Source of the DNA: Desulfosporosinus sp.
GTDB lineage: Bacteria; Bacillota; Desulfitobacteriia; Desulfitobacteriales; Desulfitobacteriaceae
Reading direction: 5' to 3'
Length of the DNA: 35,669 bases
NCBI GenBank assembly: GCA_031292095.1
Contig: JARLHU010000178.1
Coordinates: forward strand, 1 to 35,669
The notes under the pieces were generated by a model. That model did no database searches, was not told the origin of the DNA, and saw nothing but the letters and a program-made list of their open reading frames with translations. Positions 1-35,669 of the stretch are shown here, piece by piece; position 1 is the stretch's first letter; each line of letters opens with the position of its first letter. The position numbers and the translations under genes are program-made.

Positions 1-148
1 CTTTTTCTAAGGCAACTTCGTTAAATATCTCCCTTAAATCTCTTTCAATGTCATCGACTAATACTTTCCTTCGATATTTGGGACAGAAAATAATGTGATA
101 TTGATTCAAATATACAATTCCTTCTTTATGTATATACTTATCATTCAT
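1..148 (-). CDS. tnpA: IS200/IS605-family transposase TnpA, N-terminal part (cut by window edge)
   Basis: The minus strand reads MNDKYIHKEGIVYLNQYHII and continues FCPKYRRKVLVDDIERDL before running off the left edge. The block YHIIFCPKYRRKVL is the highly conserved N-terminus of Y1 (HUH) transposases of IS200/IS605 elements, which move single-stranded DNA by recognising end hairpins. The ATG at 148 is the furthest upstream start; a second ATG four bases inside is out of frame. About 49 codons are visible of a protein usually near 130-150 residues. The hairpin expected at the element's left end lies about 95-120 bp upstream of the start (229-270). Whether the element is intact cannot be seen from here. 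Confidence 0.85.
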   Translation of the reverse strand, partial: MNDKYIHKEGIVYLNQYHIIFCPKYRRKVLVDDIERDLREIFNEVALEK

Positions 149-228
149 TAGATGTATCACCTTTATCTAATTATATCATAGGATTAAATAGAGGTATACT
201 GTTTCCTTAAACTTATTAAAAACGACGG

Positions 229-270
229 GGGCCGCCTTCATCCCCATGACTGAAGTCAGGGGCTTTCGGC
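229..270. mobile_element. IS200/IS605 left-end hairpin
   Basis: CCCC-a-TGACT-ga-AGTCA-GGGG (242-262) is an almost perfect short hairpin with one bulged base, enclosed by a weaker GCCG...CGGC pairing. Subterminal imperfect hairpins of this kind are what TnpA of IS200/IS605 elements binds. Its place upstream of the divergent tnpA start fits the left end. I cannot place the exact cleavage site. Confidence 0.65.
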
Positions 271-316
271 TACGCTATCGTAATAGTAAAGACCTTACTG
301 TTGTTCTGCTTTCTTT

Positions 317-533
317 TCACCGTTTTCGTTTTTCCAAAATTTTATAAATGATTATTAGGACGATCAGTATCCCAAATATCAGCCATAAATCTTTCATTGC
401 AACAAAATTTTCCACAAGTTCAGCCAACGCACTTTTATCTGCAGTTACTGTCATGAGCAATCTAATTCCCCCAAACTCAAGTAATAACTATAGCAACAAC
501 CATCAAAGCCACTTTGTTAAAAGCAAACCTCAT
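317..533 (-). pseudogene. Small two-segment membrane protein with a +1 frameshift
   Basis: A strong ribosome binding site (GGAGGAGGAG) precedes ATG 533. The first frame reads MRFAFNKVALMVVAIVIT and stops. One base over, the reading continues without a break: LLEFGGIRLLMTVTADKSAL, then AELVENFVAMKDLWLIFGIL and IVLIIIYKILEKRKR, stopping at 317. The shift must fall within about nine bases near 480-490, because the downstream frame is closed by a TAG just before. Read through, it would be a protein of about 71 residues with two hydrophobic segments and a basic tail. I do not recognise a family. Either the gene is broken by one extra base or the base is a sequencing error. Confidence 0.5.
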
Positions 534-658
534 ATACTCTCCTCCTCCGGCTATTGCCTATAACGTCCCGAGGATTAGCGACGCATCCCAACTACATTTA
601 TCTCTACAAAGTGTTGCAAACCCTCCGTTGTATAACGTATCTGTCCCCCGAGAGAAGC

Positions 659-1531
659 TTAAACAGTCTCTTTGAATTCGGGAAGCATTGGTTCGTACAT
701 CATAATTGCGTGATTTTCTGTGATAAAATCATCTCCAATTTGCTTGTTGTCATTGTCAAAAGCCCTTCGCCTAATCTCATTATGACGCATGTAGCCACCC
801 CACCACTCTTGGGAAATTAAATGGTTACTTTCGTAAACTTCATAAGTTTGAGTTCTCGGGTGTTCACTTCTCCATTCTCCGTGTAGTTCTAAGTCACTTA
901 TCCCTATTAAAAGTTGATAATTTTGGGAGGTATCATTTCTGATTTGCAGGTCAATGTAGTTGTAAACAACTGTAGCTCCACTTCCGAATGGTTGTGTCCT
1001 GTTGGTATCAGGAAAAACGTCATGGGTATGCCGCCACCGTTCTGTGACGGTTAACGGTGTATGGATTGCCATCCAATATATGAGATTGGAAAGTTGACAA
1101 AGCCCCCCTCCCACCCCAGGACAGAACGATCCGTTTGTAAGGACCATCCCTTCCTTAAAACCTTTTGCCTTTGTAGGTTTGCCTACTAGACGCCACAGGG
1201 AAAAAGTTTCACCTGGCTTTAATACTAGACAGTTTATTTTGGCCGCAGCCAGTTTTAAATTAGTTACCTTGTTCTTTTGGAGCCACATATCAACATTTCG
1301 TAGGTGTCTGTACAGGGGAGTACGATGGGTGGAGATAAGAAAAGGAAGATGGGTATCCTTGCTGATAGCAGAATACTTAATTGATCTGTGAAATATCCAC
1401 TGAAAATAACGACGCCAAGTAAAATACAACTTTCCTAGAAACAAGCGTAATTCTGAACGACTGACCGGACGTTCAGAATGAAAAACAGCATTAAATTTCA
1501 GGACAACCCACTCCTTGTCAATATTTTTCAA
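659..1531 (-). CDS. VanW family protein
   Basis: 290-residue protein. The central and C-terminal parts carry the VanW signature: CLVLKPGETFSLWRLVGKPT, then GFKEGMVLTNGSFCPGVGGG followed by LCQLSNLIYW, and the block TERWRHTHDVFPDTNRTQPF. VanW is an accessory protein of vanB-type vancomycin resistance clusters, but stand-alone copies are common in spore-forming Firmicutes and their role is not known. No vanR/S/H/A/X gene is nearby, so a resistance role is not implied. The basic, aromatic N-terminus (residues 14-50) resembles that of other stand-alone copies. The start is a TTG at 1531; a stop codon lies two codons upstream in frame, so it cannot be longer, and no clear ribosome binding site is seen. 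Confidence 0.85.
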   Translation of the reverse strand: MKNIDKEWVVLKFNAVFHSERPVSRSELRLFLGKLYFTWRRYFQWIFHRSIKYSAISKDTHLPFLISTHRTPLYRHLRNVDMWLQKNKVTNLKLAAAKINCLVLKPGETFSLWRLVGKPTKAKGFKEGMVLTNGSFCPGVGGGLCQLSNLIYWMAIHTPLTVTERWRHTHDVFPDTNRTQPFGSGATVVYNYIDLQIRNDTSQNYQLLIGISDLELHGEWRSEHPRTQTYEVYESNHLISQEWWGGYMRHNEIRRRAFDNDNKQIGDDFITENHAIMMYEPMLPEFKETV

Positions 1532-1997
1532 ATATTACATATAATGTTCCGATGGTTTGCGACGTCCGGTCACTACATTCATATTCTCTCAGATTTTGGG
1601 AACACGAAGTTAGATGACGTGCGACATGCGACTCCAGCAAACCCTAGTGATGTCTTGCAATGGCTGAAGTACATGGCATTAATGGGGTTTTGTCAAAATT
1701 AATTACGGTCTGATGCGTCAACCGTAGATATCGTGACCTGCTTATCGTAGTATCCGTTTCTGAATACTTAGTCTGGTGAATTTAGCTTCGTTCCCGAAGC
1801 CACTATCCCTTTAGGGTAGTGGGTAGTTCACTTCTCTTCCTAAATTCCGCTTGCCAAAGAAGGTTAAAACTGGATATAATCAAAGTATAAGAACCCCTTC
1901 TTCGAAGGATAGTTTTTTGCAGAGGTAGTCCGGAACTCTTGCGGGGTTGTGCGGACTTCCTTGTTTTTTCAGTACCTTCTAACTGGCTTTCTTCCAC
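1532..1997. other. Intergenic stretch, possible IS605-type right-end remnant
   Basis: No convincing gene. On the minus strand, a sequence starting directly after the stop of the next gene (about 1990 down to 1780) ends in two small hairpins: CACTATCCCT-tt-AGGGTAGTG (imperfect, 1801-1823) and GCTTCG-ttcc-CGAAGC (about 1785-1801). The order 'goes open, then paired hairpins, then end' resembles the right end of IS605/IS1341-type elements after tnpB, and the short open frames there could be decayed tnpB. This is a resemblance only. Between 1560 and 1780 I see nothing assignable. Confidence 0.25.
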
Positions 1998-2267
1998 TCA
2001 TTGTACTCTTCTCCCCGCAAGACTTTTTAGTGGTTCAGCTATGAGTCCGTCTTCACCTGATACAACCATAAATTTCTCACCATTAAACTGAAAGATCTCC
2101 CCGGCATTAAGGCCTGATTCATCCAAACCCAAGACCATGCTGATCTTTCGCCTTTGCCACGTCTCTCCCTCGTCATCACTTACCTTTACCTCAACCAATA
2201 CATTGGCTTCATCGAGAAATTCATTTTCAAACTGGTCTTCCCTTACTTTTGTTTTTGATCTCAACAT
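1998..2267 (-). CDS. Hypothetical 89-residue acidic protein
   Basis: ATG 2267 follows an AAGGGGGT ribosome binding site at good spacing, which supports it as a real gene. The protein is rich in Glu, Asp and Val (for example VEVKVSDDEGETWQRRKISM and FNGEKFMVVSGEDGLIAEPL) and looks like a small soluble beta-rich domain. It has no membrane segment, signal peptide or cysteine motif. I do not recognise a family. It stands alone between VanW and the divergent PLD-like gene. Confidence 0.6.
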   Translation of the reverse strand: MLRSKTKVREDQFENEFLDEANVLVEVKVSDDEGETWQRRKISMVLGLDESGLNAGEIFQFNGEKFMVVSGEDGLIAEPLKSLAGRRVQ

Positions 2268-2483
2268 ACAACCCCCTTAAGAACATTTGCCTTCATTCAT
2301 TAGAACATATGTTCCCGTAATCTTCAAGGGGTAATTTGTCGAACCGTATATTACTGACACAACTATCCTGACACCATCTGACGATGCCGATTTAAGTAGA
2401 TGCAGCTCTTGGCGGTCCGGCAGCGGTTCCCGACGCTGATGTTGCCCAAGTCACGTATGGGATATTGAGAAGGAGCTGAAGCA

Positions 2484-3106
2484 ATGAATAAAGAAAGCCA
2501 GGTGCTACGCTTGGGTGCCTGATTCCTATACTCTCTGCAATTGCTATTATAGTGCTTGCTACATTTATATTATCTGGGTGTAGTCCATCTGTTACCCAAG
2601 CAACTACTCAAGTCACAACTAGCTCTTCTACGCCACCGAGCTCACAGCAAATTGAATACTACTTTACCCGGGCGAAGCAGCGCCCAGAGCAAGCACTAGA
2701 AGCTCAAATCAACTCCGCGAAATCAACCCTCGATATAGCCATTTATAGCCTTACTAAAAAAGATATTGTAGATGCTATCATTTCAGCCAAAAAGCGCGGC
2801 GCAACTGTGCGTGTCATTACTGATCGCATAGAGGCCAAATCCAAATCCGAAGTGGCTCAATTACAATTACTGAAAAGTGCCAATATTCCTGTTCTGGAAA
2901 ATACCCATTCTGGATTGATGCATATGAAGGTTTCAATCATTGATAAGTCCGTGGTTACGACCGGATCTTATAACTACACACAAAATGCTTCGACAGAAAA
3001 CGATGAAGTTTTAGTTGTGATCCATGATCCTGGGATTGCTTCGAAGTGGGAAGACGAATTTCAGCTAATGTGGAACGATACGAAGGATTATACTGCTATA
3101 AATTGA
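2484..3106 (+). CDS. PLD-like (HKD) nuclease/phosphodiesterase lipoprotein, frameshifted in the signal peptide
   Basis: Residues encoded by 2552-3106 form a single-HKD phospholipase D-like domain: LDIAIYSLTKKDIVDAIISA, RGATVRVITDRIEA, the catalytic HMKVSIID (HxKx4D) and GSYNYTQNAS. Single-motif members such as Nuc act as dimers on DNA or phospholipids. ILSGCSPS is a lipobox, so the protein is probably lipid-anchored outside the membrane. The frame from a proper site (AGGAG before ATG 2484) reads MNKESQVLRLGA and stops at 2520-2522. The main frame carries LGCLIPILSAIAIIVLATFI just before the lipobox, which completes a normal signal peptide. Adding one G to the TTGGGT run near 2511-2515 would join the two. 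Without it, only GTG 2552 could start the protein, leaving a signal peptide too short to work. Confidence 0.8.
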
Positions 3107-3186
3107 GGAGAAGGACTAAGCGCTCCCCCCTGATCTTTATTCTCGACTGTGCGACGTATAAAAAACTCCTACCATTTATTTATTCG

Positions 3187-3350
3187 CATAAAAAATCCCC
3201 TCACCAGGAGGGGTAGTGGAAGTAAAAGTAGGAGGATGAGAGTTTGGAAAGAAGGTCTGTGTTTCGACCTCCAAGGCAGAGTAACCATCTGTTGTTCTTT
3301 ATTATAGATTAAACTTATTACATTCACGTGACATTTGTATGGATATTATA
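3187..3350 (+). repeat. Hairpin-plus-box repeat, copy A
   Basis: Starts with a run of A and the hairpin CCCCTC-accag-GAGGGG (about 3197-3213), followed by GTAGGAGGATGAGAG and, about 100 bp further, an AT-rich box (ATTAAACTTATTACATTCACG). The same order recurs at 29216-29390 and 29430-29545. The hairpin could end transcription of the upstream lipoprotein gene, but the conserved downstream parts are not explained by a terminator. Confidence 0.5.
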
Positions 3351-3568
3351 TGTCATAAATACCGAAAAGCTCTTCAACCATTACGGCGAGAGGGGTTTGC
3401 TATACGAACTATGCTGTTTGCTGTACTGGATCCGCTATCGGTATAGGGTCGGGGGAGTAGCTACCGGGATCACTGGGCAATGACAGCAGCAGGACTGATC
3501 GTAAACATGTTATGGTTAAGCACAGTCAAAACATTTATTCAGCGATGGGCTAAACTCTCTAAAAATAA
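3351..3568 (+). other. Intergenic stretch with possible decayed coding remnant
   Basis: No intact gene. Two short open stretches on the plus strand look protein-like: HKYRKALQPLRREGFAIRTM followed by LFAVLDPLSV and a stop, then after a frame change HWAMTAAGLIVNMLWLSTVK followed by TFIQRWAKLSKNN and a stop at about 3570. They may be remains of one gene. I cannot name it. Confidence 0.2.
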
Positions 3569-4393
3569 TTAGCAGGGAATCAGACCACATTCCTCCAGAA
3601 TTGAAGAACCCTCCGGTCCAGTAAGAAGATCGACGAACGCTTGAGCTAGTTCTGGATATTGGCTATCTTTAGATAACCCAATGGCAAATTCTATGGGTTT
3701 ACCATGAATGATGACGTTTTTTCCTGGAATCTTACTTTCAACGGTTACAGTAGCCTGGTCATAAAAATCAGCATAAGCAGGATTAGAAAGGTTAATCTTC
3801 GTGGGTAGGACTATATAGGGAAGCCCTAATTGTTTAGCCTCTGAGGAATAAAGAAATGCATAATCAACTTTCCCTTTAAACAAAGCACTTGATAGGTCTA
3901 AAGATTTAGGGTAAGTAGTGTAAGGAATACAAGCGGCTTCCAAAGTTGAGTAGAGACCTGGCCTACTGTAATATATTTCAGCCAATTGCCAGACCATTAG
4001 TGTTCTATAGCCCCGAGGAACAAGGTGATGGTCCGAACGGGCAAAACTAACTTGCGGCTTAAGTAACATATCTACCCAGTTTTCTCGAGTAATCTCCTTG
4101 CTCCCCCTTGAAGAGCGATCATAGCCAATAACAATTTGATCAGCAGCAAAAACAAAGTAGTTTTCCACCAGATCGGGTACTAGCAGTTCCGCAAATAGCG
4201 CTTGGTCAGCTAGAGCAATGATGTCATATTTTTCTCCGGATAATAACCGTTTGGCACCCTCCCTTGAACCAATCCCTTCTATCTCGAATTTCAGACCTGA
4301 GTTTTGTTTATAAAAGTGTTCAAGACATTTTTCCATAACTTGCTGTAATGCAGCGGCATAAATTATTCTAAGCACCTTATTAGAACCTATCAT
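3569..4393 (-). CDS. Signal-less molybdate/tungstate-type solute-binding protein, probable cytosolic ligand sensor
   Basis: 274 residues with the fold and motif order of ModA/WtpA-type periplasmic binding proteins: LRIIYAAALQQVMEKCLEHF at the N-terminus, YDIIALADQALFAEL, VIGYDRSSRG, WVDMLLKPQVSFARSDHHLV, VDYAFLYSSEAKQLGLPYIV and LLTGPEGSSILEECG at the end. In the family this fold binds oxyanions for an ABC transporter. Here the N-terminus (MIGSNKVLRIIY) has no signal peptide or lipobox, and no permease or ATPase gene is nearby. Its ATG overlaps the stop of the PadR gene (ATGA), so the two are translationally coupled. I infer that it works in the cytoplasm, sensing an anion for PadR. The ligand is inferred from fold only. 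Decay of a former transporter component is the alternative. Confidence 0.75.
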   Translation of the reverse strand: MIGSNKVLRIIYAAALQQVMEKCLEHFYKQNSGLKFEIEGIGSREGAKRLLSGEKYDIIALADQALFAELLVPDLVENYFVFAADQIVIGYDRSSRGSKEITRENWVDMLLKPQVSFARSDHHLVPRGYRTLMVWQLAEIYYSRPGLYSTLEAACIPYTTYPKSLDLSSALFKGKVDYAFLYSSEAKQLGLPYIVLPTKINLSNPAYADFYDQATVTVESKIPGKNVIIHGKPIEFAIGLSKDSQYPELAQAFVDLLTGPEGSSILEECGLIPC

Positions 4394-4791
4394 GTAAAAT
4401 TCACCCCCTCTTCCCTCTCAGACAAAGATTCTTCAAACTGGAAATAGGCTTGTAAAAAATTCTCTAACTTTGCTTTTTGTTGAGCAATGTACTTTGCCCA
4501 TACCTTTAAAGACTCTTCTCCTTGAGTCGTTAATTTGTAAAGTCGCCTGCCTGGGCCTGACTCGCCGACTTCCCAATGGGATTCAATTAACCCATCCTTA
4601 TCCATACGCCTTAGATTTCGATAAACGGTTGCTGCATCTGCTTCTCCGCTCTTAAACTCAGCTTCATTTAGACGTTGAATTAATTCATACCCATGAGAAG
4701 GCTTTTGTCCTAACAAGAGAAGTAATTCGGCTTGAATAGAACGCTCAATCGGAATAGTTAATTCAAATTTACCTAACATCTCTTCATTCAT
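4390..4791 (-). CDS. PadR-family transcriptional regulator
   Basis: 133 residues from ATG 4791, which has a GAGGTGG ribosome binding site; a longer in-frame reading to 4929 exists but would include the operator-like palindrome. The winged-helix core is typical of PadR: SIQAELLLLLGQKPSHGYEL, IQRLNEAEF, ATVYRNLRRMDKDGLIESHW and GPGRRLYKLTTQGEESLKVW. A C-terminal helix rich in Glu and Gln (AKYIAQQKAKLENFLQAYFQ) is the dimerisation arm. It overlaps the binding-protein gene downstream by four bases. The pair probably acts as one sensor-regulator unit, controlling itself through the palindrome at 4872-4892. Its other targets are unknown. Confidence 0.88.
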   Translation of the reverse strand: MNEEMLGKFELTIPIERSIQAELLLLLGQKPSHGYELIQRLNEAEFKSGEADAATVYRNLRRMDKDGLIESHWEVGESGPGRRLYKLTTQGEESLKVWAKYIAQQKAKLENFLQAYFQFEESLSEREEGVNFT

Positions 4792-4871
4792 AAGTTCCAC
4801 CTCAATTACTGTCACTGTGCCTATAATATCAAGTGCATAGTATTCTACAGCTTTTAATAATATCCTTCTAC

Positions 4872-4892
4872 ATATTAGGTTCCACCTAATAT
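4872..4892. promoter_or_regulatory. Perfect palindrome, probable operator of the PadR gene
   Basis: ATATTAGGT-tcc-ACCTAATAT: nine-base arms with a three-base spacer and no mismatch, about 80 bp upstream of the PadR start codon. PadR proteins usually repress their own genes through such dyads. No second copy was noticed elsewhere in the window. Confidence 0.6.
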
Positions 4893-5037
4893 ATTTCTTA
4901 CTTCTGCGCATCTCAATTTCTAACGTCATATTGCTTTTGCGTGATTAAAAACCAGTTTTCCTGCTGACTCATAAGTGGATGTAATGAGAGAGTATGCTGA
5001 ACGAAGTGAGAACGCAATCAAAGATTATATTTATGCC

Positions 5038-5988
5038 CTAAGCAAATATCCAGTTAAACAAATACCCTACAAAAATAATCGCCACCGTCATAATTCCAAC
5101 AAAAATACCGAGCAGTTTTGGCTTTAAAACTTTGCGCAAAATAATCATTTCCGGCAAACTTAAGGCCGTAACTGCCATCATGAAGGCAAGAACCGTACCT
5201 AAAGCCATCCCTTTTTCCATCAGCACATGAACAATGGGAATGATCCCAGCTGCATTGGAATAGAGAGGTACTCCGATGATGACCGCCAGAGGAACGGCCA
5301 ATAGGTTATCCTTTCCTGCATATTTGACCAGGAAATCGGCCGGTGCATAGCCATGCATTGCACCACCGATGGCTATCCCGATAATGACATACAACCAGAC
5401 CTTTTTTAGAATGTCCACAACGTATTCCCAGGCATACTCTATTCTTTCCTTCCAAGTTAAGGAAGCCAATTCAATTTCGCCCATTTTTATATTGTAAACA
5501 TACTCCTCCACCAGATGTTCTAGTTTAAGTTTTCCAATCACCAGTCCTCCGACCAGAGCTACAGTAAGTCCAGTCGCAATGTAGATCGCTGCAATCTGCC
5601 AACCAAACATACCCCAGAGCATAATCAAGGCCACCTCGTTTACCATCGGTGAAGAGATGAGAAATGAAAATGTAACTCCCAGGGGCACCCCGGATTCCAC
5701 AAAACCGATAAAGACTGGCACTGCGGAACAGGAACAAAACGGGGTCACTATTCCCAACAGAGCTGCCAAAATATTTCCGATAAATTCTCGTTTATGGCTT
5801 AAAATCTTTTTTGTGCGTTCTGGCGGAAAAAAACTGCGGATCAGTGAGACCAAAAAGATAATAGTGGCCAACATTAGAAAAATCTTGATAGTATCGTAAA
5901 TAAAGAAATCAACAGCAGCACCTAAATGGCTGTTCGGCAAAAGACCAAACAACGTGTACGCTACATAATCAGCAAACGATTGGAGCAT
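5038..5988 (-). CDS. ArsP-type permease (PF03773 family)
   Basis: Polytopic membrane protein of 316 residues with about eight to ten hydrophobic segments. Family signatures are TPFCSCSAVPVFIGFVESGV, the following FLISSPMVNEVAL, and near the C-terminus VIIGVPLYSNAAGIIPIVHV and AVTALSLPEMIILRKVLKPK. The CSCS cysteines are a hallmark of this family, which includes organoarsenical exporters and permeases of unknown substrate. The start is set at ATG 5988 because AAAGGA lies nine bases ahead; ATG 5997 would be too close to it, and an upstream extension to 6042 has no support. The gene lies 82 bp downstream of the ArsR regulator on the same strand, so both probably form one metal- or metalloid-responsive operon. 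Confidence 0.88.
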   Translation of the reverse strand: MLQSFADYVAYTLFGLLPNSHLGAAVDFFIYDTIKIFLMLATIIFLVSLIRSFFPPERTKKILSHKREFIGNILAALLGIVTPFCSCSAVPVFIGFVESGVPLGVTFSFLISSPMVNEVALIMLWGMFGWQIAAIYIATGLTVALVGGLVIGKLKLEHLVEEYVYNIKMGEIELASLTWKERIEYAWEYVVDILKKVWLYVIIGIAIGGAMHGYAPADFLVKYAGKDNLLAVPLAVIIGVPLYSNAAGIIPIVHVLMEKGMALGTVLAFMMAVTALSLPEMIILRKVLKPKLLGIFVGIMTVAIIFVGYLFNWIFA

Positions 5989-6070
5989 ATTAATCATTCC
6001 TTTCAAACCTTCTATCCTCTTATCGCCAGTTCCTCTTCTCAACCACCAACAATTACCCCTTAATAATTCT

Positions 6071-6442
6071 TCAGATTTCCTCCTCGCAAATACTTGCTTG
6101 CATACTTAGGATTTCACAGAGATTGGGGTTTTCTCTTAAAGGAGAAAGTTTAATTTGTTGACTATCATTAGAAGATAAAGTCGTAAGTATTTGTTGCGCA
6201 ATATTTACTCCTGATTCATCCAGACGATAAAAAACCAGCTTTCCTTGTTTAATGCTTTTCACTAGATTAGCTTGTTTTAAAATTTTCAGATGATGAGATA
6301 TAGCCGGTTGGGAAAGATCAATTTTATTAAAAATTTCGCAACCGCACATCTCTTGGTCTCCTAACAACCTCAAAATATTTAAGCGGTGCACATCACCTAA
6401 GGCCTTAAATAATTCTGAATATTTTTCCATCTCCATCTCCAT
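6071..6442 (-). CDS. ArsR-family metalloregulatory repressor
   Basis: 123 residues with the ArsR winged helix: LFKALGDVHRLNILRLLGDQ, then EMCGCEIFNKIDLSQPAISH and HLKILKQANLVKSIKQGKLV followed by FYRL. The Cys pair in MCGCEIF sits at the start of helix alpha-3 where ArsR/SmtB proteins often bind metalloids, and two more cysteines (LCEIL, SICEEE) lie near the C-terminus. It heads the operon with the ArsP-type permease and is likely a repressor released by its metal(loid). The repetitive start MEMEMEK leaves three possible ATG codons and none has a clear ribosome binding site. Confidence 0.88.
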   Translation of the reverse strand: MEMEMEKYSELFKALGDVHRLNILRLLGDQEMCGCEIFNKIDLSQPAISHHLKILKQANLVKSIKQGKLVFYRLDESGVNIAQQILTTLSSNDSQQIKLSPLRENPNLCEILSMQASICEEEI

Positions 6443-6445
6443 TCT

Positions 6446-6499
6446 ACATATTCAATATTTTAAATATGTTATTATTATAATATCATATTCGATGAATAT
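6446..6499. promoter_or_regulatory. Two dyads upstream of the arsR-like gene, probable operator region
   Basis: ACATATT-N10-AATATGT (6446-6469) and ATATTC-gat-GAATAT (6485-6499) lie directly before the regulator start in a very AT-rich stretch. ArsR-family operators are AT-rich dyads overlapping the promoter, so autoregulation is likely. Confidence 0.5.
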
Positions 6500-6892
6500 A
6501 TTCCACTGTTTAAACTTATTTTTTAAAGTGGTAAATGTTTTTAGAGAATTAAGGCAACAGAAGGGGCAGTTGACACTAGCACACATAATTTGGACGGAAA
6601 AATATTAATGAATTTGGGATCATAGGAAGTTATACAAAGAATAAGGCCCGAGAAAGCATCTGCTCCCTTATCCTGCTGAAAATGGAAGAAGCGAACACCC
6701 AACTACCTGAGTATTCGCTTCTAGCGCGACGTTTTAGTTTAGTAGTTTAGTTCAACCGATTAGTGGGCTTGGTTTACGCCTTTTTCATATGGACACATAC
6801 AAACGCGACACTCTCATGAGTGGTAATAAACATTAAGAACAGGGGCATTGGATTGGAGACAATTTCTCACAATATCTTGTGACCATGTTATA
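6500..6892. other. Intergenic stretch with one hairpin
   Basis: No gene seen. AGAAGCGAA...TTCGCTTCT (6687-6722) forms a nine-base-pair hairpin with an 18-base loop but no following T run, so its role as a terminator is doubtful. Confidence 0.4.
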
Positions 6893-7720
6893 CTACTTCG
6901 TCGGTCGTTTGCCATTTAGAAGCTCTTCTGTGCTCAAACCAAAAGTATATTGATAATGGGGATAATCAACTATACTCTTGAAACTACCGCCCCACTCGAG
7001 TCCAACTTGTTCACCCAGTTTACCCATCTTCTTGATCTTTATTATATCATTGGAAAGCTTACCATTTTCAATTGGTGATGCATCAAAGGCTAATCCCCAG
7101 TTGTGATATGAGTCTCCTCCTCTGGCATTTGTAACTATTGGCCCAGGTTTAGTCCGACCCGAAGCAAATAATCCATCTTCTTCATCCCAACTTCTAAATG
7201 CTGCAATAATTCGAACATCTAAGTTGTTTGCTCTCGTTAATCTTAGAAATTCACTCGCGAGAAATGAAACATAGGGATCTAGTGACCTTATATCATTTGA
7301 ACTTGGACGATTTTCAAAGTTATCTTTATGATGTGGGTCAAATAATTTTACCCTTGTTCTTGGATTAATAACGCCCTCTTCATAAAGCCCATTATCTCTC
7401 TGAAATCTTTTTACTGCATTTATAGTAGTTTCACCAAACCATCCATCTGGATTTCCAGAATGGTATCCTCGAGAATTTAGTTTTACTTGGATTATCTTAA
7501 CTTTATCTATCAAAGTTTTCCATGTCCTGAGCCCCACAATACCATCCCTAGGTATTCTTACAGCATCTTGGAAATTTCCCACTACATCTTTGGTTTTTAG
7601 ATCGTAAATATTATTAATTGTAAAGTTATTATAATTTTTGCTTAATCCGTTTAAATCCATTTTGAGTTTCTTTACATATGGACTATGAGAACCCAATTTT
7701 AATGTAGGAAACGTAGGCAT
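6893..7720 (-). CDS. Cell-wall endolysin: two peptidoglycan-binding repeats plus M15 (CwlK/VanY-like) peptidase
   Basis: 275 residues. Two PG_binding_1-type repeats occupy about residues 5-70 (LKLGSHSPYVKKLKMDLNGL ... GIVGLRTWKTLI) and 72-128 (VKIIQVKLNSRGYHSGNPDG ... VINPRTRVKLF). The C-terminal domain is an M15-type zinc peptidase: IIAAFRSWDEEDGLFASGRT, the zinc motif SYHNWGLAFDASP (HxxGxAxD), and GLEWGGSFKSIVDYPHYQY with the last zinc histidine. Such enzymes cut L-Ala-D-Glu or similar peptide bonds in peptidoglycan. No signal peptide is present, so release would need a holin or cell lysis. A 46-residue membrane protein lies just upstream on the same strand (7888-8028), which fits a lysis pair left by a prophage or used in sporulation. 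Confidence 0.88.
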   Translation of the reverse strand: MPTFPTLKLGSHSPYVKKLKMDLNGLSKNYNNFTINNIYDLKTKDVVGNFQDAVRIPRDGIVGLRTWKTLIDKVKIIQVKLNSRGYHSGNPDGWFGETTINAVKRFQRDNGLYEEGVINPRTRVKLFDPHHKDNFENRPSSNDIRSLDPYVSFLASEFLRLTRANNLDVRIIAAFRSWDEEDGLFASGRTKPGPIVTNARGGDSYHNWGLAFDASPIENGKLSNDIIKIKKMGKLGEQVGLEWGGSFKSIVDYPHYQYTFGLSTEELLNGKRPTK

Positions 7721-7850
7721 GCAACATCACACCCTTCATAAAAAGAATTATATGTTTTTATACTATGTCGTTTTAGGATAAAGGTGCGGAAAATTCAATC
7801 ATGCCTTGACTGCTTGATTGAGAGCTTCGGAACGGTCGGAACATAGTATA

Positions 7851-7885
7851 CGAAAAGCCGCCTGATCAAATCAGGCGGCTTTTCG
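7851..7885. terminator. Rho-independent terminator, perfect 16-bp stem
   Basis: CGAAAAGCCGCCTGAT-caa-ATCAGGCGGCTTTTCG. It begins three bases after the stop of the small membrane gene on the minus strand, so it ends that transcript; the downstream endolysin therefore probably has its own promoter in 7721-7850. Confidence 0.85.
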
Positions 7886-7887
7886 TT

Positions 7888-8028
7888 TCATTTCGAAGCT
7901 CCGTCTTTACATTTATTTTTAGATTCATTGGCGTGTTGCTTAACTTTCTTTATGTGATACCAAGTAGATGCAAATAACACTAATGTAAAAAAGGCAATGC
8001 CGGTGCCTCGATCTGTGAATATTTCCAA
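7888..8028 (-). CDS. 46-residue single-span membrane protein, holin-like
   Basis: Begins at TTG 8028 behind an AGGGG ribosome binding site eight bases ahead. The protein reads MEIFTDRGTGIAFFTLVLFA, then STWYHIKKVKQHANESKNKC and KDGASK. It has one hydrophobic segment (about residues 10-23) and a basic C-terminal tail. Size and layout match BhlA/UviB-type holin-like peptides, and the endolysin gene follows on the same strand. The family call is by layout only. No signal peptide cleavage site is evident. Confidence 0.65.
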   Translation of the reverse strand: MEIFTDRGTGIAFFTLVLFASTWYHIKKVKQHANESKNKCKDGASK

Positions 8029-8536
8029 TACTTAGTCCCCTCTCGTATCACTTATACCGATATCATAAATTTTCTCTTGGGAACAACTTGGGATAATTAG
8101 GATACGTAATATTATCGGATGTAATGGCTAAACTAATGGGATTATGACTCGACGTGTCTGAACCACTATACTCTAAGATTCTTTAAATCTCCTTAAAAAG
8201 TCTTCAGTATCAAACATAAAAGATTAAACACTCTTTCAAAGCCACCGAGTGTTTAAACTTGAGTGAACACGTCACCACGCACCTGATCAGCAATTAGATT
8301 TTGTTTCTTAAGGATAATCTAAGGTTTGGCTTATATAATTAAAATCAAAAGTTATACGGGGAATATCACTAAGTAATGGCGCACGGTCGACTTCAGAGGG
8401 CTTTTTCGACCCAGGCCTATAACAATTCCGCAAAGTTTAGAATTGCAATAATTCTGGGCCATGTTAAAATGGAAATATGACAACTCGCAGATATTGAGTT
8501 TAATTTTAATATTTTGAATGTAAGGTAGAATTAAGC
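8029..8536. other. Intergenic stretch before the glycan cluster
   Basis: No gene seen. TTAAACACTC...GAGTGTTTAA (8224-8256) makes a ten-base-pair hairpin that may be a terminator. The last 100 bases are AT-rich and should hold the promoter of glf. Confidence 0.4.
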
Positions 8537-9703
8537 ATGAAAAAAAGTAAAATGTATGATTGTCTTGTCGTCGGCTGCGGTATGGCAGGTACGATTATAG
8601 CGCGTGAACTGGCGGAACGGACAGGTAAAAAAGTACTGATCCTTGAGAGGCGTGACCATATAGGCGGGAACGCTTATGATTTTATGAGCGAGAACGGAAT
8701 TTTCGTACATCGTTTTGGTCCTCATATCTTTCATACGGACAGCAAAAGGGTATTCGATTATCTCTCCCGGTTCACACAGTGGCGGAATTACTCCCATGAG
8801 GTAGTGGGCGATATCCACGGAAAGCTTTTGCCCATTCCTTTTAATCTCAATTCACTACATATGGCCTTTGAGCCTTGCAAAGCAGCGCGAATAGAACAAA
8901 AGTTGATCGACATCTATGGCTTCGGAAGCAAGGTACCCATATTGGATCTGCGCCGACAACCCGATGCAGAACTCGCAGAAATCGCAGATTTCATATATGA
9001 CAAGATATTTCTATATTACACGCAAAAGCAATGGGGTCTGGCTCCCGACAAAATCGATACTTTGGTTACCGCACGTGTCCCAGTCTTTATCTCCTATGAT
9101 AACCGCTACTTTCAGGACACTTATCAGGGTATCCCTGCCGTGAGCTACACTTCACTCTTTGAGCACATGTTAAATCATCCCAATATAGAGCTCCAGCTTA
9201 ATTCCGACGCACGCAGGCGACTCCGGCTGGAATCCGGAGAAATGTTTTTTGACGGTTGTCCGTTCAACGGCACTATAATATACACAGGACCGACAGACGA
9301 ACTGTTTGACCTCCGTTACGGACGTCTGCCCTACAGGACCTTGGATTTTGTCTTTGAAACACACAATACCACATGGTACCAGTCCAAAGGGACGGTGAAC
9401 TATCCTGTTGACCGCGAATATACCCGTATAACCGAATTCAAACACCTCACTGGACAAACTCTGGACGGACGAACGACCATAGTTAAAGAATATCCCCGGG
9501 CCTATACGGGCGCCGACAGCGAGACTCCCTATTACCCGATCCAGAACCCGGAAAATCTCACCCTTTATGAGCGATACCGGAAGCTTACCGACGAATTTTC
9601 ACAATTTTATTTGCTTGGCAGGCTTGCGGAGTACAAGTACTACAACATGGATACCATCGTTAAAAAGGCCTTGGAGCTTGCGGACACACTATTTAAACAA
9701 TGA
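8537..9703 (+). CDS. glf: UDP-galactopyranose mutase
   Basis: 388 residues. The N-terminal FAD-binding motif VVGCGMAGTIIARELAERTG is followed by ERRDHIGGNAYD and RFGPHIFHTD, all hallmarks of UDP-galactopyranose mutase (EC 5.4.99.9). Further conserved blocks are YTQKQWGLAPDKID, RVPVFISYDNRYFQDTYQGI and the C-terminal LLGRLAEYKYYNMDTIVKKA. The enzyme converts UDP-galactopyranose to UDP-galactofuranose, the donor for galactofuranose in surface glycans, using reduced FAD. ATG 8537 is preceded by GTAAGGTAGAATT, a weak site. It opens a four-gene plus-strand cluster whose base composition looks more GC-rich than the flanking genes, which suggests acquisition by transfer. Confidence 0.95.
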   Translation: MKKSKMYDCLVVGCGMAGTIIARELAERTGKKVLILERRDHIGGNAYDFMSENGIFVHRFGPHIFHTDSKRVFDYLSRFTQWRNYSHEVVGDIHGKLLPIPFNLNSLHMAFEPCKAARIEQKLIDIYGFGSKVPILDLRRQPDAELAEIADFIYDKIFLYYTQKQWGLAPDKIDTLVTARVPVFISYDNRYFQDTYQGIPAVSYTSLFEHMLNHPNIELQLNSDARRRLRLESGEMFFDGCPFNGTIIYTGPTDELFDLRYGRLPYRTLDFVFETHNTTWYQSKGTVNYPVDREYTRITEFKHLTGQTLDGRTTIVKEYPRAYTGADSETPYYPIQNPENLTLYERYRKLTDEFSQFYLLGRLAEYKYYNMDTIVKKALELADTLFKQ

Positions 9704-9760
9704 GTTTAGTGTTCATATTTCATTTTCATGCCCGCGAATAACGGCAGAACGGAGTGCAGA

Positions 9761-10780
9761 TTGAAAATAATCACATTTACCATACCATGCTACAATTCAG
9801 CGGCTTATATGGAACGCTGCATCGATACTCTTCTTCCGTGTGGAAATGATGTGGAAGTTATTATTGTAAATGACGGTTCTACCGACGACACTGGAAAAAT
9901 TGCAGATAAATATGCCGCACAATACCCTGAGATAGTACGGGTGATCCATCAAGAAAACGGCGGCCATGGCGAAGCGGTCAATGCCGGCATAAAAAATGCT
10001 TCCGGTCTGTATTTTAAAGTTGTAGATTCAGACGACTGGCTCGATGACCAGGGTATCGTTGAGGTCCTGCAAACCCTTAAATCGTTGATGGATGACAATT
10101 CTGCCCCTGATATGATGATCTGCAACTATATCTATGAAAAGCTACAGGAAGGGACCAGGCATGTAATTAATTACAACAATGTCTTTCCCCACAATCAGAT
10201 GTTCGGTTGGGATGACATCAGGAGGTTTCCTCCATTTAAATATCTTCTTATGCACTCGTTGATTTACAGAACACAGCTGCTGCACGAATGCGAGCTTAAA
10301 TTGCCCAAGCACACTTTTTATGTAGACAGCATTTATGCTTACCAACCACTGCCTTCTGTGAAAACTATTTATTATCTAGATGTAGACCTTTACCATTATT
10401 TTATCGGACGGGAAGATCAATCTGTCAATGAAAGCGTAATGCTAAAAAGAATCGATCAGCAACTCCTGGTAACTCGCATCATGATAGGATGTCACAGCCT
10501 CCCCGGGAGCATATCCAGCAAAAAGTTGTCCCGCTATATGCTTAGCTATTTAGCTATGATGTTGACAATTTGTACCGTATTTTTGAGAATTTCCGGCACA
10601 AGGGAAGACCAAACGAAGGAAAAAGAGCTTTGGTCCTTCCTTACAAGTTGCGACAACGCACTATATCAGCATGTAAGCAGCAAGTTTTGGAGAATGGTCG
10701 CTAACCTGCCCGGAAGTTCCGGCAACAGAATTACTGTGGGAATATATAAGATAGCGCGCAAAGTCTATAAATTTAATTAA
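9761..10780 (+). CDS. Glycosyltransferase family 2, first of two paralogues
   Basis: 339 residues from TTG 9761, chosen because GGAG lies six bases ahead and because it matches the N-terminus and length (338) of the paralogue at 11851. An upstream ATG (9728) would add an unconserved 11-residue tail. The GT-A fold motifs are FTIPCYNSAAYMERCIDTLL, VIIVNDGSTDDTGKIADKYA, ENGGHGEAVNAGIKNASGLY and the metal/nucleotide-binding VDSDDWLD. The C-terminal half (HTFYVDSIYAYQPLPSVKTI, YLDVDLYHYFIGREDQSVNE) is shared with the paralogue. It probably adds a sugar, perhaps galactofuranose given glf next door, to a lipid-linked or surface glycan at the inner membrane face. Confidence 0.9.
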   Translation: MKIITFTIPCYNSAAYMERCIDTLLPCGNDVEVIIVNDGSTDDTGKIADKYAAQYPEIVRVIHQENGGHGEAVNAGIKNASGLYFKVVDSDDWLDDQGIVEVLQTLKSLMDDNSAPDMMICNYIYEKLQEGTRHVINYNNVFPHNQMFGWDDIRRFPPFKYLLMHSLIYRTQLLHECELKLPKHTFYVDSIYAYQPLPSVKTIYYLDVDLYHYFIGREDQSVNESVMLKRIDQQLLVTRIMIGCHSLPGSISSKKLSRYMLSYLAMMLTICTVFLRISGTREDQTKEKELWSFLTSCDNALYQHVSSKFWRMVANLPGSSGNRITVGIYKIARKVYKFN

Positions 10781-10836
10781 GACACATTCAAAATAATACA
10801 AGTCAAAGATGCCTTGGATATTTTGTGTCATATGCC
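10781..10836. repeat. Short (56-bp) derivative of the palindromic repeat element
   Basis: GACACATTCAAAATAATACA at the left and TTTTGTGTCATATGCC at the right match the two ends of the full element at 22700-22857, with the centre missing. It is flanked by TTAA and TAA, as are the other copies. It lies between two genes of the glycan cluster. Confidence 0.6.
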
Positions 10837-10889
10837 TAACGCGTAAAAAAACAGGATCTACAGAATCTTTGGACCAAGGGAGCAAATGA

Positions 10890-11837
10890 ATGCCCACTAA
10901 AACAAAACTAAAGCTGTTTATTGGAATAATCATCACCGCGGCCACTGTTTATTACTCGATTGGGGCGCTCCAAAGCCTGCAGGTGAGCGTGCTTTTCAAT
11001 GCGGACATCAATTGGGGCCTTGCGCTGGTTTCAGTCGCTATCTTTGCGTATGCCAACTATATCCGCGGACTTGCCTATTCACGGGGTATTGATCGGGACA
11101 TGGACAGAATGACAGCTCTTCAAATCGTGGGTATAGGGCATGCTGCTAACATGGTTCTGCCGTTCCATGTCGGAGAGGGTCTGCGGGCGGCCTTTTTCCC
11201 TAGAGGATACAGTGCTATCAAGAGAACAAATCTCTTGATTATTCCTGCCTTCGCAGATTTTGCTGCAATTATGATTCTTTCAATCTGCGCAGTTCCATTT
11301 GCCGGATTTAAGGACCAAAATTTGTTAAAGGCACTGTGGATTCTTACCTTCCTCTGTATTGCGGCGCTTATAGTGTTTATGATTCTCATCTTTTTTCGTT
11401 CGCCGCTTCGCAGCTATCTCCATGAATATTTGAATGTTGACACCGTGAAAATGATGAATTGGGTGCTCCTGTCATGGATTATCCTGCTCGTGTCGACATG
11501 GATTGGACTTGTGGCCTTCGGCTTCCCATGGGTGGTGTCCATTCGCCTGTCACTTGCCGTATTTGCCGCCACCAATATCATTAATTTTATACCCGCCACG
11601 CCAGGCGCCATCGGGCTTTTTGAATACGGAACAATCCTGGGCCTTGGGGGTCTGGGAATTGATCCAACCACAGCGCTGTCAGCGAGCTTGCTTTTGCACC
11701 TGATACAATATGCTGCCCTCCTGCCCCTTGGCGGTTACCTCTACATTAAATCCCTTCACGGACAATACGGCGAAGCGCTCAGCAAAATGTGGTGCACGAA
11801 GGACAAAAAATCGATGAAGCTAAAACGGACAAAATGA
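10890..11837 (+). CDS. Flippase-like membrane protein (LPG_synthase_TM / UPF0104 family)
   Basis: 315 residues with about seven or eight hydrophobic segments. Conserved family blocks are VSVAIFAYANYIRGLAYSRG, GIGHAANMVLPFHVGEGLRA, TNLLIIPAFADFAAIMILSI and FAATNIINFIPATPGAIGLF followed by EYGTILGLGGLGID. This is the membrane domain found in lysylphosphatidylglycerol synthases and in many stand-alone proteins next to glycosyltransferases, where a role in moving lipid-linked sugars or supplying lipid substrates is assumed. GGGAG lies a few bases ahead of ATG 10890. It sits between the two GT2 genes and 13 bp before the second, so it very likely serves the same glycan pathway. Confidence 0.85.
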   Translation: MPTKTKLKLFIGIIITAATVYYSIGALQSLQVSVLFNADINWGLALVSVAIFAYANYIRGLAYSRGIDRDMDRMTALQIVGIGHAANMVLPFHVGEGLRAAFFPRGYSAIKRTNLLIIPAFADFAAIMILSICAVPFAGFKDQNLLKALWILTFLCIAALIVFMILIFFRSPLRSYLHEYLNVDTVKMMNWVLLSWIILLVSTWIGLVAFGFPWVVSIRLSLAVFAATNIINFIPATPGAIGLFEYGTILGLGGLGIDPTTALSASLLLHLIQYAALLPLGGYLYIKSLHGQYGEALSKMWCTKDKKSMKLKRTK

Positions 11838-11850
11838 AGATAATCTGGAG

Positions 11851-12867
11851 ATGAAAACTATCAAACTTTTATCAATTGTCGTACCGTCCTATAATTCGCA
11901 GGATTATCTTCGCCACTGCCTGGACACCGTAGTGCTGGGCGGACAAGAGGTAGAGGTTATTGTCGTGGATGATGGTTCCACTGACAGCACTGCAGAGATC
12001 GCCCGCGAATACTGCAGTCGCTTTCCCGGAATTGTCCGTCTTGAGCAGAAAGAAAACGGTGGCCATGGCTCAGCCGTCAACCGCGGCCTGGAGGTGGCCA
12101 CAGGTACTTATTTCAAGGTTGTCGATAGCGACGACTGGCTGGATACTACGGACTACAAGTCAGTGCTTTCCTTGCTGCGCAGCATTGGCGCCGTAGACCT
12201 GCTGATCACGAACTATGTCTACGAATATTCCTATACCGGTAAGCGTAAAGTCATGCGCTACAGTAATGTTTTTCCGCAGGGTAAGGTTATTACATGGGAC
12301 AGCATGCATGGTTTTCGTTTCGACCAGCTGATGCTCATGCACTCCCTGTTTTACCGGACGGAATTGCTGCGAGAGTGCGGTCTCAAGCTACCGGAACACA
12401 CATTTTATGTGGACAACCTTGTCGCTTATCTACCTCTGCCCTATGTGAAAAGCTTAGTTTATCTAGACTGTTCTCCGTATCACTATTTAATTGGCCGGCC
12501 TGGTCAATCCGTCAACACAGAGGTTATGATCAAACAGATTGACCAGCAGCTTAAAGTGACACGCCTGATGATTGAGGCGTATGATCTCTTCAAGGACATT
12601 GAATGTGAGAAGCTTAGACGCTACATGCTTTTCTATCTTTCAATGATGGTAGCTATCACCGTTACTCATATCTATATCGCAGAGGACAAAGGGCTTAGCT
12701 ACAAAGCAGATGAGCTTTGGGCCTTTATAAGGCAAAGGGATGAAACGTTGTATGCTACACTGCGCCGGAACTTTGTCAATACATGCATAAATTTCGGGCG
12801 GAAAATCAGCCCACGCCTTATCTCGCAAGGCCTTAATCTTATTAAACACATCTATAAATTCAGTTAA
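11851..12867 (+). CDS. Glycosyltransferase family 2, second paralogue
   Basis: 338 residues. GT-A motifs are LSIVVPSYNSQDYLRHCLDT, VIVVDDGSTDSTAEIAREYC, ENGGHGSAVNRGLEVATGTY and VDSDDWLD. It aligns with the other GT2 protein along its whole length, including HTFYVDNLVAYLPLPYVKSL and HYLIGRPGQSVNTEVMIKQI, so the two arose by duplication and then diverged. CTGGAG lies just upstream of ATG 11851. A fused or paired activity adding alternating sugars with the glf product is possible, but the acceptor is unknown. It ends the plus-strand cluster; the queC gene converges on it. Confidence 0.9.
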   Translation: MKTIKLLSIVVPSYNSQDYLRHCLDTVVLGGQEVEVIVVDDGSTDSTAEIAREYCSRFPGIVRLEQKENGGHGSAVNRGLEVATGTYFKVVDSDDWLDTTDYKSVLSLLRSIGAVDLLITNYVYEYSYTGKRKVMRYSNVFPQGKVITWDSMHGFRFDQLMLMHSLFYRTELLRECGLKLPEHTFYVDNLVAYLPLPYVKSLVYLDCSPYHYLIGRPGQSVNTEVMIKQIDQQLKVTRLMIEAYDLFKDIECEKLRRYMLFYLSMMVAITVTHIYIAEDKGLSYKADELWAFIRQRDETLYATLRRNFVNTCINFGRKISPRLISQGLNLIKHIYKFS

Positions 12868-12874
12868 AAAAACT

Positions 12875-12903
12875 GCCTCCTCGTCCTAATTTGGCGAGGA
12901 GGC
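12875..12903 (-). terminator. Terminator between the convergent GT2 and queC genes
   Basis: GCCTCCTCG-N11-CGAGGAGGC. On the minus strand the stem is followed by AGTTTTTTT, so it is a good terminator for queC. On the plus strand the T run is poor. Confidence 0.8.
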
Positions 12904-12938
12904 GTTACTATTTCCCTGTGAAGAATAATGATCGTGGC

Positions 12939-13598
12939 CTATCGAGTAGCCTCTTTCTTTTCTAAATACTTTTTGAGCCCGGCATTGCGAAGCTTACAAG
13001 CCGGACATTCCTTACACCCCATACCCATAATGCCGTTATAACATGTTAATGTATTATTTTGCACGTACTCCAATCTGCCTAATTGATCCGCCAATTCCCA
13101 AGTAGCGGCCTTATCGATCCACATCAACGGAGTATCTATGACAAAAGTATAATCCATGGCTAAATCTAAAGTAACATTCAGGGATTTTATGAATACATCG
13201 CGGCAATCCGGGTAGCCGCTAAAGTCTGTTTCACAAACACCGGTAACAATATGATTCATTCCTTTTTGTTTCGCCACAACAGCAGCAAAGGACAGAAATA
13301 GTAAGTTGCGACCATCAACGAATGTGGTGGGCAATTGTCCGCTTTCACCGGCTTTTATTTCAATATCATTTCTTGTTAATGCATTAGGAGCCAATTGGTT
13401 TAGCAGACTCATATCTATAACCGAATGAGGTATATCGAACTCCTCGGCAATATTAATCGCACAATCAATCTCCGCCTTATGCCTTTGGTTATAGTTGAAC
13501 GTAATTGCTTCTACATGTTCAAAGTTTTTCATTGCCCAAAACAGGCATGTCGTACTATCTTGTCCGCCACTAAATACGACCAATGCTGATTGATTCAA
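12939..13598 (-). CDS. queC: 7-cyano-7-deazaguanine synthase
   Basis: 219 residues from TTG 13598, which has AAGGAGG nine bases ahead; a longer reading to 13640 would include that site. Motifs: the ATP-pyrophosphatase loop [47 protein letters not shown] and the C-terminal zinc site [19 protein letters not shown] (Cx8Cx2Cx2C). The enzyme converts 7-carboxy-7-deazaguanine to preQ0 in queuosine synthesis (EC 6.3.4.20). The usual partners queD, queE and queF are not in the window. A -10 box TATAAT (13653-13648) lies about 50 bp upstream. I looked for a preQ1 riboswitch in the leader and did not find one. Confidence 0.93.
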
Positions 13599-13730
13599 TC
13601 TATTTTCCCTCCTTGTAAGATACGAGTGTAACGTCCGCAAGCATATAATTATATCACATCATTGTCGTGCATACAGCATTAATCATTTTCAATGTTATAC
13701 CAGTTCATCGTTGGCTATCCTCTTGACCCT

Positions 13731-14306
13731 TCATCCGTGCAGAGAATCCCTACGAGAGGAAGGTATCGCCTGCCAAATTAGATGCGTAATATCTGCGGCA
13801 AGTTTCATCACCGTATTAAGGCGGGTGCATTGCAAAATCTGAAGCTCTAAAAAGCCTCCCATATTAACAATTCCCATGATGGATATATTACCTACAGGGG
13901 GTAAATCCTTATGTACTCCTGCACCCGGTCTTAAAGGAAAATTTGCTAATGTGATTGTCCCGATATCCTCAAGTCGCCCTAAACAGGCATCAATCGCAAG
14001 GACTAGGTCTTGATCATGAATGATCGATACCTTTTGGAGTTCTTGAATTAGGTTTAGTGCATGCAGCGGTTCATCGATCGTCCCCAAAACTGAATAACCC
14101 AACCGCTTCAAATTCGTTCCAACTAAGGGTCCCAAACAATCACCTGTTGCTCGGTCAGTTCCTATACAGATAAAGTGAACCTTTTTCATGTACGTTAACT
14201 CTTTCAAAATAGAGACGAAGGTTTGTCTATCCCTGAAATCATATGTGAAGGAATTAATTGAGGCTAGGATGCGTCTTGAATTCTCTAAAATAATTCTCAC
14301 CCCCAT
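13731..14306 (-). CDS. yyaC: Spore protease YyaC family (DUF1256)
   Basis: 191 residues from ATG 14306, which gives the usual family length; the frame is open to 14399 but the extra residues look non-coding. Signature blocks are VHFICIGTDRATGDCLGPLV, ALNLIQELQKVS, LVLAIDACLGRLEDIGTITL, PLRPGAGVHKDLPPVGNISI and MGIVNMGGFLELQILQCTRL. The fold is that of hydrogenase-maturation and germination proteases, and the family is restricted to endospore formers. The substrate is not established. No clear ribosome binding site is seen at this start, so the N-terminus is uncertain. Confidence 0.85.
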   Translation of the reverse strand: MGVRIILENSRRILASINSFTYDFRDRQTFVSILKELTYMKKVHFICIGTDRATGDCLGPLVGTNLKRLGYSVLGTIDEPLHALNLIQELQKVSIIHDQDLVLAIDACLGRLEDIGTITLANFPLRPGAGVHKDLPPVGNISIMGIVNMGGFLELQILQCTRLNTVMKLAADITHLIWQAIPSSRRDSLHG

Positions 14307-14475
14307 CAAAGGTGTGCCATGTTCACCATTCGCTAACACAGCTCTTGGTGTCAGAGGATCCGTTGCGAATAACCGTGCCCATATGCATAGCATGAACATC
14401 TAATCTTATGCTTGTTAGTCATTTATATGATATTGATATATCTCATAAAATAGTCATTTGTGCCGTTATCTGCGC

Positions 14476-14595
14476 TCATTTAGTTGAGGCAATAATACGA
14501 GGGATGTGATCCATAGTCACATCCCTCAATGTCCAAAGTTGCCTCTGAAGCAGATCTTCTGGATCCTTGCCTTCATAGACCCAATCCAGTTCCAT
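14476..14595 (-). CDS. Possible 39-residue protein downstream of the Ser/Thr kinase
   Basis: Starts at ATG 14595, six bases after the kinase stop, and reads MELDWVYEGKDPEDLLQRQL then WTLRDVTMDHIPRIIASTK. The composition looks protein-like, but the ribosome binding site (AGAG) is weak and an 11-bp hairpin (14499-14527) lies inside it. It could be a small gene, a degraded tail of a larger gene, or chance. I do not recognise it. Confidence 0.35.
   Translation of the reverse strand: MELDWVYEGKDPEDLLQRQLWTLRDVTMDHIPRIIASTK
14499..14527. terminator. Hairpin after the Ser/Thr kinase gene
   Basis: GAGGGATGTGA-tccatag-TCACATCCCTC, a perfect 11-bp stem. There is no strong T run after it on the minus strand (it is followed by CGTATTATT), so termination is plausible but not certain. 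Confidence 0.5.
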
Positions 14596-14600
14596 CGTCT

Positions 14601-16184
14601 CTAGTTAGGATTATTTATATTTACATATAAAGATATATTTTTATTCGCAGTAGAGTTTAAGACTGTTTTCAATATATAAGGACTTCCTTCAAAATGAAAG
14701 TCATTAAAGTATAGCTTTAATTCTTGTTTGCTTGAACTTTGAGAAATTGAAAGCAGACTACTTGAATTTGGATTATAGCCTTTTGCAGATTGATTTTCAC
14801 CATTTACTAAATAGGTTTGACTTAGGTCTAATTTTAAAGCAGCATTAGCTGTATTTTGAATACTTAAAGTAACTATAACCTCATTATCAATAACCTCAAT
14901 GTCAGTTAATGAAATAGATAGTTTTGAATTAGAAATTGATGCAGCAGGATTTAAAACAAATGATTTTACATCTTTATTTTTATCTTTACCCTTACCTTTT
15001 CCAGGACCTGGGGCTGGGCCTGAATTTAATATAACAGGATTTCGGATGTCTAAAACCCCATTCACACTAGTATCCTTTTCCACAACTTCCTTCGTAGGTT
15101 GTACCTTCGGCTCAGTTACCTCAGCTGTTTTAGGAGTAGCCTTACTCATGAGAAAGAAAAAGAAAATCAAAGCTATTATACAAGCAAGCACTGCTATTAT
15201 AATTAATTTGGTTCTTTTCGTAGGGGTTTTAGCCGCTACAAAGACTCTTTTTGGGGTAACCTTACCAACCGATTCACGGGAATTCATCAATATTGTATTT
15301 TCGCATTCTCCATCAGCTATAATCGGCATTTTAGCCGCTACAAAACCTCTTTCTATGGTAGCCTCAGCAGCAGATTCATAAGAATTCCTAAACACCGTTT
15401 TTTCTCCATCAGCTATAATAGCATTAAGATCAGACAGCATCAGTTTTACATCACTATAGCGACTTTCAGGCTCTATAGCTGAAGCCTTTTGAATAACTTT
15501 AACTAAACTTTTAGTTAAATGCTCAGGGTAATTTTTCTCATCTATAAGCTCAGTGGGAAGGCTTATAGATTTTCCGGTAAGCATAAAGAACATAGTGGCA
15601 CCAAGAGAATAAATATCCGTCTGAATATTAGATTGAATATTCACAAGCTGTTCTGGTGCTATGTATCCCTTTGAACCTAAAATGGTAGTATCGCCAACTT
15701 GGCTTTCCTTATAGATGCGTGCTATACCGAAGTCGATAAGCACTACCTTATTATTAGGCTTTATCATTATATTAGAAGGCTTTAAATCCCTATATACAAT
15801 GGGTGGATTGAAGCTGTGAAGGTAATCTAATATGCTGCACAGCTGCAGTGATATGTCCTCCACCAATTCTGAAGACAGCGGACCTATAGCGTTTACCTGG
15901 TCCTTCAAGGTCTTTCCTTCAATGTAATCCTCCACAATGTATAAATTATCGTCTTCATAAAAGATATCAACAATTCGTACAATACCAATGTGGCTTAAAT
16001 TCTTTAACATATTAGGCTCAGCAAGAAAATCTATTTGGTTTTTCCACTTGCTATTTACTTCCTTGACTGCCCAAAAATTTCCTAACCTGCTATTCTTGCA
16101 GAGGTACACTGTTCCCATACCGCCTTGTCCTAAAACCTTTATTACTTCGTATTTTATATCTAATATTTGACCTGGATTTAACAT
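14601..16184 (-). CDS. Membrane Ser/Thr protein kinase (PknB-like)
   Basis: 527 residues behind GGAGGTGAG. Kinase domain at about 12-255: glycine loop VLGQGGMGTVYL (18-28), ATP lysine in WAVKEV (38-43), catalytic VYRDLKPSNIMI (130-141, with Tyr in place of the usual His of HRD), DFG in LIDFGIA (149-155) and GSKGYIAPEQL (170-180). A linker follows with an internal duplication (IIADGE...FVAAKMP at 256-287 and IIADGE...FVAAKTP at 288-320), then one membrane span (about 327-346). The outer part begins with a Gly/Pro/Lys-rich stretch (GPAPGPGKGKGKDKNKD) and ends in a beta-rich domain of about 115 residues instead of PASTA repeats. It probably senses an extracellular signal. No partner phosphatase gene is adjacent. 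Confidence 0.93.
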   Translation of the reverse strand: MLNPGQILDIKYEVIKVLGQGGMGTVYLCKNSRLGNFWAVKEVNSKWKNQIDFLAEPNMLKNLSHIGIVRIVDIFYEDDNLYIVEDYIEGKTLKDQVNAIGPLSSELVEDISLQLCSILDYLHSFNPPIVYRDLKPSNIMIKPNNKVVLIDFGIARIYKESQVGDTTILGSKGYIAPEQLVNIQSNIQTDIYSLGATMFFMLTGKSISLPTELIDEKNYPEHLTKSLVKVIQKASAIEPESRYSDVKLMLSDLNAIIADGEKTVFRNSYESAAEATIERGFVAAKMPIIADGECENTILMNSRESVGKVTPKRVFVAAKTPTKRTKLIIIAVLACIIALIFFFFLMSKATPKTAEVTEPKVQPTKEVVEKDTSVNGVLDIRNPVILNSGPAPGPGKGKGKDKNKDVKSFVLNPAASISNSKLSISLTDIEVIDNEVIVTLSIQNTANAALKLDLSQTYLVNGENQSAKGYNPNSSSLLSISQSSSKQELKLYFNDFHFEGSPYILKTVLNSTANKNISLYVNINNPN

Positions 16185-16253
16185 ATCTCACCTCCATGTC
16201 CTAACTCATAGATAATTTTTTAGCAACATCCGCTAGACTATTTCGATTAGGTA

Positions 16254-17291
16254 TCACCCTTTGGTATTTCTTCCGGAAGACTTCCTCTCATCCTGATCAA
16301 GAAAATAGCGTTCGTAGTCCTCGTAACCTGTCGACAGAGATGGCTCGTTCCCATTTTGATAGTGATCGATACTAAAGGCTACAAAGCATTGCACATAGGG
16401 AGCTTCTATTGCCATTTGCTGTTTGATTCTGTTGCAAGATGCTGGCTTACTTTCGGCGAGAGTGACATCAAAAGTCTCTGTAATAGCATACAAAGTAATG
16501 CCCATCGCGTCGGTGACCTTTTTGGTCTTACAATAAATTTTATCTAAACGATCCAATGTATTAAAACCCGCCCCGATGCTATCTTGCAATGCTACAATGT
16601 CTATCCCCGTGTCGCTTAAACTGTGGTATACGGTGGTTGACCAGGACCAGGAGGCGAAAGGTGCATTCCGAGAAAGGCGCGAGTTATAAAAAGGGGCAAT
16701 CATAATAGTCTTGTCGCTGTTCAACTTGATCGTGCCAGCAATTTCCCGCAAGAACCTATTAAAATTGGCTTGCTGCACATGACCTAAAGCCGTGGACTGA
16801 TGGAACTCATAGGGGATATACCAACCCACAAGCGACTCATAACTTCCGTACATAGACACTATCTCTGAAACTATGTTTTTATTAACTCTTGCTTCAGAAT
16901 TAAGCCATTCCGGGACGTAAGCGTTGTTTACCCACCAATCATTGTTAAATCCTAATCCGATTCGGACATTCATACCAACTATTTGGGCCGCTTCAAAGGC
17001 AGTCCCCACCATGTCGATGCTATTGCTTATATAACCTTCCATCTTAGTCGGATACACTGTATACTTTGTTTTTGTGTCTGCGATGCTCTGAATAATGATT
17101 TCATCAATTCCTATTTTTTGTAGCATCCGATATTCTTGGAGCCAGCGCTTTAAGTCCCAGTTCTGGCAATACCAATATTGAATGAAGGAGCTAGTAAAGG
17201 TCGCGCGAATGACTGGCTTTGTTTTGGCAAGGTGAGGCCAAAAACGTTGTAAGTACCTGTACCAGTTGTCAAACGCCCTCGCTATCTTCAT
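16254..17291 (-). CDS. DUF4434-like TIM-barrel protein, possible glycoside hydrolase relative
   Basis: 345 residues from ATG 17291, with AAAGGAG eleven bases ahead; the frame is open to ATG 17321, which lacks a site. Blocks typical of this group are IRATFTSSFIQYWYCQNWDL, WLQEYRMLQKIGIDEIIIQS, GLGFNNDWW, LVGWYIPYEFHQSTALGHVQ, IMIAPFYNSRLSRNAPF and DIVALQDSIGAGF. The order of strand-like segments, each ending in an acidic or aromatic residue, suits a TIM barrel acting on glycans; YIPYEFH and ALQDSIG hold candidate catalytic acids. The activity is unknown. There is no signal peptide. Confidence 0.75.
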   Translation of the reverse strand: MKIARAFDNWYRYLQRFWPHLAKTKPVIRATFTSSFIQYWYCQNWDLKRWLQEYRMLQKIGIDEIIIQSIADTKTKYTVYPTKMEGYISNSIDMVGTAFEAAQIVGMNVRIGLGFNNDWWVNNAYVPEWLNSEARVNKNIVSEIVSMYGSYESLVGWYIPYEFHQSTALGHVQQANFNRFLREIAGTIKLNSDKTIMIAPFYNSRLSRNAPFASWSWSTTVYHSLSDTGIDIVALQDSIGAGFNTLDRLDKIYCKTKKVTDAMGITLYAITETFDVTLAESKPASCNRIKQQMAIEAPYVQCFVAFSIDHYQNGNEPSLSTGYEDYERYFLDQDERKSSGRNTKG

Positions 17292-17474
17292 ACCAAGCGC
17301 AACTCCTTTATTAACAATCATTTGGGAACCGTTTGATGAGCTTTCATAATTCAGACTATAACAAATTCAGTTATGTTATGCTTACTATAGATATCCTTGT
17401 ATCTTCGCCATCGTTAACGATTAGCTCTTGAAATTAGTTGCTAAATGCCATGAATTAAATTTAACTTCCATGTA

Positions 17475-17530
17475 AAAACCCAAGAGAGCGATTCCCCCAT
17501 CACTGAAGGAACCGCTCTGGCTTGGGTTTT
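17475..17530 (-). terminator. Terminator after the HD-GYP gene
   Basis: AAAACCCAAG and AGAGCG pair with CGCTCT and CTTGGGTTTT around a loop. It lies about 40 bp after the stop of the HD-GYP gene on the minus strand. Confidence 0.8.
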
Positions 17531-17572
17531 CCCTCCTGCCCTGCTGATAACGCTGTATGCTCTTATAATCCA

Positions 17573-18634
17573 TCATTCGAACATATCTACGACTAAAATA
17601 CTTAAATCTTTGACTAAATCATATTCTCTAACCTTAATATCGGCTTCGTCATCACCATTATGATAAACCCTTACCACCGGGCGCAGAGGAAGACTATTGT
17701 TTTGTCTAACAACCACACCTAGTTCGCCGGTACTTAATTTTACAGTGCTGCCAATCGGATAGACCGCAACATGTCTCAAAAAAGTAACAATTAGATCCTT
17801 TTGAAAGAGATCTCCGGCGCAAGCCATTAATAATTCACAGGCTTCATTGTGTAAAACTCTTTCATGCCCAGGACCATCATTAATAAGATTATCATAGAAA
17901 TCTACAATTCCTACGATCTGGGCAAGTAGATGAATCTGATTACCAGATAATTGCCTTGGATAACCGCAGCCGTTTAACCATTCATGATGCTGTAAAACAA
18001 CATGAGCACTCAAAATACTTAGATTTTTTTTCCCTCGCAAAATATCATAACCGATTTGAGCGTGAGTTTGATAAATCAAGGATTCTTCTGCAGTGAAAGG
18101 TGTACGTTTATTCATTAAATACTTTGGTAATTTAGTCGTCCCAATTTCATGGAGCAAGGCCCCTACCGCCATCGCCTCAAGGTGGCCTCTTTTTAAGTCA
18201 AGGGCTTTGCCCAGGACAGTTGACAAAGCACAAACACTAACAGCATGCGAATAAATTTGATTATCAGCACTACGCATGTCTGCTAAATTCAGCATAATCT
18301 CTTTCGCTCCCAGGATATCTTCCACAATATTGTAGACAGCTGTTTTAATTCCCACCACATCGAAGTCGTTCTTAACGTGCATTTCATTAGAAACATGTTT
18401 AATCAGCATTGTTGTATCACGACGATGATTTTCAGTAATAATATCATTTATTACAACATCTCTTGTTTGATCATCATCTAAATATACAATAGTAATGCCC
18501 ATTTGTTTTAATTTGGAGATGTATGAATCATTGAGAGTAATTCCTCGACCCAAAAGAATGAGACCTTGATCTGTATATATAGTGCGGTCGATAACATCTC
18601 CTGTTTTGAGATTTTGCACATTAGCACGACGCAT
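17573..18634 (-). CDS. HD-GYP domain protein with altered catalytic HD motif
   Basis: 353 residues from ATG 18634, with AAGGGGG seven bases ahead; the frame is open further upstream but without support. The N-terminal part (MRRANVQNLKTGDVIDRTIY) is the short beta domain that often precedes HD-GYP in clostridia. The HD-GYP region covers about residues 115-315: SADNQIYSHAVSVCALSTVL, AMAVGALLHEIGTTKLPKYL, THAQIGYDILRG, VVLQHHEWLNGCGYPRQLSG and AQIVGIVDFYDNL. Active c-di-GMP phosphodiesterases have HDIGK and HHExxDGxGYP; here they are HEIGT and HHEWLNGCGYP. The Asp-to-Glu change and loss of the Lys may reduce activity, so a binding role is possible. Confidence 0.88.
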   Translation of the reverse strand: MRRANVQNLKTGDVIDRTIYTDQGLILLGRGITLNDSYISKLKQMGITIVYLDDDQTRDVVINDIITENHRRDTTMLIKHVSNEMHVKNDFDVVGIKTAVYNIVEDILGAKEIMLNLADMRSADNQIYSHAVSVCALSTVLGKALDLKRGHLEAMAVGALLHEIGTTKLPKYLMNKRTPFTAEESLIYQTHAQIGYDILRGKKNLSILSAHVVLQHHEWLNGCGYPRQLSGNQIHLLAQIVGIVDFYDNLINDGPGHERVLHNEACELLMACAGDLFQKDLIVTFLRHVAVYPIGSTVKLSTGELGVVVRQNNSLPLRPVVRVYHNGDDEADIKVREYDLVKDLSILVVDMFE

Positions 18635-18793
18635 CGATAATCCCCCTTGAATTTTAGTCATATTCGTCGTCATACGGTTAGGAGGTTTGCTATGCCCTAA
18701 ATTCTCTCTTATCAAAGAATTCGACAAATTTTCTAAACATCCTGCTATTGATACGAAAATGGTCTTTTACTTAGGCCATTCTATTCTTTAATT

Positions 18794-20102
18794 TCAATTA
18801 GACCTAACTCCTTTGTAGAAGAGCTTCTTTGCCACTTCAGCAGACGTAATATATAACACAAGGATCATTCCCAAGACTGGAAAAAATATTACCGGTAATG
18901 GAACTAACCCGAAAAGTGGACCTAGAAAACTGTACGGGAAAATCAAAATTGCTACAGCTACTGCGAGAGTCGTCCAGGTGAGAGCCTTCCCAGGTTTGCT
19001 TTGGTAAAAGGGCTTACGGGTTCGAATGATCAGCACAATCGTTGAGGCAGAAAGGACCGATTCAATAAACCATCCAGTTCTGAACTGAGCGGGAGTTGCT
19101 TGCAAGAAGAATAGAAGGACCCCAAACGTCAAGTAATCGAACACCGAGCTAAGAAGGCCGAACGTTAACATAAATTTTCGGATAAACTTGATGTTCCAGC
19201 GCCGAGGTTGATCGATCATTTCAAGGTCTACACTGTCTGTAGAGATTGTCATTTCCGGCAGGTCTGTCATAAGGTTGGTCAGTAAAATCTGCTTAGGCAA
19301 CAGTGGCAAAGATCGCAATGACCAAGAGTAAAGTCACTTCCATCAATAAATATCCAAACTGTCGGATGCCGTGTTCGAACTCGGTTTCTGGAACTCTAAG
19401 TCTCAATCTTTGAGAAATTGCTCCGAATTCTGTGGCGAGTCCGGTCTTAACAACCACTGTCTTGCCTGTTCCACTGACAACATGGGTCCCTAAATACAAG
19501 ACATTAGTTCTAAGGGCCAGAGCGGTATCGGAGGCTAAGACCCCTACAGACTTTTCTACAGGGTATGTCTCTCCAGTCAACGCTGCTTCATCCACAAACA
19601 ATCCGTCCGCTTCAATCAACAGACAGTCTCCGGGGATTCCTCCTCCTGCAGTAAGCACGGCGATATCACCGGGAACGACCTCTTCAAGAGGAATCTCTAC
19701 AACCTCTCCATCTCTCAAGATGACGGCCTTGATTTCTACAATGGATAGAAGTTTTTCCACAGCCCCGGCCGCTCCAACCTCTTGCCAAAATCCCAACAGC
19801 CCGCTTCCCAGCACAATTGCCAAAATAATGATGGTATCGGCTGGATCTCGTAGGAAAGCAGAAAGGACTGCCGCGAAGATCAGAATTAGAATAACGGGAC
19901 TTTTGAACTGAGCAAAAAACAAAGACAGATTGCTATGGCTTTTCCTTTGCTTAAGTAAGTTAGGCCCGTACCTTTTAATCCTTATTTTGGCTTCTACCTG
20001 GGTCAATCCAGTAGATGCTGTCTCAAATTCTTTCAACAGTTCTTCAGAAGAGAAATTCCAATAGGTTGCTTTTTCTATAATGACAGCTTCCACTCCCCAC
20101 AT
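18794..20102 (-). pseudogene. MgtA-type Mg2+ P-type ATPase with its catalytic core deleted
   Basis: The N-terminal piece (20102-19293) has the cation ATPase N-domain, first membrane spans (SPVILILIFAAVLSAFLRDP), the actuator motif VDEAALTGETYPVEKS and TM3 (LLMEVTLLLVIAIFA), then stops. The C-terminal piece (19318-18794) starts at LPLLPKQILLTNLMTDLPEM and carries the last spans (GWFIESVLSASTIVLIIRTR). Phosphorylation (DKTGT) and nucleotide-binding domains are absent, and the reading frame changes at the join, at about 19306-19312 where TTTG could be a microhomology. The deletion covers several hundred residues, inferred from family length near 900. The product cannot pump ions. The pieces are too well preserved for an old pseudogene. 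Confidence 0.9.
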
Positions 20103-20110
20103 TCCCCTTC

Positions 20111-20401
20111 CTATTTGTAGACCTCAGAGAGAATAGCAATATCCACCTCACTAAGTGATACAGGCTCCGTATGGTCCACTCGGATAATAATAAATGTTCC
20201 TTCAATATCTGCCCTATTGATAGGCTTCCTTGAAAGTGGATAGTTTCCATCGTAGACAATTAAACACCCCGTGCGGATGGTTTCCACCGTTTCAACATAG
20301 CCGCGTATTGTTAATTCAAAAGCCTTGAGGTTATTGGGTAGTTCACGGACATCCGGTGCTTTTCCAGGCTCCACTACCAAAACTGTTATCCATTTAACCA
20401 A
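20111..20401 (-). CDS. DUF3846-like small protein
   Basis: 96 residues starting at TTG 20401 with AAAGGAGTG about ten bases ahead. The N-terminus VKWITVLVVEPGKAPDVREL followed by PNNLKAFELTIRGYVETVET and the pattern GCLIVYDGNYPLSRKPINRA then GTFIIIRVDHTEPVSLSEVD follow the DUF3846 layout (VLVVEPGK...VRE...L...GYIE). Function is unknown; members are often on phages or plasmids. It ends eight bases before the MgtA remnant start on the same strand, so both may have been co-transcribed. Confidence 0.65.
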   Translation of the reverse strand: MVKWITVLVVEPGKAPDVRELPNNLKAFELTIRGYVETVETIRTGCLIVYDGNYPLSRKPINRADIEGTFIIIRVDHTEPVSLSEVDIAILSEVYK

Positions 20402-20561
20402 TGTCTGCTCACTCCTTTAATAGCTTGATCTCAACTCTCTTAATTATAATATAATTTGAGCTGCAGACGTGTAAAATATTAAGTTATCTTGCTGTTTTTC
20501 AGTGTAAAACATGTTTAGAAATAATAAATAGTGGCAATAATTTATTTAGGGATGAAATTAT

Positions 20562-20774
20562 ATGTTTGTCGCGATCACGACCCACCGAGGTAATAGACTA
20601 GACGAAGCAAAAACTAATGTACGCAAAGAGGCTTCTGGTCAAGGATTTTTAGTTGGTAAAATACATCATGACATCCTCCATCGAGGAAAGAGAGGGTATA
20701 ATAGAGTCAAAGCCTTATCTTCCTTGATATTATGGTACAAAACAGGACTGATCTACTCAATGACGAGAAGGTAA
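20562..20774 (+). CDS. Unrecognised 70-residue open frame, doubtful gene
   Basis: Reads MFVAITTHRGNRLDEAKTNV, then RKEASGQGFLVGKIHHDILH and more. It has a weak site (AGGGATG) and its stop lies inside the terminator stem at 20739-20786. A transcript clearly ends here on the plus strand, so the stretch may instead be an untranslated RNA of about 200-250 bases. I do not recognise the protein or an RNA family. Confidence 0.3.
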   Translation: MFVAITTHRGNRLDEAKTNVRKEASGQGFLVGKIHHDILHRGKRGYNRVKALSSLILWYKTGLIYSMTRR

Positions 20775-20786
20775 GTCCTGTTTTTT
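20739..20786 (+). terminator. Rho-independent terminator
   Basis: AAAACAGGACT pairs with AGTCCTGTTTT around a 24-base loop and is followed by TTTTTT on the plus strand. It separates the uncertain transcript at 20562 from the YjcZ pair. Confidence 0.75.
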
Positions 20787-20884
20787 GATATCTCTCTTTT
20801 TATGCAGTTATTATTACCATTTTGTTCCACATACTCCAAGGTATGCATATTATGTGCTATCTTTAAACAAAGGAGGAAATGCAA

Positions 20885-21007
20885 ATGGCATTTGGTGGTG
20901 TAGATGGAGCTGCTTGCGGTTGTGGAACAGGGCATGGCTTTGGCGCAGGAATAGCTGTAGTTGTAGTAATAATTCTTCTTCTGATCGCTATGGGAATCGT
21001 ATTCTAA
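20885..21007 (+). CDS. YjcZ-family small sporulation-associated membrane protein
   Basis: 40 residues behind AAAGGAGG. Reads MAFGGVDGAACGCGTGHGFG then AGIAVVVVIILLLIAMGIVF. Glycine/cysteine-rich head and a single C-terminal hydrophobic segment ending in IVF are the YjcZ pattern (short proteins of spore formers, often encoded in tandem). The exact role is not known. The next gene, 22 bp downstream, is a relative. Confidence 0.85.
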   Translation: MAFGGVDGAACGCGTGHGFGAGIAVVVVIILLLIAMGIVF

Positions 21008-21029
21008 ATTTAGAAAGGTGGAACTTCTT

Positions 21030-21224
21030 ATGTATGGAATGAATCAGGGCGGAATGATGGTTCACGGTGGAATGGGCGGAGCATGCTGTCATCCTCCTGT
21101 ATGTTGCCCTCCTCCAGTAGCTCCTGCGCCTGCTTATGGCTATGGCGGCGTCGGTCGTGGCGTTGGTGTAGGGGTCATTGCTGTTGCTATTCTAATTCTT
21201 ATTGCCTTAGGTGTAATCTTCTAA
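21030..21224 (+). CDS. YjcZ-like small protein, longer Cys/Pro-rich version
   Basis: 64 residues from ATG 21030, with AAAGGTGG ahead; an alternative GTG at 21018 overlaps that site. Reads MYGMNQGGMMVHGGMGGACC, then HPPVCCPPPVAPAPAYGYGG and VGRGVGVGVIAVAILILIAL with a GVIF end. Head with CC pairs and proline repeats, then a single hydrophobic tail like the neighbour. The two genes form an operon ended by 21315-21346. The CCHPPVCCPPP block could bind metal or form disulfides in the spore, which is inference. Confidence 0.8.
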   Translation: MYGMNQGGMMVHGGMGGACCHPPVCCPPPVAPAPAYGYGGVGRGVGVGVIAVAILILIALGVIF

Positions 21225-21236
21225 AAAGCACACTAA

Positions 21237-21308
21237 ACTGAAGAGAAATTCTACACGGAAGGTGCTCAGGAACTTGAAGAAGAGATTGAGGCTTTGAAGA
21301 ATAAATAA
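21237..21308 (+). pseudogene. Remnant tail of a coiled-coil protein after the YjcZ pair
   Basis: An open stretch of 23 codons reads TEEKFYTEGAQELEEEIEAL then KNK and a stop, right before the terminator. It has no start codon or ribosome binding site and is closed by a TAA upstream, so it looks like the 3' end of a lost gene. Parent gene not identified. Confidence 0.4.
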
Positions 21309-21314
21309 CCAACT

Positions 21315-21346
21315 AACAAAAGGGTAGCGCTTGCTACCCTTTTGTT
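21315..21346 (+). terminator. Rho-independent terminator of the YjcZ operon
   Basis: AACAAAAGGGTAGC-gctt-GCTACCCTTTTGTT, a perfect 14-bp stem with T-rich right arm. Confidence 0.85.
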
Positions 21347-21444
21347 ACCAAAGGCTATTCTATCTCCCTACTGGGCTTATTTTTCCTGAAAAATCATTAA
21401 AATGTGACTCTTTCTGATTGCCTGCCATCTTCTTCATGGTGAAG

Positions 21445-22184
21445 CTACAATTTAGTGTCATCCTGCCTAAATTTTGCGATTATATTATCTTGTTGTGATA
21501 CAACCCAATGACATATGTCATCTACAGAATTATTGATCATACTCTCAAATGGATATATAATACTGCTCAGATCTGCGAAACTAACTTGTTTGGGCAATAA
21601 ATTCTCGATATTAAAGTGTAATTCATTTGATTTTTTTACACAGAAGTCTAAAACGTCATCTGAATAATCCTCGTTCTCATCAAAAAATTCAGTGCTGATT
21701 TAAACTTAGTCGTAGAAAACAATGATAAGCCGTTATCGTACAATCCGTACATATCAAGACATTTATCTATAATGATAAAACTAAAGTTTGTCATGTTTCG
21801 ATCAACCTGTCTGATCAGAACATCGAAAAGAAGCATTTGTAAAAATCTAAACTTAATTTTTTCATTGACATTAATTCTTTCTAATTTATCATAGATATCA
21901 TAGACTGACCCTTCATCAAGTTTAAGCAGATCACACGCATGTACTAGATTATCTTTAACCCGTTCATCAATAACTGAGTAAGCTCTTTCGTCGTCTAGAA
22001 GACCGGCCCTAGCACATGGTACTCCTATGAGATCCGCAATTTCATAGGCTAATACTTCGCTAATATTATCATAACAATTATCCTGAAGCGGCTTCTTAAC
22101 GACCACTAATTCACCGTTATATCTTAATAATTCTTTTATGTTGGCACCTTCCAGGTTTAATTGTGAAAGTGTGTTAAGTAACAT
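21445..22184 (-). pseudogene. HipA-like kinase C-terminal domain protein, frameshifted
   Basis: The first frame (22184 to 21648) gives 178 residues: VVKKPLQDNCYDNISEVLAY with EIADLIGVPCARAGL, then FLQMLLFDVLIRQVDRNMTN with FSFIIIDK and MYGLYDNGLSLFSTTKF. These match the HipA-like fold, with the catalytic-loop position RQVDRNMTNF and YDNGLSLF as the metal-binding region. The reading then shifts at an A6/T6 run (21682-21687). One more T would restore FKSALNFFDENEDYSDDVLD and continue to DICHWVVSQQDNIIAKFRQD and a stop at 21445, giving about 246 residues. It follows its partner gene with an 11-bp overlap. HipA-like kinases phosphorylate proteins and often serve as toxins. The frameshift may be real or a sequencing error. 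Confidence 0.75.
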
Positions 22185-22584
22185 GACGTGTTATCTCCTT
22201 CACCGCACCAGGAAATAGATCAGGATTTAAAAGCTTATACCAAGGGCTCCCTTCTTCATAAGTTTCGTCTTTTCTGAAGGCTAACCACATTTTATCTTTT
22301 ACATTAGCAGCTCTAGTTCTTAAGAAAACTTGCCATCGAACATCGGGTTCCTTACCAGTTAATCCTAATTTATATAGAAACTTATCGTATTCCCCTTGAT
22401 ACTCCGGAGTAAGCCTGGATTCTATCCACCTACGAACCATAGCATCATTGAAATATAATTTATCCAGTCGCCCAAAGAATATATCTGGATTTATTATTTC
22501 CATGCTGAGTAAATTTGTGTCCTCATCATGATGAATTTCCGCAACTAGCTGGTCGTTCATTTTTAACCAGTACTCTTTCACCAT
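22174..22584 (-). CDS. HipA-associated N-module protein
   Basis: 136 residues from ATG 22584, with GGAGG nine bases ahead. Blocks: VKEYWLKMNDQLVAEIHHDE, AMVRRWIESRLTPEYQGEYD, KFLYKLGL and RAANVKDKMWLAFRKDETYE with SPWYKLLNPDLF. This W...R...DKMWL...W..LN.DLF order resembles the N-terminal part that precedes the kinase domain in some clostridial HipA-like proteins. It is encoded as a separate protein and overlaps the kinase gene by 11 bp. By analogy with HipS of HipBST systems it may restrain the kinase, but no homology to HipS is claimed. Confidence 0.6.
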   Translation of the reverse strand: MVKEYWLKMNDQLVAEIHHDEDTNLLSMEIINPDIFFGRLDKLYFNDAMVRRWIESRLTPEYQGEYDKFLYKLGLTGKEPDVRWQVFLRTRAANVKDKMWLAFRKDETYEEGSPWYKLLNPDLFPGAVKEITRHVT

Positions 22585-22619
22585 TAAAACACACCTCCAA
22601 CTTGATTTTACTTCCATTT

Positions 22620-22699
22620 TTCTTTCTTGCTAAAAATACGAGCCATTTCTTGCTGTGTAATAAGCCGAATCCTGCCATTTAATTGCCGGATAGGCATTA
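22620..22699 (-). other. Possible short open frame left of the palindromic element
   Basis: ATG at about 22697 opens MPIRQLNGRIRLITQQEMAR then IFSKKEKWK and a stop near 22608-22610, just before the HipA-associated gene. It is too short to judge. If the element at 22700 is removed, its ATG would overlap the stop of the open frame on the other side (TAATG), as in coupled operon genes. Confidence 0.25.
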
Positions 22700-22857
22700 G
22701 GCACATTCAAGAAAATAACCAGTCAGTATGCCAATCTATTTCGCGTCATACTGCGTCGGCATGTTTAACTAATAGCCCCGCTATGAGGTAAACATACCTC
22801 CTTGTCTGACACAAAATATCCATGGCATCTTTGACTTGTTATTTTCTTTCATATGCC
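22700..22857. repeat. 158-bp palindromic (MITE-like) element, full-length copy
   Basis: Left end GGCACATTCAAGAAAATAAC and the complement of the right end, GGCATATGAAAGAAAATAAC, form terminal inverted repeats of about 33 bp. The pairing continues inward (ATTTCGCGTCA with TGACACAAAAT, then GCATGTTTA with TAAACATAC, then ATAGC-ccc-GCTAT at the centre), so the whole unit folds as one long imperfect hairpin. It is flanked by TTA on both sides, a possible target duplication. Related pieces lie at 10781, 29072 and 29652. It encodes no protein. Confidence 0.75.
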
Positions 22858-23043
22858 TTAAACTCTTCGTATCTGGCAGATGACTGCAAGATACGAGATC
22901 ATACAGTCACCAAATTTATCCAATATTGCATATTCATCATAGCATGCTGATGTGATATTCTCAAGCGGAGAAATCTGCATTCCATAACCTAGAAGCTCTT
23001 GCCTTGGGAGATCTCTTGATTCTTCTAAATGTGTTGTGTTATT
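22858..23043 (-). pseudogene. Decayed open frame abutting the palindromic element
   Basis: After a TGA the minus strand is open for 61 codons with protein-like composition: THLEESRDLPRQELLGYGMQ, then ISPLENITSACYDEYAILDK and FGDCMISYLAVICQIRRV, stopping at 22858-22860 at the edge of the element. The only ATG gives 40 residues and has no ribosome binding site. It could be the 3' end of a lost gene of the HipA-like locus. Not recognised. Confidence 0.3.
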
Positions 23044-23074
23044 GTTGGGTCATATCAGAAAGGGGATTAATTAT

Positions 23075-23596
23075 ATGTGTCAAGAAAAAACAACTTGGGA
23101 AAAAGCAGTCGAATTTCACGGGCATGAGTGCCCAGGGCTTGCGGTCGGCTTTAAAGCCTGTGAGGCGGCGAAGAAAAAGATGAACATTAAGTTTTCTTCT
23201 GATGAGGAAATCGTGTGTGTAACCGAAAACGATGCGTGTGGAGTCGATGCCGTTCAGCAAATCACAGGTTGTACCTTTGGTAAAGGTAATCTGGTCTACA
23301 ACGACACTGGCAAAATGGCCTTCAGCTTTTATAATAGATCTAATGGAGAAAGTCTGAGAATGATACTAAAGCCATTAAAGCAAGCAATGGACCGCCAGCA
23401 GCGTCAAGAATACCTCTTGAACTCACCGATCGATGAACTATTTAGTTTTTCAAAGCCGACGTTTGAATTGCCCAAAAAAGCGAGAATATATGCCACTGTA
23501 GTTTGTGAACTATGCGGGGAAGGTGCTCCTGAACATAAGATCCGAATCAATAATGGGAAAAAAGTTTGCCTTGACTGCTTCAAAAACTTAAGTTAG
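23075..23596 (+). CDS. FmdE-family protein with C-terminal zinc ribbon
   Basis: 173 residues from ATG 23075, with AAAGGGG ten bases ahead. The FmdE domain shows VEFHGHECPGLAVGFKACEA, EEIVCVTENDACGVDAVQQI and TGCTFGKGNLVYNDTGKMAF. A C-terminal treble-clef or ribbon follows: VVCELCGEGAPEHKIRINNG then KKVCLDCF (CxxC...CxxC). FmdE proteins occur with formylmethanofuran or formate dehydrogenases and in molybdenum or tungsten metabolism, but many are stand-alone with unknown role. The HxxxC and Cys residues suggest metal binding. It is divergent from the feo genes and convergent with DUF2325. Confidence 0.9.
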   Translation: MCQEKTTWEKAVEFHGHECPGLAVGFKACEAAKKKMNIKFSSDEEIVCVTENDACGVDAVQQITGCTFGKGNLVYNDTGKMAFSFYNRSNGESLRMILKPLKQAMDRQQRQEYLLNSPIDELFSFSKPTFELPKKARIYATVVCELCGEGAPEHKIRINNGKKVCLDCFKNLS

Positions 23597-23630
23597 GTTA
23601 TTCCAATCCGAAAGCTTTTGCCGCCGGCTC

Positions 23631-23927
23631 TTACAGCACAGCAAGTTTAACTTCAAGTTCCCGCAACATTCCCTCCAATGAAGCTCCGCTGCTGGTATGG
23701 CATCTGAAGACCGGTATCTTCTTTTTTTTCGCTTCTTTTACAGCTGTATGAATCATTTGATGGGAAACTGTCGATGTAAATAATACAATTCCATCGGGCG
23801 TGCCGATCACCTTTTCAAACCTTGTCGGCATCTGGGTATAGACCTTAACGTGATGTCCACGCTTGGAGCATATCTCTGTATATTCGCTGTGCATCCGATC
23901 ATGACCTCCAACAAGCACGATACTCAT
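23631..23927 (-). CDS. DUF2325 protein
   Basis: 98 residues from ATG 23927 with GGAAGGTGAGG ahead. The sequence MSIVLVGGHDRMHSEYTEIC, DGIVLFTSTVSHQMIHTAVK, KKKIPVFRCHTSSGASLEGM with LREL is the DUF2325 pattern: a small Rossmann-like domain with VGG..R at the start and a His/Thr/Ser-rich motif near the end. Function is not established. It follows the Feo genes on the same strand and the family is often encoded near metal transport genes, so it is probably part of the iron operon. Confidence 0.88.
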   Translation of the reverse strand: MSIVLVGGHDRMHSEYTEICSKRGHHVKVYTQMPTRFEKVIGTPDGIVLFTSTVSHQMIHTAVKEAKKKKIPVFRCHTSSGASLEGMLRELEVKLAVL

Positions 23928-23984
23928 CAAGCCTCACCTTCCTTTCCGCCGGAATTGTTAGCTACTCTTCACACGACCTAAATG

Positions 23985-24122
23985 TTATTTAGAACAATCA
24001 CACTTGCTGTGGGTGCAGCCTCCACAGCAAGTGCTTTTACCTTTTCGCATACGAACTATTGTCCGAACGACAATAAAAACAGTCACACCAACAATGATAC
24101 CGCCTAGAATCCAATTGATCAT
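23985..24122 (-). CDS. FeoB-associated Cys-rich membrane protein
   Basis: 45 residues behind AAAGGTGATGAA. Reads MINWILGGIIVGVTVFIVVR, then TIVRMRKGKSTCCGGCTHSK and CDCSK. One N-terminal membrane span followed by a basic stretch and a CCxxC...CxC tail is the FeoB_associated family (PF12669), thought to help FeoB in Fe2+ transport. The gene is 83 bp downstream of feoB. The codons for the Cys tail form a perfect 12-bp inverted repeat (24001-24033). Confidence 0.88.
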   Translation of the reverse strand: MINWILGGIIVGVTVFIVVRTIVRMRKGKSTCCGGCTHSKCDCSK

Positions 24123-24205
24123 TTCATCACCTTTTTTCGTTAGTTTTTCATCCACAGTTCCCTATGGGACCGCTGAACCCCACCTATTAAACTTCAATCC
24201 TGCAA

Positions 24206-26272
24206 TCATTTAAACCCCATTAATTTTCCTACTTGAAAGATAAGGAAGGCCACTAACCAAGCTACCCCTGTTGAATATCCTACTGTGATCAAGGTCCACT
24301 TCCATGAATTCATCTCCCTTTTGATGGTTGCAAAGGCGGCCATGCACGGCAAGTAAAGTAGGGAAAACGCCATAAAGGCATAAGCTGTTAAGGGGGTAAA
24401 CGATGCCTGCAGGGCTGTGATCAGACCCGTTGAGCCGTCTGTTGCTTCTGCGACTCCATGTAAGATACCCATCGTGGAAACAACCGCTTCTTTTGCCACA
24501 AAACCCGTGAGCAGCGCAACTGCAGATCTCCAGTCCCCAAAGCCCAAAGGAGCAAAAACAGGGGCCAGGCCTTTACCGATCCCACCAAGTATGCTATCTC
24601 CCGGATCCGCCACCGCTTGGAAGGAAAAATTAAAGTATTGCAAAAACCAAATCACTACTGCTGCAGCAAAGATGATCGTCCCTGCTTTTTTGACAAACCC
24701 TTTTCCCTTGTCCCACATGTGAATCATTAAACCTTTAAATGTAGGAATTCTGTAGGGAGGTAATTCCATAACGAATGGGGCCACGTCCCCTTTTAAAATG
24801 GTTTTTTTGAGAAAGAATCCCGATAGAATGGCAACCACAATACCCAGCAGATAAAGAGAGAAGACAACCAACGTTTGATTGCTTGAAAAAAAGGCTGCCG
24901 TGTACAAGGCATAGATGGGTAACCTTGCCCCACAGGACATAAACGGAATGAGCATAATAGTCAAGCGCCGGTCCTTCTCATTTTCCAGGGTTCTCGTACT
25001 CATGACCGCCGGAACACTGCACCCAAAACCAATTAACATAGGAATAAATGATTTCCCACTCAAACCTAACTTTCTCAGCAGTCGATCCATGACAAAAGCC
25101 GCTCTCGCCATATAGCCAGTATCTTCAAGTATGGAAAGGAAAAAAAATAAGATCATGATTTGGGGGACAAAGACCAGCACGCTCCCCACTCCGCCAATAA
25201 TTCCTCCTGAAATCAGATCCTTCAACCATCCTGCCGCTCCTGCTCCCGCAAGCCACGTTGCTACATGAGTTGCAATCGTATCGTTAACCAATCCATCGAC
25301 AAAGTCGATGGTGAAGGGGCCAATCGTACGAAATGTTATGGAAAATATACCAAACATCATCGCTAAAAACAGAGGAATAGCCAGAATCCGATTTGTCACC
25401 ACTTTGTCTATTTTATCCGAAAGCGTTAAATGAGAGCTCCGCTCTTTCTTCTTTACCGCTTTGCGCGTTAGCGAGGTCGTAAACTGATACCTGCTGTCCG
25501 CGATAATCGTTTCTATGTCCATGTCATATTTTTTTTCAAGTTTTTCCTGATACAGTTTGATCTTAACCAGCAAAGCTTCAGGAACTTTCAAGGTTTCCTG
25601 AATATTTTCATCTCCTTCTAAAAGTTTTAACGCTGTCCAACGAGAATTCTTGGTCTTGGTCTTGGTCTTGGTCTTGCTCTGCAGCTGAGGAATTATGTTT
25701 TTCTCGATTTCCTGAATACAACTTATGATACTTTCATCATGCATTTCATTAAACAATGGTTCTACCCCTGCTGAAACCGCTGTTTGCGCAGCGTTTAAGG
25801 CTCTCTGTAGAAGTTCCTTAACACCACGGCCTTTACTTGCCGTAATAGGTATTACTGGGACCTTGAGATGAGATTCAAGGATTCCTATGTCAATTTTGTC
25901 CCCTTTGGCATCCGCAGCATCCATCATGTTCAGCGCAACAACAACGTTGACACCCAATTCGAGCAATTGTGTCGTCAGATACAAGTTTCTCTCAATGTTC
26001 GTTGCATCAACAATATTAATAACGACATCCGGCTTTTCGTTGACGATATAATCTCTGGCAATGATTTCTTCCATCGAATAAGGGGATAAGGAATAAATTC
26101 CCGGCAAATCAATGATTCTTATATCTCCCTCTATTTTTTTTGCTTTCCCTTCCCTCTTCTCGATGGTTACTCCCGGCCAGTTTCCAACATACTGCGTACT
26201 GCCGGTGATTTCATTAAATAGTGTGGTTTTTCCGCAGTTTGGATTCCCCACCAGTGCAAACTTCAAAGACAT
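24206..26272 (-). CDS. feoB: Ferrous iron transport protein B
   Basis: 688 residues from ATG 26272 (AGGAG eight bases ahead). The N-terminal G domain shows [20 protein letters not shown] (G1), [10 protein letters not shown] (G3) and ALNMMDAAD (G4). A helical GDI-like region holds an unusual [15 protein letters not shown] stretch. The membrane part has two nucleoside-recognition Gate modules: [20 protein letters not shown] then [20 protein letters not shown], and later [18 protein letters not shown]. FeoB imports Fe2+ with FeoA; the family usually has about 650-770 residues. It lies 81 bp after feoA and should be Fur-regulated through 26851-26871. Confidence 0.96.
25648..25677. repeat. Hexanucleotide tandem repeat inside feoB
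   Basis: TCTTGG repeats four times and a bit more. It codes for alternating Lys-Thr in the cytoplasmic linker after the G domain. Repeat unit is a multiple of three, so copy changes would keep the frame. Confidence 0.9.
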
Positions 26273-26353
26273 GTCCAACTCTCCTCTCTGTGATATCGAT
26301 AACCATTCTCATCTGTTGTCTAAGAAAAATGTCCCTGTCTTTCAGGAACACAT

Positions 26354-26581
26354 TTATTCTACAATAATCAATTCCGCTTCAGATTTTCTAATCGTCAATT
26401 CATAACCGCGAATGTTCACTTCAATAGGATCTCCCAACGGTGCTACTTTCCTAATCAATACTTCTGCACCACGGGTTACCCCCATATCCATTAGTCTCTT
26501 CTTTATCGCACCTTTTTCTCCCTCAATCTTGGTGATTATCGCTTTTTCTCCCGGCTTTAAATCCTTTAAACTCCTCGCCAA
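26354..26581 (-). CDS. feoA: FeoA-like SH3 domain protein, second copy
   Basis: 75 residues if started at TTG 26581 (AAAGGGG eight bases ahead), the usual FeoA length; GTG 26605, overlapping the upstream stop, is the alternative. Reads ARSLKDLKPGEKAIITKIEG, then IKKRLMDMGVTRGAEVLIRK, APLGDPIEVNIRGYELTIRK and SEAELIIVE. The SH3-like fold with LMDMG...G and APLGDP...RGYELTIRKSEA is classic FeoA. It binds FeoB in the cytoplasm and is needed for Fe2+ uptake. This copy is the more canonical of the two. Confidence 0.92.
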   Translation of the reverse strand: MARSLKDLKPGEKAIITKIEGEKGAIKKRLMDMGVTRGAEVLIRKVAPLGDPIEVNIRGYELTIRKSEAELIIVE

Positions 26582-26601
26582 ACTACTTAGCCCCTTTCTT
26601 A

Positions 26602-26817
26602 TCACACCTGTACCAGCACTTGCTGGGCCACTCCTCTATTCAATGCCAATCTTGATCCCTTTATGGATACAATAAGGTTTCCACTAAATTTCGAAATGAC
26701 CGTTATCGTTACACCTGGAATAATACCAAGCCCTGCCAAGAATTTTTTGGTTGTTTCCTTAGCCTTACAGGCATTAACAATAGCCTCTTTACCCGGGGAT
26801 AACATTGTTAAGGGCAT
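26602..26817 (-). CDS. feoA: FeoA-like protein, first copy
   Basis: 71 residues behind GGAGG. Reads MPLTMLSPGKEAIVNACKAK, then ETTKKFLAGLGIIPGVTITV, ISKFSGNLIVSIKGSRLALN and RGVAQQVLVQV. It follows the FeoA pattern (LSPG...FLAGLGIIPG...GNLIVSIKGSRLALNRG) but lacks the APLGDP segment. Tandem FeoA proteins are frequent in anaerobes. It is the first gene after the Fur box. Confidence 0.92.
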   Translation of the reverse strand: MPLTMLSPGKEAIVNACKAKETTKKFLAGLGIIPGVTITVISKFSGNLIVSIKGSRLALNRGVAQQVLVQV

Positions 26818-26850
26818 TTCTCTTCCTCCTCACTTTATGATCGGTATTGG

Positions 26851-26871
26851 TATTGATAATCATTATCAATA
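26851..26871. promoter_or_regulatory. Fur box upstream of the feo operon
   Basis: TATTGATAAT-c-ATTATCAATA is a perfect palindrome and contains TGATAATNATTATCA, the Fur box consensus of Bacillus-type Fur. It lies about 34 bp upstream of the first feoA start, so the operon should be repressed when iron is plentiful. Confidence 0.92.
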
Positions 26872-26953
26872 TTGTAGCCTTATATTAGCATTAATTTCTT
26901 AGGCCGTCAATAAAAAATATTTCTATAGGACAGACAATAAGCGGAGAGCACTC

Positions 26954-27094
26954 TTACCGCAGTAAACGTAGACCGCTGATGATGACGATAATTGTACTAC
27001 CTTCGTGTCCGATCACTCCTAGAGGTAAATTAATATTCCCGGAAAAATTCGACAGCATAAGCAAAAGTATAACTGTAACAGCAAAGGCCACATT
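26954..27094 (-). pseudogene. C-terminal fragment of a heavy-metal P1B-type ATPase
   Basis: 46 codons read NVAFAVTVILLLMLSNFSGN, then INLPLGVIGHEGSTIIVIIS and GLRLLR and a stop. This is the last membrane region of CadA/ZntA/CopA-type pumps, where GVIGHEGSTI...GLRLL is highly conserved. Upstream, an in-frame TAA breaks the frame and the rest of the pump is missing, so it is a remnant. The preserved tail suggests recent loss. Confidence 0.8.
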
Positions 27095-27186
27095 TTAGCA
27101 AAGCTTATGATCTCTTTTTCTATTCATCTTGCAAAATTGAATACCGTGGAGGTCTATATCATTTATAGTACTTAACTCAATAATAT

Positions 27187-27222
27187 AAAGTATATAACGT
27201 AAGTTTATACTTTCTGATAGTA
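27187..27222. repeat. 36-bp identical repeat with internal dyad, copy 1
   Basis: Begins AAAGTATATAACGTAAGTTT and ends ATACTTTCTGATAGTA; identical over 36 bases to 29179-29214. AAAGTATA and TATACTTT form an eight-base dyad with an 11-base gap. Confidence 0.85.
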
Positions 27223-27251
27223 TGAAAAATCCAACTGAATCCTGCTAAAAA

Positions 27252-27291
27252 AGCCATGAAGCTAATCCAACTGAATCAGCTTCATGGCTTA
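27252..27291. terminator. Hairpin with 13-bp stem
   Basis: AAGCCATGAAGCT...AGCTTCATGGCTT with a 14-base loop. It may end the cbiM-cbiN transcript on the minus strand, about 160 bp after cbiN. Confidence 0.6.
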
Positions 27292-27448
27292 TACTCTGCG
27301 AAAACACACCTAATCGTGGGGTAGCTGTTGACACTATACATCATAGCCGCAAGATCAACGATTATTCTCGGCACTTTACATAGGTGCAACGGACTATCAG
27401 CTCTGGCCATTTTGTCTAAAGCTGAGATCTCCATTGATTATTCCACCT

Positions 27449-27787
27449 TTACGCATCCACTTTCTCTTCAACTGGGTTCCCAAAGATTTTTTCCCAGTGA
27501 TGGCCTACAATTAAACCAGCAAAAAAATTAGCAACCGAAAAGGCACCAAGTTGAGCATCTCCAGGTAACTCTGCAAAAGGATGGTGTTCTCCTTGCGTGA
27601 CCGCTGTCGCGAGATTGTTGACTAAGTCATCGGTACCACCGCCTTCCATCTTGTGACTGGCCATGTATTTACCAGCTCCAAAGATAGCAAGCAGCAGAAC
27701 GAACATCACGGCTAACAGGACTCTAGTATAGGAATCGAAGAATTTAACTTGTTTTGTGGAATTCTTACCTTTAACGGTTGCCACCAT
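27449..27787 (-). CDS. CbiN-like small membrane component of a cobalt transporter
   Basis: 112 residues with one N-terminal span (TRVLLAVMFVLLLAIFGAGK), an outer loop with HHPFAELPGDAQ, and a second hydrophobic stretch (LGAFSVANFFAGLIVGHHWE). This two-span layout downstream of CbiM is typical of CbiN/NikN-type accessory subunits; the exact subfamily is uncertain. The start overlaps the end of cbiM by 17 bp. It is expected to help CbiM in Co2+ (or Ni2+) uptake. Confidence 0.7.
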   Translation of the reverse strand: MVATVKGKNSTKQVKFFDSYTRVLLAVMFVLLLAIFGAGKYMASHKMEGGGTDDLVNNLATAVTQGEHHPFAELPGDAQLGAFSVANFFAGLIVGHHWEKIFGNPVEEKVDA

Positions 27788-28469
27788 TTGATTTTACCTC
27801 CTGGCTGGATTTTTGGCGAACTTTAATCCAAGGCAATAAATCAGGGCGACGGCTGACCATAGCTTGAAGCACAGCCGCCGTAAAAACAGCCTCAGCTACC
27901 GCCAAAGGTAATTGGGTCGGTCCATAACCCATAAAGAAAATCATCCATTGTTTGAGTAGGGGAACATTACCATGTAAGTCCAAGGCAAGCTCAAAAGCGG
28001 CAGCTAAATAGGTCAAGATATCTCCCACAAAACCAGCAACTCCAGCTGCCAACCATATGGGACTCCCCAGCGCACGCAGTAGTTTCCAGCTTAGGTAACC
28101 GGAAATACCCCCGACAATCCCCATTGAAAAGGTATTGGCCCCAATCGTTGTAACTCCGCCGTGACCCAAAAATATTGCCTGAAAAAAAAGAACGATAGCA
28201 GAAATTACTACTGTAGCGAAAGGGCCGACTATAATTGCCGCTAACGGCGTACCACAGGGATGAGAACAGGAACCTGTCACTGGTACAGGTAAGTGCATAC
28301 ACGAAATAACAAAGACACCTACTCCAACCATAGCCAGGAAAGGTTTGTAAGCTAGGTTTTCTTGGACCTTTCGTTTGATTTCCATCACACCGGGAATGAC
28401 AAATACCGTTGCCGCTGCGTACCATGAGCTCCATGCCAAGGGCGACAAGATACCATCTTCAATATGCAA
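27771..28469 (-). CDS. cbiM: Cobalt transport substrate-binding membrane subunit CbiM
   Basis: 232 residues. Starts MHIEDGILSPLAWSSWYAAA; the His at position 2 and the MHI.DG motif coordinate the metal in CbiM/NikM. Other conserved blocks are MHLPVPVTGSCSHPCGTPLA, FLGHGGVTTIGANTFSMGIV with GG, and MGYGPTQLPLAVAEAVFTA. CbiM is the S component of the CbiMNQO ECF transporter. A cobalamin riboswitch precedes it, which makes Co2+ for B12 the likely substrate. CbiQ and CbiO genes are not in this window; the genes after cbiN are remnants. Confidence 0.93.
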   Translation of the reverse strand: MHIEDGILSPLAWSSWYAAATVFVIPGVMEIKRKVQENLAYKPFLAMVGVGVFVISCMHLPVPVTGSCSHPCGTPLAAIIVGPFATVVISAIVLFFQAIFLGHGGVTTIGANTFSMGIVGGISGYLSWKLLRALGSPIWLAAGVAGFVGDILTYLAAAFELALDLHGNVPLLKQWMIFFMGYGPTQLPLAVAEAVFTAAVLQAMVSRRPDLLPWIKVRQKSSQEVKSNGGNR

Positions 28470-28544
28470 TCTTAAAACCTCCAGTTATTAAGTACTATCT
28501 GACAAAAGACACAAACTATAGAAAATGCCGTTTCAAAAAATAAA

Positions 28545-28576
28545 AACCCTTTACCACATATATGGGTAAAAGGTTT
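28545..28576 (-). terminator. Riboswitch-controlled terminator before cbiM
   Basis: On the minus strand AACCTTTTACC-catatatg-TGGTAAAGGGTT is followed by TTTATTTTTT. It lies between the cobalamin aptamer and cbiM, so it is the likely expression platform: B12 binding would favour termination. Confidence 0.8.
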
Positions 28577-28655
28577 AACTGGTATCAGACCACAATAGTA
28601 GTCCCAAAAACACCACTAATACACCCCCTAACATTCCCGTAGGTAGTTTTGACTT

Positions 28656-28824
28656 CGGAATAAGCAGGTCTCCTGGCTAAAGATCTTCATCTACTCACGT
28701 CTTCCCGGGAATAGATCCCCAGTGACATTTTGTAAGTAGACTCCCTTTTACAGTGGCGGGTACCGCGTCAGCTTAACTGACTTCCCTTTTCAATTCTTTC
28801 CCTCGGAAAAGAATCACTTATCCG
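28656..28824 (-). ncRNA. Cobalamin riboswitch aptamer
   Basis: On the minus strand, P1 CGGATAAG...CTTATTCCG closes a domain that contains AAAAGGGAAGTC, the core GCGGTACCCGCCACTGTAA, GTCACTGGG, CCGGGAAGACG and the B12-box AGCCAGGAGACCTGC. These are the conserved pieces of class-I cobalamin riboswitches, in order. It sits about 190 bp upstream of cbiM, with a terminator in between. It probably switches off cobalt uptake when cobalamin is abundant. Confidence 0.95.
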
Positions 28825-29071
28825 TTGATATTTAATTACTTAGATATTAACACAGCTCATGACAGTCTGTCTAGTACAAAAATACTATCGCAGTGACAAG
28901 ACCGTGCCAAAACAAAAAAGGACATAGAAAGATGACTAGACTACCGTCAAGTCAGGACTTCCATGGCCTTTATGCATGTAATTATATCCATTTTAATCCT
29001 ATATGTAAAGCCTTTTGCTTAAATTTTCTGAATTTTATTATTTACTTTGTGTACCCTCCTCTTTTCATTAA

Positions 29072-29132
29072 GGCACATTCAAAAAAATAACAAGTCAGTA
29101 TGCCAGTCTATTTTGCGTCATACTGCGATTAA
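29072..29132. repeat. Partial palindromic element (left arm)
   Basis: GGCACATTCAAAAAAATAAC continues through AGTATGCCAGTCTATTTTGC to the GTCATACTGCG block, matching the left half of the 22700-22857 element; then similarity ends. Preceded by TTAA. Confidence 0.7.
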
Positions 29133-29178
29133 TGAATGAAGGTGTCTCAGAACTGCCAAAAAATAATAAATGCATTAG

Positions 29179-29214
29179 AAAGTATATAACGTAAGTTTAT
29201 ACTTTCTGATAGTA
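29179..29214. repeat. 36-bp identical repeat with internal dyad, copy 2
   Basis: Identical to 27187-27222 and again directly followed by a hairpin (29225-29250 region). See copy 1. Confidence 0.85.
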
Positions 29215-29215
29215 C

Positions 29216-29390
29216 AAAAAAGTCCCCTCGCTAGGAGGGGAATAAATGAAGGAGGATAAAAAATGAAAAAAGAAAGCTCTATGTAAACCGCTAAACTAGC
29301 GGATAGTTTTCTATCTATCTATTGTATTGATCATAACTTATATTTGTTACCGTTCTATGAACTTTGTATGAAGAATTTGTTAAACTTTAG
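29216..29390 (+). repeat. Hairpin-plus-box repeat, copy B
   Basis: A run plus hairpin CCCCTC-gctag-GAGGGG, then GAAGGAGGATAAAAA before the seven-codon frame MKKESSM, then the box TTTGTTACCGTTCTATGAAC near 29345. The tail TTGTTAAACTTTA is shared with copy C. The AAGGAGGA-ATG arrangement could make a leader peptide. Confidence 0.6.
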
Positions 29391-29429
29391 AAGAGAGAAA
29401 GCTGAAATTCTTGCACTTAGGAATCCGTA

Positions 29430-29545
29430 AAAAAAGCCCCCTCACAAGGAGGGGTAGTTAGACTGCGTGTGTTGTTGTCTTTAGTATAAACCATCTTTGT
29501 TACCCTTCTATGAACATTAGGTAAAGAATACGTTAAACTTTATAG
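29430..29545 (+). repeat. Hairpin-plus-box repeat, copy C
   Basis: Hairpin CCCCTC-acaag-GAGGGG, then about 60 bp, then TTTGTTACCCTTCTATGAAC and GTTAAACTTTA, nearly the same as copy B. It lacks the AGGAGGAT stretch. Confidence 0.6.
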
Positions 29546-29651
29546 CATTAAAAAAGCCCCCACTGTTTCCAGTGAAGACCAAATTAAAAGAACAAGTGAC
29601 TTTACGAAAAATATCATACCCAAGATCCTATATTTTATGCAAAAACATTTA

Positions 29652-29692
29652 GGCACACTCAATAAAATAACAAGTCAGTATGCCAGTCTATT
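29652..29692. repeat. Partial palindromic element (left arm, short)
   Basis: GGCACACTCAATAAAATAAC then AAGTCAGTATGCCAGTCTAT matches the left end of the 22700 element and then stops. Preceded by TTTA. Confidence 0.65.
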
Positions 29693-29765
29693 ATAAAATC
29701 CTCAACATATTTCCTGCAATTCAGGAAATACTGTTCAGAGTTAAATATTTAAGGAGGGGTTCTAT

Positions 29766-29960
29766 TTGTATAATAAAAGAGAAGTTTTAGTCGGTGAATT
29801 AGGACAGCTTAAAGATAAATATTCCCAGCTTGAACAGACTTTTACTGAGTTAAAAAAACAGGCTGCTCTACATGAAACACAAGGGTTAGTGCCAGTTCAA
29901 GAAATACAGGTTCAACTACAACAAGAGCAAGAAGACCACGAGCAAGGGCAAACAAGTTAA
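29766..29960 (+). CDS. Small coiled-coil protein, function unknown
   Basis: 64 residues starting at TTG 29766, with AAGGAGG about eight bases ahead. The sequence (YNKREVLVGELGQLKDKYSQ, LEQTFTELKKQAALHETQ, ending QVQLQQEQEDHEQGQTS) has regular Leu spacing, so a coiled coil with a Gln/Glu-rich tail is likely. No membrane segment. A terminator follows at 29982-30007, so it is a single-gene unit. Not recognised. Confidence 0.65.
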   Translation: MYNKREVLVGELGQLKDKYSQLEQTFTELKKQAALHETQGLVPVQEIQVQLQQEQEDHEQGQTS

Positions 29961-29981
29961 ATACGTTCGATTTGACCTAGA

Positions 29982-30007
29982 AAAGGAGAGCGATTGAGCT
30001 CTCCTTT
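29982..30007. terminator. Terminator between convergent small genes
   Basis: AAAGGAGAGC-gattga-GCTCTCCTTT. It serves the plus-strand coiled-coil gene and, as it is symmetric, the minus-strand zinc-ribbon gene ending at 30014. Confidence 0.75.
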
Positions 30008-30013
30008 AGCGAC

Positions 30014-30223
30014 TTACCTTTTAGCTGATAATTGGAGCACTACAGCCGACGAATTCCCGCGATGTAACTGCATTACATTTGGCGAATAAGCACCAGCAGC
30101 TTTTCGACTAAACATGTACCGAAGGATATAGCAATCCTCGCAAAGATTTTCATCACTGTAATTGTGAACTTTTCCTTTGCTAAGGAGCGCCCCACATCTT
30201 TCGCAATTGACTTTAAACTTCAC
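30014..30223 (-). CDS. Small zinc-ribbon protein
   Basis: 69 residues from GTG 30223, with GAGGAG nine bases ahead. Reads MKFKVNCERCGALLSKGKVH, then NYSDENLCEDCYILRYMFSR and a tail of about 29 residues. CxxC (CERC) and CxxC (CEDC), 19 residues apart, form a likely treble-clef or LIM-like zinc site. The tail has no recognised motif. Function unknown; it may bind nucleic acid or another protein. Confidence 0.7.
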   Translation of the reverse strand: MKFKVNCERCGALLSKGKVHNYSDENLCEDCYILRYMFSRKAAGAYSPNVMQLHRGNSSAVVLQLSAKR

Positions 30224-30270
30224 TTAATATCACTCCTCACCAACATTGAAAAATATTAGTATTATACACT

Positions 30271-30900
30271 TCATATTTTAAGACTTTCCTTGTTTTCAAT
30301 GATCCGATCAGCAATCTTAGCGCCTACATAACGCAGGTATTTTTCGCTTTCTTCCCAACTAGAATAATTGCGATCTTCAACGGACTTGCCCTTCTTCATT
30401 ACGCGGCGCAGTAAGGGAATCGGAATCCTATTCGTTTGGTTTATATCAAAGTCCGCCATTGATCGTTCAAATTCATCTCCTAAGTTCGTAGTACTCCAAT
30501 ACTTAGGCCCTTCTTCAGATCTTGTCTCCAAGACACGTTTTACAAATTCATAGGTAAGGGCGCCGAAAGTAATTAGAATTTTGGGCTGATGTTCAAGAAC
30601 GCTTTCCCTTAACATCACAATTTCTTTAGCTACTTCTGCTGCCAAACTATTGGAGGTTTTAGGAACTATACCAATATCACTAACAGTATTTTTAATGAAG
30701 ATATTTTCAGGATCAATTCTTGTATGGAATTTACGATAAATCTTGTCCTGAATCTCATCTAATATTGGAGCCCAAAGATCGTGACAAACGTCGAGATTAT
30801 TAGGATTAACTAAAAGCCAAATTGGATACGATCTATCTCCTGATTCTTTTTCCATTATATTAGCTAACGTCGAATATTTATTGAGTGCTAAGCTGGACAA
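30271..30900 (-). CDS. Unknown protein with a sigma-54 promoter, paralogue of 34249-34869
   Basis: 209 residues from TTG 30900, with AAAGGGGGG ahead. Blocks shared with the paralogue: SYPIWLLVNPNN, EIQDKIYRKFHTRID, KILITFGALTYEFVKRVLET, GPKYWSTTNLGDEFERSMAD, FDINQTNRIP and RYVGAKIADRIIENKESLKI. The alternation of beta-like segments (PIWLLVNP, KILITFGA) with helices suggests a compact Rossmann or uracil-glycosylase-like fold; the PKILITFGA segment recalls the core strand of UDG enzymes, but no catalytic motif is recognised, so this is a hint only. No membrane or signal segment. It is transcribed from a consensus sigma-54 promoter (31004-31019), with the NtrC-type gene just upstream, so it is probably the regulator's target. 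Confidence 0.75.
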   Translation of the reverse strand: MSSLALNKYSTLANIMEKESGDRSYPIWLLVNPNNLDVCHDLWAPILDEIQDKIYRKFHTRIDPENIFIKNTVSDIGIVPKTSNSLAAEVAKEIVMLRESVLEHQPKILITFGALTYEFVKRVLETRSEEGPKYWSTTNLGDEFERSMADFDINQTNRIPIPLLRRVMKKGKSVEDRNYSSWEESEKYLRYVGAKIADRIIENKESLKI

Positions 30901-31003
30901 TAGAATCCCCCCCTTTAGTGTTTAATGTGCTTACATTCCACGTTTTAATGTGCAAAAAACTAAAGTTCTGTATCTTCCTACCAAGTGTTATACCTTCATA
31001 TAT

Positions 31004-31019
31004 AGCAAAAAGTGTGCCA
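31004..31019 (-). promoter_or_regulatory. Sigma-54 (-24/-12) promoter
   Basis: On the minus strand TGGCAC-acttt-TTGCT, a full match to the sigma-54 consensus TGGCAC-N5-TTGCW with GG-N10-GC spacing. It points to the gene at 30900, giving a leader of about 95 bases. Sigma-54 promoters need an enhancer-binding activator; one is encoded 309 bp upstream. Confidence 0.85.
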
Positions 31020-31062
31020 ACTCTAAGGCCCGCTAATTTCGTCCTTTTAGCAATTTAAATTC

Positions 31063-31094
31063 AAAAGAAGTGTAGCATTAGCTACACTTCTTTT
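31063..31094. terminator. Terminator of the two-component operon
   Basis: AAAAGAAGTGTAGC-atta-GCTACACTTCTTTT, a perfect 14-bp stem with T run, between the regulator gene and the sigma-54 promoter. Confidence 0.85.
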
Positions 31095-31147
31095 TATGTC
31101 AGATAACCTGATTAAAGCAATTTATCATCTTCATACTCTATTTTAAT

Positions 31148-31203
31148 AAAGTATTGGAGATTTTTTATAAATGTATCTTACTGTATCTTACCTTCAATAC
31201 TTT
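31148..31203. promoter_or_regulatory. Possible enhancer region for the NtrC-type activator
   Basis: AAAGTATTG (31148-31156) and CAATACTTT (31195-31203) form a nine-base dyad that encloses two tandem copies of TGTATCTTAC (31172-31191). It lies about 130-185 bp upstream of the -24 box, the usual distance for NtrC-family enhancer sites. Function is inferred from position and symmetry. Confidence 0.4.
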
Positions 31204-31327
31204 GTATTATATACTACACTTTTAAATTCAATTCATTATATGGCACTCAATAAGGCTGGAATAAAAAATATTGTTGCCACGATCATGCTTTTACTTTAGT
31301 GTGTCATTGGCATTATTTAGACATTTT

Positions 31328-32674
31328 TTATAGCTTAACACCATACTTTTGCAAGCGATAAAGTAACGTTGGACGAGTAATTCCCAGATATTTAGCCGCC
31401 TTTGTCTGGTTATTATTATTATTTTCCAAGGCTTTGATGATAAGGTGTTTCTCCAATTCTTGCAAAGAAAAACCACTCTCTGAAAGGTTTAGTGCAGACG
31501 TTGTCGTTTCTTCTATACTATTTAGCAATTCCTTAGGAAAATGCGTAGGCTGAATTTCGGCGCTCTGACAAACGATTAGCGCTCTTTCAATCACGTTCTG
31601 CAGCTCTCTAATGTTACCTGGCCAGTTGTAGCGGGTTAGAGTTTTCATCGCTTCCGAGGAAATTTTTTTGTTGTGGGAAGGGTCAAATTTATCAAGAAAA
31701 TGATTCACTAAAAGAGGAATATCCTCCTTACGTAATCTAAGTGGTGGCATACTGATATGCATGACATTTAACCGATAATAAAGGTCTTCTCTGAAGCTAC
31801 CGTTCGAAATGGCCTTAATAAGATCTATATTAGTGGTGGCAATGACCCGTACATCGACATGGATCGTTTCAGTTCCCCCCACTCTCTCAAAACACCTTTC
31901 CTGTAGCACCCGCAGTAGCTTAACCTGCATGCTGAGTGGCATTTCTCCGCTCTCATCAAGGAGAATTGTCCCTTTATCTGCAAGTTCAAAACGACCCTTC
32001 TTTTTACTGGTTGCCCCGGTAAAGGCGCCTTTTTCATGCCCAAATAGCTCGCTTTCTAACAATTGCTCCGGAAGTGCCGCGCAGTTTACTGCTACAAAGG
32101 GCTTATCAGCCCGGTTGCTGGCTTTATGTATTTCCAGAGCGGCTACTTCTTTTCCCGTTCCACTTTCCCCTGTTATCAGAACCGTTGTACCCGTTTTCGC
32201 AACCTGTTGAATCAAGAGGGTAACCTCTTTCATCGCCTCGCTCTGACCAACAATTTTACCATATCGCTCGCCTAATTCCTGACGTAAAAAATTAACTTGG
32301 TCTTCCAAATCCGACAGATGTAAGGCTTGCTTAATTTGCACCTTTATCTCTTCCAGCTTAAAGGGTTTAGTAATATAATCCGTGGCACCAATTTTCATCG
32401 CTTCAATGGCAGTGTCAATAGTCCCATGGGCGGTGATCATAATTACAGGAATATTGGGGTTAAATTTTTTCAGTTCTTTTAACACTTCAATACCATCAAT
32501 ATCTGGCATCTTCAAATCCAATATTACCATAGAAGGATCGGTTTCCTTGGCCAAGTCAATCCCTTGTAAACCTCTCGTGGCGGTAGTCACCTGATAGCCT
32601 TCTTGACTCAGTGCACTCTCAAGCGCCCAACACATTCTTTCCTCATCGTCAATTACCAGAATTCTTGGTATCAA
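31328..32674 (-). CDS. NtrC-family sigma-54-dependent response regulator
   Basis: 448 residues from TTG 32674 (AGGGG eight bases ahead); GTG 32683 sits directly on that site. Receiver domain: RILVIDDEERMCWALESALS, phospho-acceptor Asp in SMVILDLKMPDIDGIEVLKE, VIMITAHG and DYITKPFKLEEIKVQ. AAA+ domain: Walker A GESGTGKEVAALEIHK, ELFGHEKGAFTGATSKKKGR (GAFTGA loop that contacts sigma-54), and GTILLDESGEMPLSMQVKLL. The Fis-type helix-turn-helix at the end reads NNNNNQTKAAKYLGITRPTL then LYRLQKYGV. It overlaps the sensor kinase gene by 26 bp and probably activates the sigma-54 promoter at 31004. Confidence 0.95.
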   Translation of the reverse strand: MIPRILVIDDEERMCWALESALSQEGYQVTTATRGLQGIDLAKETDPSMVILDLKMPDIDGIEVLKELKKFNPNIPVIMITAHGTIDTAIEAMKIGATDYITKPFKLEEIKVQIKQALHLSDLEDQVNFLRQELGERYGKIVGQSEAMKEVTLLIQQVAKTGTTVLITGESGTGKEVAALEIHKASNRADKPFVAVNCAALPEQLLESELFGHEKGAFTGATSKKKGRFELADKGTILLDESGEMPLSMQVKLLRVLQERCFERVGGTETIHVDVRVIATTNIDLIKAISNGSFREDLYYRLNVMHISMPPLRLRKEDIPLLVNHFLDKFDPSHNKKISSEAMKTLTRYNWPGNIRELQNVIERALIVCQSAEIQPTHFPKELLNSIEETTTSALNLSESGFSLQELEKHLIIKALENNNNNQTKAAKYLGITRPTLLYRLQKYGVKL

Positions 32675-34208
32675 GAAGCTCACCCCTGTCGCAAAATTGT
32701 GGTCTTACCGGAAGATTAATAATAAATGTTGATCCTTTGTTCAGGACGCTGTCCACCTCAATCGTTCCACCATGCAATATAATATTTTGATAAGATATCG
32801 ATAGTCCCAGACCGGTGCCTGTTTTTTTAGTTGTATAGAAGGGATCAAATATTCTCAACTTTTCTTCTGCCGGTATACCCACTCCGGTATCAGAGAAACT
32901 GATACTAACTAGGTCGTCAGTTCCTTTGGTAATTATATCCAATTCACCTCCTGCCGGCATAGCCTCTGCAGCATTGAGAATTAGGTTGACAAATACCTTT
33001 TTTAGCTTTTCAGTATCTGCTGAGATCTTAGAAAGGTTGTCATCAAGCTGCAAGACAACACTTACGTTCTGCTTCCGTAACATCGCGGCCAAAAAAGAGA
33101 CGACTCCCTTAATTAAATCATTGACAGAACACTCCTTAATCGCAACTGTGGTCGGACGGCCAAAGTCCAATAGTTCTTGAACTTCCATATCCTGACGGTC
33201 CACCTGCTCGTCGATTGCCCTTGTAAATTCTTCGATGCCGCTTACCTGAGAGTATTCTTGCTTCATAAGTTCGACCAAGATTTTGATAATACCGATGGGG
33301 TTACGCAATTCGTGAGCCACACCGGTTGCTAATCGACCAAGGGCAATCAGATGTTCTGATTGCCTTAGCTGGTCTTCCAAACGTTCCTTTTCGGTAAGAC
33401 TTACTGCCATCCGGTTAATAGCACGGGCCACCTGACCCAGTTCACCGGACATTTCAGGTAATAAGTGATGGATATCCGTCTCCATGCTCTGTAATCCCTG
33501 CTTTAAACGGTCGACCCCAGTGGTTATATTTCTGATTATTATCAGAGCGCCAATCATAACTAAGGCCAGTACGCCTAGGGTGAAATAACGCAGCAATTTC
33601 CGAATGTAATTACTCTGGTAAAAGAAGGGGTTAAGTCGCTCCCCTGCCGATATAACTGCTACCACTTTTCCCTTGAAGACAACCGGTGAAATGTACTCCA
33701 CGATCTGATCATCCCAAGTGCCTGAAATTCGAAAGAGTGGTTCTTTCCCCATTTCAGCAGCTATCAGACCTAGCTTCGTATTGGCAAATATCTCCTTCTC
33801 CCTCTGAGCTTCTTCTTCTGGAGAGAGGATACGATAGGCATGCAGGAATCCTAGTAACGTAATCTTCTCAGTACGGGGAACATATAGACTGAAGCGAATA
33901 TCTAAATTCGCTGGAATCTGTGGTTCTACGACCTGAGTAAACTCGTTCTGAAGCATGGAGGATGGGATATCTTCTGACCCTGTCCATTGAGATTCCAGAT
34001 TTTTCGAGATTTCATTATTCGTACTTTTGATCAAGGCCTCCAGTCTCTGTTCTTTGTCTAAGAATACAACTTCATCCGTCCGTGAAGCGAAAAAAATGTC
34101 ATTCATTAAGACCACTAAAGGTACAAGCATGATTACAGCAATGATAATCACTATCTGTTTTTTCAGATTGTTACCTTTAAAAGAGGATAATGTTTTTATA
34201 ATTTTCAG
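32649..34208 (-). CDS. Membrane sensor histidine kinase of the NtrC-type pair
   Basis: About 519 residues. The frame is open to 34286, but the best ribosome binding site (AAAGGGGG) points to CTG 34208, a rare start; ATG 34274 is the conventional alternative. Layout: first span IVIIIAVIMLVPLVVLM, an outer domain of about 165 residues (with FTQVVEPQIPANLDIRFSLY and a dCache/PAS-like stretch IVEYISPVVFKGKVVAVISA), second span YFTLGVLALVMIGALIIIR, HAMP, HisKA with LIALGRLATGVAHELRNPIG, and HATPase with NLILNAAEAMPAGG, DTGVGIPAEEKLRIFDPFYT and TKKTGTGLGLSI. It phosphorylates the regulator that overlaps its end. The ligand is unknown. Confidence 0.93.
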   Translation of the reverse strand: MKIIKTLSSFKGNNLKKQIVIIIAVIMLVPLVVLMNDIFFASRTDEVVFLDKEQRLEALIKSTNNEISKNLESQWTGSEDIPSSMLQNEFTQVVEPQIPANLDIRFSLYVPRTEKITLLGFLHAYRILSPEEEAQREKEIFANTKLGLIAAEMGKEPLFRISGTWDDQIVEYISPVVFKGKVVAVISAGERLNPFFYQSNYIRKLLRYFTLGVLALVMIGALIIIRNITTGVDRLKQGLQSMETDIHHLLPEMSGELGQVARAINRMAVSLTEKERLEDQLRQSEHLIALGRLATGVAHELRNPIGIIKILVELMKQEYSQVSGIEEFTRAIDEQVDRQDMEVQELLDFGRPTTVAIKECSVNDLIKGVVSFLAAMLRKQNVSVVLQLDDNLSKISADTEKLKKVFVNLILNAAEAMPAGGELDIITKGTDDLVSISFSDTGVGIPAEEKLRIFDPFYTTKKTGTGLGLSISYQNIILHGGTIEVDSVLNKGSTFIINLPVRPQFCDRGELLDTKNSGN

Positions 34209-34248
34209 AAAAAACGCCCCCTTTAATGGTAGAATCCGAACGGCTGCC

Positions 34249-34869
34249 TCATTCAATCCAGATCTTAAGCGCATCCTTGTTTTCAATAATCTTTTCAGCT
34301 ATCTTTTTTCCGACATAACGAAAGTAATTTTCGCCAAAATAATTGTGTTCTTCAATGAACTTACCACTGGTATTCACAAGGCGAAGTAAGGGAATCCGAT
34401 TCGTTTTGTTGATATCAAAGTTCTCAATTGATCTTCCGAATTCATCTCCTAAGTTAGAGGTACTCCAATATTTAGGCCCCTTTTCCGGTTTGATCTCATA
34501 GACACGCCTCAAAAATTCGAAGGGGAAAGCACCAAAGGAAATAAGGATCTTTGGTTTATTTTCCAAAGCAATTTCCCTAAACAATTCTATTTCCCTTTCT
34601 ACTTCCGCTCCCCACCAATTTAAGGTATTAGGAACGAGCCTGCTATCGCTAACGACATTCCTAATATAAATATCAGAGGTGTCTATTCTGGTATGTGTTT
34701 CCCTATACACTTTGTCCTGGATCTCAGCTAAAGCAGGTGTCCAAATGTTGTGTCGAACAGCCGGATGCTTGGGATTGACTATTAGCCAAATTGGATAAGC
34801 TCTATTTCCAGTCTCTCTCTTAATCGTCTTATCTAAAGGGATATATTTATTAAGGTTTAAGTTAGACAC
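34249..34869 (-). CDS. Unknown protein upstream of the two-component genes, paralogue of 30271-30900
   Basis: 206 residues from GTG 34869, with AAAGGCGGG ahead. Blocks: AYPIWLIVNPKHPAVRHNIW, EIQDKVYRETHTRIDTSDIY, KILISFGAFPFEFLRRVYEI, GPKYWSTSNLGDEFGRSIEN, FDINKTNRIP and RYVGKKIAEKIIENKDALKI. It aligns with the other copy over the whole length, with about half of residues identical by eye. The differences fall mainly at 80-105 and near 170-185. It is the first gene of the probable operon with the sensor kinase. No consensus sigma-54 promoter was seen upstream; a 12-bp palindrome (34925-34936) lies there instead. Function unknown. Confidence 0.75.
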   Translation of the reverse strand: MSNLNLNKYIPLDKTIKRETGNRAYPIWLIVNPKHPAVRHNIWTPALAEIQDKVYRETHTRIDTSDIYIRNVVSDSRLVPNTLNWWGAEVEREIELFREIALENKPKILISFGAFPFEFLRRVYEIKPEKGPKYWSTSNLGDEFGRSIENFDINKTNRIPLLRLVNTSGKFIEEHNYFGENYFRYVGKKIAEKIIENKDALKIWIE

Positions 34870-34924
34870 TTGAATCCCGCCTTTCAGTAATTATGGTTAA
34901 CTGTATCACAACCTACTAAAGTTT

Positions 34925-34936
34925 GGTGCATGCACC
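34925..34936. promoter_or_regulatory. 12-bp palindrome before the two-component operon
   Basis: GGTGCATGCACC, about 56 bp upstream of GTG 34869, with a further GGTGC half-copy next to it. It could be a binding site for a regulator; no known consensus recognised. Confidence 0.3.
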
Positions 34937-34955
34937 TCGCACCTTGTTGACTTGA

Positions 34956-35669
34956 TCAAAATTTAGAAGCAGACTTTAGTAAATTGCACGCCATCGATTC
35001 ATTGCTGTCTTTTTCACAATTCAAAACAGCTCTTGCTCTCTCTAATGCGTTAGTGGAAGAGGCGAACACTTCATTTTCCGACATAAAGATATTGTCAAGG
35101 CCAATATCAGACCCCATATTCGACTTCTTAAGCATCACGTCAAGATCGGGCTTTACACCACTGATGATCAAGATTCCACCCGCTTCTCTAACATTCCTGA
35201 TGAAAACTTTCAAAGCGCTGAGTGAAGTTAAATCAATGGTCGTAACATACTTCATTCTTAAGATGAACACTCTCGATTTAGTGACGATACTTTCTAGTTT
35301 CTCGCTAAGATCCGATGCCGCGCCAAAGTATAGGTTACCTTCCAGTTGAATTATTAAGACATCTACTTTTTCGTTGACGGATATAATTTCTTGTTCGATG
35401 ATTTGGGAATCCGTCCCCTGTGACGGGATAAGAAGTTTAATCGGTGCTTTGTTAGTATCCTTCAGGTACAAGACAATGGACAGGCCAATTCCTGCATAAA
35501 TTGCATAATCAAGGTTAAGAAGTACTATTACTAAGAAGGCGGTTACCCACATGGCAATGGAATCGGACGATAATATGCCTGCTTTAACGACCTTCTTGAT
35601 TTCCTTTTTGTCAATCAAGTTGTACCCGGTTACGATTAGAACTCCGGCAAGGCAAGGACTGGGTATATA
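34956..35669 (-). CDS. SulP-family anion transporter, C-terminal part with STAS domain (cut by window edge)
   Basis: 238 codons are visible and the frame is open to the window edge. The membrane part ends with LAGVLIVTGYNLIDKKEIKK, AMWVTAFLVIVLLNLDYAIY and AGIGLSIVLYLKDTNKA. A cytoplasmic STAS domain follows: VDVLIIQLEGNLYFGAASDL, MKYVTTIDLTSLSALKVFIR and GGILIISGVKPDLDVMLKKS. This is the SLC26/SulP layout, used for sulfate, bicarbonate and other anions. The substrate cannot be told from this part. The gene ends 87 bp before the start of the paralogue gene on the same strand. Confidence 0.93.
   Translation of the reverse strand, partial: YIPSPCLAGVLIVTGYNLIDKKEIKKVVKAGILSSDSIAMWVTAFLVIVLLNLDYAIYAGIGLSIVLYLKDTNKAPIKLLIPSQGTDSQIIEQEIISVNEKVDVLIIQLEGNLYFGAASDLSEKLESIVTKSRVFILRMKYVTTIDLTSLSALKVFIRNVREAGGILIISGVKPDLDVMLKKSNMGSDIGLDNIFMSENEVFASSTNALERARAVLNCEKDSNESMACNLLKSASKF

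Follow-up and report, generated by a model that had tools for sequence, protein, structure and literature searches.

Among described regulators, the nearest design to the gene pair reported here is TaoR, which, in the account of Rajeev et al. (2019) given in PMC11980592, joins an HTH_17 domain to a periplasmic-binding-protein-like domain and controls molybdenum and tungsten genes; TaoR-like proteins, by the same account, also carry a TOBE domain. A looser parallel is the split ModE of Desulfovibrio, whose DNA-binding and molybdate-binding parts lie on separate proteins (PMC545781), with a ModE-type HTH and MOP/TOBE domains in place of the PadR protein and periplasmic-binding fold that we describe. 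The two members of our pair also have individual counterparts. WtpA, the binding protein of the WtpABC tungstate/molybdate importers, is of the same sequence family as one of them; PadR, LmrR and LftR share with the other the PF03551 family and a winged helix with a long C-terminal helix, and the operator predicted for it resembles ATGT-N8-ACAT, but the PadR protein considered here has an obligate, co-translated binding-protein partner. As far as that account describes it, TaoR is a single polypeptide, whereas the pair described here consists of two polypeptides, PadR and an SBP_bac_11/WtpA-type protein, with TSUP, ChrA or MOT1 permease genes linked to it. Both systems combine a cytosolic periplasmic-binding-type domain with a DNA-binding domain, and by analogy we regard the pair as a split counterpart of TaoR-type regulators. 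In the open-access literature, a scope outside which most subscription journals fall, we found no PadR protein with a binding-protein partner, and nothing relevant on PadR in combination with molybdate-binding or solute-binding proteins.

The gene pair in the window

The window, by which we mean the entire 35,669-nucleotide stretch of Desulfosporosinus DNA that was analysed, carries on its reverse strand a gene for a predicted PadR-family repressor of 133 residues (padR, 4390 to 4791), followed by a gene for a cytosolic WtpA-like binding protein of 274 residues (pbp, 3569 to 4393). The padR stop and the pbp start overlap on that strand as ATGA (4390 to 4393), which indicates translational coupling. 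We place the padR start at the ATG at 4791, behind the ribosome-binding site GAGGTGG (4797 to 4803); a longer reading frame starting at 4929 was rejected, since relatives begin at the equivalent of 4791 behind GAGGTG. A preliminary description of this DNA had proposed a two-protein anion sensor from the overlap, the missing signal peptide and the lack of neighbouring ABC genes, and the sequence bears out each of these: only 11 residues, with no hydrophobic stretch, precede the mature-type motif of the binding protein, and no ABC permease or ATPase gene adjoins the pair in the window.

The PadR protein matches PF03551 at 1.8e-18, with 66.7 bits against a gathering score of 27. Its predicted structure (pLDDT 83.9) has the winged helix and a C-terminal helix of the dimerisation type, and its best PDB matches are LmrR and other PadR proteins. 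The binding protein matches PF13531 (SBP_bac_11) at 1.2e-34 and is of the WtpA type, which replaces the PF12727 assignment made previously. It matches the WtpA models PRK04168 (1.3e-57) and TIGR03730 (2e-51), both below their curated cut-offs (174.7 against 242.75 for TIGR03730 and 195.2 against 355 for NF003196). Its closest relative is tungstate/molybdate-binding WtpA. The top PDB matches are the WtpA structures 3k6u, 3cfx and 3cij, which the predicted structure also places first, with low confidence; because that model is of modest quality (pLDDT 68.8), our arguments about the ligand pocket are drawn from sequence instead. Nearly all secreted WtpAs have 44 to 99 residues before the mature-type motif, with a hydrophobic core or a lipobox, and the window protein has neither export signal nor adjacent WtpB and WtpC genes. 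Searches against Pfam and NCBIfam gave no match to ModE HTH or TOBE/Mop domains in the pair.

Conservation of the pair and its ligand pocket

From a profile search with the binding protein across 398 genomes of the phylum, we observed a clean gap in E-values: the members below 1e-100 are signal-less, and above 1e-84 most are longer proteins of the WtpA type. Most secreted WtpAs, unlike the cytosolic members, neighbour permease and ATPase genes. The cytosolic protein is carried by 28 of 30 Desulfosporosinus genomes, the window's among them, and within the genus falls into subfamily A (72 to 88% identical to the window protein) and subfamily B (47 to 49%). The earlier description had called for a survey of PadR genes followed by signal-less ModA-like genes, and the pairing proved invariant. 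PadR lies directly upstream of the signal-less binding protein in all 38 loci that could be judged from their flanking sequence, 28 of them in Desulfosporosinus and 10 outside the genus, from five further families of Firmicutes (all 10 signal-less members of the E < 1e-100 group there). At every locus examined the two parts are separate reading frames, in most relatives coupled by overlaps of 1 to 11 nt or by very short gaps, with about 50 nt between them in L138 and L139. The coupling of PadR and binding protein is far above chance. Their evolutionary distances correlate across the 38 loci with r 0.97 (Mantel test, 0 of 2000 permutations), a value to which shared genome ancestry contributes, and within subfamily A alone with r 0.78.

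Visualized as a phylogenetic tree, the cytosolic binding proteins of the six families form a single clade (support 100/98) with the secreted WtpAs outside it. The preliminary description had named orthologues with a signal peptide and an adjacent transporter as evidence against its proposal; members of the cytosolic clade have neither signal peptides nor ABC genes. Other arrangements also occur. A distant, signal-less binding protein of 261 residues (L147:7628-8413) has no adjoining PadR or ABC genes; the genes beside it are for a universal stress protein and for amino-acid biosynthesis. In G029, a 35% identical WtpA-like protein (L063:8116-9102, reverse strand), the start of which may lack a signal peptide, is encoded amid ABC-type genes. 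Another PadR gene (L145:2365-2832, reverse strand), distinct from those of the pair and unaccompanied by a cytosolic binding protein, is divergent to a ChrA gene (2892 to 4148, forward strand), close to a true WtpABC operon.

In P. furiosus WtpA, tungstate is held by Asp160 and Glu218 (PMC4139814; PMC10221389). Alignment to 3cg1 equates these with Val125 and Ser164 of the window protein, which thus lacks both carboxylate ligands. The serine is invariant in the cytosolic clade; since some of the secreted WtpAs of Firmicutes have it too, we do not take the change of Glu218 as proof of an altered ligand. The aspartate is retained throughout the clade except in the window clade (the window protein, L044 and L045), and the HAGSL motif of WtpA is HAGAL in the clade. 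These departures from WtpA make molybdate or tungstate specificity uncertain, and the pattern of pocket residues across the clade makes a tetrahedrally bound oxyanion the likely ligand. In the window protein, L044 and L045, HAGAL has further become YAAAL, and HLDPCGYR has become HLVPRGYR (HSVPRGYR in L044).

Clear WtpA homology, together with the loss of the metal-ligand aspartate in the window clade, could mean that the protein is the remnant of an ABC importer, a decaying WtpA that has shed its signal peptide and its partner genes. Against this stand a dN/dS of 0.11 to 0.12 between the window gene and those of L044 and L045, indicative of purifying selection, and the existence of one conserved cytosolic clade across six families, and we give such decay hardly any weight. 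Pocket changes under continuing purifying selection point to a possible change of ligand in these three proteins.

Permease partners and the predicted operator

Operons of subfamily A read padR-pbp-chrA, and in some of them the gene of a MOT1-type molybdate transporter stands between pbp and chrA; those of subfamily B and of several other families have a TSUP (TauE) gene adjoining padR-pbp and sometimes a small HMA-like protein gene as well. Pfam searches on representatives gave Chromate_transp (PF02417), MFS_MOT1 (PF16983), TauE (PF01925) and the HMA-like PF00403. TSUP and MOT1-type proteins are candidate sulfate and molybdate transporters in sulfate reducers (PMC5840216). None of the padR-pbp operons examined contains ABC genes, and in some genomes the pair has no permease gene beside it. 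Other neighbours recur locally. Six subfamily A loci (L046, L047, L052, L053, L056 and L058) have a gene for a thioredoxin-reductase-like FAD protein of about 300 residues divergently upstream of padR. At L142:6399-6821 (reverse strand) a second PadR gene is divergent to an HMA-padR-pbp operon, with operator-like sites on both sides. In the window, an ArsP_1-type permease gene (5038 to 6042), itself preceded by an ArsR-family regulator gene (6071 to 6442), shares the strand of padR and lies about 250 bp upstream of it; some B-type loci (L064, L068, L069 and L070) have relatives of this permease nearby.

The frequent proximity of three permease families raises the question of whether the binding protein assists transport by attaching to the cytoplasmic side of TSUP, ChrA or MOT1, with PadR being only the regulator of the operon. 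We think this very improbable, given that the permease varies in family and may be absent or unlinked, as in the window and its genome (G000), and PadR never is.

Upstream of padR, the preliminary description had pointed to a perfect 9-3-9 palindrome (4872 to 4892, no strand assigned). The palindrome is present exactly as described, directly upstream of the predicted -35 position, and is one of 11 perfect inverted repeats in the window with arms of at least 9 and spacers of at most 8, but neither its conservation nor its role as an operator could be upheld. No relative has it before padR, and a search of the genome gave no second good copy: the best other match has two mismatches, a reversed-pattern control also finds matches, and genomic copies do not exceed that control. 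We therefore rejected the palindrome as operator. The preliminary description had itself listed a lack of conservation among the outcomes that would count against its proposal; the failure overturns the palindrome only.

A different site takes its place. In subfamily A, a 20-bp site, CTATRTGCAYNNTGAYARTA, is conserved with the -10 element just upstream and the ribosome-binding site just downstream; it is an imperfect inverted repeat of the form TATRTGCA-N3-TGMAYA and resembles the known PadR operator type, ATGT and ACAT with 8 nt between them (PMC5050560). The window copy, TTATAGGCACAGTGACAGTA (4807 to 4826, reverse strand), is likely to be the operator of PadR, judging from its conservation in 16 A-type promoters and its recurrence before TSUP and unlinked chrA genes. 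With the promoters aligned on the operator, the predicted -10 element is TAGAAT (4842 to 4847, reverse strand), 15 nt upstream of the site, and the -35 position is occupied by a weak TAGAAG (4865 to 4870, reverse strand), where several relatives have TTGACG.

A matrix built from the subfamily A sites was scanned over both strands of 682 kb, and all 26 matches scoring above 14 are at promoters of the module; 17 of these are A-type sites, almost all of which had served to build the matrix, and the remaining nine had no part in it. B-type operons begin with TSUP, and in 8 of 11 cases the match lies 39 to 109 bp upstream of that gene and not upstream of padR. The site takes a more symmetrical shape, of which ATATATGCACGGTGCACTTA is an example, at two further B loci and at 7 of 10 other-family loci, the remaining three (L137, L139 and L190) having no clear site. 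The layout of -10 element and operator is alike in A, B and orphan permease promoters; because the A and B promoters are alike beyond the operator, their sites are not fully independent. Promoters of the other families differ and are the stronger argument. The strict pattern TRTGCA-N3-TGCAYA has one or no exact match in each other-family genome, only that of G372 being at a module, and pattern searches revealed no convincing regulon member beyond module-type loci. A recurrent operator-like site, GATATGCACCGTGACA, and another at G000:C75:2784 both lie within response-regulator coding sequence and were set aside as coincidence.

Some operators now stand before permease genes that have lost the pair. 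In the window's genome, chrA is unlinked to padR-pbp (G000:C15:34529-35788), with an operator scoring 30.4 about 130 bp upstream; between the two lies a remnant of the C-terminus of a binding protein, from which we conclude that a padR-pbp copy was lost there. G029:C758 has an operator, a truncated padR and chrA, and G002:C55 an operator, broken padR and pbp genes and MOT1. As G000, G029 and G002 each retain an intact pair elsewhere, we predict that their orphan chrA and MOT1 genes are regulated in trans.

Some PadR proteins, LmrR for one, can themselves bind small ligands. PadR might thus be a local regulator with an effector of its own, and the binding protein might store or deliver molybdate or tungstate inside the cell, similar to Mop. 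Cytosolic anion storage proteins, Mop and Tub, are known (PMC11980592), and a MOT1-type molybdate transporter is among the operon partners. The invariant partner, however, is PadR and not a set of cofactor-synthesis genes, the two genes are translationally coupled and co-vary, and the decayed loci lose or break both padR and pbp while keeping permease and operator. Storage or delivery is accordingly unlikely in our view, although it deserves more consideration than the other alternatives.

A proposed two-protein oxyanion sensor

The original idea of a two-protein anion sensor gains from the co-occurrence, coupling and co-variation of the two proteins, the cytosolic clade and the common operator at permease operons, and loses its palindrome and its PF12727 assignment. 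Our analysis suggests that the padR-pbp pair is a two-protein oxyanion sensor of a kind not described until now, in which ligand sensing is the best explanation for the obligate, co-translated partner, and we consider it probable that PadR and the cytosolic binding protein together act as a sensor-repressor of oxyanion permease genes. Repression, contact between the two proteins, the ligand and the sign of the response are what we infer from the arrangement. PadR would bind the inverted repeat between the -10 element and the ribosome-binding site and block its own operon as well as linked or unlinked TauE/TSUP, ChrA and MOT1 genes, including, in trans, the chrA gene on another contig of the window's genome; the operator sits just downstream of the -10 element, so that repression by roadblock is expected. 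The co-translated WtpA-like protein would remain in the cytosol, bind an oxyanion there, with a molybdate-like one favoured by the MOT1 partner, and alter PadR activity by direct contact, replacing the ligand domain of one-component regulators. Most likely the ligand-bound protein would be a co-repressor that turns uptake off when the anion is plentiful; the opposite sign is possible where the permease exports.

We also lean, by a modest degree, towards the broader hypothesis that this is a widespread class of two-protein sensors, in which a PadR without any ligand of its own reads oxyanions through a dissociable, ABC-derived cytosolic protein, with one operator serving three permease families. 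If the pair works as proposed, it would show that the binding protein of an importer can be turned into a stand-alone sensor subunit in the cytosol, the one-component design being divided between two proteins. Little is known about how sulfate-reducing and related Firmicutes control their oxyanion transport, and the pair would provide a likely regulator and operator for their ChrA, MOT1 and TSUP permeases.
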